A DNA stretch of 64,000 nucleotides from Microlunatus kandeliicorticis (lineage in GTDB: Bacteria; Actinomycetota; Actinomycetes; Propionibacteriales; Propionibacteriaceae): assembly GCF_014137855.1 (NCBI RefSeq), contig NZ_JACGWT010000004.1, positions 372,001-436,000 on the forward strand. The letters run 5' to 3'. The number at the start of each line of letters is the position of its first letter. Position 1 is the first letter of the stretch. A program made the translations under genes and the position numbers. Positions 1-64,000 of the stretch are shown piece after piece. Below the pieces are notes generated by a model. The model was not told where the DNA came from and ran no database searches. It worked only from the letters and a program-made list of their open reading frames with translations.

Positions 1-47
1 CGGCCTGGGCGACCTGTCGGGCCGCGACGCTGCGACTGCTCGGCTGA
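1..47 (+). CDS. Possible 3' end of an upstream gene
   Basis: The first bases can be read on the plus strand in the frame starting at base 3, ending in TGA at 45-47, with a C-terminus reading AWATCRAATLRLLG. The codons are GC-rich at the third position, as in real genes here, but another frame is also open, so this is only a tentative gene end. It would be convergent with the secreted protein that follows. No function can be given. Confidence 0.25.
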   Translation, partial: AWATCRAATLRLLG

Positions 48-74
48 CCGCTCGGGCCGGCGGGTGCTCGGCGG

Positions 75-704
75 TCAGGCGTCGGCGCAGAACCGGGTCG
101 CCCCGGCGCCGCTGACCGCCGTCGAGGACACCCAGCGACCGCGGTCGGTGTAGTGCCAGCGATGGGTGGTCGGGCCGACGAAACAGACCAGGCCGACCCG
201 CTGGCCCCGGGTGTACCGACCGGCGGCGGCGTCGGCGCTGCTCGGGCCCCGTCGGACGGTCACCGTCGCGCGGGCGTGACCCGAGACGGTGCCGGACGGC
301 CGGCAGAAGTCGGGCGCGGGGCCGTCGTTGGCGACGTACTTCGCGGCCACCCAGATCCGGCCGCCGCCGGTGATCGGGATGCCGTACCAGAGGTCGTTGC
401 CGCCGACGCTCGGGCCGTGGACCTTGCAGTCGAGATCGATCCTGGCGCCCCGCCGAAAGCTCGGCCCGGCCTCGGAGTGGGTGGTGGGGAACGAACGGCC
501 GGTCAGGCTGGTGCGGGCGGTGACGATGCCGTGCCGGAGCGCGGGCGCGGACCGGGCGGCCTGCGCGCCCGAGGAGCTCGGGGCGGCGACGGCCTGGTTG
601 CCGCCGCCGAGGAAGCCGCCGCCGCCGACGGCGCTGGTGGCCACCGCCGCGACGGTGCCGGCGGTGCGGATCGAGAGGCCGGCGAAGCGGGTGCTGTGGG
701 TCAT
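75..704 (-). CDS. Secreted protein with two SH3-like repeats
   Basis: A 209-residue exported protein of unknown specific function. The start is ATG at 704 because AGGAG lies 8 bases upstream; a longer open frame to 893 has no such support. Residues 1 to about 42 form a signal peptide: a basic start, an Ala/Gly/Val-rich core and an AVAAP cleavage region. The mature part has two units of similar design, each with a 'G..V/I.L.C' strand, a central aromatic stretch (LWYGI; HRWHY), an 'RGRW/GRIWV' strand and a closing FC (DFC; RFC). The four cysteines suggest one disulfide per unit. This matches SH3b-like domains of cell-wall-associated proteins, which bind peptidoglycan or serve as spacers. No catalytic domain is present. 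The family call is by pattern only. Confidence 0.7.
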   Translation of the reverse strand: MTHSTRFAGLSIRTAGTVAAVATSAVGGGGFLGGGNQAVAAPSSSGAQAARSAPALRHGIVTARTSLTGRSFPTTHSEAGPSFRRGARIDLDCKVHGPSVGGNDLWYGIPITGGGRIWVAAKYVANDGPAPDFCRPSGTVSGHARATVTVRRGPSSADAAAGRYTRGQRVGLVCFVGPTTHRWHYTDRGRWVSSTAVSGAGATRFCADA

Positions 705-811
705 GGTCGTGCTCCTGGTCGGTTGGGATGTGCCTTCATCCCTCTCGATGCACGCCCGAGGAGAAAAGTTGCCGCCGGGCGTCGGAAACCTCCGAGGACG
801 ACCGGGCGGGC

Positions 812-1978
812 TCAGTGCCGGGCCTCGACCGCCCACACCTCGCTCACGCCGGGGTGCTCGGTGCCCTCGTCGACGACGTGCACCCGGCTCCACATGTTCT
901 CGGTGCCGCAGGCGTGGTTGGGCACGATCCGGACGAGGTCACCGACGTGCAGCGCGGCCACCCCGCGACCGGTGAGGAAGCCGTGCTCCTCGTTGCCCTG
1001 TTCGAACACCACGTCGGGCAGCGGCTGGAGGTGCAGGTCGCAGACCAGCCCGAGACCGCCGAGCGCCCCGAACGCGTCCATGCTCATCGCCTTGGTCCCG
1101 GCGTCGAGGATCGCCCGGCCGTCCCGACTGCGGTTGACCACCCGACCGAGGACGGTCAGCGCCGCGTCCTCGAGTCGCCCGCTGCCCAGCCGGATCTGGG
1201 TCAGGTCGGAGTAGACGTAGGTGCCCGGCCGGGCCTCGGTGACCCCCGGGCTGAACGGCACCGAGGCGGCGCCCGGCGTCGAGCCGACCGACACGATCTC
1301 GACCGGGTGCCCGGCGGCCCGGAGCCGCTCGGCCAGCGCGACCATCCCGGCGCCGACCCCGCGACCGACCCGGCCGCGTTCCTCGACGCCGGCGTAGCCG
1401 GTCAGCTGGCCCTCGTGAGTGGTGATCCCCCGGCAGCGCAGCGAGGGCCGGTCGGCCAGGGCGTCGAGCAGCGCGAGCGCGTCGTCCGGATCGATCCCGG
1501 TCCGGCCCTGACCGGTGTCGATCTCCAGCAGGTACGGGGCGACCACCCCGGCCGCAGCGGCCGCCTCGGCCAGCGGGAGCGCCACCTCGAGCGAGTCGAC
1601 CTCCAGCAGCACCCGGCCGGTGGCGGCGGCCTCGACGGCGAAGGCGACCTTGGCCGGGCCGACCGGGAGGTGCGCCCAGAACAGGTCCTCGACGCCGTGG
1701 CCGAGCAGCCAGGAGACCTCGGCCGGGGTGGAGCAGGTGAAGCCGACGGCGCCGGCCTCGAGCTGGCGCCGCGCCACCTCCCAGCACTTGCTGGTCTTGA
1801 CGTGCGGACGCAGCGCCACCCCGGCCCCGGCGATCGCGGCGGCGGTGGTAGCGATGTTGCGCTCCAGCCGAACCCGGTCGACCAGCAGCGCCGGCGTGGC
1901 GAGCTGGTCGAGCCGGGGCGCCGGGTCGGGTCCGGCGACGAAGCCGACGGGCAGGGTGGGCGGGGTCGGGCCGGTCAC
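812..1978 (-). CDS. PLP-dependent alanine racemase-fold enzyme (D-threonine aldolase / D-serine dehydratase-like)
   Basis: Predicted 388-residue PLP enzyme of the DSD1/D-threonine aldolase family, which acts on D-3-hydroxy amino acids. It opens with the usual 'TPALLVDRVRLERNI', followed by 'RPHVKTSK', in which K61 is the expected PLP lysine at the end of the first barrel strand. The C-terminal beta domain has 'PNHACGTENMW', where His and Cys are the metal ligands typical of the family. The start is GTG at 1978, preceded by GGAAGGA 9 bases upstream; the frame stays open much further upstream, through the DUF1697 gene, but that is read-through in GC-rich DNA. It lies 44 bp after the DUF1697 gene on the same strand, so they are probably co-transcribed. 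Substrate cannot be decided from sequence. Confidence 0.8.
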   Translation of the reverse strand: MTGPTPPTLPVGFVAGPDPAPRLDQLATPALLVDRVRLERNIATTAAAIAGAGVALRPHVKTSKCWEVARRQLEAGAVGFTCSTPAEVSWLLGHGVEDLFWAHLPVGPAKVAFAVEAAATGRVLLEVDSLEVALPLAEAAAAAGVVAPYLLEIDTGQGRTGIDPDDALALLDALADRPSLRCRGITTHEGQLTGYAGVEERGRVGRGVGAGMVALAERLRAAGHPVEIVSVGSTPGAASVPFSPGVTEARPGTYVYSDLTQIRLGSGRLEDAALTVLGRVVNRSRDGRAILDAGTKAMSMDAFGALGGLGLVCDLHLQPLPDVVFEQGNEEHGFLTGRGVAALHVGDLVRIVPNHACGTENMWSRVHVVDEGTEHPGVSEVWAVEARH

Positions 1979-2022
1979 GGCGACGATCCTTCCACCCGCC
2001 GCCGACGGCCCCGGGACGGTGG

Positions 2023-2553
2023 TCAGCCCTCGGCGAGCGCCAGCACCTTCTCGACGGTCCGGACGTTCCGGGCGGTCACCGGCGCCCCGACCGCCTTGTC
2101 GAGTGCCGCGGCGAGCTTGCTGCGGCCGAGGCCGCCGGCGAAGTCGACGAAGACCTCGCCGGCCCGGAGCTCGAAGCGCTCCTCCGGGGTGGCCAGCGCG
2201 GCGATCCGCTCCGCCGCACCGGCCGGGACCCGGCCGGCCACGAACCCGACGGTCACCTGCTTCGGGTCGCCCTCGGGGAACGGGTTGGCCTCGAGCACAT
2301 GGCGGAGCGCGCGCGGCGTCCGGCTCATCACCGGGATCGGGAAGCCGTAGGTGTCGGCGAACACCTGCTCGAGCTCGCGGGTGACGGCGGCCGCCGCCCG
2401 GGTGGTGCCGACGACCAGGTTGCCGCTGTTGATGTAGGTGGCGACGTCGGTGTAGCCGAGCTCCTCGACCAGCGACCGGAGCGCGGGCATGGCCACCGTG
2501 CGGTTGCCCCCGACGTTGATCCCGCGGAGGAAGACCACCAGCCGCTTCGTCAT
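2023..2553 (-). CDS. DUF1697 family protein
   Basis: A 176-residue protein that begins with the hallmark 'LVVFLRGINVGG' and continues with 'YINSGNLVV', both typical of DUF1697. Members are small cytosolic proteins of unknown biochemical function. The length equals the family norm. The ATG at 2553 has GGAGGG immediately upstream, which fixes the start. It is divergent from the SulP transporter gene, with 220 bp between the starts that must hold both promoters. The PLP enzyme follows 44 bp downstream. Confidence 0.85.
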   Translation of the reverse strand: MTKRLVVFLRGINVGGNRTVAMPALRSLVEELGYTDVATYINSGNLVVGTTRAAAAVTRELEQVFADTYGFPIPVMSRTPRALRHVLEANPFPEGDPKQVTVGFVAGRVPAGAAERIAALATPEERFELRAGEVFVDFAGGLGRSKLAAALDKAVGAPVTARNVRTVEKVLALAEG

Positions 2554-2773
2554 CGCCCTCCACTGGTCGGCCCCGTCGTCGTGCCGGAAATCTATCGCGG
2601 CGGTCGGCCTCGGAGCGGTCCACGACTCGACTCTCCCCTCACGTGAGAGTAGCGTCGTCCCGACGACGAGGCCGTCGTCGCGCCCGACCTGCTGCTCCCG
2701 CCTGCTGCTCCCGCGTTCGCTGCGCGGCGGAGCGCCCACACCTGCTGCTGACCCGCTCCCACGAGGACCTGCT

Positions 2774-4324
2774 GTGCCTGCCGCCGTCACGCCGACCGAC
2801 ACCGACCTGCCCCGACCCACCGTGGCCGGGACCGACCCGCAGCGCTGGACTGTACTCTCCGCGCTCCGCTCGCCCCGCCGGCTGCGGACGGAGGTGCTGG
2901 GCGGGCTGGTGGTCGCCCTCGCGCTGATCCCCGAGGCGATCTCGTTCTCGATCATCGCCGGGGTCGACCCTCGGGTCGGGCTCTTCGCCTCGTTCACCAT
3001 GGCGGTGACCATCGCCGTGGTCGGCGGCCGACCGGCGATGATCTCCGCGGCCACCGGCGCGGTCGCGCTGGTCGTCGCTCCCCTGGTCCGCGCCCACGGC
3101 CTGGACTACCTGGTGGCCACGGTGCTGCTGGCCGGACTGATCCAGGTCGTGTTCGGACTGCTCGGGGTGGCCCGGCTGATGCGGTTCGTCCCGCGCAGCG
3201 TGATGGTCGGGTTCGTCAACGCGCTGGCGATCCTGATCTTCGTCGCGCAGGTCCCGAACCTGATCGGCGTGCCCTGGGCGGTCTATCCGCTGGTCGCGCT
3301 GGCCCTGGCGGTGATCGTGCTGCTCCCCCGGCTGACCCGGGTGGTGCCGGCCCCGCTGGTGGCGATCGTGGTGCTGACCGTGATCACGGTGGCCGCCGGC
3401 GTCGCGGTGCCCACCGTGGGCGACAAGGGGGCCCTGCCCGACGACCTCCCGACGCTCGGGCTGCCGGCCGTCCCCGTCGACCTGGCCACCCTGCGGATCA
3501 TCGGTCCGTACGCGGTGGCGATGGCCGCGGTCGGGCTGCTCGAGTCGCTGATGACCGCGCGGCTGGTGGACGACCTGACCGACACCCCGAGCTCGAAGAA
3601 GCGCGAGGCGATGGGCCAGGGCGTGGCCAACGTGGTGACCGGCCTGTTCGGCGGGATGGGCGGCTGCGCGATGATCGGCCAGACGATGATCAACGTCAAG
3701 GCGTCCGGCTCGCGGACCCGGATCTCGACCTTCCTGGCCGGGGTGTTCCTGCTGGTGCTGGTGGTGGGGCTCGGTGACCTGGTCGCGGTGATCCCGATGG
3801 CGGCCCTGGTCGCGGTGATGATCATGGTGTCGGTCGGCACCTTCGACTGGCACAGCATCGCCCCGCGGACGCTGCGGGCGATGCCGCTCAGCGCCACGGT
3901 GATCATGGTCGCCACCGTGGTGGTGACGGTGGCCACCGGCAACCTGGCCTGGGGTGTACTGGTCGGCGTGCTGGTGGCGATCCTGTTCTTCGTCCGCCGG
4001 GTCTCCGGACTGATCGAGGTGCTGCCGCTCGAGCCGATCGAGACCGCCGACGGCGGCCACCGGGTCTACCAGGTGCGCGGGACGCTGTTCTTCGCCTCCA
4101 GCAACGACCTGACCACCCGGTTCGACTACGCCGGCGACCCGGACCGGGTGACCGTCGACCTCAGCCGCGCCCAGGTGCTCGACTCGTCCTCGGTGGCCGC
4201 GCTCGACACCATCGAGCACAAGTACGCCCAGCGCGGCAAGCGCGCCGAGATCGTCGGCCTGGACGCGCCCAGCCTGGCCTGGCACGGCCGGCTGACCGGG
4301 CGGCTCAAGGCCGGCCAGTCCTGA
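2774..4324 (+). CDS. SulP family inorganic anion transporter with STAS domain
   Basis: A 516-residue integral membrane transporter (SulP/SLC26 family; sulfate, bicarbonate or similar anions). Residues about 35-400 form the transmembrane core, with 'LVVALALIPEAISFSIIAGV' near the start and the conserved 'GGMGGCAMIGQTMINVKASG' in the middle. Residues about 420-505 form the cytosolic STAS domain ('VTVDLSRAQVLDSSSVAALD'). The start is GTG at 2774 with GAGGAC upstream; the open frame extends to 2489 but would overlap the divergent DUF1697 gene. The protein is short of the long STAS extension seen in larger SulP proteins. No carbonic anhydrase or regulator lies nearby, so the substrate is unknown. 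Confidence 0.85.
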   Translation: MPAAVTPTDTDLPRPTVAGTDPQRWTVLSALRSPRRLRTEVLGGLVVALALIPEAISFSIIAGVDPRVGLFASFTMAVTIAVVGGRPAMISAATGAVALVVAPLVRAHGLDYLVATVLLAGLIQVVFGLLGVARLMRFVPRSVMVGFVNALAILIFVAQVPNLIGVPWAVYPLVALALAVIVLLPRLTRVVPAPLVAIVVLTVITVAAGVAVPTVGDKGALPDDLPTLGLPAVPVDLATLRIIGPYAVAMAAVGLLESLMTARLVDDLTDTPSSKKREAMGQGVANVVTGLFGGMGGCAMIGQTMINVKASGSRTRISTFLAGVFLLVLVVGLGDLVAVIPMAALVAVMIMVSVGTFDWHSIAPRTLRAMPLSATVIMVATVVVTVATGNLAWGVLVGVLVAILFFVRRVSGLIEVLPLEPIETADGGHRVYQVRGTLFFASSNDLTTRFDYAGDPDRVTVDLSRAQVLDSSSVAALDTIEHKYAQRGKRAEIVGLDAPSLAWHGRLTGRLKAGQS

Positions 4325-4328
4325 GCTC

Positions 4329-4351
4329 TGCTCCGACGTTCCGGTGGAGCA
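4329..4351. terminator. Small stem-loop between convergent genes
   Basis: TGCTCC (4329-4334) pairs with GGAGCA (4346-4351) across an 11-base loop, directly after the SulP stop codon and before the end of the convergent 113-residue gene. There is no U tract. It may serve as a weak terminator. Confidence 0.3.
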
Positions 4352-4378
4352 TCGCCGCGGGAGTCCAACCGAGTGTTG

Positions 4379-4720
4379 CTACCCCGCGCCCGGTGAAGCC
4401 GGGCCATCCCAGCGCGACGAATAATCCGCCCGCACCAGTGGCCACACCCTGGCTACTCCCTCGTCGACGCTCATGACCTGCTTTGCCAGGTCGTCGAACA
4501 ACACGAAGTCGTGAGGGATAGGGCGCCCGGCGGCGTCTCGGCGGCCCGCCGGGTCAAGAAACCGAAGAGCCGTGACATCGTGCTCACGTTCACAGACCTC
4601 GAGGTCATCTTCGAATCTGTTGAAGGCGGCTTCGTAGCGCATGAGGGGATCCTCGAGGCCAGCGTCACGAAGAAATCGAAAGCCCCACCGCCAGCCACGC
4701 GTCGCCCAGATGAGCTTCAT
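4379..4720 (-). CDS. Hypothetical protein paired with the GTPase
   Basis: A 113-residue protein not assigned to a known family. It begins '[20 protein letters not shown]', is rich in Trp, Arg and acidic residues, has no membrane segment or signal peptide, and has a central 'HDFVLFDDLAKQVMS' block. Its ATG overlaps the stop of the GTPase gene (ATGA at 4717-4720), so the two are translationally coupled and probably act together, for instance as regulator or effector of the GTPase. Codon use is less GC-biased than in the neighbours, which fits recent acquisition of both genes. The stop is TAG at 4379-4381. Confidence 0.7.
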   Translation of the reverse strand: MKLIWATRGWRWGFRFLRDAGLEDPLMRYEAAFNRFEDDLEVCEREHDVTALRFLDPAGRRDAAGRPIPHDFVLFDDLAKQVMSVDEGVARVWPLVRADYSSRWDGPASPGAG

Positions 4721-5898
4721 CGTTCGCTGCGCAGGAGTGTTCGCTCTTCCTCGCCACGCTTCAGGTCTAGGCCGAATCTTGCCAAGGTGGCGCGAAGATG
4801 GTCGTGTCTGGCCATGGCGGCGCTGTTCGCTTCCTTCAGCTTGTTCGCCGCGAACTGAAGGCCGTCGTCGAGCACATTACTGGTCATGAGCCCGAGCAGC
4901 GCTCTGGAGACAGCGCCCAACGGTCCCGGCAGATTGAACCGTTTCGCGACAAAAGCCAATCCACCGGTCAGCAGGCTGACCAGCGGTCTGACTTCACCGA
5001 TCATCTGCTCCGCCACCCTGCCGACGGCAGCCCTCTGGCTGGCCCACCGCAGGTGCCTCTCGACCGGGAGCATCGCCGCAATCGGCAGGATCAGATCGAC
5101 ACCCACACGCTGCGTGAACTCGATTCTTCCTCCATCGAACTTCGCCGACGACAACAGCGCGAAGTCCTCACCGACCGCCAAAGCTTCTTCCGACTCGACC
5201 ATCGTCTCGATCACCTCTCGAAGCGCCTGGATGTCGGCCCCCACTCGCGCAATCATCAGATCGCGAAATCGCCAAACATCGGTCTCAGGCAGAAGGTCGC
5301 TCTTCGAGAGCGCGAAGATCCAGATGCGTGGGAACTGCACGAGCCGTTTGCCGTCCGTCAGCAGCTCGTCCCGCAGCCCCAGAAGCGCGTTTCGCATCGA
5401 CGACAGCAGGCTGCGAAGGTAGCGCTCTTCCTGACCTGCATGGTCGAGCATCCGCTGACCGTCGACGAGGAGAAGCGCCACATCGGCGCTCAACAGGTCA
5501 CGGAAGGTGTCGACTCGGCGGCGCGCCTCCTCTGGCCCCGACACGTCGCCGTTGAACCACTCGCCGGGATAGTCGTGCCACACGAGTTCAAGCGCCTCGA
5601 ACGGACGCACCTTGCCCGAGCTCGGAGCCGGGGCCTGGGTGAACTTCAGGGAGAACGAGTAGCTCGTAGCACGGAAATTATTGGCGACCGGCGTCTGTGC
5701 ATCGTCGCGCATGCGCAGGTACAACTGATGCAACCGTGTGCCCTGGCCAGCGTCATCGGCAAGAAGGTGGAACAAGTTGGCCTGCGCGTACCCGGGCTCT
5801 TGCGCGGCTCCATAGAACGAGGACAAGAGAACGGTCTTTCCGCTCCCACTCTCGCCGAAGACGGCAATGGACTGTTTCTTCTTGTTGACGGGGGGCAT
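4717..5898 (-). CDS. P-loop GTPase-like protein (TRAFAC type)
   Basis: A 393-residue nucleotide-binding protein. The P-loop is GESGSGKT (residues 15-22), followed about 90 residues later by a switch II-like 'WHDYPGEW' (D109-G112 fits DxxG), 'ALLLVDG' (141-147) and 'SKSD' (198-201), which fits the guanine-specificity N/TKxD motif. Spacing agrees with a TRAFAC-class GTPase. Residues about 310-370 are a more hydrophobic helical region and the end is charged and helical ([22 protein letters not shown]); there is no clear membrane anchor. GTPases of this broad type occur in bacterial conflict and signalling operons, but no such partner other than the 113-residue gene is present. Flanking genes (sulP, gltD) are housekeeping, so the pair looks like a two-gene insertion. 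Confidence 0.7.
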
Positions 5899-5910
5899 TG
5901 TCGAACCCTA
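5896..5910 (-). promoter_or_regulatory. Candidate leaderless promoter of the GTPase gene
   Basis: On the minus strand TAGGGT (5910-5905) fits the actinobacterial -10 pattern TAnnnT, and the ATG at 5898 follows after only 6 bases. Transcription would start at or next to the ATG, giving a leaderless mRNA. No Shine-Dalgarno sequence is present, which agrees. No convincing -35 was seen. Confidence 0.35.
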
Positions 5911-5965
5911 GTCGTCCTCTGCCATTGGCGCGAGAAGAGGACGATTGCCACCCTTTTTGGAAAGC

Positions 5966-5998
5966 ACGGTGCCCCGAGCCTGTGGCTCGGGGCACCGT
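5966..5998 (-). terminator. Strong hairpin terminator after gltD
   Basis: A perfect 15-bp inverted repeat (5966-5980 with 5984-5998) with a 3-base loop lies 33 bp after the gltD stop. There is no run of U, which is common for terminators in GC-rich actinobacteria. It also separates gltD from the inserted GTPase operon on the same strand. Confidence 0.65.
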
Positions 5999-6031
5999 CC
6001 GTCGTGCCTGGTCCTGCGTGGTCCGGGGCGC

Positions 6032-7498
6032 TCAGACCATCATCTGGCGGGCGGTCGGCGGGATCGGCCGCGGCAGCTTGGTGGTGCCGGACAGGAAGGC
6101 GTCCACCCCGGCCGCGCAGGCCCGGCCCTCGGCGATGGCCCAGACGATCAGCGACTGGCCGCGGCCCGCGTCGCCGCAGACGAACAGCCCGTCGACGTTG
6201 GTGCCGTAGTTGTCGGCCCGGGCGATGTTGCCGCGCTGGTCGAGCTCGACGCCGAGGTCCTCGACCACGGAGGTCGACTCGGGGCCGACGAAGCCCATGG
6301 CCAGCAGCACGAGCTCGGCCGGGATCTCGCGCTCGGTGCCCTCGACCGGGTTGAACCGGCCGTTCTCGAAGGTCACCTCGCTGATCTTGAGCGCCCGCAG
6401 GTTGCCGTCCTCGTCGCCGAGGAACTCCGAGGTCGAGCTGGAGTACACCCGCTCGCCGCCCTCCTCGTGGGCCGAGGAGACCCGGTAGGTCATCGGGTAG
6501 GTCGGCCACGGCTGGTGGGCCGGGCGATCCGACGGCGGGGTCGGCATGATCTCCAGCTGGGTGATCGACTTCGCCTGCTGCCGGATCGCGGTTCCGAGGC
6601 AGTCCGCGCCGGTGTCGCCGCCACCGATGATGATCACGTTCTTGCCCTCGGCGGTGACCTGCTGCTCGGGCGCGTGGCCCCGGGCGGCGCGGTTGGCCTG
6701 GGGCAGGAACTCCATCGCCTGGTAGATCCCCTTCAGCTCACGCCCCGGTGCCGGCAGGTCGCGCGCCACCGTCGAGCCGATGGCCAGCACCACGGCGTCG
6801 TAGCGCTTCTGCAGCTCGTGCCAGCTGACGTCCTTGCCGACCTCGACCCCGCAGCGGAAGATCGTGCCCTCGTCCTTCATCTGCCGGATCCGGCGGTCGA
6901 GGACCCGCTTCTCCATCTTGAACTCGGGGATCCCGTAGCGGAGCAGACCGCCGGGCGCGTCGGCCCGCTCGAACACGGCGACGGTGTGGCCGGTCCGGGT
7001 CAGCTGCTGGGCGCAGGCCAGTCCGGACGGCCCCGAGCCGACCACGGCGATGGTCCGGCCGGTGTGCCACTCGGGCGGCTGCGGGGTGACCCGACGGTCG
7101 TCCCAGCCCTTGTCGATGATCGCGACCTCGACGTTCTTGATGGTCACGGGATCACGGTTGATCCCCACCACGCAGGCGGTCTCGCACGGTGCCGGGCAGA
7201 GCCGCCCGGTGAACTCCGGGAAGTTGTTGGTGGCGTGCAGCCGCTGCAGCGCCTCCTCCCAGTCGTCGCGCCAGACCAGGTCGTTCCACTCCGGGATCAG
7301 GTTCCCCAGCGGGCAACCGGTGTGGCAGAACGGGATGCCGCAGTCCATGCAGCGTCCGGCCTGTTCGTTGATGATCGGCAGCACGGCCCGGCCGGGCGAC
7401 CCCGGGTAGACCTCTTTCCAGTCGTGCACCCGCTCCTGGACCGGACGCCGTTCGGCGACCCGTCGCGGGGTGGTGATGAACCCTCGGGGATCAGCCAT
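6032..7498 (-). CDS. gltD: Glutamate synthase (NADPH) small subunit
   Basis: A 488-residue beta subunit of NADPH glutamate synthase (GOGAT). It oxidises NADPH on FAD and passes electrons through iron-sulfur clusters to the large subunit. The N-terminal half carries the two cysteine clusters '[15 protein letters not shown]' and '[11 protein letters not shown]' that bind 4Fe-4S centres. The middle has an FAD-binding '[14 protein letters not shown]' and the later half an NADPH-binding '[14 protein letters not shown]'; 'MGFVGPE' is near the end. Length is normal for the family. Its ATG lies inside the end of gltB (8-bp overlap), so translation is coupled and the subunits are made in step. Confidence 0.97.
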
Positions 7499-10400
7499 TC
7501 GCGGCCTCCATCATGCGCAGGGTGGTCTCGTTCTCGGTGAGGCCCTCGGCCTCGGCCTCGGCCCGGGCCTTGAGCACCCGGGCGTAGTCGCGCGGCAGGA
7601 TCTTGACGAACCGGCCGAGTACGACATCCCAGTCGGCGAGCAGCCCTTCGGCCACCGCCGACTCGGTCTCCTCGTGGTGCCGGGTGACCAGGCGCCGCAG
7701 CGTCGCCTCGTCCTCGGCGTCGAGCTCGACCAGGTCGACCATCTCGCGGTTGAGCCGGCCGGCGTCCAGGTCGAGCACGTAGGCCACGCCGCCGGACATG
7801 CCGGCCGCGACGTTGCGCCCGGTCCCGCCGAGCACCACCACGGTGCCGCCGGTCATGTACTCGCAGCCGTGGTCGCCCAGCCCCTCCACCACCGCGGTGG
7901 CCCCGGAGTTGCGGACGCAGAACCGCTCGCCGACCTGACCGCGGATGAAGATCTCTCCCGAGGTCGCGCCGTAGCCGATCACGTTGCCGGCGATGATGTG
8001 CTCCTCGGCGACGAAGCCGGCGTCGCGGGCCGGCCGGACGATCAGCCGCCCGCCCGACAGCCCCTTGCCGAGGTAGTCGTTGGTGTCGCCCTCGAGCCGC
8101 AGGGTCACCCCGGCCGGCAGGAACGCGCCGAAGCTCTGGCCGCCCGAGCCGGTGAAGGTGATGTCGATGGTGTTCTCGGGCAGCCCCCGGCCCTCGGTGG
8201 CCTTGGTCACCTCGTGGCCGAGGATCGTGCCCACGGTCCGGTCGACGTTGCGGATCGGCAGGGTCGCCCGGACCAGCTCGCCGTTCGTCAGCGCCGGCTG
8301 GCAGAGCTCGATCAGCTGCTGGTCGAGCTTGGCGTCCAGGCCGTGGTCCTGACCGGTGACGTTGTGCAGCGGGCTGCCCTCGGGCAGCTCGGGACGGTGC
8401 AGCACCGGACCGAGGTCGAGGTCGTGGGCCTTCCAGTGGCTGACCGCCGGCGCGACGTCGAGCGCCTCGACGTGGCCGACGGCCTCCTCGATGGACCGGA
8501 AGCCGAGCTCGGCGAGGTACTCGCGCACCTCCTCGGCGATGAAGGTGAAGAAGTTGACCACGAACTCCGGCTTGCCGCCGAACTTCGCCCGCAGCTCCGG
8601 GTTCTGCGTCGCCACGCCGACCGGGCAGGTGTCGAGGTGGCAGACCCGCATCATCACGCAGCCGCTCACCACCAGCGGCGCGGTGGCGAAGCCGAACTCC
8701 TCGGCCCCCAGCAGGGCGCCGATCACCACGTCACGACCGGTCTTCAGCTGGCCGTCCACCTGGACGACGATCCGGTCCCGCAGCCCGTTGAGCAGCAGGG
8801 TCTGCTGGGTCTCGGCCAGGCCGAGCTCCCACGGGCCGCCGGCGTGCTTGAGGGAGGTCAGCGGTGCCGCGCCGGTGCCGCCGTCGTGGCCCGAGATCAG
8901 CACCACGTCGGCCTTGGCCTTGCTCACCCCGGCCGCGACCGTGCCGACCCCGACCTCGGCCACCAGCTTGACGTGCACCCGGGAGGCCGGGTTGGCGCAC
9001 TTCAGGTCGTGGATGAGCTGCTTGAGGTCCTCGATCGAGTAGATGTCGTGGTGCGGCGGCGGGCTGATCAGCCCGACGCCGGGCGTCGAGTGCCGGGTGC
9101 TGGCCACCCACGGGTAGACCTTCGGCCCGGGCAGCTGCCCGCCCTCGCCGGGCTTGGCGCCCTGGGCCATCTTGATCTGCAGGTCGGTGGCGTAGGTGAG
9201 GTACTCGCTGGTCACCCCGAACCGGCCGGACGCGACCTGCTTGATCGCGCTGCGCCGCTCCGGGTCGTGCAGCCGCTCGCTGTCCTCGCCGCCCTCGCCG
9301 GTGTTGGAGCGCGCCCCGAGCCGGTTCATCGCGATGGCCAGCGTCTCGTGCGCCTCCTGCGAGATCGAGCCGTAGCTCATCGCGCCGGTGGAGAACCGCT
9401 TGACGATCTCGCTGGCCGGCTCGACCTCCTCGATCGGCACCGGCGGACGGCCGCCGTTGTCCGCCGTCTTGAACTTGAGCAGGCCGCGCAGCGTCATCAG
9501 CCGCTCGGACTGGGTGTCGACGTGGTTGGTGTAGGCCTTGAAGATGTCGTAGCGGCCGGACCGGGTCGAGTGCTGGAGCCGGAACACCGTCTCCGGGTCG
9601 AACAGGTGCGGCTCGCCCTCGCGGCGCCACTGGTACTCGCCGCCGACCTCGAGCCGGCGGTGCGCCAGCGGGATGCCGTCGGCCGGGTAGGCCCGCAGGT
9701 GCCGGGCCTGGATCTCGCGGGCGATCTCGGGCAGCCCGATCCCGCCCAGCTTGCTGGTGGTGCCGGTGAAGTAGCGGTCGACCACCGACTGGCTGAGCCC
9801 GAGCGCCTCGAAGATCTGCGCCCCGGTGTAGGAGGCGACGGTGGAGACACCCATCTTGCTCATCACCTTGAGCACGCCCTTGCCGAGCGCCTTGACCACG
9901 TTCTTGACCGCGATCTCCGGCTCGGTGTCGAGGTAGACCCCGCGCCGGGCCAGGTCCTCGGCGGTCTCGATCGCCAGATAGGGGTTGACGCCGGCGGCGC
10001 CGTAGCCGATCAGCAGCGCGACGTGGTGCACCTCGCGGACGTCGGCGGCCTCGACCACCAGCCCGACCTGGGTGCGGGTCTTCTCCCGGACCAGGTGGTG
10101 GTGGATCGCCGCGGTGAACAACAGCGACGGGATCGGCGCGAGCTCGGCGTTGGAGTGCCGGTCGGACAGGATGATCGTCCGGGCCCCCGCCTCGATTGCC
10201 GCGCTGACCTCGGCGCACAGCTCGTCGAGCTTGGCCTCGAGCGCCTCGGCGCCGCCGGCCACCTCGTAGAGACCGCGGGCCACGTAGACCGCGTAGCCGG
10301 GCAGGTCGCCGTCCCGGTTCATCAGCCGGATCCGGGCCAGGTCGTCGTTGTCGAGCACCGGGAACGGCAGCACCAGCCGGCGACAGGACGCCGGACCGGG

Positions 10401-12077
10401 CTCGAGCAGGTTCTGCTCGGGGCCGATGGTGTTGTACAGCGAGGTGACGAGCTCCTCGCGGATGGCGTCCAGCGGCGGGTTGGTGACCTGCGCGAACAGC
10501 TGGCTGAAGTAGTCGAACAGCAGCCGCGGCTTGTCGCTGATCGCCGCGACCGGGCTGTCGGTGCCCATCGAGCCGATCGGCTCGGCGCCCTTGGCCGCCA
10601 TCGGGGCGACGATGACCCGCAGGTCCTCCTCGGTGTAGCCGAACACCTGCTGGCGCCGGGTGACCGAGGCGTGGCTGTGCACGACGTGCTCGCGCTCGGG
10701 CAGGTCGGACAGACCGAGCCGGCCGGCGGTCAGCCACTCGCCGTAGGGCTCGGCCGCGGCCAGTGAGTTCTTGATCTCCTCGTCGGAGACGATCCGGTGC
10801 TGCTCGAGGTCGGCGAGGAACATCTTGCCGGGCTGCAGCCGGCCCTTGGAGACGATCCGGGACTGGTCGAGCTCGAGCACGCCGGCCTCGGAGGCCAGCA
10901 CCACCAGACCGTCGTCGGTGACCCAGTAGCGGCCCGGACGCAGACCGTTGCGGTCGAGGGTGGCGCCGACCACGGTGCCGTCGGTGAACACCACGCCCGC
11001 CGGGCCGTCCCACGGCTCCATCAGGCAGGAGTGGAAGGCGTAGAAGTCGCGCCGCAGCCGGTCCATCTCGGCGTTGTTCTCCCACGCCTCGGGGATCATC
11101 ATCAGCACGGCGTGCGGCAGCGACCGGCCGCCGAGGTGGAGCAGCTCGACGACCTCGTCGAAGGAGGCCGAGTCCGAGGCGCCCGGCGTGCAGATCGGGA
11201 ACAGCCGCTCCAGGTCGCCGGGGATCAGGTCGGACTTGAGCAGCGCCTCGCGGGCCCGCATCCAGTTGCGGTTGCCCTTGACGGTGTTGATCTCGCCGTT
11301 GTGGGCGATCATCCGGTACGGGTGCGCGAGCTCCCAGGCCGGGAAGGTGTTGGTCGAGAACCGCGAGTGGACGACGGCGAGCGCGCTGGTCATCCGGCCG
11401 TCGCCGAGGTCGGGGAACATCAGCTCGAGCTGCTCGGTGGTGAGCATGCCCTTGTAGACGAGGGTCCGGCACGACAGCGAGGGGAAGTAGACCCCGGCCT
11501 CGTGCTCGGCGCGACGGCGCAGGCAGTAGACCAGCCGCTCGAGGGCCAGACCCTGGAGCGGGGTGTGCGCGCCGGCGACCAGCAGCTGCTCGAAGTGCGG
11601 CATCACCGACTTGGAGATCTCGCTGAGCAGGGTGGCGTCGGTGGGCACCTCGCGCCAGCCGAGCACCCGCAGGCCCTCCTCGGCCGCGATCTCCTCGATC
11701 CGGCTCCTGGCCGCGGCGGCGGCCTCCGGCTCGGCGGGCAGGAAGGCGTTGCCCACCGCGTAGCTCCCGGCGGCCGGGAGCTCGATGCCCGCCTCGGCGC
11801 AGACGGCGCGGAGGAAGGCGTCCGGGACCTGGATCAGGATGCCCGCACCGTCACCGGCCTGGGCGTCGGCGCCGGTCGCCCCGCGGTGGTCGAGGTTCCG
11901 CAGCGCCCGCAGGCCCTGCGCGACGATGTCGTGGCTCGCCTCGCCGGTCAGCGTCGCGACGAAGGCGACCCCGCACGCGTCGCGTTCGAAGTCGGGGTCG
12001 TACAGGCCCTGCGCCACCGGGAAACCGGGACGGTTCGGCTGGCTGTTCGTCGGCTGGAGAGACTGCCCCACAGACAT
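7491..12077 (-). CDS. gltB: Glutamate synthase large subunit
   Basis: A 1528-residue alpha subunit of GOGAT, which makes two glutamates from glutamine and 2-oxoglutarate. Residues 1-34 are a propeptide that is normally removed to expose Cys35 ('RDACGVAF') as the N-terminal nucleophile of the class II glutaminase domain (about 35-430). A central domain, the FMN-binding synthase domain ('[15 protein letters not shown]') and the 3Fe-4S cysteine set in '[18 protein letters not shown]' follow. The C-terminal beta-helix ends the protein. The ATG at 12077 has GGGAG upstream. It is the first gene of a gltB-gltD operon with a leader of roughly 220 bases if transcription starts near 12294. Confidence 0.97.
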
Positions 12078-12455
12078 GGCTACTCCCGTGGTCGGAGCCG
12101 GGCTGGTCGGCCGGCTGGACGCGGATCATGGCGAACACCCCGGGACCTGGGTCCGGGGGCGTGGTGTGCTCCGCCGCGGCGTGGCCGGGCGGCTCCGGGA
12201 TGCGGGTCCCGGGGGTGGCAGCGGGCGGTCCTGCCCTGCCGACGGGACGTCGGACATCAGTCGTCGTCGTGCGGGACGGCATTGGCCCATGTGTCGGGCG
12301 AGCCTAGCGCAGCGCGTCCCGCATCACGGACTGGTCTGCCCGCAATGTGGTCGCTCCGGCGGCGGCCCGATCGAGTCTAGAGCAGGAGTGCGACCAGTGG
12401 TGTTTCTCTCCGGACCGGTGTGCCCGGATGCGTGTGTGGGCGGAAAAGCGTCGAA
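12078..12455 (-). other. 378-bp gap upstream of gltB
   Basis: No gene is supported here. The end next to gltB holds a structured leader, described separately. Candidate -10 boxes on the minus strand are TAGGCT (12306-12301) and, further upstream, TAGACT (near 12378). The rest shows nothing recognisable. Confidence 0.5.
12138..12214 (-). promoter_or_regulatory. gltB leader with alternative hairpins
   Basis: On the minus strand the leader contains two local hairpins: one at 12212-12195 (CCGGGA / TCCCGG arms) and one at 12159-12138 (CCCC-GGAC / GTCC-GGGG arms). In addition, CCCCGGGACC (12214-12205) is perfectly complementary to GGTCCCGGGG (12147-12138), so a long-range 10-bp pairing would break both local hairpins. 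Such mutually exclusive pairings are the layout of an attenuator or riboswitch. No known riboswitch consensus was recognised, and inverted repeats do arise by chance in DNA this rich in G and C. Confidence 0.35.
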
Positions 12456-13718
12456 TCAGCCCGGGGCGACCTCGTCCGCCGCGACGGGCGCGACAGCCGG
12501 CAGCACCGCGGGCACGACGGCGGCCGGGAGCAGCGCCACCGCCGCAGCCGTCGATCGCCGCGCCCGCCGGGCCGCCCGACCGAGCGAGAACGGCCGCTCG
12601 ACCAGCCCGTAGAGGGCGCTGGACGCGACCCAGGCGGTGGCGAAGGCGACCACGAAGAGCCCGACGTAGACCACCGGCGACTGCGGCTGGGCCGGCAGCA
12701 CCCGGCCGAGCACCATCGCCAGCGCCTTCAGCACCAGGCTGTGGACCAGGTAGAACGAATAGCTCATGTTGCCCAGCCAGCGCAGCGGGGTCCAGACCAG
12801 CACCCGGCGCAGCGGCCCCTGGGCGTGGAAGCCGACCAGACAGAGCAGCCCGAAAGCGACGAACAGCACCAGCAGCCGGTCGGTCGCGGCCACCGCGCCG
12901 GGCAGCCCGAGCAGACCGGGACCGCCGCGCGGGTCGACCTCGAACAGCGTGAGGCACCCGAGCGCGAGCACCGCGACCACCACGGCCAGCAGCTCCCAGC
13001 GCGGCGTCGGCCGCCAGCCGAACCCGTTGAGGATCTCGAACACGATCACGCCGGCCAGGAACATCGCCATCCGGATCAGGTCGGCGTGCCCGGCCCAGCC
13101 GAGCACGAACATCAGCACCGACACCCCGGCGAAGAAGGCGATCCGCGCCCACGGGCGCCAGGCCCGCATCCGCAGCGCGAGGACCGCGACCGGGATCAGC
13201 AGGTAGTAGCAGAACTCGAAGCTCAGCGACCACGCCACGGTGAGCAGCGGGGTGATGGGCAGGATCCCGGGCAGCAGCGCCAGGTTCTCGGCCAGGTAGC
13301 CGATCGCCGGCAGCACGCCGGACGGGATCCGGTGGCTGTCGGGCAGCACCAGGTCGAGCACGACGTAGGCGGCGAACATCACCAGGAAGACCGGGTAGAT
13401 CCGCTGCACGCGGCGGGTCAGGAACCGGTCGTAGCGGATCGGCCGGCGGATCACCGCCCCGTAGATCAGGTAGCCGCTGAGCACGAAGAACAGGTCGACG
13501 CCGGACTGGCCGAGCTGCCAGCCGACGTTGATCGGCACCTCGATCCCCGCGTCGGGCCGCACCCACACGTTGAAGAGCCGGATGTGCACGCAGAACACGA
13601 GCAGCACCGCCAAGCCCCGCAACCCCTCCATCGGCAGGATGCGGTCGCGGTGGTCATCGAGCTCGTAGAGCCTCTTCAGTCGCGATGAAACTTTCAGGCG
13701 CGCCGAAACCGTGGTCAT
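12456..13718 (-). CDS. Acyltransferase 3 (OafA/YrhL-like) membrane protein
   Basis: A 420-residue integral membrane O-acyltransferase of the acyltransferase 3 family, which transfers acyl groups to sugars or other extracytoplasmic acceptors. The N-terminal region has 'MEGLRGLAVLLVFCVHIRLF', containing the conserved His, and then 'GVDLFFVLSGYLI', the best-known motif of the family. About ten hydrophobic segments follow. There is no SGNH hydrolase domain, so this is the short form. The tail is Arg then Ala/Val rich. The ATG at 13718 has GGGGGA upstream. It is transcribed towards gltB and sits between gltB and lgt without obvious functional link; the acceptor is unknown. Confidence 0.85.
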   Translation of the reverse strand: MTTVSARLKVSSRLKRLYELDDHRDRILPMEGLRGLAVLLVFCVHIRLFNVWVRPDAGIEVPINVGWQLGQSGVDLFFVLSGYLIYGAVIRRPIRYDRFLTRRVQRIYPVFLVMFAAYVVLDLVLPDSHRIPSGVLPAIGYLAENLALLPGILPITPLLTVAWSLSFEFCYYLLIPVAVLALRMRAWRPWARIAFFAGVSVLMFVLGWAGHADLIRMAMFLAGVIVFEILNGFGWRPTPRWELLAVVVAVLALGCLTLFEVDPRGGPGLLGLPGAVAATDRLLVLFVAFGLLCLVGFHAQGPLRRVLVWTPLRWLGNMSYSFYLVHSLVLKALAMVLGRVLPAQPQSPVVYVGLFVVAFATAWVASSALYGLVERPFSLGRAARRARRSTAAAVALLPAAVVPAVLPAVAPVAADEVAPG

Positions 13719-13793
13719 GTCGTCCCCCGTCGCTATGAACCACGGGCAGCCTAGGGGTCGTTTACAGCGCTGGTGGCAAAACCGGCAAGGAGG

Positions 13794-14804
13794 TCAGGCC
13801 CGGTCACCGCCGGACGGACCGCCGCGGTCGGTGGCCGCGTCGGCGGTGGCGCGGTCCCCCGCACCGGTCTCCTGCTCCGCCGTCGCGCCGGTCGTCTCGC
13901 CCGTCTCTTCGGCCGTCCCGGACGACGCCGCAGGATCGTCGCCGGCGGTCGGGCCCGGCCCCTCGACCACCGGCTCGCGGCCGGGCCGGGTCCGCACCAG
14001 GTAGACGAACACCGCCAGCGCGACCACGAAGACGATGGCCGAGGTGAAGTTGTTCAGCCGGAAGCCGCCGATCCGGTTGACGTCGTCGATCCGCAGCGCC
14101 TCGATCCAGAACCGGCCGGCGCAGTAGAGCATCACGTAGAGGGTGAAGACCTTGCCGTGCCCGAGCCGGAACCGGCGGTCGACCAGGACCAGCACCGCCG
14201 CCACCGCCAGGTCCCAGACCAGCTCGTAGAGGAAGGTCGGGTGGAAGGTGGCGTACTGCTCGTACCCGGGTGGCCGGTGCGCGAGCGAGATCTCCAGGCC
14301 CCAGGGCAGCGTGGTCGGACGCCCGAACAGCTCCTGGTTGAAGTAGTTGCCGATCCGGCCGACGGCCTGCGCGACGACCACGCCCGGGGCGAGGGCGTCG
14401 AGCAGCGCCGGGAAGCGGACCTTCCGACGCCGGCAGACCAGCCAGGCGCCGAGCGCACCGAGCGCCACCGCACCCCAGATCCCGAGCCCGCCCTGCCAGA
14501 TGAAGAAGGCGTGGTACCAGACCCGGCCCGGGGCGAAGTAGAGCTCGGGGTCGGTCATCACGTGGTAGATCCGGGCGCCGACGATCCCGAACGGCACCGC
14601 GACCACGACCACCGACTCGACGGTCTCGCGCTGCCCGCCGCGGGCCACCCAGCGCTTGGTGCCGATGATCATCGCCAGCACGATCCCGGCGATGATGCAC
14701 AGCGCGTAGGCCCGGATCGGGAAGCCGAACGGCTCCCACACCCCGCGAGCGGGGCTGGGGATGAACAGCGGCACGAGACTGGGCAGGCTGGCTGGATCCG
14801 GCAC
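13794..14804 (-). CDS. lgt: Prolipoprotein diacylglyceryl transferase
   Basis: A 336-residue membrane enzyme that attaches diacylglycerol from phosphatidylglycerol to the lipobox cysteine of prelipoproteins. The Lgt signature is present ('GRIGNYFNQELFG', about residues 153-165), as are 'GIVGARIYHV' and the periplasm-facing 'YELVWD' and 'GRFWIEALRIDD' blocks. Seven membrane segments fit. The last 65 residues are a Glu/Ala/Thr/Gly-rich hydrophilic tail, a common actinobacterial extension. The start is GTG at 14804 with a weak ribosome site. It lies at the end of the trp block (trpA, MauE/DoxX-like, lgt), a usual position in actinobacteria. Confidence 0.95.
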   Translation of the reverse strand: MPDPASLPSLVPLFIPSPARGVWEPFGFPIRAYALCIIAGIVLAMIIGTKRWVARGGQRETVESVVVVAVPFGIVGARIYHVMTDPELYFAPGRVWYHAFFIWQGGLGIWGAVALGALGAWLVCRRRKVRFPALLDALAPGVVVAQAVGRIGNYFNQELFGRPTTLPWGLEISLAHRPPGYEQYATFHPTFLYELVWDLAVAAVLVLVDRRFRLGHGKVFTLYVMLYCAGRFWIEALRIDDVNRIGGFRLNNFTSAIVFVVALAVFVYLVRTRPGREPVVEGPGPTAGDDPAASSGTAEETGETTGATAEQETGAGDRATADAATDRGGPSGGDRA

Positions 14805-14830
14805 CCTGGAACCCTATGCCGACCGGGCCG

Positions 14831-15478
14831 CTATGTCCTTCGACGAGGCTGGGCCCAGGCGCCGTCCGGGTCGCCGGACCCGTCGAGCCGGTCGAGGGCG
14901 TCGAGCCGGTCGAGCTCGCCGAGGTCGTCGGCGGAGGCCGACCCGGACGTGGTCACAGGCTCCTCGGGGGCGGGCTCGGCCGGGTCGTCCGGCCGGTGCA
15001 GGCCGCCGGCCAGGCTGAGCCGGGTGGCCGGCCGGACCACCAGCCAGACCGCGGCGGCGAGCAGCAGCAGGTCGCGGACGATCTCCAGGCCGTAGCCGGT
15101 CTGGCCCGGCGCGACCGGTCCCCCGCCGCCGAAGCAACCGCAGTCGATGTCGATCCCTCGGGCCGCGACGGAGACCACCGCGGCGGTGAACCCGGCCAGC
15201 ACGACGGCGGCGACCGCGGCCGCGGCCCGGGTGACCAGGCCGGCGGCCAGCACCAGGCCGAGGACGATCTCGGCGAACGGCAGCCCGACGCCGACCACGT
15301 GGGCGAGCGGGGCCGGCAGCAGCTGGTAGGCCTCCACCGAGTCGATCGAGATCCGCAGGTCGAGCACCTTGTTGGCGCCGGCGACCACGAACACCGCGGC
15401 CAGCAGCAGCCGGACCACGGTGCGGGCCCAGACCGACCAGCGCGGCCCGGGGGTGCCGGGCCGCCGCGCGGGGCTCAC
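14831..15478 (-). CDS. MauE/DoxX family redox-associated membrane protein
   Basis: A 215-residue protein with four membrane segments in residues 15-155. It has a 'FVVAGANKVLDL' opening and the 'DCGCFGGGG' cysteine pair that mark MauE/DoxX-like proteins, thought to work in thiol-disulfide chemistry outside the membrane. The last 60 residues are Asp/Pro/Glu-rich with a small internal repeat (ELDRLDALDRLDG). The GTG start overlaps the trpA stop (GTGA at 15475-15478), so it is coupled to the trp genes. A DsbA- or TlpA-like partner is not encoded beside it. The gene sits between trpA and lgt. Confidence 0.8.
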   Translation of the reverse strand: MSPARRPGTPGPRWSVWARTVVRLLLAAVFVVAGANKVLDLRISIDSVEAYQLLPAPLAHVVGVGLPFAEIVLGLVLAAGLVTRAAAAVAAVVLAGFTAAVVSVAARGIDIDCGCFGGGGPVAPGQTGYGLEIVRDLLLLAAAVWLVVRPATRLSLAGGLHRPDDPAEPAPEEPVTTSGSASADDLGELDRLDALDRLDGSGDPDGAWAQPRRRT

Positions 15479-16437
15479 GACCCAGGGGTGCCTGCGGTCA
15501 CCGGGGTGTGGGTGGCCGGAGCGGGGGCACCAGCGGGGTCGGGGGTGGAGGTCGCGGCGGACGCCGGGGTCGGCCCGCCTGCCGCCGGGGTGCGGACGCC
15601 GGCGGCCAGGTCGGCCACCACCGCGCGCAACCCGGCGAGGTCGTCGGGACGCCCGGCCTCGTCGGCGTCGACCAGCGTCTGCACCAGGGCCGAGCCGACG
15701 ATCGCGGCGTCAGCGTAGCGGTTGATCTCGGCGGCCTGCGCGCCGTTGGAGACCCCGAGGCCGACACCGACCAGCGCGTCCGGTGCGTGCGCGCGGACCC
15801 GGGCCACCAGCGACGGCGCGAGCGTCGAGCTCTGCGTCCGGGTGCCGGTGACACCCATCACCGAGGTGGCGTAGATCCAGCCGCGGCAGGACTCGACGGT
15901 GGCCGCCAGCCGCTGGTCGGTCGAGGACGGCGAGACCAGGAAGATGCGGTCCAGGTGGTGCGCCTCGGAGGCGGCCAGCCAGTCGTCGGCCTCGTCGGGG
16001 GTCAGGTCGGGGGTGATCAGGCCCGCCCCGCCGGCCGAGGCCAGGTCACGGGCGAACCGCTCGGCGCCGTAGCGCTCGACCAGGTTCCAGTAGATCATCA
16101 CCACCGCGGCGGTCCCGGTGGCGGTGACCGCCTCGACGGCCCGGAACACGTCCGCGGTGCGGACGCCGCGTTCGAGCGCCCGGGTGCCGGCCTTCTGGAT
16201 GGTGACACCGTCCATCACCGGGTCGCTGTAGGGCATCCCGACCTCGACCAGGTCGACACCCGGACGCTCCCCCTCGCCGGTCAGCGCGCGGACGGCGCGG
16301 AGCGAGTTCTCGACGTCGGGGTAGCCGACCGGCAGGTAGCCGACCAGGGCCCCGCGGCCCTCGGCCCGGGCGGCGGCGAGCACCCGCCCGCTGATCCCGG
16401 GGTCGAAGGCGCGCGGGTCCGGCGCGGCGGTGCTCAT
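15475..16437 (-). CDS. trpA: Tryptophan synthase alpha chain
   Basis: A 320-residue alpha subunit that cleaves indole-3-glycerol phosphate to indole and glyceraldehyde 3-phosphate. The TIM-barrel motif '[17 protein letters not shown]' carries the catalytic Glu and Asp, and 'MGVTGTRTQ' and '[11 protein letters not shown]' supply the phosphate-binding loops. The enzyme core ends near residue 265; the remaining 55 residues are a low-complexity Ala/Pro/Thr tail not needed for the fold. The ATG overlaps the trpB stop (ATGA at 16434-16437), so the two subunits are made together. Confidence 0.97.
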
Positions 16438-17843
16438 CGCTGGATCTCCCCGCTGCCGCTGCCCACCGGATCGGCGCCGACGCCCGCGTCGGGCTCACCG
16501 GGCTCCACCTCGGGCGCGGTCGGGTCGGGGTTGGCCGCGCTGTCCAGGGTGTCGGCGCGACCGTCGAGGTCGGCGAACCAGGCCATCGCGGTGTCGACGT
16601 CCTTGTCCCCCCGACCGGACAAGCTGACCAGGATCAGCGGGTCGGCGTCGGGGCTCTCGGCGGTCAACCGACGACCCAGCCGGAGCGCGCCGGCGAGCGC
16701 GTGCGCCGACTCGATCGCCGGGATGATGCCCTCGGTCTCGGCCAGCAGCCGGAAGGCGTCCATCGCCTCGGCGTCGGTGACCGGCTCGTAGTGCGCGCGG
16801 CCGGTGGCGGCCAGCCAGCTGTGCTCCGGTCCGACGCCCGGGTAGTCGAGACCGGCGGAGATCGAGTGGCTCTCCTTGGTCTGGCCGTCCTCGTCCTGGA
16901 GCACGTAGGTGCGCATCCCGTGCAGCACGCCGATCTCGCCGGCGCTGATGGTGGCCGCGTGCCGGCCGGTCTCCAGCCCGTCTCCGCCGGCCTCGAAGCC
17001 CCACAGCGCGACGCCGTCGTCGGGGACGAAGTCGGCGAAGATCCCGAGCGCGTTCGACCCACCACCGACGCAGGCGGCGACCGCGTCCGGCAGCCGGCCG
17101 TAGCGGTCGAGCAGCTGGGCGCGGGCCTCGGTGCTGATCACCCGCTGGAACTCACGGACCACCTTGGGGAACGGGGCCGGACCGGCCACCGTGCCGATCA
17201 GGTAGTGGGTGGTGTCGACCGAGGCGACCCAGTCGCGCATCGCCTCGTTCATCGCGTCCTTGAGCGTCTGGGTGCCCGACTCGACGGCGATCACCTCGGC
17301 GCCGAGCAGCTGCATCCGGGCGACGTTGAGGGCCTGGCGCTCGGTGTCGACCTTGCCCATGTAGACCCGGCACTCGAGCCCGAACAGGGCCGCGGCGGTG
17401 GCGGTGGCCACGCCGTGCTGGCCGGCGCCGGTCTCGGCGATCACCCGGGTCTTGCCCATCCGGCGGGTCAGCAGGGCCTGGCCGAGGACGTTGTTGATCT
17501 TGTGGCTGCCGGTGTGGTTGAGGTCCTCGCGCTTGAGCACGATCCGGGCGCCGCCGGCCCGCTCGGCGAACCGGCGCACCTCGGTGATCGGGCTCGGCCG
17601 CCCGGTGTAGTCGGTGAGCAGCCCCCGCAGCTCGGCGGCGAAGTCCGGATCGGTCATCGCCGCGGTGAACTCGCGGTCGAGCTGGTCGAGGGCGGCGAAC
17701 AGGGCCTCCGGGACGAACCGGCCGCCGAAGGCGTCGAAGTGGCCACCGGCGTCGGGCAGCAGTCGGGCCTCGCCGCCGTTCGGGCCGGAGGTGCCGGGGG
17801 TCCCGTCGTCGGTGCGGGCGCTGGTCTGGGTCGGTGCGGACAT
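16434..17843 (-). CDS. trpB: Tryptophan synthase beta chain
   Basis: A 469-residue PLP enzyme that joins indole and serine to form tryptophan. '[15 protein letters not shown]' contains the PLP lysine, '[17 protein letters not shown]' and '[15 protein letters not shown]' bind the cofactor phosphate, and '[14 protein letters not shown]' is the COMM-domain region that contacts TrpA. The start is the ATG at 17843 with a perfect GGAGGA 5 bases upstream; the longer frame to 17987 is unsupported. The first 45 residues and last 40 are polar extensions. It follows trpC after about 100 bp. Confidence 0.97.
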
Positions 17844-17946
17844 GATTCCTCCACGGTGCTCGGTCGAAACGCTGCAGACAAGCCGTGTGGGCCGAGCGGC
17901 CCCGGCGAACAGCTCGCCGGAGGGCGCGGTCAGCCCCGGACCGGCC

Positions 17947-18753
17947 TCACCATCGGTGCGAGAGCGCGGGATGTGCCCCGGCCGCAACCAGGTCGGCCAC
18001 GCCGGCTCGCGGGTCGCGTCCGGTGACCAGGGCCTCGCCGACCAGCACCACGTCGGCGCCGGCCTGGGCCAGCTCGATCACGTCGTGCGGGCCGCGGACG
18101 CCGGACTCGGCCACCCGGACGATCCCGTCGGGGATCTTGGGGGCCAGTCGGGCGAAGGTGGTCGAGTCGACCTCGAGGGTCTGCAGGTTGCGGGCGTTGA
18201 CGCCGATCAGCTGGGCGCCGGCGTCGACGGCCCGGCTGATCTCGGTCTCGGTGTGCACCTCGACCAGCGGGGTCAGCCCGATCGAGACGGCCCGCTCGAC
18301 CAGCGAGATCAGCTCGTCGTCGGTCAGCGCGGCCACGATCAGCAGCGCCAGGTCGGCCCCGGCGGCGCGGGCCTCGAACAACTGGTACGGCGTGACGATG
18401 AAGTCCTTGCGCAGCACCGGGATCTCCACCGCGCAACGGACCTCGACCAGGTCGGCCAGCGAGCCGCCGAACCGGCGGCGCTCGGTCAGCACCGAGATCG
18501 CGGCGGCGCCACCGGCCGCGTACTCGGCGGCCAGCGCGGCCGGGTCCGGGATGTCGGCCAGCGAGCCCCTGCTCGGGCTCGACCGCTTGACCTCGGCGAT
18601 CACCGCGACCCCGTCGTCGCGGAACCGCGGCATCGGGTCCAGCGCCGGGTCGACCTTGGTGACCCGGTCCTTCAGCGTCTGCAGATCGACCTCGGCCTCA
18701 CGCTCGGCCAGGTCGGCGCGGACGCCCTCGACGATCTCGTCCAGCACTCCCAT
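17947..18753 (-). CDS. trpC: Indole-3-glycerol phosphate synthase
   Basis: A 268-residue TIM-barrel enzyme that closes the indole ring in tryptophan synthesis. '[12 protein letters not shown]' holds the catalytic lysine, 'VLRKDFIV' the second lysine, '[14 protein letters not shown]' and '[11 protein letters not shown]' the phosphate site. The ATG at 18753 gives the family's usual N-terminus ([11 protein letters not shown]). It is a single-function enzyme, not fused to PRAI. It lies 44 bp downstream of the HGxxPAAW gene. Confidence 0.97.
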
Positions 18754-18797
18754 GTCGTGTCCCGCCCGTGTCCTCGTCCGAGTTCCCGTGCGGCCGC

Positions 18798-19058
18798 TCA
18801 GCGGCTGCGGCGACTGCTGGCGCCGTGGCCCGTCACCTGGAGCACGCGGGTGACGACCAGCGCCAGCACCAGCATGGCCACCCCGACCCCGAAGACGACC
18901 CAGTTGGGTCCGAGGACGAGCCCGATCCCGCCGACGAAGAACGCCGCGAGGGCGATCATCGATCCGGCCCAGGCCGCCGGCGTCTTGCCGTGGTGGACGT
19001 GCTTGCCCTGACGCAGCGCCTCGATCGACGGGTCGATCCGGCGGGTCGTCTCGCTCAT
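18798..19058 (-). CDS. HGxxPAAW family membrane protein
   Basis: An 86-residue protein with the defining '[11 protein letters not shown]' motif (residues about 22-32) followed by two hydrophobic segments and a basic tail. Proteins of this type are small, actinobacterial and sit in trp operons; their function is unknown. The ATG at 19058 has GGGGACAG upstream. The 148 bp before it show no gene, terminator or run of Trp codons that would point to attenuation. Confidence 0.85.
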
Positions 19059-19206
19059 CTGTCCCCACTCTCGGTCACGGCCGCCCCCGGGGCGACCTTG
19101 GTCGTGGTCAGGTGTGATCTGTGACGGTTCCGCCCGGACGGGGGTGAACGGACGGCCCGCGGTCATTGTCGCTCTCCCGGTTCCGGAATCCGAATCCAGG
19201 TCACGA

Positions 19207-20016
19207 TCAGGTGTCGGGCGCGTCCCTGCGCGGGAGATCACCGTCGGCGGTCCGCTTCGCAGCGGTCCGCCGTCCCACCAGGGGATTCGGTCCTCCGCCA
19301 AATCCGGATGCCCCGGTTCCAGCCTCCTCGGTGGGGTCGACGGCGACGTCCTCGGCGGGGTCCCCCGCGGGCTCGAGCCTCGCCGGGTCCGCACCCGGCT
19401 CGAGCGTCGTCGGGTCGATCCCGGCGTCCTGGGCACGCCACCACCGGGCCGGGTCGGTGTCCGGGTCGGCGGGCACGCTCGCCGCGGCCACCGCCGGGCT
19501 CCCGGCGTCCCGACGGAACCGGTCGGGACGCCGCGGCCAGCGTCCGGCGCGGAGCAGCATCAGCACGGCCGCGGCCAGACCGACCAGCCCGGCGGCGGCG
19601 TAGCCGAGGTTCCACCAGGTCGGCTCGAGCCGGTAGGCGTCGAGCAGCGTCGTCTGCTGCACCCGGTCGGCCACCACCGCCGCCGACGGGCGGAGCCGGA
19701 GGAACCCGACCACCGCCATCGCCCCGGCGACCACCGCGACCAGCACCGCCAGCACGCGGCGCCCGGTGGCCCGCAGCACGAGCGCGAGCAACGTCCCGGC
19801 CAGCACCACCACCGAGAGCGCGGCCGTCAGCCCGCCGGTGGCGTCGGTCCCGGTGAACGCGACGTCGATCGCGGTGCCGAGCCCGCCCGAGGACCGGTCG
19901 CCGGCGCCGCGGGCCCGCCACCAGGCCTGGCTGCCGGTGACGAGCCCGGCCAGCCCGGCCAGCGCCAGCCCGCCGAGCGCGAGGCTGCGGCTGCGGGTCT
20001 CCGTCGGCGCGCTCAC
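19207..20016 (-). CDS. Trp biosynthesis-associated membrane protein (TIGR02234-like)
   Basis: A 269-residue protein with four membrane segments in residues 1-165 and a conserved 'GSQAWWRARG' after the first, and 'EPTWWNLGYAAAGLVGLAA' before the last. This is the pattern of the Trp-operon membrane protein found between trpE and trpC in actinobacteria. Residues 170-269 are a hydrophilic Asp/Pro-rich tail. The GTG start overlaps the trpE stop (GTGA at 20013-20016). The biochemical role is unknown; a role near Trp synthesis or uptake is inferred from position only. Confidence 0.8.
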   Translation of the reverse strand: MSAPTETRSRSLALGGLALAGLAGLVTGSQAWWRARGAGDRSSGGLGTAIDVAFTGTDATGGLTAALSVVVLAGTLLALVLRATGRRVLAVLVAVVAGAMAVVGFLRLRPSAAVVADRVQQTTLLDAYRLEPTWWNLGYAAAGLVGLAAAVLMLLRAGRWPRRPDRFRRDAGSPAVAAASVPADPDTDPARWWRAQDAGIDPTTLEPGADPARLEPAGDPAEDVAVDPTEEAGTGASGFGGGPNPLVGRRTAAKRTADGDLPRRDAPDT

Positions 20017-21548
20017 CGGTCGCTGATCGGGCGGAAGGTCTCGGCGACCGCGACGGCGCGGAGCACCGCGGCGGCCTTGTTCCGGCTCTCCAGGTCCTCG
20101 CTGGCCGGGTCGGAGTTGGCCACGATCCCCCCGCCCGCCTGGACGTAGGCCACACCGTCGGCGATCACCGCGGTGCGGATGGCGATCGCGGCGTCGGCGT
20201 CGCCGGCGAGGTCGAGATAGCCGACCACCCCGCCGTACAGCCCGCGGCGGCTGACCTCGAGCTTGTCGATGATCTCCATCGCCCGCACCTTGGGCGCCCC
20301 GGACAGCGTGCCGGCCGGGAAGGCGGCCAGCAGCACGTCGAGCGCGTTGCGGCCCTCGGCGATCTCGCCGACCACCGTCGACTCGAGATGCATGATGTGG
20401 CTGTAGCGGCGGACGTCCATGAACTCCACCACCTCGACGGTGCCGGGGGTGCTGACCCGGCCCAGGTCGTTGCGACCGAGGTCGACCAGCATCACGTGCT
20501 CCGAGCGCTCCTTGGGGTCGGCCCGCAGCTCGGCCTCGTAGGCGGCGTCGGCGGCCGGGTCGGCCCCGCGGGGCTTGGAACCGGCGATCGGGTGGGTGGT
20601 GGCCCGCCGGCCGCTGACCGTGACCAGCGCCTCCGGACTCGACCCGACGATGTCGAAGCCCTCCATCCGCACCAGGTACATGTACGGCGACGGGTTGGTG
20701 GCCCGGAGCACCCGGTAGACGTCGAACGCGTCGGCGCTGGTCTCCAGCTCGAACCGCTGGCTCACCACGATCTGGAAGGCCTCGCCGGCGTGGATCTCCT
20801 CGACCGCGGCGCGGACCGCGTCCTGGTACTCCTCGGGGGTGCGCTGCCGGCGCGGCGCGCGGGTGGCCGTCGGGTCGGCGGCCACCGTGGCGGCCGGCGC
20901 GGGCGCGGCCATCGCGGCGGTCATCGCCTCGACCCGGGCGACCGCGTCGGCCCAGGCCTCGTCGACCCGCTCGTCGGTGCCGTCGCCGTTGATGGCGTTC
21001 GCGATCAACCAGACCTCGCCCGTCCGGTGGTCGAGCACGGCGAGGTCCCCGACCAGCAGGAAGCCCAGCTCGGGGATCCTCAGGTCGTCGGGGTTGGTGT
21101 CGGGCAGCAGCTCGACCCGGCGGACCGCGTCGTAGCTGAGGAAGCCGACCAGGCCGGAGGTGAACGGCGGGAGCGTCTCGTCGCGCGGGGTGTGCAGCAG
21201 CGCGAGGGTGTCGGCGACCGCGCGCAGCGGCTCTCCGCCGTCGGGCAGACCGGCGATCGTGTCGCCGCTCCAGAGCGCCTGCCCGCCGCTCTCGGTGAGC
21301 GTGGCCGCGGTGCGGACGCCGATGAACGAGTAGCGCGCCCAGACGCCGTGCTCGGCCGACTCGAGCAGGAAGGTGCCGGTGCGGTTGGCCGCGAGCTTGG
21401 CGTAGAGGCCGACCGCGGTCTCGGTGTCGGCGAGCAGCCGGCGGTGCACGGCGATCACCCGGCGGGAGGCGGCGAGTTCGCGGAACTCCTCGAGACTCGG
21501 GCGTACGGTGCCGTCGGGTCCGCCCGGACCCGTGGTGGCGGCGCTCAC
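20013..21548 (-). CDS. trpE: Anthranilate synthase component I
   Basis: A 511-residue aminase subunit that turns chorismate plus ammonia into anthranilate. '[18 protein letters not shown]' is the Trp feedback-binding segment, 'NPSPYMYLV' lines the regulatory site, and the catalytic part contains '[12 protein letters not shown]', '[16 protein letters not shown]', '[15 protein letters not shown]' and '[14 protein letters not shown]'. A Pro/Ala insert (about residues 235-262) links the two halves. The GTG at 21548 overlaps the hisI stop, so TrpE is coupled to HisI. The glutaminase partner trpG and trpD are not in this window. Confidence 0.97.
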
Positions 21549-21943
21549 GCCGCCCGCTCCGGGTCGGTGACGGCGGCGGCCAGCCGGCGGGACGCGTCGA
21601 AGCAGCTCCGGGTGCCGGTGTGGCAGGCCGGGCCCTCCTGCCGGACCGCGACCAGCAGGGTGTCGCCGTCGCAGTCGAGTCGGACGTCGTGGACCCACTG
21701 CCGGTGCCCGCTCGTCTCGCCCTTGACCCAGTACTCGCGGCGGCTCCGCGACCAGAAGGTCGTGCGCCCGGTGGTCAGGGTGCGGTGCAGGGCCTCGTCG
21801 TCCATCCAGCCGACCATCAGCACCTCGCCGGTGCGCTGCTCCTGGACGACGGCGGCGACCAGCCCGGCGGCGTCCCGCTTGAGCCGGGCGGCGACGGTCG
21901 GGTCGAGACCCGGCGCGGTGTCGGTGGGTGCGGCGTCGTTCAC
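21545..21943 (-). CDS. hisI: Phosphoribosyl-AMP cyclohydrolase
   Basis: A 132-residue metal enzyme of histidine synthesis that opens the adenine ring of phosphoribosyl-AMP. The signature '[20 protein letters not shown]' is followed by 'DCDGDTLLV' and '[12 protein letters not shown]', which supply the zinc-binding cysteines and magnesium aspartates. This is the cyclohydrolase alone, not the HisIE fusion. The start is GTG at 21943. It heads the hisI-trpE overlap pair. Confidence 0.96.
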
Positions 21944-22034
21944 CGCTCCATTGTTTCCCCACCGGGTGCGCGACCCGGCAGCCGTCCCGCCGGGTGGGGT
22001 GTCGACCGCAGCGGACCGGCTCGGGACGCTCGCC

Positions 22035-22049
22035 TAGCATCGAGCGTCA
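22035..22049 (+). promoter_or_regulatory. Candidate leaderless promoter of the TIGR03085 gene
   Basis: TAGCAT (22035-22040) fits a -10 box and the ATG begins at 22049, 8 bases later, where transcription would be expected to start. There is no Shine-Dalgarno sequence. The -35 region is not convincing. Confidence 0.4.
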
Positions 22050-22705
22050 TGAGCTTCGCGAAGTCCGAGCGCACCCAGCTGGCCGACCTGTTCGACGCGG
22101 TCGGCCCGGACGCGCCGACGCTCTGCGAGGGCTGGGACGCCGCGGACCTGGCCGCGCACCTCTGGATGCGCGAGCACGACCCGGTCGGGGCGGCCGGGCT
22201 GGTGGCCAAGCCGCTGGCCGGGCTGACCGAGCGGCGGATGGTCGAGACCCGGGCCCGTTGGCCGTGGCCCGAGCTGGTCGACCGGATCCGCCGAGGGCCC
22301 GGACCCTTCTCGCTGTTCGCGCTGCCCGGGGTCGACGAGCCGGCCAACGCGATCGAGTTCTTCGTGCACCACGAGGACGTCCGGCGGGCGGGCGACCCAC
22401 CGCTGCCGCCACGCGGACTGGACCGGCCCACCGAGGACTGGCTCTGGAAGCGGCTGCACCTGATGGGCCGGGCCTTCTTCCGTCGCTCCCCGGTCGGGGT
22501 CACCCTCGAGCGGGCCGCCGGCGACGGCACCTCCGGTGAGCCGGAGACCATCCGGGCCCAGGGCGGCTCCCGGATCGTCACCGTGGTCGGCCGGCCCAGC
22601 GAGATCACCCTGTTCGCCTTCGGCAGGACCGGGGCCGCCGACGTCACTCTGGTCGGCGAACCCGACGCCGTCGACGCTCTCACCAGCGGTCCGCTCGGGG
22701 TCTGA
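22049..22705 (+). CDS. TIGR03085 family protein (mycothiol maleylpyruvate isomerase-like fold)
   Basis: A 218-residue cytosolic protein. The N-terminal helical domain has 'LCEGWDAADLAAHLWMREHD' with the conserved His and 'EFFVHHEDVRRA' with two more, which fits the DinB/MDMPI-type three-His metal site of actinobacterial TIGR03085 proteins. The C-terminal part is a small beta domain ending 'ALTSGPLGV'. Relatives include mycothiol-dependent enzymes, but the reaction here is unknown. It is divergent from hisI. Confidence 0.8.
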   Translation: MSFAKSERTQLADLFDAVGPDAPTLCEGWDAADLAAHLWMREHDPVGAAGLVAKPLAGLTERRMVETRARWPWPELVDRIRRGPGPFSLFALPGVDEPANAIEFFVHHEDVRRAGDPPLPPRGLDRPTEDWLWKRLHLMGRAFFRRSPVGVTLERAAGDGTSGEPETIRAQGGSRIVTVVGRPSEITLFAFGRTGAADVTLVGEPDAVDALTSGPLGV

Positions 22706-22706
22706 G

Positions 22707-22832
22707 CGCGGTCGGGCGCGGCGCTTCGACAGGCTCAGCGCACGGTCCGCCTGGCCCGCTTCGACAGGCTCAGCGTGCGGTCGGGCGCGGCGCTTCGACA
22801 GGCTCAGCGCACGTTCCGACAGGCTGAGCGCC
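22707..22832. repeat. Cluster of 'CTTCGACAGGCTCAG' palindromic repeats, locus 1
   Basis: Three copies of GCTTCGACAGGCTCAGCG (from 22723, 22758 and 22792) plus a degenerate fourth near 22814 fill most of the gap between two plus-strand genes. Copies 1 and 3 sit in a longer direct repeat of about 37 bp (GCGGTCGGGCGCGG upstream part shared). The same core recurs at 49.8 and 63.7 kb. The copies are all in one orientation here, so any long hairpin would have to use the degenerate copy. Confidence 0.8.
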
Positions 22833-22886
22833 GCTCGGCCGGAGCGCCACGCCGGTCGCGTTGGTGCCGGCTGTCAGGATCGGGGC

Positions 22887-23099
22887 ATGAAGCCTGTGGT
22901 CCGGACCGTGCTGCTCGTCGTCGGCGTCGTGATGATCCTGGTCGGGCTGCTGTGGATCGGCCAGGGGGCCAACCTGATCCCGGGCAGCTTCATGACCGGG
23001 GACCCGACCTGGCTGGTGATCGGCATCGTGGTGGCGGTCGCCGGTGTGCTGCTGATCGTCGGCTCGCGCGGGCGGAACCGGCGCCGATCGCCCCGCTGA
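22887..23099 (+). CDS. Small two-helix membrane protein
   Basis: A 70-residue hydrophobic protein: segment 1 is residues 5-25 (TVLLVVGVVMILVGLLWIGQ), then 'GANLIPGSFMTGDPTW', then segment 2, then a basic 'RGRNRRRSPR' tail that should stay in the cytosol. Small proteins of this pattern are widespread in actinobacteria and of unknown function. The ATG at 22887 is chosen because the coding pattern and the usual MxPVVRT-type start begin there. It is convergent with the PEP-synthase-like gene. Confidence 0.65.
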   Translation: MKPVVRTVLLVVGVVMILVGLLWIGQGANLIPGSFMTGDPTWLVIGIVVAVAGVLLIVGSRGRNRRRSPR

Positions 23100-23121
23100 T
23101 CGCGATCGGACGCCGTCCCGG

Positions 23122-25953
23122 TCACTCCTGCCGGGCAGCCCGGCGGCGACGGACGATTAGCGCCACCGCACCGGCGCCCAGAGCGCCGAGCGCGACCGCC
23201 CGGCCCCGACGCCCGGCTGCGGCCCGGCCGTCACCCGCTCCCCGATCGTCCCCCGCACCGGGGTCACCGTCCTGGTCCTCGGCCTCGAGCGAGACGAGAC
23301 CCGTGTCGCCGTCGACGGTCACCGGCTGACCGCTGCGGATCCGCCGGGTGGCCTCCGAGGTGCCGAGCACGGCGGGGATGCCGTACTCGCGGGCCACGAT
23401 CGAGCTGTGGCTGAGCGGGCCGCCGATGTCGGTCACCACCGCCGAGGCCATCGCGAACAGCGGCGTCCACGCGGGCGTGGTGATCGAGGCGACCAGCACC
23501 TCCCCCGGCTGCATGAGGCCGAACTCCTCCGGTCCCGCGAGCACCCGGGCCGGTGCGGTCACCCGGCCGGCGCTGGCCCCGATCCCGCGGAGCACCGAGC
23601 CGCCGGCCTCCTGGCTGCGGGCCGGCATCACCGACTCCATCAGCGCCATCGCCCCGTTGACCGGCAGTCCCTGCGGCGGCGTGGCCCGCCGGCGACCCCG
23701 CCACACGCGGCGTCGCTCGGCGATCCGCTCGGCCAGGACGTCGGCGGCCGGCGCGCTCGGGTCCTCGGCGATCCAGGCGTCGAGCTCGGCGGCGGTCAGC
23801 CAGTAGACCTGCTCGGCACGTTCCAGCGCACCGGCCGCGACCAGCCGGCGCCCCAGCTCGGCGAGCATCCGGCGCAGCTGCGGCCAGGCCAGACCGACGT
23901 CGGCGAGCGCGTCCTCGCGGACCGGCGCGCCCTGCTGGGCCCAGCGGAGCAACCGGTCGAACACCCGGCGGCGCACCGGATCGAGCCGGGCGCGGACCTG
24001 CCCGGCCAGCCGGTCCCGGCGCTCGGCGGCGGCCGCCTGCCGGGCGTAGGGGTCGGTGCCCTCGCCGCGCAGGTAGAAGCGCAGCGTGGCCAGCACCGGG
24101 GCCGGGTCGTCGGCCGGGACGGCGTTGGCGAAGTCGAGGTTGTAGACGCTGTGGCCCCAGGTGTCGAGGTGGGCGGCGAACCGACGCCCGAACGCCGCGC
24201 GGTCGGCGTCCTCGCCCTCTCCGTCCTCGCCCTCTCCGTCCGCCGCCTCCGACGGGCTCCGGTCGAGCAGACCGAGCACCGTGGCGTCGTCGGCCCGCGC
24301 GAGCCACTCGGCCAGCCCAGGCCGGCTCCGCGCCCAGGCGGCCAGGTCCCACAGCGACTTCTCGGCCCGGATCGGCGCGCTGTCGAAGCCGAGCAGCAGC
24401 GTCGCCGCGCTCGGCTCGTCGGGACGGCGGACACCGGCCCAGAACCGGGTCAGCACCACCTCGGTGGTGGCCGCGTACGGGATGATCGTCTGGACCGAGG
24501 TGTAGTAGGCGCAGCCCTCGGTGAGCAGCGCGGCGACGCCCTCGCGGAGCTCGCGCGACCCGACCGTCGTCAGGTCGCGGTCGTGCCAGGCGGCGACCGC
24601 CGCCTGGTAGCGCGGGTGCGCGTGCTCGCGCCAGCGCGGGATGACGCCCTGGTCGCCACGCCGGAGATAGAGCATCAGGGCGAGCGGCGTGCGCAGGGTC
24701 AGCCGGACCATCCCGCCGTAGGAGTAGCGGTAGTAGGCGTAGCCGTTCACGGTCGGCAGCGACGCGTCCTCGGGCCGGACGACCGTCGCACCGATCAGCT
24801 CGCTCATCATCTCGCGCAGCGAGGTGCTGACCGCGGGGTCGATGAGGTCGGCGAACAGCGGGGTCAGCGGGTCGGGCAGCTGCTCGACGATGCTGGCCCG
24901 GAAATACCAGCTGCCGGGCTCGACCGGCCAGCGGTCCGGGACCGGGCCCTCCGGCTCGGGCAGCGCGGTGATCGGCCGGGACTGCACCAGCGCGAAGCCG
25001 TCCGCGGTGCGGGTCCACTCGAGGTCCTGCGGCGCGCCGAAGTGTTCCTGGACGGCCAGCCCGAGCCCGGCCAGCTCGGCCGCGGCGGCGTCGTCGAGCA
25101 CGGTGGCGCGGGCCAGCGCGTCCGGCACCGGCTGTTCGGTGGTCCGGTGCTCGGTGGTGACGGTCATCGTCCGCTTGTCGGCCGTGCGGCGGGAGACCAC
25201 GACCCGGCTGGCGGCGTCGACCACCACCTCGTCGGTGTCGACGTGACCGCCGACCACCGACTCCCCCAGCCCCCAGGACGCGGCGATCACCAGCTGGTCG
25301 CGGCGGCCGTTGGCCGGGTTGGCGGTGAACATCACCCCGGCGGCCTCGGCCGGCACCAGCCGCTGGACGACGACGGCGAGCGCGATCGACTCGGTGTCGA
25401 CCTCCTGCCGGGCGCGGTAGGCGATGGCGCGCTCGGTCCACAGCGAGGCCCAGCAGTCGCGGATCGCGACCAGCAGGTCGTCGGCGCCGCGGACGTTCAG
25501 ATAGCTCTCCTGCTGGCCGGCGAAGCTCGCGTCGGCGAGGTCCTCGGCGGTGGCCGAGGACCGGACGGCGAGCGGCTCGTCAGCGCCGACCGAGCGCCGC
25601 CAGTGGTCGAGGACCGCCGCGCGCAGCTCCGGGTCCGGCTCGGCCGCGGCGAAGGCGGAGGCGATCCGCTGGGCGGCCGCCGCGGGCTCGGTGCCGGGTC
25701 CGGCGAGCGCGGTGACGATCAGGTCGTCGAGTCCGGCGGCGGTGACGAACCGGCGGTACGCCGCGGTGGTGACCACGAAGCCGGCCGGGACCGGGAAGGC
25801 GGCCCGGGTCAGCTCACCGAGGTTCGCGCCCTTGCCGCCGGCCACGGCGACGTCGTCGCGGCCGAGCTCGGTCAGGTCGAGCACCAGCGGTTCCGGCTGG
25901 TGCGGGGTCCGGGGCGCCGCTGCGGGATCCGGAGAGGTGTCGAGGTCGGACAT
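23122..25953 (-). CDS. PEP synthase / rifampin phosphotransferase-like enzyme
   Basis: A 943-residue phosphotransfer enzyme. Residues about 25-340 form the ATP-grasp (PPDK_N) domain, with 'VAGGKGANLGEL', 'LAVRSSATAEDLADASFAGQ', 'GVMFTANPANGRRDQLVI' and 'DLEWTRTADGFALVQSRPIT'. Residues 345-780 are a variable substrate domain, and 'IGGPLSHSSIVAREYGIPAV' near the end holds the swivelling phospho-histidine H849. The PEP/pyruvate-binding barrel of true PEP synthase is absent, so the three-part layout matches rifampin phosphotransferases and relatives. Unlike them the protein continues about 50 residues past the His domain, through an Asp/Gly-rich linker to a 16-residue hydrophobic stretch and RRRR, a possible membrane tail. 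ATG with AAGGA upstream. A MarR-type gene lies 89 bp upstream on the same strand. Substrate unknown. Confidence 0.75.
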   Translation of the reverse strand: MSDLDTSPDPAAAPRTPHQPEPLVLDLTELGRDDVAVAGGKGANLGELTRAAFPVPAGFVVTTAAYRRFVTAAGLDDLIVTALAGPGTEPAAAAQRIASAFAAAEPDPELRAAVLDHWRRSVGADEPLAVRSSATAEDLADASFAGQQESYLNVRGADDLLVAIRDCWASLWTERAIAYRARQEVDTESIALAVVVQRLVPAEAAGVMFTANPANGRRDQLVIAASWGLGESVVGGHVDTDEVVVDAASRVVVSRRTADKRTMTVTTEHRTTEQPVPDALARATVLDDAAAAELAGLGLAVQEHFGAPQDLEWTRTADGFALVQSRPITALPEPEGPVPDRWPVEPGSWYFRASIVEQLPDPLTPLFADLIDPAVSTSLREMMSELIGATVVRPEDASLPTVNGYAYYRYSYGGMVRLTLRTPLALMLYLRRGDQGVIPRWREHAHPRYQAAVAAWHDRDLTTVGSRELREGVAALLTEGCAYYTSVQTIIPYAATTEVVLTRFWAGVRRPDEPSAATLLLGFDSAPIRAEKSLWDLAAWARSRPGLAEWLARADDATVLGLLDRSPSEAADGEGEDGEGEDADRAAFGRRFAAHLDTWGHSVYNLDFANAVPADDPAPVLATLRFYLRGEGTDPYARQAAAAERRDRLAGQVRARLDPVRRRVFDRLLRWAQQGAPVREDALADVGLAWPQLRRMLAELGRRLVAAGALERAEQVYWLTAAELDAWIAEDPSAPAADVLAERIAERRRVWRGRRRATPPQGLPVNGAMALMESVMPARSQEAGGSVLRGIGASAGRVTAPARVLAGPEEFGLMQPGEVLVASITTPAWTPLFAMASAVVTDIGGPLSHSSIVAREYGIPAVLGTSEATRRIRSGQPVTVDGDTGLVSLEAEDQDGDPGAGDDRGAGDGRAAAGRRGRAVALGALGAGAVALIVRRRRAARQE

Positions 25954-26042
25954 CAGTGCGTCCTTCTGCCGCGGATCTGCACGCGGCTGACGGGGTGGGT
26001 CGGGAGTGGGTCAGGTGTGGATCCGGTCCGGGTCGGACCGGT

Positions 26043-26525
26043 TCAGGGACGGTGCCGGGCCTGCCAGCGCTCGACCAGCGCGGGCATCTCGGTCGCCAGG
26101 TAGTCGAAGAAGTCACGGGTCTCGGCGAGCCGCCGGCCCGCCTCGGTGTCCGGGCCGACCGCGTCCATCCCCTCGCCGAGCTGGGCGTGCCAGCGGACGT
26201 AGCGGGGCTGCTGGTCGAGCACGGCGGAGTACCAGACGCCCGGACGGACGCGGTAGTAGTCGCGCCGTGAGCCCGGCAGTTGCTCGCGGTCGACGAGCTT
26301 GACCTGGATCAGGTAGCGGACGGCGCCGGAGACCGCGCCGGCGCTGGCCCGCAGCCGCTCGGCGAGCTCGGTGGCCGTGGCCGCGCCCTCCTGCCGGGTC
26401 AGCAGCAGCACGAAGACCCGCGAGGCCATCCGCGGCATCCCCGCGTCGGTGAGCTGGGCGGCGAAGCTCTCGACGAACCGGTCGACCGCTACCGGATCGC
26501 CGTTCGGGCTGTTCACAACGTTCAC
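26043..26525 (-). CDS. MarR/GbsR-type transcriptional regulator
   Basis: A 160-residue winged-helix DNA-binding protein. 'MPRMASRVFVLLLTRQEGAATATELAERL' leads into the recognition helix region 'ASAGAVSGAVRYLIQVKLVDREQLPGSRRDYYRV', typical of GbsR-like MarR proteins in actinobacteria. The start is GTG at 26525; an in-frame GTG three codons later is an alternative. Its upstream region has direct copies of GTGAAC spaced 9 bp apart that could be part of its operator. It precedes the PEP-synthase-like gene in the same orientation and is the likely regulator of that gene. Confidence 0.8.
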   Translation of the reverse strand: MNVVNSPNGDPVAVDRFVESFAAQLTDAGMPRMASRVFVLLLTRQEGAATATELAERLRASAGAVSGAVRYLIQVKLVDREQLPGSRRDYYRVRPGVWYSAVLDQQPRYVRWHAQLGEGMDAVGPDTEAGRRLAETRDFFDYLATEMPALVERWQARHRP

Positions 26526-26581
26526 GATACGCTGAAACTAGGCGACGAGCGCCGACGACCGGTATTCGCTCGGTCCCACGC

Positions 26582-27421
26582 TCAGCCGGTGAAGTCCTCG
26601 GCGTGGTCGCTGACCCAGGTGCGGAAGGGACGCGGCATGAGCCTGGCTGCGGCGACGGTCCGGTCGGTCCGCCCGGGCCGGCCGTCGGCGGCGCGCATCA
26701 TCGCCACCAGCGACTCGGCGACGCCCGCCGGAGCGTGTCGGGCGACGTTCGCCTGCCACTCCTCCGGATCGACCGGCCGCACGGTCACCGATCGGCCGGT
26801 CACCTCACCGATCAGCCCGGCCATCGCCGCCTGGGTCAGGCTCTCCGGACCGGTCACCGGATAGGCCCGGCCGGCGTGCTCGTCGCCGGTCAGGGCGGCC
26901 ACGGCGAGGTCGGCGAGATCGGCCTCGTGCACCGGCTCGGCGTAGCTGTCCGGGAACGGCAGCGACACCGTTCCGGTGGCCCGCAGCTCGTGGGCCCAGG
27001 CCAGGGTGTTGGTGGCGAAGTAGCCGCCCCGCAGCGACGTCCAGGAGACACCGCTGGCCTCGACGGCCCGTTCGACGGCCACGAAGTGCTCGGCCATCGC
27101 GTCCATCTCCGGCGCCTCGACCGACAGCGACGAGACCACCGCGACCCGGCGCAGCCCGTCGGACGCTCCGGCCTCGCGGAGCACGGGGGTCAGCGCCTCG
27201 GCCGGACCGCCGGCGGAGTAGAGCAGCAGCCCGTCGACACCCTCGAGCGCCGGCCGGAGGCTCTCCGGCCGGCGGAGGTCGGCCGCGACGACCGGGAAGC
27301 CCAGATCGCCGAGCCGCTCGGGCCGGGACGAGGTGGCGCGCACCGCGACGCCGCGGGCACGGAGCAGGTCCGCGGTCAGCCGGCCGATCCGGCCGCCGAT
27401 CCCGGTCACGAGAACGGTCAC
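26582..27421 (-). CDS. NAD(P)-binding NmrA-like oxidoreductase
   Basis: A 279-residue Rossmann protein of the atypical short-chain dehydrogenase (NmrA/QOR2-like) group. 'VLVTGIGGRIGRLTADLLRARG' is the nucleotide-binding loop, 'VVAADLRRPESL' follows beta-strand 3 and 'SWTSLRGGYFATNT' is the family's central motif. The usual YxxxK pair is not evident, so it may be an NAD(P)H sensor or quinone reductase rather than a classical dehydrogenase. The GTG at 27421 has a strong GGAGGA upstream. It lies 31 bp after gatB and may be read from the gat transcript. Confidence 0.8.
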   Translation of the reverse strand: MTVLVTGIGGRIGRLTADLLRARGVAVRATSSRPERLGDLGFPVVAADLRRPESLRPALEGVDGLLLYSAGGPAEALTPVLREAGASDGLRRVAVVSSLSVEAPEMDAMAEHFVAVERAVEASGVSWTSLRGGYFATNTLAWAHELRATGTVSLPFPDSYAEPVHEADLADLAVAALTGDEHAGRAYPVTGPESLTQAAMAGLIGEVTGRSVTVRPVDPEEWQANVARHAPAGVAESLVAMMRAADGRPGRTDRTVAAARLMPRPFRTWVSDHAEDFTG

Positions 27422-27452
27422 GGTTCCTCCTCCGGTCCGGCCCGACCGGCGC

Positions 27453-28961
27453 TCAGCCGAGCTTGCTCAGGATCAGCTCGCGCACCCGGGCCGCATCCGC
27501 CTGACCGCGCATCTGCTTCATCACCGCACCGATCAGCGCACCGGCGGCGGCGACCTTGCCGGCCCGGATCTTGTCGGCGACGTCCGGGTTTGCGGCGATC
27601 GCCTCGTCCACGGCGGCCCCGAGGGCCCCGTCGTCGGAGACCACCGCGAGCCCGCGGGCCGCGACCACCTGCTCCGGGTCGCCCTCGCCGGCCAGCACGC
27701 CGTCGAAGACCTGTCGGGCCAGCTTGTCGTTGATGGTGCCGGCGTCGATCAACCGCTGGACGGCGGCCACCTGGGCGGGGGTCACCCCCACCGCGTCGAG
27801 CTCGACGCCGGTCTCGTTGGCCCGACGGGCCAGCTCGCCCAGCCACCACTTGCGCGCCGCCTGCGGGCTGGCGCCGGCGGTCACGGTCTCCTCGATCAGC
27901 CCCACCGCACCGGCGTTGACCACGTCGCGCAGCTCGAGCTCGCTGAAGCCCCAGGCCTCGCTGACCCGGCGCAGCCGGACCGCCGGCGCCTCGGGCAGCC
28001 CGGCGCGGAGCCGTTCGACCCACTCCCGGTCCGGGGCGACCGGCACCAGGTCGGGCTCGGGGAAGTAGCGGTAGTCCTCGGCCTGTTCCTTGCTCCGGCC
28101 GGCGATGGTGGTCCCGCTGTTCTCCTGGAAGTGCCGGGTCTCCTGGGTGACCGTCTGACCGGCCTGGAGCCGGGCAGCCTGCCGGGTCATCTCGTAGCGG
28201 ATGGCCCGTTCGACGCTGCGCAGGCTGTTGACGTTCTTGGTCTCGGTCCGGGTGCCGTACGGCGCCTCCGGCTCACCCGGCTCGGGCCGCGGCCGGAGCG
28301 ACACGTTCGCGTCGCAGCGCAGCGAGCCCTGCTCCATCCGGACGTCGGAGACGCCGAGCCCGCGCAACAGGTCGCGGAGCATCGCCACGTAGGCCCGGGC
28401 CACCTCGGGCGCCTTGGCCCCGGTGCCCTCGATCGGCTTGGTGACGATCTCGATCAGCGGCACGCCGGCCCGGTTGTAGTCGAGCAGCGAGTGGTCGGCG
28501 CCGTGGATCCGCCCGGTCGCGCCGCCGACGTGCAGCGACTTGCCGGTGTCCTCCTCCATGTGGGCGCGCTCGATGCCGATCCGGTAGCTGGTGCCGTCGA
28601 CCTCCACCTCGGTCCAGCCGTCGTAGGCGATCGGCTCGTCGTACTGGCTGATCTGAAAGTTCTTCGGCATGTCCGGATAGAAGTAGTTCTTCCGGGCGAA
28701 CCGGCACCACTCGGCGATCGAGCAGTTCAGCGCGAGCCCGATCCGCATCGCGCTCTCCACCGCCGTCCCGTTGACCACCGGCAGCGATCCCGGCAGCCCG
28801 AGACAGACCGGGCAGACCTGCGTGTTGGGCTCGGCACCGAACGCGGTCGAGCAGCCGCAGAACATCTTCGAGGCGGTGTTGAGCTCGACGTGAACCTCGA
28901 GCCCGAGCACAGGGTCGAAGCGCTCGAGCACCTCGTCGTAGTCGAGCACCGGCTCGCTCAT
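27453..28961 (-). CDS. gatB: Aspartyl/glutamyl-tRNA amidotransferase subunit B
   Basis: A 502-residue kinase-like subunit of GatCAB, which phosphorylates and amidates Glu-tRNA(Gln) or Asp-tRNA(Asn). It opens with '[20 protein letters not shown]' and has the paired cysteines 'FCGC' and 'CPVCLGLPG' that bind zinc, then '[19 protein letters not shown]', the catalytic cradle. The C-terminal helical and YqeY-like tail domain (about 350-502) contacts tRNA. Its ATG overlaps the gatA stop (ATGA at 28958-28961). Confidence 0.97.
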
Positions 28962-30514
28962 GCCTGCACCTCCACGGACGGTCGGGCGGTCGGTTCGGGG
29001 ATCCGGTCGAGCAGCGGACCGCCCCACTGCTCCCCGAGGGCCCGCTCGAGCGCGGCGCCGACCCGGTAGAGCCGGTCGTCGGCCAGCGGCGGGGCGATCA
29101 CCTGCAGCCCCACCGGCAGGCCGTCGTCGGGCGACAGCCCGACCGGGAACGAGGCCGACGCGTTGCCGGCCAGGTTCGAGGGGATGGTGCACAGGTCGTT
29201 GGCGTACATGGCCAGCGGGTCGTCCACCCGCTCCCCGAGCCGGAACGCCGTGGTCGGGGTGGTCGGGCTGACCAGGACGTCGGCGGCCGCGAACGCGTTC
29301 TCGAAGTCGCGGATCACCAGCGTCCGGACCTTCTGCGCCTGGCCGTAGTAGGCGTCGTAGTAGCCCGACGACAGCGCGTACGTGCCGAGGATGATCCGGC
29401 GCTTCACCTCGGCGCCGAACCCGGCCTCGCGGGTCGCGGCCATCACCTGCTCGGCGCTGGCCACGCCGTCGTCGCCGACCCGCAGCCCGAACCGCATGGC
29501 GTCGAACTTGGCCAGGTTGGAGCTCGCCTCGCTCGGCAGGATCAGGTAGTAGGCGGGCAGGGCGTAGCGGAAGTGCGGGCAGGACACCTCGACGATCTCC
29601 GCCCCGGCCGCGGCGAGCAGGTCGACGCTCTCGCGGAACCGCTGCTCCACGCCGGGGGCGTAGCCCTCGCCACCGAGCTCGCGGACGACGCCGACCCGGA
29701 GGCCGGCGACGTCGCCCGAGCGGGCCGCGGCGACCACGTCGGGCACCGGGGCGTCGATCGAGGTCGAGTCGCGCGGGTCGTGTCCGGCGATCACCGCGTG
29801 CAGCAGCGCGGTGTCGAGCACCGAGCGCGCACACGGGCCCGGCTGGTCGAGGCTCGAGGCCAGCGCGACCAGCCCGTAGCGCGAGGTGCCGCCGTAGGTC
29901 GGCTTGACCCCGACGGTGCCGGTCACCGCGGCCGGCTGGCGGATCGAGCCGCCGGTGTCGGTGCCGATGGCGAGCGGCGCCTCGAAGGCGGCCAGTGCGG
30001 CCGCCGAACCGCCGCCGGACCCGCCGGGGATCCGGTCGAGGTCCCACGGGTTGTGGGTCGGCCCGTAGGCCGAGTTCTCGGTCGAGGAGCCCATCGCGAA
30101 CTCGTCGAGGTTGGTCTTGCCGAGGATGACGATGCCGGCGTCGAGCAGTCGCTGGGTGACCGTCGCGTTGTACGGCGGACGCCAGCCCTCGAGGATCTTG
30201 GATCCGCAGGTGGTCGGCGCGCCGGCGTAGGTCAGGACGTCCTTGAGGGCCAGCGGGACGCCGGCCAGCGGACCGAGCGGCTCCCCGTCGGCGCGCCGGC
30301 GGTCGACCTCCGCGGCGGACGCGAGCGCGCGCTCGCCGTCGACGTGCAGGAACGCGTGGACGGCCTCGTCGACCGCCTCGATCCGGTCCAGGTGGGCCCG
30401 GGTGACCTCGACGGCACTGGTCTCGCCCGCGGCGATCGCGGCGGCGAGGTCGACCGCGGTGCGCCGGGTCGGGTCACCGGTGGCCGTGGCGGCCGGGGTG
30501 GTCGGGGCGCTCAC
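28958..30514 (-). CDS. gatA: Aspartyl/glutamyl-tRNA amidotransferase subunit A
   Basis: A 518-residue amidase-signature subunit that releases ammonia from glutamine for GatB. '[20 protein letters not shown]' provides the catalytic Lys, '[17 protein letters not shown]' and '[16 protein letters not shown]' the two serines of the Ser-cisSer-Lys triad. Length is normal. GTG start at 30514 overlaps the gatC stop (GTGA at 30511-30514), so the three subunits are coupled in the order C-A-B. Confidence 0.97.
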
Positions 30515-30807
30515 TGCGCCTCCCCGAGGATCCGCGGCACCCGGAACCGGTCGTCCTCCGCGGCCGGGGCGCCGGCCAGGGCAGCCTCCCGGTCCAGCCC
30601 CGGACGCACCTCGTCGGTGCGGAAGACGTTGGTCAGCGGCAGCGGGTGCGAGGTCGGCGGGATGTCGGCCGCGGCCACCTCGGAGACCTGCTGGACGCTG
30701 GCCAGGATGTCGTCGAGCTGCGGCGCCAGGTGCGCGAGCTCCTCCGGGGTCAGGTCGATCCGGGCCAGCTGGGCCAGCGCGGCCACGTCGTCCGGGCTCA
30801 AGGCCAC
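30511..30807 (-). CDS. gatC: Aspartyl/glutamyl-tRNA amidotransferase subunit C
   Basis: A 98-residue subunit that stabilises GatA. '[25 protein letters not shown]' and '[21 protein letters not shown]' are the two conserved segments. The GTG at 30807 is selected because AAGGAG sits 8 bases upstream and the family N-terminus begins there; the frame continues upstream to 30876 without support. It is the first gene of the gatCAB operon. Confidence 0.95.
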
Positions 30808-30919
30808 GGGGTCACTCCTTCGTTCGTCGTCGCTGAGGGCGGCCGACCGCGGACGGCGGCACTCCCGACCGACCATCCTAGGGTGCGCGCACGGCCCGCC
30901 CCGGCCCGCGCCGGTCCGC

Positions 30920-32161
30920 TCAGTCGAGCGGGCGGACCAGCAGACCCGTCTTGAGCTTCGGCGTGAAGAAGGTCGACTTGGGCGGCATCAGCAGCCCCTC
31001 GCGAGCGGTCCGCTCGATCTCGGCGACCCCCACCGGGCGGATCAGCACGGCCGCGACCGCGCGTCCGTCAGCGACCACGGCTCGGGCCTGCGCCACGCCG
31101 TGCTGGTAGTCCACCTCGAGTCCGGCCAGGTCGGCCAGCGACTCCTCCAGCCAGAGCCCGTCGAGGGCGCGGACACCGTCGAAGGCGCCGGGCCGCGGGG
31201 TGAGCCGCTCGGCTCCGTCGGGCCCGAGCAGCACCAGGAACCCGTCCGCGGCCATCGCGGCCAGCAGCGCGGCGTCGGCCGACGGGTCGGTGTCCCCGGC
31301 TCGCCCGGCGGGCAGCGGGTCGCGGACGAACCGCCGGTCGAGCGCGGCCCGCAACGCGTCCGGCCCGACCCCGCGGTAGAGCCGGTGGATGGCCTCGACG
31401 CTGAGCTGCTCGGGCGCGAGCTCGTTGACGAAGGCGAGGGTCCGCTCCGCGGCGGCGACCTCGGTGCTGTCCGCCCGTGCGGCCGCGCGCCGCTCGTCGC
31501 GATACTCGCGGGCGACGCCGTAGCGGTGGTGGCCGTCGGCGATCAGGACGTCGTCGGCGGCCAGCAGCGCGGCGATCGCCTCCACTCGGTCCGGGTCGTC
31601 GATCCGTTCGACCCGGTGCCGGACCGGTCCGCCGTCCACCTCGTGGTCGAGCACCTCGCCGACCGGCTGCCCGGGGTCGGCCAGCGCCGCGCTGAGCCCG
31701 GTGGCGAGGGACAGCCCCCAGACCGGCGACAGGTTCGCGCGGGTGGCGCGGGTCAGCTCGAGCCGGTCGGTCGACGCCTTGGGCGTGGTCCGCTCGTGCG
31801 GCAGCACCCGGCCGGCGCCGCCGTCCACGCCCGGGTCGAGCACCTCGAGACCGCCGAGGACGCCGGAGATCTCCCGGTCCGCGCCGGTGGCGTCGGTGAA
31901 CCCCAGCCGGTAGACGGTGAAGCTCGGACGGTCGTCGCGGACCAGCACACCGTCGGTGCACCAGCGCCGGAACAGGTCGCCGGCCCGCCGGTAGCGGTCC
32001 TCCCCGCGCGGGTCGTCGACGTGGACGATGTTGTGCGGGGACCGAGCCGCCAGGGCGGCGATCTCCTCCTCGGAGAGCACGTCGTAGGGCGGCGCGATCA
32101 GCTCGGCCAGGCGGTCCGCGTCGGCGTAGCGCCAGGCGCGGAAAGGCTCGAATCGAGGCAC
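30920..32161 (-). CDS. DUF1015 family protein
   Basis: A 413-residue cytosolic protein. It begins 'FEPFRAWRYADADRLAELIAPPYDVLSEEE', has 'SPHNIVHVDDP' and the central 'LIADGHHRYGVAREYRDE', and ends 'LMPPKSTFFTPKLKTGLLVRPLD', all hallmarks of DUF1015 (a family sometimes linked to serine or SerRS-adjacent metabolism but without an established reaction). The start is GTG at 32161. It is downstream of nothing on its strand and ends 113 bp before gatC begins. Confidence 0.85.
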   Translation of the reverse strand: MPRFEPFRAWRYADADRLAELIAPPYDVLSEEEIAALAARSPHNIVHVDDPRGEDRYRRAGDLFRRWCTDGVLVRDDRPSFTVYRLGFTDATGADREISGVLGGLEVLDPGVDGGAGRVLPHERTTPKASTDRLELTRATRANLSPVWGLSLATGLSAALADPGQPVGEVLDHEVDGGPVRHRVERIDDPDRVEAIAALLAADDVLIADGHHRYGVAREYRDERRAAARADSTEVAAAERTLAFVNELAPEQLSVEAIHRLYRGVGPDALRAALDRRFVRDPLPAGRAGDTDPSADAALLAAMAADGFLVLLGPDGAERLTPRPGAFDGVRALDGLWLEESLADLAGLEVDYQHGVAQARAVVADGRAVAAVLIRPVGVAEIERTAREGLLMPPKSTFFTPKLKTGLLVRPLD

Positions 32162-32248
32162 GGGAGGAGCTTGTCACGCCGCCGTCCGGCGAATCGGCGA
32201 GGACCGCCACGCCGGTCGACGAAGTTGATGCGAGTCGGGTGCACGAAT

Positions 32249-32343
32249 GCCGGTGACAGGCCGGGGAAAGGCCGGCAAGCCAAGGGGCCGCGTCGACATC
32301 TCCCCTGGTGAGGACCCCTTTCACGGGTCGAGCGGGAAAGGGG
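32249..32343 (+). promoter_or_regulatory. Possible structured leader upstream of the ACT protein gene
   Basis: Three hairpins can be drawn on the plus strand: GCCGG/CCGGC (32249-32253 with 32272-32276), AGGGG/CCCCT (32283-32287 with 32302-32306) and an 8-bp perfect CCCCTTTC/GAAAGGGG (32315-32322 with 32336-32343). AGGGG could pair with either CCCCT, so the last two are partly exclusive. No known riboswitch core was recognised. Structures on the minus strand, serving the divergent DUF1015 gene, are equally possible. Confidence 0.3.
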
Positions 32344-32398
32344 ACAGCACATTCCGGCGGAGCGCCGCGTCCTCACCGATCCCTGGACATGAAATGCT

Positions 32399-32411
32399 GC
32401 GGTAATACCGC
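32399..32411 (+). promoter_or_regulatory. Palindrome overlapping a -10-like box before the ACT gene
   Basis: GCGGTAATACCGC (32399-32411) is a perfect 13-base palindrome 18 bases before the ACT gene start. It contains TAATAC, the most A/T-rich hexamer nearby and a possible -10 box. It could be an operator. No matching -35 was found. Confidence 0.35.
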
Positions 32412-32428
32412 TGGGACAAGATGACCGC

Positions 32429-33097
32429 GTGTTTCTGGTGCGTGTGTCCCTGCCCGACGTCCCGGGGTCATTGGGGTCCGTGGCGACGGCCATGGGCTCG
32501 GTCGGCGCCGACATCGTCGCGGTGGAGATCGTCCAGAAGCTCGGCGGCACGGTCATCGACGACTTCATGCTCACGCTGCCCACCGACAAGTTGCCCGACG
32601 CGCTGGTCAGCGCCTGCCAGGGGCTCGACGGGGTGAACGTCGAGTGGATCTCCCGGTACCCGGAGGGCGGCGGGCTGCAGTCGGACCTCGAGACGCTCGA
32701 GCGGATGACCGCCGACCCCGAGCACGCCGCCGAGACGCTGGTCGCCGCGGCCCCGACCGTGTTCCGTTCGCACTGGTCGACCCTGCTCCAGCTGCCGGGA
32801 CACACCGGCGCTGACGGGACCGGCAGCGAGGACGACGGGCAGATCCACGCCGTCTACAGCACCGACCACGCGCCCCGGCTCGACCACGCCGCCGCCTCCC
32901 GGCTGGCGCCGTTCGACAGCACCCACCGCCTCGTCATCGAGGGTGACTGGCTGCCCGGGTACGACGACTCGACCGTGGTGGTCGCGCCGATCGACCACAA
33001 CCGGGTGGTGGTGGTCGGCCGGATCGGCGGTCCGGCCTTCCTCGACTCGGAGATCGCGCGGCTCAACCACCTCGCACACCTCATCCCCACCGCCTGA
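32429..33097 (+). CDS. ACT-domain amino acid-binding protein
   Basis: A 222-residue protein whose first 75 residues form an ACT domain ('MFLVRVSLPDVPGSLGSVATAMGSVGADIVAVEIV'), a fold that binds amino acids to control enzymes. The second half (about 100-222) has 'VVVAPIDHNRVVVVGRIGGPAF' and no known catalytic motif. Equivalent proteins sit between gatC and ligA in other actinobacteria, including mycobacteria, which supports orthology. The start is GTG at 32429. What it senses is unknown. Confidence 0.8.
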   Translation: MFLVRVSLPDVPGSLGSVATAMGSVGADIVAVEIVQKLGGTVIDDFMLTLPTDKLPDALVSACQGLDGVNVEWISRYPEGGGLQSDLETLERMTADPEHAAETLVAAAPTVFRSHWSTLLQLPGHTGADGTGSEDDGQIHAVYSTDHAPRLDHAAASRLAPFDSTHRLVIEGDWLPGYDDSTVVVAPIDHNRVVVVGRIGGPAFLDSEIARLNHLAHLIPTA

Positions 33098-33148
33098 CGA
33101 TCACCGCACCGCCCGCGGCCTGGCCGGGCGGGCCGGTACGGTGCCCCC

Positions 33149-33667
33149 GTGACCTGGGGCGACGTGATCGCGTTGCTCACCTCGATCGGGTTCGGTGTGG
33201 TCTCGGCGGTCTTCCCGGTGATCAACGCCGAGGCCTACGTGCTGGGGTCGCAGGTCACCGCGGTGGCCGGCACCGTCCCGATCGCCGTCGGGGTCGCGAT
33301 GGGCCAGACCGTGGGCAAGCTGCTGCTCTTCTACGGCGTCCGGCGCGGCAAGGACTTCCCGTTCGTCCGCCGGCACCGGGCCCGCTCGCACGGCCGCCCG
33401 GTCGGTGGCTTCCGCCGGGGCGTCCGCCGGCTCGGCCGCCGATTGCTGAGGCTGGTGGGGAGCAAGCGGTGGGGGCTGCCGATCACCTTCGTGGCCGCGG
33501 TGATCGGGCTGCCGCCGCTCTACGCCGTGGCGCTGCTCGCCGGGGCCACCCGGATGCGCCCGCAGTGGTTCGCGCTGGCTGTGCTGCTCGGCCGCACGCT
33601 CCGGTTCGTGCTGGTCGCGCTGGGGCTGGGCATCCTGCCGCCGGGGTGGCGGCACCCGTTCAGCTGA
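33149..33667 (+). CDS. Small integral membrane protein, VTT/DedA-like
   Basis: A 172-residue protein. 'VFPVINAEAYVLGSQV' in the first membrane segment resembles the short VTT-type (DedA-related) family, followed by a very basic cytosolic loop (RRHRARSHGRPVGGFRRGVRRLGRR), then 'WGLPITFVAAVIGLPPLYAVALLAG' and one last segment. Function unknown; VTT relatives move or scramble lipids. The start is GTG at 33149, 52 bp after the ACT gene on the same strand. It is convergent with the next gene. Confidence 0.55.
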   Translation: MTWGDVIALLTSIGFGVVSAVFPVINAEAYVLGSQVTAVAGTVPIAVGVAMGQTVGKLLLFYGVRRGKDFPFVRRHRARSHGRPVGGFRRGVRRLGRRLLRLVGSKRWGLPITFVAAVIGLPPLYAVALLAGATRMRPQWFALAVLLGRTLRFVLVALGLGILPPGWRHPFS

Positions 33668-33715
33668 GCCGGGTGTTCGGCCGACGGCCCGGGGTACGCC
33701 CGGGGGCGTCGCCGG

Positions 33716-33955
33716 TCACTTCTTGTCGAGGCCGAAACCGATGTAGCCGGTGGTGACGTAGAAGACGTACCAGCCGAGCAGGAAGCAGGCGAGCATCGCG
33801 CCGAAGAGGGCCAGTCCGACCCAGATCCGCATCCGCTTCTTCTGCTTGGTGCTCGGCACCTTGACCGGGCCCCACTCGCCGATGGTCGGCTGGACGCGCG
33901 GCGGTGTCGTCCCGTTCAGATTCAGGTTGCTGAACACCCGCTTGAACCTCGACAC
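33716..33955 (-). CDS. Small membrane protein, hypothetical
   Basis: A 79-residue protein with a soluble first half ('GTTPPRVQPTIGEWGPVKVPS'), a basic 'TKQKKRMRIW' stop-transfer and one membrane segment (about residues 45-68), ending 'GYIGFGLDKK'. No family is recognised. It lies 27 bp upstream of nothing but the convergent 5' side of ligA's end: its start is 28 bp before the ligA stop on the same strand, so it follows ligA and is probably co-transcribed with it. Confidence 0.6.
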   Translation of the reverse strand: MSRFKRVFSNLNLNGTTPPRVQPTIGEWGPVKVPSTKQKKRMRIWVGLALFGAMLACFLLGWYVFYVTTGYIGFGLDKK

Positions 33956-33982
33956 GTCGGTCAGCCTACGTGGGGCCCGGGT

Positions 33983-36148
<2,166 letters not shown>

Positions 36149-36189
36149 CTAGCCGTGGCCACCGACAGTCCACCCGCCCGCGGGAACGG

Positions 36190-37977
36190 TCAGTCGACCG
36201 CCGAGAGCGCGGCCGCGCCGGTCTGCACGGCCCACAACCCGGCGTAGAGCCCGCCGGCCCCGACCAGCTCGTCGTGGGTGCCGGACTCGACCACCCGGCC
36301 CTCGGCCAGCACCCAGATCCGGTCGGCGTCGCGGACGGTGGACAGCCGGTGCGCGACCACCAGCGCCGTCCGGTCCGCGGTGACGTGGGCGAGCGAGCGC
36401 TGGATGGCCGCCTCGGTCTCGTTGTCGACCGCCGAGGTCGCCTCGTCGAGCACCAGCACCGCGGGGTCGCGGAGGATCGCCCGGGCCAACGCGATCCGCT
36501 GCCGCTGACCGCCGGACAGCGTGAGGCCGCGCTCACCGACGACGGTGTCGTAGCCGTCGGCGGTCTCCTCGACGAACCGCGACGCCTCGGCCAGTCGGGC
36601 CGCTTCGCGGACCTCGGCGTCGGTTGCGTCCGGGCGGCCGTAGGCGATGTTGTCCCGGATGGTGCCGTGGAACAGGAACACGTCCTGGCTGACGTAACCG
36701 ATCGCCCCGCGCAGCGACTCCCAGGCGAGGTCGCGGACGTCGGTGCCGTCGAGCAGCACCTGTCCCTCGCGCGGGTCGGAGAACCGGAGCACCAGCCGCA
36801 GCACGCTCGACTTGCCGGCCCCGGTCGCGCCGACCACGGCGTGCGTCTCGCCGGCCGGCACCACCAGGTCGAGCCCGCGGAGGATGTCCGGACCGTCGGC
36901 GTAGCCGAACCGGACGCCGCGCAGCTCGATCCGGCCGCGCACCGGGGCGGGGAGCACGGTGTGGCCGGGCTGCTGCTCGCCGCGCTGGTTCATCAGGGTG
37001 GAGATGCGCCGGGTGGAGGCCATCGCCCGCTGGTAGAGGTCGAGGGTCTGGCCGAGGTCGGTCAGCGGCCAGAGCAGCCGCTGGGTCATGAACACCAGCA
37101 CCGTGTAGAGCCCGATCTCGATCCGGCCCTCGAGCACGAACCAGCCACCGAGCAGCAGCGTCGAGGTGAACCCGGCGAGGATCGCCATCCTGATCAGCGG
37201 GACGAACGCGGCCGAGCTGCGGATGGCCAGCCGGTTGGCCTGCCGGTAGCCCTCGCTGACGTCACGGACGCGCTCGGCCTCGCGCCGTTCGGCGGTGAAC
37301 GCCTTGATCGTGGCCAAGCCGCCGAGGTTCGCCGAGACCGTGGCGCTGACCTCGCCGGCCGCCTCGCGGACCGCCTTGTAGCGCGGCTCGAGCACCTTCT
37401 GGAAGCGGATCGACCCCCAGACGATGACCGGGACCGGGATGAAGGCGAGCAGCATCAGCTGCCAGGAGGAGGCGGCGAACACGGCGCCGACGAAGATCAC
37501 CGTCCAGGCGGTGTGCAGGATCACCCGGGCGCCGACGTCGAGGAAGCGCTCGAGCTGGTTGACGTCCTCGCTGATCACGCTGAGCACCCGGCCGGGCGCC
37601 GAGCCCTCGTGCCAGGACACGTCGAGCTGCTGGACGTTGGCGTAGGTCTCGACCCGCAGCTCGTGCTCGACCGACTGCGACAGCCCGCGCCAGAGCACCG
37701 CGGCCAGGTAGTCGGTGGCCGACTCGATCACCCAGACGATCACGTTGAGGACCGCGACCGCGACCAGCTGGCCGAACCGGCTCTCGATGCCCAGCAGCGT
37801 CGACGCGAACGAGTCCGCCCCGCGCACCACCACGTCGACCGCGATGCCGAGCAGCAGCTCCGGCGCGACGTCGGCGGCGGTGTTGGCGGTGGTGGCCAGC
37901 ACCGCGGCGATCACCCGCGGACGGTGCCGGCGGTGGTGGCGCCACAGGGCGAGCAGCGGACGTGAGGCGTCGGTCAC
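36190..37977 (-). CDS. ABC transporter, fused permease and ATPase (exporter)
   Basis: A 595-residue half-transporter of the multidrug/lipid exporter type. Residues about 20-310 are six membrane helices; residues 350-580 are the ATPase, with Walker A 'GATGAGKSS', signature 'LSGGQRQRIALARA' and Walker B 'VLVLDEATSAVDNETEA'. It should act as a homodimer because no second half-transporter is adjacent. Start is ATG at 37977. The exported substrate cannot be told. It lies 51 bp upstream of ligA in the same orientation. Confidence 0.9.
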   Translation of the reverse strand: MTDASRPLLALWRHHRRHRPRVIAAVLATTANTAADVAPELLLGIAVDVVVRGADSFASTLLGIESRFGQLVAVAVLNVIVWVIESATDYLAAVLWRGLSQSVEHELRVETYANVQQLDVSWHEGSAPGRVLSVISEDVNQLERFLDVGARVILHTAWTVIFVGAVFAASSWQLMLLAFIPVPVIVWGSIRFQKVLEPRYKAVREAAGEVSATVSANLGGLATIKAFTAERREAERVRDVSEGYRQANRLAIRSSAAFVPLIRMAILAGFTSTLLLGGWFVLEGRIEIGLYTVLVFMTQRLLWPLTDLGQTLDLYQRAMASTRRISTLMNQRGEQQPGHTVLPAPVRGRIELRGVRFGYADGPDILRGLDLVVPAGETHAVVGATGAGKSSVLRLVLRFSDPREGQVLLDGTDVRDLAWESLRGAIGYVSQDVFLFHGTIRDNIAYGRPDATDAEVREAARLAEASRFVEETADGYDTVVGERGLTLSGGQRQRIALARAILRDPAVLVLDEATSAVDNETEAAIQRSLAHVTADRTALVVAHRLSTVRDADRIWVLAEGRVVESGTHDELVGAGGLYAGLWAVQTGAAALSAVD

Positions 37978-38100
37978 CGGCTCAGCCTGCCAGCGACGAG
38001 CGTCCTTCTCAGACTCGGCTCAGAACGATGGACGCCCTGCATCGTCGAGGCGGTCCGGGAAAGGCGTGCAGACAGATCGGCCCTGTCGCACACTGTCGGG

Positions 38101-38481
38101 ATGAAGCCGATCCCCGCCGAGCTGCCGCACCCGCGGTCGCGCCGGTGGGCCAACCGACGGTGGTGGGATCCGCTGGGTTACCTGCGGGTACGCTCGCTGT
38201 CCAACCCGGGGTGGCATCGCGAGCCCGACCGGGTGCTCCGAGAGCTGCTCGCCCAGCGCAAACTGGTCCCCGCCGAGGAGCAGCGGCTGCTCGACCGGGC
38301 GATCGCCGCCACCCGGCGCTATCCGCGGACGGCCGCGGGCCACCGTGATCCCGACGCCGCCTGGGACGAGGTGCTGACCGCCGTCGACGCGTTCCTGGTC
38401 GCTCGGCAGCGACGGCACCTGCACTCCGCGGCCGGGGCACGGGAGAACAGTCGCCGTCCTGAACGGAACCCGAGCGGCTAG
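38101..38481 (+). CDS. Hypothetical basic protein
   Basis: A 126-residue protein rich in Arg and Trp, beginning 'MKPIPAELPHPRSRRWANRR' and with a helical segment 'VLRELLAQRKLVPAEEQRLL' and another, 'AAWDEVLTAVDAFLVARQRR'. No family was recognised and there is no membrane segment. It is divergent from the ABC exporter and its last 4 bases overlap the end of the convergent kinase-like gene. A clear ribosome site is lacking, so the call rests on codon bias. Confidence 0.5.
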   Translation: MKPIPAELPHPRSRRWANRRWWDPLGYLRVRSLSNPGWHREPDRVLRELLAQRKLVPAEEQRLLDRAIAATRRYPRTAAGHRDPDAAWDEVLTAVDAFLVARQRRHLHSAAGARENSRRPERNPSG

Positions 38482-39008
38482 CCGCTCCAGAGCCTGCGCA
38501 GTTCGGCCACCTGGTCGTCGACCGAGAGACCGTCGACGGGCAGCACGGCGTCCACCTCGAGCGGCCGGGCGGTCAGCGCGTGCAGCCAGGCGAACTCGTC
38601 GTCGGTCAGGTGCACCGGTCGGGTGGCGGCCCGGCGGCGCGCCTCGCCGAACGAGATCCGCAGCGCGACGACGAGGCAGTCCGGCAGCTCGCGCCGGTAG
38701 ACCTCGAGCGTCGCGGGCGTCAGCACGTCGCTGATCACCACCGCGAAGCCGGCCGCACTGAACGACCGGGCCAGCAGGGAACAATGCCGGGCACCGAGCG
38801 CGGCCTGCGCCTCGCCCTCGGGCCCGCTCCACAGCGTGGCCGCACCGGCGACCACCAGCTGGCGGATGTCGTCGGCGTCGACGTAGGCGGCCCGGTCGCG
38901 CTGCTCGGCCAGCCGACGGCCACAGGTGGTCTTGCCCGCCGCCGGCCCTCCGGTGATCACCAGCGGACGCACCCTGCCGGCGGTCGGCGGGTCGGCGTCC
39001 TCGTTCAC
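38478..39008 (-). CDS. P-loop kinase-like ATPase
   Basis: A 176-residue protein with a Walker A 'GGPAAGKTT' (residues 20-28), 'YVDADDIRQLVV' as the strand-2 acidic motif, 'GFAVVISDVLTP' and 'CLVVALRISFGEARRRAATR' as a lid with arginines. This pattern fits a nucleoside-kinase or APS-kinase-like small-molecule kinase. The GTG start overlaps the stop of the MOSC gene (GTGA at 39005-39008). The surrounding open frame is much longer (to 41120) but merges with the reverse side of other genes and is not real. Confidence 0.75.
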   Translation of the reverse strand: MNEDADPPTAGRVRPLVITGGPAAGKTTCGRRLAEQRDRAAYVDADDIRQLVVAGAATLWSGPEGEAQAALGARHCSLLARSFSAAGFAVVISDVLTPATLEVYRRELPDCLVVALRISFGEARRRAATRPVHLTDDEFAWLHALTARPLEVDAVLPVDGLSVDDQVAELRRLWSG

Positions 39009-39679
39009 GCGTCCGACTCGTCGTCGGCGAGGTGGTAGATCGTCCGGTGGCTCGCCCAGGCCCGCCAATGGTCGGCGAGCTCGGGGGTGTCCGTGATCGG
39101 GGACAGGTCGCGCTGGTCGCCGTAGTAGATCGCGTTGATCATCGCGACGGTGACGCCGTGCGCCGGCCGCGCGGTGATCGTGATCGGTTGGCCCGCAGTG
39201 ATCACGCCCTCGGTCAGGACGCGGAGCAGTGCGCCGGACCGGCGCGAGGCCGCCGCCCGCCGCGGGAAGTGCCGATCGTCCATCCGCAGCCCGAGCTTCC
39301 AGCACGGCGTGCGCGGCTGGCTGACCTGCAGCCGGGCCGTCCCGAGCTGCCAGACCTCGCCGATCACCGCGGCGTGCAGGTCGAGCCCGACGGTGGTCAG
39401 GTTCTCCCCGAACGTGCCGTCGGGCACCTCGCGGCCGAGCTCGCCCTGCCACCAGTCCTCGTCCTCGCGGGCGTAGGCGTAGACCGCCTTGTCGACCCCG
39501 CCGTGGTTCACCGGGTCGGCCTGTGCGTCGCCGTCGAGGTTGGTCCGTCCCAGCCGGACCGGCCCGGTCACCGGGTGCTTGTGGATGCTGGTGACCACCT
39601 CCCGGCCGAGCCAGCGGTAGGGCTGCGGCTGTCCGACGTGCACCGACCGGAGCACTCCGGACGCCAACGCGTCGCTCAC
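39005..39679 (-). CDS. MOSC domain protein (YiiM-like)
   Basis: A 224-residue protein. 'NHGGVDKAVYAYAREDEDWW', 'GTFGENLTTVGLDL', 'IGEVWQLGTARLQVSQPRTPCWKLGLR' carry the MOSC hallmarks, including the conserved Cys that binds or transfers sulfur for the molybdenum cofactor. YiiM-type proteins reduce N-hydroxylated compounds. Residues 170-224 are a helical C-terminal extension typical of YiiM. The start is GTG at 39679. It is coupled to the kinase-like gene downstream. Confidence 0.85.
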   Translation of the reverse strand: MSDALASGVLRSVHVGQPQPYRWLGREVVTSIHKHPVTGPVRLGRTNLDGDAQADPVNHGGVDKAVYAYAREDEDWWQGELGREVPDGTFGENLTTVGLDLHAAVIGEVWQLGTARLQVSQPRTPCWKLGLRMDDRHFPRRAAASRRSGALLRVLTEGVITAGQPITITARPAHGVTVAMINAIYYGDQRDLSPITDTPELADHWRAWASHRTIYHLADDESDA

Positions 39680-39759
39680 CCAGGCCTCCTCGGTCTCGTC
39701 CTGCTCGCGGGTGCTGCTGCCGGCAGCCTGTCACGTCCGGCGCGGCTAGCCTGACCGCC

Positions 39760-40206
39760 GTGGCCCGGATCCTGATCACCGGCATGTCCGGCGCCGGCAA
39801 GTCGACGCTGCTCGCCGAGCTGGCGGCCCGCGGCCGGACGACGGTGGAGACCGACGTCGACGGCTGGGAGGTCCGGCGGGGGCTCTGGGACGAGCCGCGG
39901 ATGCACGCGCTGCTCGACCGCGAACCCGACGTCGTCGTCTGCGGCACGGTGGAGAACCAGGGCCGGTTCGCCGACCGGTTCGACCACGTCGTGCTGCTCA
40001 GTGCGCCGCTCGACGTGCTGCTCGGCCGGGTGGCCACCCGGCCGACCAACCCGTACGGCCGCACCGGGGCCGAGCGCGAGGAGATCGTCCGCCACCACCG
40101 GGGGGTCGAGCCGTTGCTCCGCGCCGCCGCGGACCTCGAGCTCGACGGGCGCCGTCCGGTCGCCGAGCTCGCCGACCGGATCGAGGCGCTGCTCGACGGA
40201 CGTTGA
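39760..40206 (+). CDS. Small P-loop kinase-like protein
   Basis: A 148-residue protein with Walker A 'GMSGAGKST' (residues 8-16), 'TVETDVDGWEV' and a lid-like 'RVATRPTNPYGRTGAEREEI'. It looks like a shortened nucleotide kinase (adenylate or shikimate kinase-like). The start is GTG at 39760. It is divergent from the MOSC gene, with 80 bp between the starts. Substrate unknown. Confidence 0.7.
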   Translation: MARILITGMSGAGKSTLLAELAARGRTTVETDVDGWEVRRGLWDEPRMHALLDREPDVVVCGTVENQGRFADRFDHVVLLSAPLDVLLGRVATRPTNPYGRTGAEREEIVRHHRGVEPLLRAAADLELDGRRPVAELADRIEALLDGR

Positions 40207-40261
40207 TCGCCCGAGACGACGACCGGAATGATCACCGCGAGCTGATCACCTGGACGGTCGG

Positions 40262-41278
40262 CTACTCGGCGAGCTGCTCCTCGACGATTGCGGCGGCCCG
40301 GCGCAGGACGCGGTGCGCCCGGACCGCGTCGGCCGGCGTCGCACCGGCCAGCCCGCAGCACGGCGTGATCACCAGACGGCGGGCGTGATCGGGATCGAGC
40401 CCCAGCCGTCGCAGCGGGGTGAGCACCCGGTCCGCGGCGCGGTCCGGACCCAGGCTGCCGGCCTCCTCGACCCGGAGCACACCGGCCCCGAGCCGGCCGC
40501 CGTCCTCGAGCAGCTCGGCCACCTGGTCCCAGTCGGCCGTGCGGAGCCGACCGAGATCGACCAGCAGCGTGCGGAAGCCGGCGGTGCGGAGCAGCTCGAA
40601 CGGCACCGGCTGCTCGACGCTGCCCGCGCAGCAGTGCACCGCGGTGTCGGCCCCGGCGTCCTCGAGAGCGCCGCGGAGCGTCCGGAGGGTCTCGATCGCC
40701 TCGTTGCGCTCCACCGCCCGGTGCCGGGAGAACCCGCTCGCGGTGGGCAGCGACCCGGCCAGCACGCCCGGCAGCGACGGCTCGTCGAGCTGGACCAGCC
40801 AGCCGACGTCCGGCAGCCGGCGGCGGAGCTCGGCCACCAGCCCGGTCAGGCCCTCGGCGAGCGATTCGGCCAGGTCCCGCCGCGCGCCGTGGTCGGCCAG
40901 CACGAGGTCGCCGCGCGGTCGCTCGACGGTGGCGGCCAGCGTCCACGGCCCGGTGACCGCGAGCTTGACCGGGCCGGTCCAGCCCTGGGCGTGCTCCTCG
41001 AGGGCGTCGAGGTCGGCGCGGAACAGCGAGCGGGCCCGGCGGGCGTCGATCCCCGGGGCGTCGGTCAGCCGCCAGCCGGCCGGCTGCAGGTCGACGCTCA
41101 TCCCGACCAGCTGGGCGCACGCCCGCCCGATCATGCCGGCAGCCGCGCCGCGGGCCGGCAGCTCGGGCAGATAGGGCAGGTCGGGCACCTCGGCGAAGAT
41201 CATCCGGACGGCCTCGCCGACGTCCTCGCCCGGCCAGGAACCGATCCCGCTCGCGGGCAGGCGGTCGAACTCGATCAT
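40262..41278 (-). CDS. Cobalamin-independent methionine synthase-like protein
   Basis: A 338-residue TIM-barrel protein of the MetE/UROD superfamily corresponding to the C-terminal half of MetE. 'ASGIGSWPGEDVGEAVRMIF' opens it; 'WLVQLDEPSLPGV', 'DTAVHCCAGSV' and 'LVITPCCGLAGATPADA' carry the His-Cys and Cys residues that bind zinc in MetE. The N-terminal folate-binding half is absent, so it may use another methyl donor. Proteins of this type lie beside mnmA in other actinobacteria. The ATG at 41278 has AGGAG upstream and it follows mnmA after 20 bp. Confidence 0.75.
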   Translation of the reverse strand: MIEFDRLPASGIGSWPGEDVGEAVRMIFAEVPDLPYLPELPARGAAAGMIGRACAQLVGMSVDLQPAGWRLTDAPGIDARRARSLFRADLDALEEHAQGWTGPVKLAVTGPWTLAATVERPRGDLVLADHGARRDLAESLAEGLTGLVAELRRRLPDVGWLVQLDEPSLPGVLAGSLPTASGFSRHRAVERNEAIETLRTLRGALEDAGADTAVHCCAGSVEQPVPFELLRTAGFRTLLVDLGRLRTADWDQVAELLEDGGRLGAGVLRVEEAGSLGPDRAADRVLTPLRRLGLDPDHARRLVITPCCGLAGATPADAVRAHRVLRRAAAIVEEQLAE

Positions 41279-41298
41279 GGTCGGCCAGCTCCTGGCGG

Positions 41299-42381
41299 TC
41301 AGCGGGTGGGGACGATGGTGGCCGAGGCGACCACCGCGGTGCCGTCGTAGCAGACCACGGCCTGGCCGGGGGCCACCCCCGTCAGCGGCTCGTCGGTGAC
41401 CGCCCGCAGCCGGCCGTCCTCGATCTCGACGGTGGCCGGGACCGGCTCGCCGTGGGCGCGCACCTGGACCGCGCCGCGCCAGGCGCCGCTCCGGGCGCCG
41501 GTGGTCCACACCGGGCGGTCGGCGTGGATCTCCTGTCGATGCAGCGATTCCCGCGGACCGACGGTGACGGTGTTGGTCACCGGGGAGATGTCGAGCACGT
41601 AGCGCGGCCGGCCGTCGTCGGCGGGGACGCCCAGCCGCAGTCCCCTGCGCTGGCCGACCGTGTAGTGGTGGCTGCCGTCGTGGCTCCCGAGGACCGTCCC
41701 GTCGGCGTCGACGATCGTGCCGGGACGGGTGCCCAGCCGAGCGTCGAGGAAGCCCTGGGTGTCGCCGTCGGGGATGAAGCAGATGTCGTGGCTGTCCGGC
41801 TTCTCGGCCACCGCCAGCCCGCGACGCGCCGCCTCGGCACGGACGTCGGTCTTGACCGTGTCGCCGAGCGGGAACATCGCCCGGGCCAGCTGATCGGGAC
41901 GCAGCACGCCGAGCACGTAGGACTGGTCCTTGGCCGCGTCCACCGCGCGGTGCAGCTCGACCCGGCCGGGCTCGTCGGGGTCGGGCCGGACCAGCCGGGC
42001 GTAGTGACCGGTGCAGACCGCGTCGAATCCGAGGGCGACCGCTCGGTCGAGCACCGCGGAGAACTTGATCTTCTCGTTGCACCGCAGGCACGGGTTGGGG
42101 GTGTGGCCCGCGGCGTACTCGGCGACGAAGTCGTCGACCACGTCGGCGGCGAACCGGTCGGACAGGTCCCAGACGTAGAAGTCGATGCCGAGCACGTCGG
42201 CGGCCCGACGGGCGTCGTGCGCGTCCTCGCGCGAGCAGCAGCCGCGTGCACCGCTCCGGAACGACTGCGGGTTCTTGCTCAGCGCGAGGTGCACCCCGGT
42301 GACGTCGTGGCCCGCCTCGACCGCCCGGGCGGCGGCGACGGCGGAGTCGACCCCGCCGGACATCGCGGCCAGTACGCGCAT
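41299..42381 (-). CDS. mnmA: tRNA-uridine 2-sulfurtransferase
   Basis: A 360-residue enzyme that thiolates U34 of tRNA(Lys, Glu, Gln). '[20 protein letters not shown]' is the PP-loop that adenylates the uridine; '[14 protein letters not shown]' holds C98 and C101 and 'HDICFIPDG' holds C201, the sulfur-transferring cysteines. The C-terminal beta-barrel domain (about 290-360) binds tRNA. ATG at 42381. The MetE-like gene follows 20 bp downstream. Confidence 0.96.
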
Positions 42382-42493
42382 GGTGGTGCTCCCCCGTCCC
42401 GGGTCGTGCGGTTCAGCGAACGCACCACTCTAACCGCCGCGCCCGCCCGCCCTCCCGGGCGAACCGTCCCCGTGGCTCGGGAGGCGTGCGGCC

Positions 42494-43255
42494 TCAGCCG
42501 AGCGCGCGGGCGATCCGGGCCGCGGCCGCCTCGAGCAGCGGGACGGCCTTGTCGCCGAACCCGAGATCCACCCGGGTCAGCGGACCGGAGACCGAGATCG
42601 CCATCGGGGTCGGCGCACCGGGGACGGCCACCGAGTAGCAGCGGACCCCGAGCTCCTGCTCCTCGTCGTCGATGGCGTACCCGCGCTGCCGGATCCGGGC
42701 CAGGTCGGCCAGCAGGCCGTCGAGGTCGCCGTGGCTCTTCGGGGTCGGCGTCGGCATCCCGGCCCGGGTGACCAGCTCGGTGACGGTCTCGTCGTCGAGC
42801 GTGGCCAGGATGGCCTTGCCGACGCCGGTGTCGTGCAGGTGCGCCCGGCGTCCGACCTCGGTGAACATCCGCATCGCGTGCGGCGAGGGCACCTGGGCCA
42901 CGTAGACCACCATGTCCTGGTCGAGCATCGCCATGTTGGCGGTCTCGCCGAGGTCGGCGACCAGCTTCTGCAGCTCCGGCCGGGTGCCGGTGCCGATCTG
43001 CTGGCCGGCCTGCTCGCCGAGGTGGATCAGCCGCGCGCCGAGCGCGTAGCGCCGGTTGGGCAGCTGCCGGACGTAGCCCAGCGCCAGCAGGGTGCGGAGC
43101 AGCCGGTGGATGGTGGGCAGCGGCAGACCGGCGTCGCCGGCCAACCCGCTCAGCGTGGTCTCCCCGCCGGCGCGGGCGATGATCTCGATCAGCTCGAAGG
43201 CGCGTTCGACGGACTGGACGCTGCCCGATCGCGCGGTCGCGGTCTCGGTGGTCAT
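42494..43255 (-). CDS. IclR family transcriptional regulator
   Basis: A 253-residue regulator. The N-terminal winged helix ('ARAGGETTLSGLAGDAGLPLPTIHRLLRTLLALGYV', residues about 27-63) is followed by the effector-binding domain ('GRRAHLHDTGVGKAILATL', 'RQRGYAIDDEEQELGVRCYSVAV'), the full IclR pattern. The ATG at 43255 is preferred because GAGAGGA lies upstream; the frame stays open to 43387. It is divergent from the hyi-glxR-gcl-glxK-allB operon and, by analogy with AllR-type IclR proteins, probably represses it until glyoxylate or allantoin derivatives are present. Confidence 0.9.
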   Translation of the reverse strand: MTTETATARSGSVQSVERAFELIEIIARAGGETTLSGLAGDAGLPLPTIHRLLRTLLALGYVRQLPNRRYALGARLIHLGEQAGQQIGTGTRPELQKLVADLGETANMAMLDQDMVVYVAQVPSPHAMRMFTEVGRRAHLHDTGVGKAILATLDDETVTELVTRAGMPTPTPKSHGDLDGLLADLARIRQRGYAIDDEEQELGVRCYSVAVPGAPTPMAISVSGPLTRVDLGFGDKAVPLLEAAAARIARALG

Positions 43256-43344
43256 CGGGTCCTCTCGGTACGCCGGGTCGGGGCCGACCGGGACCGGCTC
43301 TTCCGCATCCCGGACGAAGTCTGTCACGAGAGTCCGCGCCGTCC

Positions 43345-43374
43345 TTGACGTCGGCTCGGGCGTCTGGCTACTGT
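43345..43374 (+). promoter_or_regulatory. Promoter of the glyoxylate operon
   Basis: TTGACG (43345-43350) and TACTGT (43369-43374) are spaced 18 bases apart and give a good -35/-10 pair. Transcription would begin near 43381, about 48 bases before the hyi ATG. Operator half-sites follow directly. Confidence 0.55.
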
Positions 43375-43410
43375 TTCCGCATTGCAAGAGATCACTTTCA
43401 CGATGCGGAA
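43375..43410 (+). promoter_or_regulatory. Probable IclR operator
   Basis: TTCCGCAT (43375-43382) and ATGCGGAA (43403-43410) form a perfect 8-bp inverted repeat with 20 bases between the arms. Each arm also starts a partial palindrome of its own (TTTCCGCATTGCAAG and TTTCACGATGCGGAA), so there may be two adjoining operators, suited to a dimer-of-dimers IclR protein. They cover the start of transcription, so binding should block the promoter. Confidence 0.55.
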
Positions 43411-43428
43411 GATAGGACGCCAGCGAGC

Positions 43429-44238
43429 ATGACCCGGTACACCGTGAACGCCTCCATCCTCCTCACCGACCTGCCCCTGCTCGACCGACCCGCCGCGGCG
43501 GCGGAGGCGGGCTTCGGCGCGGTCGAGTTCTGGTGGCCGTTCCCCACCGCGGTGCCCGCGGACGCCGAGGTGGACCGGTTCGTGCGGGCGATCCGCGACG
43601 CGGAAGTGCAGCTGACCGGCCTGAACTTCTTCGCCGGCGACATGGCGGCCGGCGAGCGCGGCATCCTCAACCGGTCGACCCGGACGGGCGAGTGGCACGA
43701 CAACGTCGACGTGGTGGTCGGGATCGGCGAACAGCTGGGGTGCCGGGCGTTCAACGCCCTGCACGGACTCACCACCGGCCCCGAGCAGGACGGGCAGAGC
43801 CGCGGGCAGGCCGACGCGACCGCCACCGAGAACCTGGCGCACGCGGCCCGCGCGGTCGAGCGGATCGGCGGCACCGTGCTGGTGGAGCCGGTGTCCGGAC
43901 TGCCCGGCTTCCCGTTGCTGACCGCCGCCGACGCCCTCGCCGTGGTCGAGCGGGTGCGGGCCGCCGGGGCCGGGGCCATCGGGCTGCTGGCGGACTTCTA
44001 CCACCTGGCCGTCAACGGCGACGACGTCGCGGCGGTGATCGACGCGCACGCCGCCGACTTCGCCCACGTCCAGATCGCCGACGCCCCCGGCCGCGGCGCA
44101 CCGGGGACCGGGACGCTGCCGCTGGCCGACTGGGTCGCCGCCGCCGAGGCCGGGGGTTACCACGGGTGGATCGGGCTGGAGTACACCAGTGCCGACCCGG
44201 ACCCGTTCGCCTGGCTGCCCCGCGGGCAGCGAGGCTGA
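43429..44238 (+). CDS. hyi: Hydroxypyruvate isomerase
   Basis: A 269-residue TIM-barrel isomerase that interconverts hydroxypyruvate and tartronate semialdehyde. 'YTVNASILLTDLPLLDRPAAAAEAGFGAVEFWWPF' is the typical opening; 'VLVEPVSG' and 'IGLEYTSA' carry the two metal-binding glutamates and 'LLADFYHLAVNGDD' the aspartate and histidine. Start ATG at 43429. It is the first gene of the operon, next to glxR, gcl and glxK, an order seen in glyoxylate and allantoin pathways. Confidence 0.93.
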   Translation: MTRYTVNASILLTDLPLLDRPAAAAEAGFGAVEFWWPFPTAVPADAEVDRFVRAIRDAEVQLTGLNFFAGDMAAGERGILNRSTRTGEWHDNVDVVVGIGEQLGCRAFNALHGLTTGPEQDGQSRGQADATATENLAHAARAVERIGGTVLVEPVSGLPGFPLLTAADALAVVERVRAAGAGAIGLLADFYHLAVNGDDVAAVIDAHAADFAHVQIADAPGRGAPGTGTLPLADWVAAAEAGGYHGWIGLEYTSADPDPFAWLPRGQRG

Positions 44239-44276
44239 GGTCCGTTCCCCACCACCTCTCGGAAGGAAGACGACAG

Positions 44277-45170
44277 ATGAGCGAGCAGCAGACCGTCGCG
44301 GTGATCGGCCTCGGCATCATGGGCGGCCCGATGGCGGCCAACCTGGTCCGCGCCGGCTTCACCGTGACCGGGTACAACCGCAGCCCGCAGAAGGTCGAGC
44401 GGCTGGTCGAGGCGGGCGGTCGCGGTGCGGGCAGTGTCGCCGAGGCGGTCGCCGAGGCCGACGTGATCATCACCATGCTCCCCGACTCCCCCGACGTCGA
44501 GGCCGTGGTCACCGGTGACGAGGGGCTGATCGCCCACGCCCGTTCGGGTGCGATCTGGGTCGACGCCTCGACCATCCGACCCGACGTCGCGGTGGCGCTG
44601 GCCGAGCAGGCCCGGGCGGCCGGCCTGCGCGCCCTCGACGCCCCGGTGTCGGGCGGCGAGCAGGGCGCCATCGACGCCGCGTTGTCGATCATGGTCGGTG
44701 GCGAGCAGGCCGACTTCGACGAGGTGCGTCCGGTGCTCGAGGCGGTCGGCAAGACGATCGTCCTGGTCGGCCCCAGCGGCTCCGGGCAGACGGTCAAGGC
44801 GGCCAACCAGCTGATCGTGGCCGGCACCATCGGGCTGGTCGCCGAGGCGCTGGTCTTCCTGCAGGCCTACGACGTGGACACCGACGCGGCCATCCAGGTG
44901 CTGGCCGGCGGCCTGGCCGGCAACCGGATCCTCGATCGCAAGGCGACCGCGATGGTCGCCGGCGAGTTCACCCCCGGCTTCCGGATCGACCTGCACCACA
45001 AGGACCTGGGCATCGTCACCTCCGCGGCCCGCGAGGCCGGCGTGGCGATCCCGCTCGGCGCGCTCACCGCGCAGCTGGTCGGCGCCACCCGGGCCCTCGG
45101 GCACGGCGACCTCGACCACTCGGCCCTGATGCTGCTGATCCAGCAGCTGTCCGGGCGCACCCCGCGCTGA
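44277..45170 (+). CDS. glxR: 2-hydroxy-3-oxopropionate (tartronate semialdehyde) reductase
   Basis: A 297-residue 3-hydroxyacid dehydrogenase-like enzyme that reduces tartronate semialdehyde to D-glycerate with NAD(P)H. '[20 protein letters not shown]' is the nucleotide site, '[20 protein letters not shown]' the substrate-binding signature, and 'GQTVKAANQ' holds the catalytic lysine. The ATG at 44277 has GGAAGG upstream. It is 38 bp after hyi. Confidence 0.93.
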
Positions 45171-45237
45171 GCCCGGCGCACCCACTCGACACCACGGACC
45201 GCGACGAGCCGGGCGTGGAGAACCACGGAGGACGATC

Positions 45238-47031
<1,794 letters not shown>

Positions 47032-47074
47032 CGCCCGACCCGAGATGACCGACGGACGGGAGGCTGTGGCGGCC

Positions 47075-48250
47075 ATGGCGGTGCGGATCGTGATCGCCCC
47101 GGACAAGTTCAAGGGCTCGTTGACCGCCGAGGGGGTCGCCGAGCACCTGGCCCGCGGGCTGGCCGCGGCCGCTCCCGACGCCGAGCTGGTCCGGGTGCCG
47201 GTGGCCGACGGCGGCGACGGCACCGTCGACGCCGCCCTGGCGGCCGGGTTCGCCCCGGTCACCGCCACGGTGACCGGGCCGCTCGGCGACCCGGTGCCGG
47301 CCACCTTCGCGGTCGGTGACGGTCACGGACTCGGTGCCCCCGGTGTCCGCACCGCGGTGGTCGAGCTGGCCACCGCCTCCGGTCTCGGCGCCCTCCCCCG
47401 CGACGCCGGCGGACGCCCCCGCCGGGACGCGTTGCGGGCCACCAGTCGCGGCACCGGCGAGCTGGTCGCCGCCGCGCTCGACGCGGGCGTCCGCCTGGTC
47501 GTGCTCGGCCTCGGTGGCAGTGCCTGCACCGACGGCGGGACCGGGATGCTCGCGGCGCTCGGCGTCCGCTTCGCCGACGCGGACGGCCGGGCGCTGCCCG
47601 ACGGCGGCGGTGCGCTCGGTGCGCTCGACCGGGTCGACCTCGACGGGCTCGACCCGCGGGTGCCCGGCACCCGCTTCCTGCTCGCCTCCGACGTCGACAA
47701 CCCGCTGCTCGGCCCGCGCGGCGCCGCCGCGGTCTTCGCACCCCAGAAGGGCGCGTCCCCGGCCGACGTCGCCGTCCTGGAGACCGGGCTGGCCCGTTGG
47801 CGGGACCGGTTGGCCGCGGTGCGACCGGAGGCCGCCGCCGCGGCCGACACCCCCGGAGCCGGTGCCGCCGGCGGCGTCGGGTTCGCCGCGCTCGGGGTGC
47901 TCGGCGCCGAGGCCCGGGCCGGGATCGACCTGGTGCTCGGGCTCACCAACCTGGCCGGCCTGGTCGACGGCGCCGACCTGGTGATCACCGGGGAGGGCAG
48001 CCTCGACGAGCAGTCGCTCGGGGGCAAGGCCCCGGTGGGTGTCGCGCGGCTGGCGGCCCGCGCCGGCGTCCCGGTGGTCGCGGTCTGCGGCCGGAACGAG
48101 CTCAGCGCCGCGCAGGCCGCGGCCGCGGGACTGGCCGCCGTCCACCCGCTGACCGAGATCGAGCCGGACGTCGCCCGCTGCATCGCCGCACCCGGGCCGA
48201 TCCTCGAGACCATCGGCGCCCGCATCGCCGCCACCGTGGGGACTCGATGA
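47075..48250 (+). CDS. glxK: Glycerate 2-kinase (GlxK/GarK family)
   Basis: A 391-residue kinase that forms 2-phosphoglycerate from D-glycerate, feeding glycolysis. 'IVIAPDKFKGSLTAEGVAEHLARGL' and 'PVADGGDGTVDA' open it; 'LGLGGSACTDGGTGMLAALG', 'FAPQKGAS' and 'VITGEGSLDEQSLGGKAP' follow, all typical. The ATG at 47075 is chosen because GGGAGG precedes it and the family starts at 'MxxRIVIAPDKFKGS'; an in-frame ATG at 47045 is the alternative. It ends in an ATGA overlap with allB. Confidence 0.93.
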   Translation: MAVRIVIAPDKFKGSLTAEGVAEHLARGLAAAAPDAELVRVPVADGGDGTVDAALAAGFAPVTATVTGPLGDPVPATFAVGDGHGLGAPGVRTAVVELATASGLGALPRDAGGRPRRDALRATSRGTGELVAAALDAGVRLVVLGLGGSACTDGGTGMLAALGVRFADADGRALPDGGGALGALDRVDLDGLDPRVPGTRFLLASDVDNPLLGPRGAAAVFAPQKGASPADVAVLETGLARWRDRLAAVRPEAAAAADTPGAGAAGGVGFAALGVLGAEARAGIDLVLGLTNLAGLVDGADLVITGEGSLDEQSLGGKAPVGVARLAARAGVPVVAVCGRNELSAAQAAAAGLAAVHPLTEIEPDVARCIAAPGPILETIGARIAATVGTR

Positions 48251-49755
48251 CCACCCCCGGGTCGCCGGCGGCGGACGGCGGGCTGGCCGCGGTCAACCGT
48301 CCGGACCGGGTGGAGCAGCAGATCCGCGAGCACCTCGCGGCGCACCCCGACGCCGAGCGGATCCGCGCCGAGCGGCGCGCACCGGGCCAGCCGTCGTGGC
48401 GGATGTCCGCACCGCCGTCGTACGACCTGGTGGTGCGGGCCGGCCGTGCGGTCGTCGACGGCACCGCCACGGCCGTCGAGCTCGGGGTCATCGACGGGCG
48501 GATCGCCGCCGTCGAGCCGCTGGGTGCGGGCCTGGTCGGCGACCGGATGATCACGTTGACCGAGGACGAAGTGCTGATCCCGGGCGTGGTCGACACCCAC
48601 GTGCACATCAACGAACCCGGCCGGACCGACTGGGAGGGCTTCGCCACCGCGACCCGAGCCGCTGCGGCGGGCGGGGTCACCACGGTGATCGACATGCCGC
48701 TCAACTCGGTCCCGTCGACGGTCACCGAGCCCGCGCTCCGCTACAAGCAGCTCGTCGCCGCCCCGCAGCTCTTCGTCGACACCGGGTTCTGGGGTGGCGC
48801 GGTGCCGGGCAACCGGCCGCACCTGCGCGAGCTGCACGATCACGGCGTCTTCGGATTCAAGTGCTTCCTGCTGCCGTCGGGGGTGGACGAGTTCCCGCCG
48901 CTCGACCCCGACGGGCTCGAGGCCTCGCTGACCGCGCTGGCCGGGTTCGGCGGGCTGATGATCGTGCACGCCGAGGACCACGCCACGATCGAGCACGCGC
49001 CGGACCCCACCGGCCCGGCCTATGCCGACTTCCTGGCCTCGCGGCCGCCGGACGCGGAGAACCGGGCGATCGCCGACCTGATCGAGCGGGCCGAGCGGAC
49101 CGGCGCCCGGGTGCACGTGCTGCACCTGTCGAGCGCCGACGCGCTGCCGACGATCAGGGCGGCCAAAGACCGCGGGCTGGACCTCAGCGTCGAGACCTGC
49201 CCGCACTACCTCACCCTGCACGCCGAGGAGGTGCCGGCCGGCGGGACGGCGTACAAGTGCTGCCCGCCGATCCGCGCACAGGCCAACGCCGACCTCCTCT
49301 GGGACGCTCTGCGCGACGGGACGATCGACTACATCGCCTCCGACCACTCGCCCTCCACCCTCGACCTCAAGCAGCTGGCCAGCGGCGACTTCGGCACGGC
49401 CTGGGGCGGGATCGCCTCGGTCCAGCTCGCCCTGCCCGCCGTGTGGACGGAGGCCCGGCGGCGTGGCGTGCCGTTGGAGCAGGTGACGGACTGGATGGCC
49501 GCCCGACCGGCCACCCGGGTCGGGCTGCCGGCCAAGGGGGCGATCCGGGTCGGCGCCGAAGCCGACCTCGTGGTGTTCGCCCCCGAGCAGAGCTTCGTGG
49601 TCGACCAGGCCCGGCTGCTGCACAAGAACCCGCTGACGCCCTACCACGGCAAGACGCTCCACGGCGTGGTCCGCCGGACGCTGCTGCACGGCACCGACGC
49701 CGGCGACCACCCCCGCGGCCGGATCCTCCGACCGGGCAGCACCCCGGCGCCCTGA
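48247..49755 (+). CDS. allB: Allantoinase
   Basis: A 502-residue amidohydrolase that opens the ring of allantoin to allantoate. 'GVVDTHVHINEPGRTDWEGF' supplies the metal-binding HxH, 'GFKCFLLPSGVDEFPPLD' the carboxylated lysine, and 'VHAEDH', 'VHVLHLSSADAL' and 'IASDHSPSTLDLK' the remaining ligands; the SGVDEFP type loop is allantoinase-like rather than dihydroorotase. The protein has about 50 extra N-terminal residues (ending before 'MSAPPSYDLVVRAGRAVVDG'); a second ATG at 48403 has no ribosome site, so the coupled start is kept. The last residues (GSTPAP and stop) lie in the first unit of a tandem DNA repeat. Confidence 0.9.
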   Translation: MTTPGSPAADGGLAAVNRPDRVEQQIREHLAAHPDAERIRAERRAPGQPSWRMSAPPSYDLVVRAGRAVVDGTATAVELGVIDGRIAAVEPLGAGLVGDRMITLTEDEVLIPGVVDTHVHINEPGRTDWEGFATATRAAAAGGVTTVIDMPLNSVPSTVTEPALRYKQLVAAPQLFVDTGFWGGAVPGNRPHLRELHDHGVFGFKCFLLPSGVDEFPPLDPDGLEASLTALAGFGGLMIVHAEDHATIEHAPDPTGPAYADFLASRPPDAENRAIADLIERAERTGARVHVLHLSSADALPTIRAAKDRGLDLSVETCPHYLTLHAEEVPAGGTAYKCCPPIRAQANADLLWDALRDGTIDYIASDHSPSTLDLKQLASGDFGTAWGGIASVQLALPAVWTEARRRGVPLEQVTDWMAARPATRVGLPAKGAIRVGAEADLVVFAPEQSFVVDQARLLHKNPLTPYHGKTLHGVVRRTLLHGTDAGDHPRGRILRPGSTPAP

Positions 49756-49909
49756 GCCTGTCAAAGGGCAGGGCCGGATCCCGGCGCTTCGACGAGCTCA
49801 GCGCAGCACTCCGGCGCCCTGAGCCTGTCGAAGGGCGAGGCCAGTGCCCAGCGCTTCGACGAGCTCAGCCCAGCACCCCCGTTCCCTGAGCCTGTCGAAG
49901 GGTCGCGGC
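49737..49909. repeat. 67-bp tandem repeat with palindromic core, locus 2
   Basis: Units begin at 49737, 49804 and 49871, an exact 67-bp period, with about 2.6 copies. Each starts CAGCAC(C/T)CC(G)G and contains CCTGAGCCTGTC(A/G)AAGGG and then, in the full units, CGCTTCGACGAGCTCAGC. These two parts are near inverted copies, so each unit could fold. Unit 1 overlaps the allB stop codon; unit 3 ends at the stop of the convergent kinase gene. The core matches the repeats at 22.7 and 63.7 kb. Confidence 0.85.
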
Positions 49910-50863
49910 TCAGAGCAACCGGGCGGCCGAGGCGAGGAACGGCTCGGCCACCCGGGCGGCGCCGAAGGAGGCGACGTAGAGCCCGGTGCTGACCCGCTCG
50001 AGGAACGCCCAGCGGCGGATCCGGTCGGCGTCGTGTGCGGTCTCGGCGGCCAGCAGCGCCGCCCAGGACGCGACCAGCGCGCGCGGGTCGTCGGCGGCCA
50101 GCACCCGGGCGCTGTGGTCGCGGATCGTCACGCCGAGGTCGTAGCAGGGGTCGTCGACGAACCCGTCGGGGTCGACGAACACCCAGCCGGTCTCCGCTCC
50201 GGGTCGCGGCTCGGTCACCCGGAGCGCGTTGTGCGGGTGGGGATCGCCGTGCACCACGACCGGCCGGTCCGCCGGACGGGCGTCCAGCCAGGCGGCCTCG
50301 GCCAGGGCGGCGTCGCGCACGGCCACCGGGCAGGGGCCGTCGGCCCGCCAGCTGGTGCCGATCAGCTCGGCGAGCCCGGCCGCCTTGGCCGCACGCGGCT
50401 CGTCCGGACCGGGGGCCAGCCAGGCCCGCGCCAGGGTGTCGGCCAGCACCCGCAGCTGCTCCTCCACGCCGCGCAGCTCTCCACCGGGGTTCGTCCCCAG
50501 CGCCGCGCCGAGCCGTTCGAGCAGCACGGCGTTCTCCTCCGGGGCGTGCGCGAGCAGGCGGCAGTAGCCGCGACCGTCGGCGCGGCGCAGCAGCGCCGCC
50601 TCACCGTCGAGCGGGTCGCTCGGCAACCCGATCTTGATCACCGCCGGTCGGCCGTCGGTGGTCTCGGCCGCACAGACGTAGGACGCGCTGCCGCCGGGCA
50701 GCGCCCGGCCCGGAGTCACACCCCAGCGGGCGGCGAGCCGGTCGAGCGCGACCGGGAGCTGCTGCTGCCAGCGCGCTCCGGTCTCGCCGAGCGTCCGCAC
50801 CCGGGCCCGGGTCAGCGGCTGCAACCGCACCACCGGTCGTTGTTGATCATGACCTGCCGCCAC
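49910..50863 (-). CDS. Aminoglycoside/hydroxyurea phosphotransferase family kinase
   Basis: A 317-residue small-molecule kinase. 'AVIKIGLPSDPLDGEAALLRR' is the nucleotide-binding lysine region, 'PVVVHGDPHPHNALRV' the catalytic loop and 'WVFVDPDGFVDDPCYDLG' the metal-binding motif. The overall pattern fits the APH(6)/hydroxyurea phosphotransferase branch, which includes streptomycin 6-phosphotransferases, but many members are of unknown substrate, so resistance should not be assumed. Start GTG at 50863, divergent from the sugar ABC operon. Confidence 0.8.
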   Translation of the reverse strand: MAAGHDQQRPVVRLQPLTRARVRTLGETGARWQQQLPVALDRLAARWGVTPGRALPGGSASYVCAAETTDGRPAVIKIGLPSDPLDGEAALLRRADGRGYCRLLAHAPEENAVLLERLGAALGTNPGGELRGVEEQLRVLADTLARAWLAPGPDEPRAAKAAGLAELIGTSWRADGPCPVAVRDAALAEAAWLDARPADRPVVVHGDPHPHNALRVTEPRPGAETGWVFVDPDGFVDDPCYDLGVTIRDHSARVLAADDPRALVASWAALLAAETAHDADRIRRWAFLERVSTGLYVASFGAARVAEPFLASAARLL

Positions 50864-50918
50864 CGTCCCAGCTTGTCACGGGCCCGACACGCCGACCGCG
50901 GGGGCGTCGGGCGCGTCC

Positions 50919-50955
50919 TTGACGATCCGGGGCATCAGGTCTAGGACTGTCCTAG
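50919..50955 (+). promoter_or_regulatory. Promoter and palindromic operator of the sugar ABC operon
   Basis: TTGACG (50919-50924) and TAGGAC (50942-50947) are 17 bases apart. The -10 lies inside CTAGGACTGTCCTAG (50941-50955), a perfect inverted repeat with 7-bp arms and one central base. A repressor bound there would cover the -10 and the start. No regulator gene is adjacent. Confidence 0.55.
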
Positions 50956-51024
50956 GTCGCGACCGCGATCCGCCTCCGGGCGGCTCGAGCACCGACCGCC
51001 CACGACGACGTGATCGGAGCGCTC

Positions 51025-52128
51025 ATGAGGAAGGGTTCGGCGTCGACGACGCGGGGCCGGTCGCGGCCCGGGCGGCTGCTGCCGATGATCATGGCCCTCG
51101 TGCTCGTCGCCTCGGTGCTGACCGCCTGCTCCTACGGGGACAAGCGGATCGGGATCAGCCTGATCCTCAAGACCCAGACCAACCCCTACTTCGTGGCGAT
51201 GAAGCAGGCCGCGGTCGCCGAGGCGGCCAAGGAGGACATCCGGCTGTCGGTGGCCGCCGGCACCCAGGACGGCGACACCCAGAACCAGATCAACGAGATC
51301 TACACCGCCATCGCCCGCGGCGACAAGGGCATCCTGATCACCAGCAACGGCAACGCGATCAACGCGGCGCTCCGACAGGCCAAGAAGGCGGGGCTGTTCG
51401 TGATCGCGCTCGACACCCCGCTCGACCCGTCGGACACGGCCAACATCACCTTCGCCACCGACAACTTCGCCGCCGGCAAGGCGATCGGCGCCTACACCGC
51501 AGCCCGGCTGAACGGGGCCAAGGCGGTGATCGCGATGCTCGACCTCTACAACGACCAGGTGGTCGCCGTCGACACCAATCGCGACCACGGCTTCCTCACC
51601 GGGATGGGGATCAACCCTGGCGACCAGAGCCAGAACGGTCTCGAGCCCAAGACCGGCCGCTACACCGCGGGCAAGGGCGGCGAGTACCAGGTCGTCTGCC
51701 ACCGGCCCACCCAGGGCGCGATCGACGGCGGCCGCACCGCCATGGAGCAGTGCCTGGCCGCGAACCCGAACATCAACGTCGTCTACTCGATCAACGAGCC
51801 CGCCGGCGAGGGCGGCTACAACGCGCTGGTCGCCGCCGGCAAGGCCAAGCAGGCGATCGTGGTGACCATCGACGGCAGCTGCCACGGCATCGACCTGGTG
51901 CAGCAGGGCATCTTCGCCGCCGACTCCACCCAGTACCCCGGCAAGATGGCCCAGCTCGGGATCCAGGCGATCGCCAAGGTCGCCCGCGGCGGAGCCCCGC
52001 CGCAGACCAGCGCCGGCAAGTCGTTCTTCGACACCGGGACCGCGCTCGCCACCAACACGCCGCAGCAGGGCGTGACGAGCCAGACGCCGGCGGACGCCAA
52101 GAAGCTCTGCTGGGGCTCCGACTCGTGA
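51025..52128 (+). CDS. Sugar ABC transporter substrate-binding lipoprotein (FrcB-like)
   Basis: A 367-residue periplasmic-binding protein type I. 'MALVLVASVLTACSY' is a lipoprotein signal with C35 as the lipidated residue. 'IGISLILKTQTNPYFVAMKQAA' and 'INEPAGEGGYNALV' are typical of the RbsB/FrcB family. The ATG at 51025 has GGAG 5 bases upstream and is preferred to the GTG at 51010. With its permease and single-domain ATPase it resembles the fructose-type FrcBCA importers; the sugar is not certain. Confidence 0.88.
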   Translation: MRKGSASTTRGRSRPGRLLPMIMALVLVASVLTACSYGDKRIGISLILKTQTNPYFVAMKQAAVAEAAKEDIRLSVAAGTQDGDTQNQINEIYTAIARGDKGILITSNGNAINAALRQAKKAGLFVIALDTPLDPSDTANITFATDNFAAGKAIGAYTAARLNGAKAVIAMLDLYNDQVVAVDTNRDHGFLTGMGINPGDQSQNGLEPKTGRYTAGKGGEYQVVCHRPTQGAIDGGRTAMEQCLAANPNINVVYSINEPAGEGGYNALVAAGKAKQAIVVTIDGSCHGIDLVQQGIFAADSTQYPGKMAQLGIQAIAKVARGGAPPQTSAGKSFFDTGTALATNTPQQGVTSQTPADAKKLCWGSDS

Positions 52129-52255
52129 CCCGGCACCGCCCGCAGGATCACCGGCCCGATCACCGGCTCGATCAGAACCGCCCGCAGCACCGGGCACCGT
52201 CCACCCGCCACCGCCGACCGGCCCGACCACGGGCGCGCCAACACAGGAGGGTCTC

Positions 52256-53281
52256 GTGACACAGACCACGAGCGAGAGTCCGTCCTCGGTCGAGGACCTG
52301 CTCAGCCGCGGGAGCAGTCCCGCCGAGCGCATCCAGCACGTCCTGCACGGCAACCCGGCGCTCAGCCCGCTGATCGTGCTGGTGGTGTCCATGATCGTCT
52401 TCGGGATCGTCGCCCCGAACTTCCTGGCCCCGAGCGCGCTCTCGCTGCTGGTGCAGCAGATGGCGGTGGTCGGGGCGCTCGCGGTCGGGCAGACGCTGAT
52501 CATCCTGACCGCCGGCGTCGACCTGTCGATCGGCGTCGCCATGGTGCTGTCGTCGCTGGTGATGGCCAAGCTCAACGCCGGTGGCGTCCCCGGGTTCATC
52601 GCGCTGCTGATCGGGCTCGCGGTGGCGGTGCTGACCGGGTTGCTGAACGGCCTGCTGGTCACCCGGATCCACCTGCCACCGTTCATCGTCACCCTGGGCA
52701 CGTTCTCGATCTTCACCGCGATCTCGCTGCTCTACGCGCAGGGGCAGACCATCAGCCTCGACCCGAACGCGTTCCTGCTGGTCACCGGCAGCTCGATCTC
52801 GATCGGCTCCGTCGGCATCACCTGGGGCGTGATCCTGATGCTCCTACTGGTCGTGGTGGTCGGCTTCGCGCTCCGGACCACGGCCTGGGGACGGCACCTC
52901 TACGCCACCGGTGACGACCGCGAGGCCGCCTCGATGGCCGGCATCTCGACCCGCCGGGTGCTGCTCAGCGCCTACGTGGTCGCCGGCTTCTGCGTCGGCA
53001 TCGCCGCCTGGATCGTCTGCGGCCGGGTCGGCGGCGCCGACCCGAACGCCGGCCTCAACTACAACCTGCTCAGCATCACCGCCGTGGTGATCGGCGGCAC
53101 CAGCCTGTTCGGCGGCCGCGGCGCCGTGGTCGGCACCCTGATCGGGGCGCTGATCGTCCAGGTGTTCAACAGCGGCCTGGCGCTGGCCGGGGTCGACCCG
53201 AACTACCAGGTGCTGGCCACCGGCATCCTGGTCATCCTCGCCGTCTCGGTGGACCAGTGGATCAGGAGGGTGAAATCATGA
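52256..53281 (+). CDS. Sugar ABC transporter permease (FrcC/RbsC-like)
   Basis: A 341-residue membrane permease with about ten helices. 'GQTLIILTAGVDLSIGVAMVLSS' and 'GDDREAASMAGISTRR' (the EAA-like loop that contacts the ATPase), and 'VIGGTSLFGGRGAVVGTLIGA' are family hallmarks. The start is GTG at 52256 with AGGAGGG upstream. It follows the binding protein after 127 bp, in which only a short direct repeat (GATCACCGGC) was seen, and overlaps the ATPase gene by ATGA. Confidence 0.9.
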   Translation: MTQTTSESPSSVEDLLSRGSSPAERIQHVLHGNPALSPLIVLVVSMIVFGIVAPNFLAPSALSLLVQQMAVVGALAVGQTLIILTAGVDLSIGVAMVLSSLVMAKLNAGGVPGFIALLIGLAVAVLTGLLNGLLVTRIHLPPFIVTLGTFSIFTAISLLYAQGQTISLDPNAFLLVTGSSISIGSVGITWGVILMLLLVVVVGFALRTTAWGRHLYATGDDREAASMAGISTRRVLLSAYVVAGFCVGIAAWIVCGRVGGADPNAGLNYNLLSITAVVIGGTSLFGGRGAVVGTLIGALIVQVFNSGLALAGVDPNYQVLATGILVILAVSVDQWIRRVKS

Positions 53282-54099
53282 CCGACACCGCGAGCGTGGA
53301 GACCCGTCCCACCGACAGCCAGACCCCGGTGCTCGAGGCGACCGGGCTGGTCAAGCTGTTCGGCCGCGTGGTCGGGCTGCGGGGCGTCGACATCCGGTTG
53401 TTCCCCGGCGAGGTGCTGGCGGTGATCGGCGACAACGGCGCCGGCAAGTCGACCCTGATCAAGTGCCTGACCGGGGCGATGACGCCGGACCAGGGCACGA
53501 TCAAGATCGAGGGCCGCGAGGTCAACTTCAAGACCACCCAGGACGCCCGTGCGGCCGGGATCGAGACAGTTTACCAGACCCTGGCCGTCGCCCCCGCGCT
53601 CGACATCGCCAGCAACCTCTACCTGGGCCGGGAGATCCGGCGTCCCGGGTTCGCCGGCAAAGTGCTGCGGATGCTCGACAAGAAGGCGATGCGCCAGCAC
53701 GCGCAGGACCACATCCGCAGCCTGGGCATCACCACCCTGCAGAACATCGACCAGGCCGTCGAGACGCTCTCCGGCGGTCAGCGGCAGGTGGTCGCGGTGG
53801 CCCGCACCGGCGCGTTCGGCAGCAAGGTCGCCATCCTCGACGAGCCGACCGCGGCCCTCGGGGTCCGCGAGACCGGGCAGGTGCTCAAGCTGGTCCGCGA
53901 CCTGCGCGACAAGGGGCTCGGGGTGATCCTGATCAGCCACAACATGCCGAACGTGTTCGAGACCGCCGACCGGATCCACATCCAGCGGCTGGGCGGGGCG
54001 GTCGGGGTGATCAGCCCGAAGACGCACTCCCCCGAGGACGCGGTCGCCTTCATGACCGGGGCCCGGCAGCTGCGCGAGGACGAGCAGACCCTGCGCTGA
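53278..54099 (+). CDS. Sugar ABC transporter ATP-binding protein (FrcA-like)
   Basis: A 273-residue single ATPase domain: Walker A 'GDNGAGKST', signature 'LSGGQRQVVAVAR', Walker B 'VAILDEPTAALG', and the switch His in 'ILISHNM'. Ribose-type importers carry two such domains in one about 500-residue protein; the single domain fits the fructose (FrcA) type, working as a homodimer. The ATG has AGGAGGG upstream and overlaps the permease stop. Confidence 0.9.
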   Translation: MTDTASVETRPTDSQTPVLEATGLVKLFGRVVGLRGVDIRLFPGEVLAVIGDNGAGKSTLIKCLTGAMTPDQGTIKIEGREVNFKTTQDARAAGIETVYQTLAVAPALDIASNLYLGREIRRPGFAGKVLRMLDKKAMRQHAQDHIRSLGITTLQNIDQAVETLSGGQRQVVAVARTGAFGSKVAILDEPTAALGVRETGQVLKLVRDLRDKGLGVILISHNMPNVFETADRIHIQRLGGAVGVISPKTHSPEDAVAFMTGARQLREDEQTLR

Positions 54100-54139
54100 G
54101 CCGTCCCGGACCGAACACCCCACCCGCGAGAGGACGACG

Positions 54140-54544
54140 ATGGACATCGTGATCGGCTACCTGCCGACCCGCGAAGGCTCGGCGGCGCTCGACCAGGCGA
54201 TCGCGCTGGCCAAGAGCGGCGGCCACCGGCTGGTGGTGGTCAACACCGGCAAGAACGGCGACAACGCCCACCCGTCCTTCGCCTCGGCCCAGGACCTCGA
54301 CGCGATCACCGCCGAGCTGACCGAGGCGGGGATCGAGCACGAGGTCCGGCAGGTGACCGCCGCCACCTCGGCCGCGGCGGCGGTGGTCGAGACCGCGGCC
54401 GAGGTCGGCGCCGGGCTGGTGGTGATCGGGATGCGGCGGCGCAGCCCGGTGGGCAAGATCCTCACCGGCAGCACCGCGCAGGCGGTGCTGATGGACGCCC
54501 CGTGTCCGGTGCTGTCGATCAAGCCGGGCCAGCGCCCGCTGTGA
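54140..54544 (+). CDS. Universal stress protein (UspA family)
   Basis: A 134-residue cytosolic protein. It opens 'DIVIGYLPTREGSAALDQAI' and ends with 'GMRRRSPVGKILTGSTAQAVL', which fits the ATP-binding G-2x-G-9x-G(S/T) motif. It lies 40 bp after the ABC ATPase with AGAGGA upstream, so it appears to be the last gene of the sugar importer operon. Its role there is not known. Confidence 0.88.
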   Translation: MDIVIGYLPTREGSAALDQAIALAKSGGHRLVVVNTGKNGDNAHPSFASAQDLDAITAELTEAGIEHEVRQVTAATSAAAAVVETAAEVGAGLVVIGMRRRSPVGKILTGSTAQAVLMDAPCPVLSIKPGQRPL

Positions 54545-54647
54545 GCCGCGCGCTCGACTGAACGACGGGCGGCGCGCCCGCTATCCTGATCGGGCCGACC
54601 GGGGGGCGGCGTGACCTTCGTCCGCGACCAGCCCAGGAGCTCCCCCC

Positions 54648-55244
54648 GTGCCCCCCAGCCGACGTCTGCTGCGCCACAGCCGGTGGGTGGTCTGGCCGGT
54701 CGCCTTCGTCGTCGCCGGTCTGGTCGTCGCCCAGGGCTCGTACTCCGCCTTCAGCGCCAAGGTCTCCAATGCGGGCAACTCGTTCTCCGTGGGCACCGTC
54801 GCGCTCAACGACGACGATGCCGGCAGTGCGCTGTTCAGCCTGACCAACCTGCGTCCGGGGTCGTCCGGCACCCAGTGCATCACGGTCACCTCGACCGGCA
54901 CCCTGCCCTCGACGGTGAAGCTCTACACCAGCGGCGCCTCGACGACCAAGGCGCTGGCGAGCTACGTCAACCTGACCATCACCCAGGGCAGCGGCGGGTC
55001 CTACGGCTCGTGCTCGGGTTTCGTCGCGCAGAGCAGCGGGTCGTCGCTCTACGCGGGCACGCTGGCCGCGCTGACCGGCTCGGCCACCGGCTTCGCGACC
55101 GGGCTCGGCAGCTGGGCACCGACCGGCACCGGCAGCGAGAGCCGGACCTTCCAGTTCGGCTACGTGATCAGCTCGGGCACGCCCGACTCGGCGCAGGGCG
55201 GCACCGCGAGCGTCGGGTTCACCTGGGAGGCCCAGAACAGCTGA
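54648..55244 (+). CDS. Exported protein with SipW/TasA-type leader
   Basis: A 198-residue secreted protein. Residues 13-30 form the hydrophobic leader, followed directly by 'SYSAFSAKVSNAGNSFSVGT', the pattern seen just after the cleavage site of camelysin/TasA-like substrates of SipW signal peptidases. The rest is Ser/Thr/Gly-rich beta structure with two cysteines (TQCITV; GSCSGF) and no anchor. Start GTG at 54648 with AGGAG upstream. It stops 2 bp before the signal peptidase fusion gene, so the two are one unit, and it is the likely substrate of that peptidase. TasA-type proteins form extracellular fibres; a structural surface role is inferred. Confidence 0.7.
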   Translation: MPPSRRLLRHSRWVVWPVAFVVAGLVVAQGSYSAFSAKVSNAGNSFSVGTVALNDDDAGSALFSLTNLRPGSSGTQCITVTSTGTLPSTVKLYTSGASTTKALASYVNLTITQGSGGSYGSCSGFVAQSSGSSLYAGTLAALTGSATGFATGLGSWAPTGTGSESRTFQFGYVISSGTPDSAQGGTASVGFTWEAQNS

Positions 55245-55246
55245 TC

Positions 55247-56881
55247 ATGCCGCCCGACCAGAGCCCCGAGACCCCCGCCGGCACCGTCACGGCGGACGCC
55301 CGCACCGACCACGCCCGCACCGACCACGACCGCACCGACCACGACCGCACCGACCACGACCGCGTCGAGCACGATCCCGCCGAGCACCCGGCCGCCGCCA
55401 CCGGTGAACGACTGCCGGGCTGGCCCGAGCTGCTCGGGATCACCCTGGCCCGTGCGGTGCTCGCCGCCCTGCTGTCGCTGGCCGCCTGGGCGGCCGTCCC
55501 GGCGCTGATCGGATGGCACCCGACCACGGTGATGACCGGCTCGATGATGCCGCGGTTGCACGTCGGGGACGTCGCGGTCTCCCGGCCGCTGCACGGCAGG
55601 GCTCCGACCCTGGGCACGGTGCTGCTGTTCGACGACCCCGACCACCCGGGCCGGCTCCGGCTGCACCGGTTCGTGGCGGTCGACCCGGAGGGCCGGATCG
55701 TCACCAAGGGCGACGCCAACCCGCAGAACGACTCGAGCCCGATCACCGCGGCCGCCGTCCGCGGGGTCGGCACGCTGCGGGTGCCGTTCCTCGGTCTGCC
55801 GGTGCTGTGGATCCGTACCGGCGACTGGCTGCCGCTCGGGCTGACCGTCGCCGGCCTGATCGGGCTGATCGCCCTGGCCGGGCGTCCGGTCGTCCGCCGG
55901 ACGGACGACGAGGCCCGCGACGGCCACGACGACGGGGCCGACAACGGCGACGGGGCCGACAACGCCAGCGACGGGGCCGACCGCACGTCGGCGGAAGCGC
56001 AGCGTCGCAACCCGGCGCCGCACCCGACGCCCACGGGTGGTCGTCCGGTCCGCCGGATGGCGGCCGCGGTGACGGCGACCACCGCCGCCGCGGTCCTACT
56101 GACCGCGGTCGGCGTACCCGCGGGCGCCGCCTTCTCCGACACCACCGACACCTCCGCCGACTTCGCCGCGCTGCCCTACTTCACCTGTGCGAGTGCGGTG
56201 GTCGCGTCCTCGCCCTGGGTCTACTACCGGATGGACGAGACGCTGCTCAGCGTGCTCGGCGCGGTCGACAGCTCGGGCAACAACCGCACCGGCACCTACA
56301 GCAGCACCGGCCGGACCACCCAGCAGACCCGGGCCTGCACCCGGGACAGCGGGTACGCGATGAGCTTCAACGGCAGCAACGGTTCGCTCAGCTCGCCGCT
56401 CTACAACGCGGCGCCGCCGAACACCTTCACGGTGGCGATCTGGTTCAAGACGACCACGACCAAGGGCGGCAAGCTGATCGGCTGGGGCAACAGCCAGACC
56501 GGGCTCTCCGGCACCTACGACCGGCACCTCTACCTGACCAACGCCGGCGCGGTCGTCTTCGGCGTCTACCCCGGCGCGGTCCGGACGGTCAGCTCGGCGA
56601 CCGGGCTGAACGACGGCAAGTGGCACCAGGCCGTCGGCACGCTGTCCCCGGCCGGGCAGGTGCTCTACGTCGACGGTGTGCAGGTGGCCGCCGACCCGAG
56701 CACCACCAGTGCCGAGCAGGCGTCGAGCTCGGGCTACTGGCGGATCGGCTACGACAACCTGGCCAACTGGACCAACACCCCGACCAGCAACTACTTCTCC
56801 GGCACGCTCGACGACGCCGCGGTCTACCTGACCGCGCTCAGCGCCACCACGGTCCGCAACCAGTACCTGGCCGGCACCTAG
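55247..56881 (+). CDS. Fusion: SipW/ER-type signal peptidase I with a LamG-like domain
   Basis: A 544-residue protein with an unusual order. Residues 1-58 are polar, with four tandem TDH(D/A)R units (20-39). Membrane segment 64-88 leads to the peptidase: 'TGSMMPRLHVGDVAV' (Ser99), 'LHRFVAVDPEGR' (His140) and 'VTKGDANPQND' (Asp156), the Ser-His-Asp arrangement of the SipW/archaeal/ER type rather than the Ser-Lys bacterial type. Segment 193-212 closes the enzyme. An acidic linker is followed by a third hydrophobic stretch (272-296) and 'AAFSDTTDTSADFAALPYFTC', which looks like the mature start of a SipW substrate. Residues about 315-544 resemble a LamG/concanavalin lectin domain ('WVYYRMDE', 'FTVAIWFKTTT', 'KWHQAVGTL', 'VLYVDGVQV', 'GTLDDAAVY'). 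The frame is continuous. The lectin part could be self-released by the peptidase. Confidence 0.75.
   Translation: MPPDQSPETPAGTVTADARTDHARTDHDRTDHDRTDHDRVEHDPAEHPAAATGERLPGWPELLGITLARAVLAALLSLAAWAAVPALIGWHPTTVMTGSMMPRLHVGDVAVSRPLHGRAPTLGTVLLFDDPDHPGRLRLHRFVAVDPEGRIVTKGDANPQNDSSPITAAAVRGVGTLRVPFLGLPVLWIRTGDWLPLGLTVAGLIGLIALAGRPVVRRTDDEARDGHDDGADNGDGADNASDGADRTSAEAQRRNPAPHPTPTGGRPVRRMAAAVTATTAAAVLLTAVGVPAGAAFSDTTDTSADFAALPYFTCASAVVASSPWVYYRMDETLLSVLGAVDSSGNNRTGTYSSTGRTTQQTRACTRDSGYAMSFNGSNGSLSSPLYNAAPPNTFTVAIWFKTTTTKGGKLIGWGNSQTGLSGTYDRHLYLTNAGAVVFGVYPGAVRTVSSATGLNDGKWHQAVGTLSPAGQVLYVDGVQVAADPSTTSAEQASSSGYWRIGYDNLANWTNTPTSNYFSGTLDDAAVYLTALSATTVRNQYLAGT
55304..55363 (+). repeat. 15-bp in-frame tandem repeat
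   Basis: Four units of ACCGACCACGACCGC (first with one change) encode TDHAR, TDHDR, TDHDR, TDHDR near the N-terminus of the signal peptidase fusion; two decayed units (VEHDP, AEHPA) follow. Units are nearly identical, so copy number may vary. Confidence 0.8.
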
Positions 56882-56906
56882 CCCGGCGGGCCGCGCCGGA
56901 CCCGGC

Positions 56907-58643
56907 TCAGCTGCAGACCGCGCCGACGTTGGCCGACTTCACCAGCTTGGTGTACTTGGCCAGCACGCCCCGGCGGACCGGACGCGGGACGGGCACCCAG
57001 GTCTCGCGACGCCGCTGCAGCTCCTCCTCGGGCAGCTCGACGTCGAGCGTCCCGGCGGCCACGTCGAGCACGATCCGGTCGCCGTCCTCGAGCAGGGCGA
57101 TCGGGCCGCCCTCGGTGGCCTCCGGCGCGATGTGCCCGACGCACAGCCCGGTGGTGCCGCCGGAGAACCGGCCGTCGGTGATCAGCATGACGTCCTTGCC
57201 CAGCCCGGCGCCCTTGATCGCGCCGGTGATGGCGAGCATCTCGCGCATCCCCGGGCCGCCCTTCGGGCCCTCGTAGCGGATCACCACGACGTCGCCGTGG
57301 GTGATCGTCCCGGCCTCGAGCGCGTCCATCGCGGCCCGCTCGCCGTCGAAGACCCGGGCGGTCCCGCGGACCACCTCGGTGTCGAACCCGGCGCTCTTGA
57401 CCACGGCCCCCTCCGGGGCCAGCGAGCCGTGCAGGATGGTGATCCCGCCGGTCGGGTGGATCGGCTCGCGCAGCGAGCGGATGATCTTGCCGTCCAGGTC
57501 GGGCGGCGCGATCTCGGCCAGGTTCTCGGCCATCGTCTTGCCGGTCACGGTCAGGCAGTCGCCGTGCATCAGCCCGGCGTCGAGCAGCGCCTTCATCACC
57601 ACCGGCACCCCGCCGACCCGGTCGACGTCGTACATCACGTAGCGGCCGAACGGCTTGAGGTCGCCCAGGTGCGGCACCTTCTTGCCGACCCGGACGAAGT
57701 CGTCGAGGGTCAGCTCGACCTCGGCCTCGTTGGCGATGGCCAGCAGGTGCAGCACCGCGTTGGTCGAGCCGCCGAAGGCCATCACCACGGCGATCGCGTT
57801 CTCGAAGGCCTCCTTGGTGAGGATCTGGCGGGCGGTGATGCCCTGGCGCAGCATGTTGACCGCAGCCTCGCCGCTGCGCCGGGCGAACCCGTCGCGACGC
57901 CGGTCGACGGCGGGCGGGGCGGCTGAGCCGGGCAGGCTCATCCCCAGCGCCTCCGCCGCGCTGGCCATCGTGTTGGCGGTGTACATGCCGCCGCAGGCGC
58001 CCTCACCGGGGCAGATCGCCTTCTCGACCGCGGTGACCTCCTCGCGGGTGATCAGCCCGGCCATGCAGGCGCCGACCGCCTCGAAGGCGTCGATGATCGT
58101 GACGTCCTTGTCGCCGACCTTGCCGGGCATGATCGAGCCGGCGTAGAGGAACACCGAGGCCAGGTCGAGCCGGGCCGCGGCCATCAGCATCCCGGGCAGC
58201 GACTTGTCGCAGCCGGCCAGCAGCACGCTGCCGTCGAGCCGCTCGGCCGACATCACCGTCTCCACCGAGTCGGCGATCACCTCACGGCTGACCAGCGAGT
58301 AGTGCATGCCCTCGTGGCCCATCGAGATGCCGTCGGAGACGCTGATGGTGCCGAACTCGAGCGGGTAGCCGCCGGCCGCGTGGACGCCGTCCTTGACCGC
58401 CTTGGCCAACCGGTCGAGGCTCAGGTTGCACGGGGTGATCTCGTTCCAGCTGGACGCGACGCCGATCTGCGGCTTGGCGAAGTCGTCGTCGTCCATCCCG
58501 ACCGCGCGGAGCATGCCGCGGGCCGCGGTCGCCTCCAGACCGTCGGTGACCACCCGGGAGCGGGGTTTGATGTCCGGGGTGCTCCCGGCGGATCCGGTGG
58601 TGGTCGGGTCGGCGCTCGACGCGCCCTGGTCGGTGACGGTCAT
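56907..58643 (-). CDS. ilvD: Dihydroxy-acid dehydratase
   Basis: A 578-residue iron-sulfur dehydratase of branched-chain amino acid synthesis. Cluster cysteines lie in '[12 protein letters not shown]', '[12 protein letters not shown]' and '[14 protein letters not shown]'; '[20 protein letters not shown]' is the C-terminal signature. ATG at 58643 is preferred: a TAGAGT -10 lies 7 bases upstream, which gives a leaderless message. An in-frame GTG at 58652 would add three residues. It is convergent with the fusion gene, separated by only 25 bp. Confidence 0.96.
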
Positions 58644-58656
58644 GGGCGTCACTCTA
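58641..58656 (-). promoter_or_regulatory. Candidate leaderless promoter of ilvD
   Basis: TAGAGT (58656-58651) is followed after 7 bases by the ATG at 58643. The hexamer overlaps the stop codon of the upstream glycosyltransferase gene. No good -35 was seen, so read-through from upstream remains possible. Confidence 0.35.
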
Positions 58657-59988
58657 GGACGGTCGGGACGCGACTTCCGGGGTGGTTCGGACCGCGGCGG
58701 TCGGACGCGACCGACCTCGGAGCAGCTGGACGGCCAGCGCGACGATGATCACCGCCCCGAGCACCGGCCCGAAGTTGGCGATCACCTCCTGCCCGAAGTC
58801 GTAGGTCAGCTCGACGTTGTTGCCGTAGGGCAGCCGGGCCAGCGGCAGGCAGACGCAGACCCAGACCACCCAGACGCCGCAGGCCAGCGTCGTCCAGACG
58901 GGCAGCCGGACGCCGGGTCGGTCCGGGCTGGCCGGCCACCGGCGCTGCGCGAGCTGGCCGACCACGGCGATCCCGAGCGGCAGGATCCAGACGAAGTGGT
59001 GGGTCCAGGACAGCGGCGAGGCCAGGTTGGTGGCCAGCCCGACCAGACCGACGGCGAAGACCTTGGCCCCGCGACGCCACCAGTAGGCGGCGACGATCGC
59101 GGCGAGCAGCGCGACCACGCCGGCGATCGGCAGCCCGATCAGGGTGGTGGAGGTGCCCTTGCCGACCAGCCGGAAGAACACCCCGAGCAGCGACTGGTTG
59201 CCGACGTAGAGCGGTGAGGCGGTGTGGGTGTTGCCGCCGAGCAGGCTCTTGGCGAAGTCGACGGTCTGGTGCGGCTGGAGGACCGCGCCGACGCCGGTGA
59301 AGAAGCAGAACGAGGCGATCCCCCACAGCGCCGCCCGGCGCCGGCCGAGCAGCAGCAGGAAGACCACGAACAGCGCCGGCGTGAGCTTGATCGAGGCGGC
59401 CAGCCCGATCAGGATGCCGCGCGGGATCCGGCGCCGGCCACCGCCGGGCAGGTCGGGCCGGTCCTCCGGGTCGGGCAGCAGGTCGATCACCACGAAGGCC
59501 ATCAGGAAGGTGTTCACCTGGCCGTAGCCGAGGGTGGTGCGGATCGGCTCGACCGCCACCAGGACCGCGACCATCAGCAGCGTCATCGGCAGCCCGCGCG
59601 GGACCCCGCAGCGCTTGAGCACCGACCACTGGGCCCAGAGCAGCCCGGCCGCCCAGATCAGCTGCCACATCACGTAGGGCCCGAAGGCCAGCGGCACCAT
59701 CAGGATGGCGGCGATCGGCGGGTAGATGAAGTAGAGGTGCCAGCCCGGGGTGACGGTCTGGAAGATGTCCTTGCCGGCCAGCAGGTCGTGCACCGCGTAG
59801 ACGTAGACCTGCAGGTCGATGGTGGCCGGGACGTAGGGCGAGTACCGACCGCCGGAGATGATCCGCGGCAGCAGCACCAGCCCGACCAGATAGGCCGGCA
59901 GCAGCTCGAGCGCGGCCCGGGCGGCCAGCTGGCCGCGGGTCAGCGGAGCCGGGGTTGCGGTCGGACGCGGACGGACGGCGGTGGTCAT
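58654..59988 (-). CDS. GT87 family mannosyltransferase-like membrane protein
   Basis: A 444-residue polytopic protein with about eleven membrane segments. '[21 protein letters not shown]' contains the early acidic residue of GT-C enzymes; '[19 protein letters not shown]', '[19 protein letters not shown]' and '[19 protein letters not shown]' are the conserved blocks of the GT87 (alpha-1,2-mannosyltransferase, polyprenyl-phosphate-mannose using) family of actinobacterial cell envelopes. Its ATG overlaps the HIT gene stop (ATGA at 59985-59988). The acceptor is unknown. Confidence 0.85.
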
Positions 59989-60410
59989 GCGGCCCCCTGC
60001 CCGGTCAGCTGGGCGTGCACCGCGTCGAGCTCGGCCGCGTCGGCCCCGTGCTTGCCACTGAACAGCCCGCGCAGCCCTGGGCTGTCGGCATAACGCGGGA
60101 CCAAGTGGACGTGCAGGTGGAAGACCTCCTGCCCGGCCACCGCCCCGGCCGAGCTGAACGCGTTGAGCCCCTCGGCGCCGAGCCGCTCGGTCAGCAGCCG
60201 GGCGACGTGCTCGACGGCCGGCGCGATCTCGGGCAGCCCGCCGGCCCTGAGGTCGGCGACGTGCCGGCGCGGCACCACCAGCGTGTGGCCGCGGTGGAAG
60301 GGCGCGAGGTCGAGGAAGGCCACCGCGTGCTCGTCGGCGTGCACCTGCCGCGACGGCAGCTCACCGGCCACGATCCGGCAGAAGATGCAGTCGGTCTGGT
60401 CCTGCGGCAC
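59985..60410 (-). CDS. HIT family nucleotide-binding hydrolase
   Basis: A 141-residue HIT protein. '[20 protein letters not shown]' opens it and '[12 protein letters not shown]' (H98, H100, H102) is the catalytic histidine triad. Such enzymes cleave AMP from phosphoramidates or dinucleotides. The GTG at 60410 is chosen because GGGGAG precedes it and the family starts near 'CIFC'; the frame is open to 60452. It precedes the GT87 gene and is divergent from glyS. Confidence 0.88.
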
Positions 60411-60583
60411 CGTCGGCTCACTCCCCTTCGTCGCCGTCCCCCGCCTGCGCACGTCCCGGGCGGCGGTTCGGACACAGCTTCCCCCGGCCGCGGCTCGGGA
60501 GCAAAGCGACGCTCAGCGATGAGGCAAGATGTTCTGTCGGCGCCCGCGCGCCGCACCGAGCCGGACTGAGGGGAAGAGAACCC

Positions 60584-63622
<3,039 letters not shown>

Positions 63623-63640
63623 GCCGCCCGGCGCGCGAGG

Positions 63641-63798
63641 ACGTGCGCTGAGCCTGTCGAAGCGCAGAAGGCACTTCGACAAGCTCAGTGCACGGCACAA
63701 CCCCCAGAACGCACCCTGAGCCCGTCGAAGCGCACGGGCAACGCGCGCTGAGCCCGTCGAAGCGCAGAACGCACGTCGACGAGCTCAGTGCACGGCAG
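63641..63798. repeat. Palindromic repeat cluster, locus 3
   Basis: The gap after glyS holds alternating CGCTGAGCC(T/C)GTCGAAGCGCAGAA and C(T/G)TCGAC(A/G)AGCTCAGTGCACGGC elements. The first pair (63645-63664 and 63674-63693) forms a near-perfect 20-bp inverted repeat and could act as a terminator for glyS and for the convergent gene. Later copies start at 63714, 63747 and 63774. It is the same family as at 22.7 and 49.8 kb. Confidence 0.8.
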
Positions 63799-63816
63799 AA
63801 CTCCGGGCCGCGTGGG

Positions 63817-64000
63817 TCAGCCCTGGTCGGCGCCGCTGTCGTCGCTCGGGCTGCTGGAGGCGGACGGGGTGTCGTCCGAACCGGCGCTGGGCGCACTGGT
63901 CGGCTTGCCGTGGCCGTGCGTCTTGAGCTTGGGCATCGGCTGGGTGAAGGTCACCGCGCACGGGGTCGCGCCGGTGCGGCCGATGGTGACGGTGATCGTC
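63817..64000 (-). CDS. C-terminus of a probably secreted or membrane-linked protein (partial)
   Basis: The last 60 codons of a minus-strand gene that continues beyond the window. It reads 'TITVTIGRTGATPCAVTFTQ', then 'PMPKLKTHGHGKPTSAPSAG' and a Ser/Asp/Pro-rich tail 'SDDTPSASSSPSDDSGADQG', with stop at 63817-63819. The beta-strand pattern with a cysteine and a disordered tail suggests an extracytoplasmic domain; a peptidyl-prolyl isomerase-like or lipoprotein type was considered but cannot be supported from so short a piece. Confidence 0.6.
   Translation of the reverse strand, partial: TITVTIGRTGATPCAVTFTQPMPKLKTHGHGKPTSAPSAGSDDTPSASSSPSDDSGADQG

What the first reader, a model, noticed from the sequence alone, without database searches (positions are those of the whole stretch)
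55247..56881. Signal peptidase fused in one chain to a SipW-like leader and LamG lectin domain
Seen directly: one uninterrupted 544-residue frame holds an ER/SipW-type peptidase (S99, H140, D156), its two membrane segments, then a third hydrophobic stretch and 'AAFSDTTDTS', which resembles the mature start of SipW/TasA substrates, then a LamG-like domain. Known: SipW-type peptidases normally process separate substrates. Inference: the enzyme carries its own substrate and may release the lectin domain in cis, or in trans between copies, coupling surface-protein output to peptidase level.
Basis: partly seen in the sequence, partly recalled or inferred. Interest (0 to 1): 0.78.

Follow-up and report, generated by a model that had tools for sequence, protein, structure and literature searches.

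The report
Signal peptidase fused to its own substrate
A bacterial enzyme that trims export signals is made as one chain with a surface protein that carries such a signal, and relatives in many actinobacteria suggest that it cuts its own passenger free, which has still to be tested at the bench.

Summary
The fusion is real. Window 55247-56881 is one frame of 544 residues: an ER/SipW-type signal peptidase (S99, H140, D156), a linker, an internal SipW-type leader (PAGA|AFSDT) and a LamG domain, 2 bases behind a TasA-like gene. In 15 other loci the two proteins are separate neighbours; in the 8 of one lineage the nearest LamG start overlaps the peptidase stop as RTGA. Thirteen further peptidases carry other cargo. 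A model from leaders of separate TasA-like genes has its best hit on the internal leader in 47 of 56 fusions, 2 of 56 after shuffling. P2', where E. coli LepB tolerates aromatic residues poorly, is aromatic in 48 of 56. Internal starts with a ribosome site are rare (7 of 56). In 5 of 32 genomes tested the fused gene is the only match to the ER-type peptidase model, so self-processing, in cis or between copies, is the simplest reading. Cleavage is untested, and NCBI's own SipW-leader model does not match. My nine paper searches listed none on it.

The parts
54648..55244 (+). TasA/camelysin-like (Peptidase_M73) gene, 198 aa, with its own N-terminal SipW-type leader; probable second substrate of the fused peptidase
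   Evidence: Pfam PF12389 E 8.9e-5 (22.8 bits, cut-off 22.5); TIGR04088 14 bits, below cut-off 19; 39 of 41 short-form fusions have such a gene ending within 400 nt before the peptidase domain
55247..56881 (+). The fused gene, 544 aa (stop codon included)
   Evidence: fused relatives
55460..55879 (+). ER/SipW-type signal peptidase with its membrane segments (about residues 72-211); S99 at 55541-55543, H140 at 55664-55666, D156 at 55712-55714, D162 at 55730-55732
   Evidence: residue letters checked
55892..56050 (+). Charged, poorly conserved linker (residues 216-268), inferred to be cytosolic
   Evidence: mean pairwise identity 0.28 and 21% gaps in 7 congeneric rows; side of membrane inferred from hydropathy
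56051..56128 (+). Internal SipW-type leader (residues 269-294, RRMAAA...VPAGA); predicted cut between A294 and A295, F296 at P2'
56129..56878 (+). Cargo, residues 295-544; LamG/ConA-like jellyroll domain at 376-536 (56372-56854)
   Evidence: Pfam PF13385 E 5.2e-19; jellyroll matches of the predicted model; PDB sequence matches

Best explanation
This is a self-processing signal peptidase-substrate fusion. Shown by sequence: an ER/SipW-type peptidase with its Ser, His and Asp, a linker, an internal SipW-type leader, then a LamG domain. Inferred: the chain inserts with peptidase and leader cleavage site both on the outer face; the fused peptidase, in its own chain or in a neighbouring copy, cuts after A294 and frees LamG with the new N-terminus AFSDTT; the membrane-bound peptidase that remains also matures the TasA-like protein encoded just upstream. 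LamG would then be a minor adhesive or anchoring partner of a TasA-like surface fibre, as TapA is beside TasA (analogy recalled, not tested). Fusion fixes enzyme and substrate at about 1:1, which the split forms may approach through overlapping genes.
For: One frame in 56 ORFs of 53 loci, which the fetch lists place in 51 genomes of six families; one more outside the class (L226). By text patterns S and H are present in 56 of 56 and the Asp box in 55 of 56. P1 Ala in 53 of 56 (sites were picked by a motif score, which inflates this); small-x-Ala|x-aromatic in 46 of 56 against a mean of 15.3 and maximum of 21 in 50 shuffles. A model from 64 leaders of separate TasA-like genes has its best hit on the internal site in 47 of 56 fusions, 33 at i-E < 0.01; after one shuffle of that segment 2 of 56 and 0 (the 64 leaders were themselves picked by an [AS][AGS][FY][ST] pattern). 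Aromatic P2' in 48 of 56; E. coli LepB cuts such sites poorly, and ER-type SipW cuts TasA, which has Phe there (PMC10269814, abstract and introduction). In G067, G400, G303, G390 and G223 the fused gene is the only TIGR02228 match at E <= 0.01, and in all five P2' is aromatic. Within the genus the cleavage site is 52% identical without gaps beside a linker at 28% with gaps. Peptidase and LamG gene are neighbours in 15 split pairs. Starts with a Shine-Dalgarno-like site before the leader in 7 of 56 fusions, 8 of 16 separate LamG genes, 60 of 73 TasA-like genes.
Against: No cleavage has been seen. NCBI's leader model TIGR04088 matched none of 10 fused rows at E <= 1. The own genome has a second SipW-type peptidase that could do the cutting, and 20 of the 32 genomes have a further match that covers most of the profile (in G389 and G413 partly a second fusion). 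The structure model is weak (mean pLDDT 61, linker and leader mostly under 50) and says nothing on whether the leader reaches S99. Loops of 9 to 96 residues in the short form, L178 left out, show no fixed geometry. L178 lacks the Asp box and the second membrane segment. The LepB argument rests on the E. coli enzyme. The scan of named genomes found no LamG fusion: of 18 loci, four are fusions with other cargo and none a LamG fusion (that scan finds close relatives only and leaves out the window's own record and ones very near it).
Confidence: 0.68

Rival explanations
1. Tethered reading: the internal leader is a signal anchor that is not cut. LamG stays on the membrane-bound peptidase and places it, or holds a TasA-like fibre at the cell surface.
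For: No cleavage was observed; the third hydrophobic stretch is long enough to span the membrane; a fused state is a natural anchor.
Against: Small P3 and P1 and an aromatic P2' occur far more often than in shuffled segments, the site is kept better than the stretch around it, and it resembles leaders of separate substrates. Separate LamG homologues carry a similar leader at their N-terminus.
Confidence: 0.15
2. LamG is freed, but by another peptidase: a second SipW-type enzyme of the genome or a canonical LepB.
For: The own genome holds a second SipW-type enzyme and two LepB-like ones (named by eye); 20 of 32 fused genomes have another match that covers most of the ER-type profile.
Against: In 5 of 32 the fused gene is the only match at E <= 0.01, and in 12 of 32 the only one that reaches past profile position 103 (the partial rows of the other seven were not read). 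The 32 are of 39 genomes with a short-form fusion. Aromatic P2' is poor for E. coli LepB.
Confidence: 0.1
3. Two products from one frame: the ribosome starts again before the leader, so that a separate LamG protein is also made.
For: The window has an in-frame ATG at 56057 (residue 271) and a GTG four codons on, just before the leader core.
Against: No Shine-Dalgarno-like site before either. Starts with such a site occur in 7 of 56 fusions against 60 of 73 TasA-like genes; 21 of 56 have no ATG/GTG/TTG at all 17 to 50 codons before the cut.
Confidence: 0.05
4. Artefact: a frameshift or missed stop joins two genes.
For: Split homologues exist, one in the same genome.
Against: The same joined order in 56 ORFs of 51 genomes, several of them single-contig assemblies, with linkers of differing length.
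Confidence: 0.01

Closest known systems
SipW of Bacillus subtilis and the tapA-sipW-tasA operon
   Same: ER-type (Ser-His) signal peptidase beside a TasA-like substrate; leader with aromatic P2' (TasA/SipW facts from PMC10269814, abstract and introduction; operon order recalled)
   Different: There the substrates are separate proteins cut in trans; here one substrate is in the enzyme's own chain, and it is a LamG protein
ER signal peptidase complex catalytic subunits SEC11A/SEC11C
   Same: Peptidase part matches by profile (E 1.2e-4 SEC11C, 0.0018 SEC11A)
   Different: No fused substrate; part of a eukaryotic complex (recalled)
Split long-form pairs of related bacteria (own genome C5, L083; L079-L082, L163, L164, L167)
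   Same: SipW-type peptidase, then a LamG protein with a SipW-type leader, in that order
   Different: Two genes whose nearest start and stop overlap as RTGA instead of one frame; the peptidase has an extra membrane region
Autoprocessing viral polyproteins, and nickel-SOD maturation protease fused to its substrate (the latter recalled only; one search listed nothing that confirms it)
   Same: Protease and substrate in one chain
   Different: Other proteases and compartments; here the cut would remove an export leader

Membership tests
ER/SipW-type signal peptidase (S26B) | Ser and His (not Lys) active site with Asp | tested here: met
   S99, H140, D156, D162 invariant in 10 aligned rows; by text pattern S 56/56, H 56/56, Asp box 55/56
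ER/SipW-type signal peptidase (S26B) | Score over the curated cut-off of TIGR02228 (51.85 bits) | tested here: not met
   44.2 bits, 47.2 in the genome scan; fused relatives such as G400, G401 and G337 are over it
SipW equivalog (NF046067) | Score over the cut-off of 190 bits | tested here: not met
   28.6 bits: SipW-like, not filed as SipW
SipW-dependent substrate (TIGR04088) | Match to the leader model | tested here: not met
   No match at E <= 1 in the window protein or in 10 fused rows; HMMER's filters drop most matches above about 0.1. The upstream TasA-like gene matches below cut-off (14 bits, cut-off 19)
SipW-dependent substrate (by features) | Positive n-region, hydrophobic core, small P3/P1, aromatic P2' | tested here: met
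   Window VPAGA|AFSDT; net positive n-region in 53 of 56, motif in 46 of 56; leader-model test
SipW-dependent substrate (by features) | Leader at the N-terminus of the protein | tested here: not met
   Leader is internal, residues 269-294
SipW-dependent substrate (by features) | Cleavage by a SipW-type peptidase | not testable with these tools
   Needs expression and N-terminal sequencing
LamG domain (PF13385) | Score over gathering cut-off | tested here: met
   69.3 bits against 27.6
TafC fimbrial protein (NF052521) | Score over the cut-off of 410 bits | tested here: not met
   21.8 bits; only the LamG end matches

The most novel reading that the evidence does not exclude
A general actinobacterial design in which an ER-type signal peptidase is a self-secreting carrier: each chain brings one exchangeable cargo (LamG, Ig-like, Fn3-like, sortase-motif ended) behind an internal leader that other peptidases cut poorly, and the enzyme cuts it once in cis, leaving an active peptidase that then matures the TasA-like neighbour. 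Export of the passenger would be a built-in count of active peptidases.
Probability: 0.35. Interest if true: 0.82.

Novelty: new variant of a known kind. Interest (0 to 1): 0.63.

Why it matters
Signal peptidases are thought of as housekeeping enzymes that act on other proteins. A recurrent fusion of the enzyme to a substrate whose leader is of its own class gives a natural system in which cis against trans cleavage, substrate choice (aromatic P2') and coupling of peptidase level to surface-protein output can be tested with point mutants. It also ties LamG proteins of actinobacteria to TasA-like genes, which could help to annotate many surface proteins of unknown role.

Tried and rejected
Sequencing error or missed stop: rejected by 56 fused ORFs. 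Internal start: rejected as a conserved feature (7 of 56; an earlier site picker gave 6 of 56). A narrow pattern for the catalytic residues found S in 53, D in 53 and H in 37 of 56; wider patterns gave 56, 55 and 56, and the rows printed show why (VHR, SHR, ASM, GDNN). Open linkers as proof by themselves: dropped, since the other frames are open in 30 and 33 of 50 and openness was the selection rule. Structure prediction with nine rows gave a weak model, so I draw nothing from it on leader docking; Foldseek on it shows a generic jellyroll for the LamG part and no signal peptidase among the 50 rows shown. The second structure job was not used. Before the tree, peptidase matches under 120 residues were dropped and L178 was cut to its first 101 residues. 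Literature: (SipW, signal peptidase, LamG) 0 papers; (signal peptidase, LamG) 5 papers, unrelated by title and abstract start; (SipW-dependent, actinobacteria) 0; 0; searches listed no paper whose title or abstract start tells of such a fusion. Only PMC10269814 was opened (outline with abstract, and introduction). The library is open-access papers only, and domain databases may list this architecture without comment. Taxon of the window: genome sizes and family layout made me think of Propionibacteriales; not tested.

Full report
OBSERVATION. The frame at 55247-56881 is one ORF of 544 aa. It begins 2 bases after the stop of a 198-aa TasA/camelysin-like gene (54648-55244; Pfam Peptidase_M73). 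Pfam finds Laminin_G_3 at residues 376-536 well over its cut-off. NCBIfam finds the archaeal/ER-type signal peptidase model at 67-185 and SipW at 79-190, both below the curated cut-offs. A profile of the fused family matches SEC11C and SEC11A among solved structures (E 1.2e-4 and 0.0018).

IS THE JOIN REAL? In the genus, 7 of 20 genomes searched have one match from the peptidase into the end of LamG in one open frame; in the family 8 of 198, by single rows. With a profile of ten fused proteins (A1), such single rows were listed in 27 of 391 genomes of the order, 11 of 394 of the class and 2 of 296 of the phylum. The samples overlap, and the listings were cut, so these are lower bounds; the long form described below is not caught by this count. 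I then fetched loci that had matched (so no prevalence can be read from them) and read every frame: 56 ORFs in 53 loci hold the peptidase and then LamG. By the fetch lists they come from 51 genomes of families f1, f3, f30, f34, f39 and f41. One more, L226 (family f71), lies outside the class. Against this, the scan of named genomes with the window protein gave 18 loci, none with a LamG fusion; that scan finds close relatives only.

TWO FUSED FORMS AND SPLIT FORMS. There is a short form like the window (41 ORFs) and a long form (15 ORFs) with over 100 further residues and extra membrane segments between peptidase and leader. In the own genome the long form exists as two genes (L003/L083). I examined 15 split pairs. 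In the 8 of the long-form lineage the start codon nearest to the peptidase stop, in the LamG frame, overlaps it as ATGA or GTGA, the arrangement of translationally coupled genes; in the other seven the nearest start lies 17 to 23 bases before the stop (five) or 16 and 26 bases after it (two). Starts were taken by nearness, not shown. On a tree of 104 peptidase domains the labels fused-LamG, split-LamG and fused-other need at least 9, 4 and 6 changes, of which starred branches force 5, 3 and 6, so joining or splitting happened several times.

OTHER CARGO. Peptidase, linker, hydrophobic stretch with a small-residue site and then another cargo were read in 13 ORFs: four Microbacteriaceae (L006, L007, L009, L011; small beta domain by eye), L076 and L177 (repeats; L177 has Pfam Big_7, E 9.4e-22), L098, L100, L101, L102, L212, L203, and L207, whose end matches a LAVTG sortase-motif model below its cut-off. 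Outside the class, L231 has a longer insert before LamG, and L232 and L233 have other cargo. Of the ten fused proteins scanned, two had a Pfam match in the cargo over the family's cut-off (L177 Ig-like, L231 LamG).

THE INTERNAL LEADER. With a site chosen by a motif score, P1 is Ala in 53 of 56 and P2' is Phe in 42 and Tyr in 6. Because the score favours such residues, I compared with shuffled leader regions: small-x-Ala|x-aromatic in 46 of 56 against a mean of 15.3 and a maximum of 21 in 50 shuffles; aromatic P2' in 48 of 56 against a mean of 28.3 and a maximum of 41. A second test used 64 leaders of separate TasA-like genes, themselves picked by a short pattern: the model's best hit covers the internal site in 47 of 56 fusions (33 at i-E < 0.01), lies elsewhere in 9, and covers it in 2 of 56 (0 at that level) when the segment is shuffled once. 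The stretch before the core is net positive in 53 of 56. Against: NCBI's TIGR04088 leader model matches none of ten fused rows. Within the genus the linker is 28% identical with gaps, the leader core 33%, the cleavage site 52% without gaps, the catalytic region 78%, LamG 61%.

ONE CHAIN OR TWO? An in-frame start with a Shine-Dalgarno-like site 17 to 50 codons before the cut occurs in 7 of 56 fusions, 8 of 16 separate LamG genes (L078, whose contig lacks the peptidase, counted) and 60 of 73 TasA-like genes; 21 of 56 fusions have no start codon there at all. So LamG is most likely made as part of the fused chain.

WHO CUTS IT? E. coli LepB cuts sites with an aromatic P2' poorly, and B. subtilis TasA, with Phe there, is cut by the ER-type SipW (PMC10269814, abstract and introduction). 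The window has F296 at P2'. The own genome has the fused enzyme, the split long-form enzyme and two LepB-like ones, the last named by eye. I searched 32 of the 39 genomes with a short-form fusion for TIGR02228. The fused gene is the only match at E <= 0.01 in 5 (G067, G400, G303, G390, G223), and the only one whose match reaches past profile position 103 in 12 (those and G313, G336, G401, G090, G292, G005, G372); the partial rows of the last seven were not read. The other 20 have a further long match (in G389 and G413 partly a second fusion). All five clean cases have an aromatic P2'. If an ER-type enzyme is needed there, it is the fused one, in cis or between copies.

MECHANISM. Shown: anatomy, conservation, adjacency and the kind of leader. 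Inferred: topology with the linker inside and both active site and cut site outside (hydropathy only); cleavage after A294; release of LamG, which has a further, mostly weak hydrophobic window after the cut in 8 of 56, the window among them at 1.36; maturation of the TasA-like neighbour by the same enzyme. A TasA-like stop lies within 400 nt before the peptidase domain in 39 of 41 short-form fusions; of the two others, G067 has one about 700 nt upstream and in G090 the stop falls just past the first matched residue. None of the 15 long-form fusions has one by this model. The role as fibre partner is by analogy with tapA-sipW-tasA (recalled). Loops between the second membrane segment and leader run from 9 to 96 residues in the short form, L178 left out, which fits both cis and trans; the shortest make leader and membrane segment close neighbours. 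The AlphaFold model is too weak to decide.

NOVELTY. The enzyme class, the leader class and LamG are known. A peptidase that carries such a substrate in its own chain, repeatedly and with changing cargo, was not told of in the titles and abstract starts that nine searches listed. I call it a new variant of a known kind.

Noticed in passing
L083 (own genome C5, about 275114-276780 and upstream): Second SipW-type unit of the same genome: a 187-aa gene whose listed start reads like the mature end of a SipW-type leader (leader itself not read), a long-form peptidase and a LamG gene, the last two overlapping as GTGA.
   Followed up: partly
L178 (G396): A fused relative whose peptidase lacks the GDAN box and the second membrane segment, while leader and LamG remain; described only.
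   Followed up: partly
L207:4109-5302: An ER-type peptidase fused to a cargo that ends in a LARTG-like sortase motif and a hydrophobic tail; the LAVTG model matches below its cut-off.
   Followed up: partly
L098, L100, L101, L102, L212: A separate clade of ER-type peptidases with a leader and a small Fn3-like cargo (by eye; no Pfam match in L098 and L100), each in a locus with a second, stand-alone ER-type peptidase gene.
   Followed up: partly
window 55298-55375: The N-terminal tail of the window protein holds DHDRT repeats not seen in the fused relatives printed; they probably explain the loci L018-L022.
   Followed up: no
window 51010-54099: Three genes that look like a sugar ABC importer (binding protein, permease, ATPase) and a universal-stress-like gene at 54140-54544 lie before the TasA-like gene; names by eye only.
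   Followed up: no
L067, L068, L069, L070, L071, L072, L197, L199, L200: A further TasA-like gene (two in L070) lies near the fused gene besides the one just upstream, so one fused enzyme may serve several substrates.
   Followed up: partly
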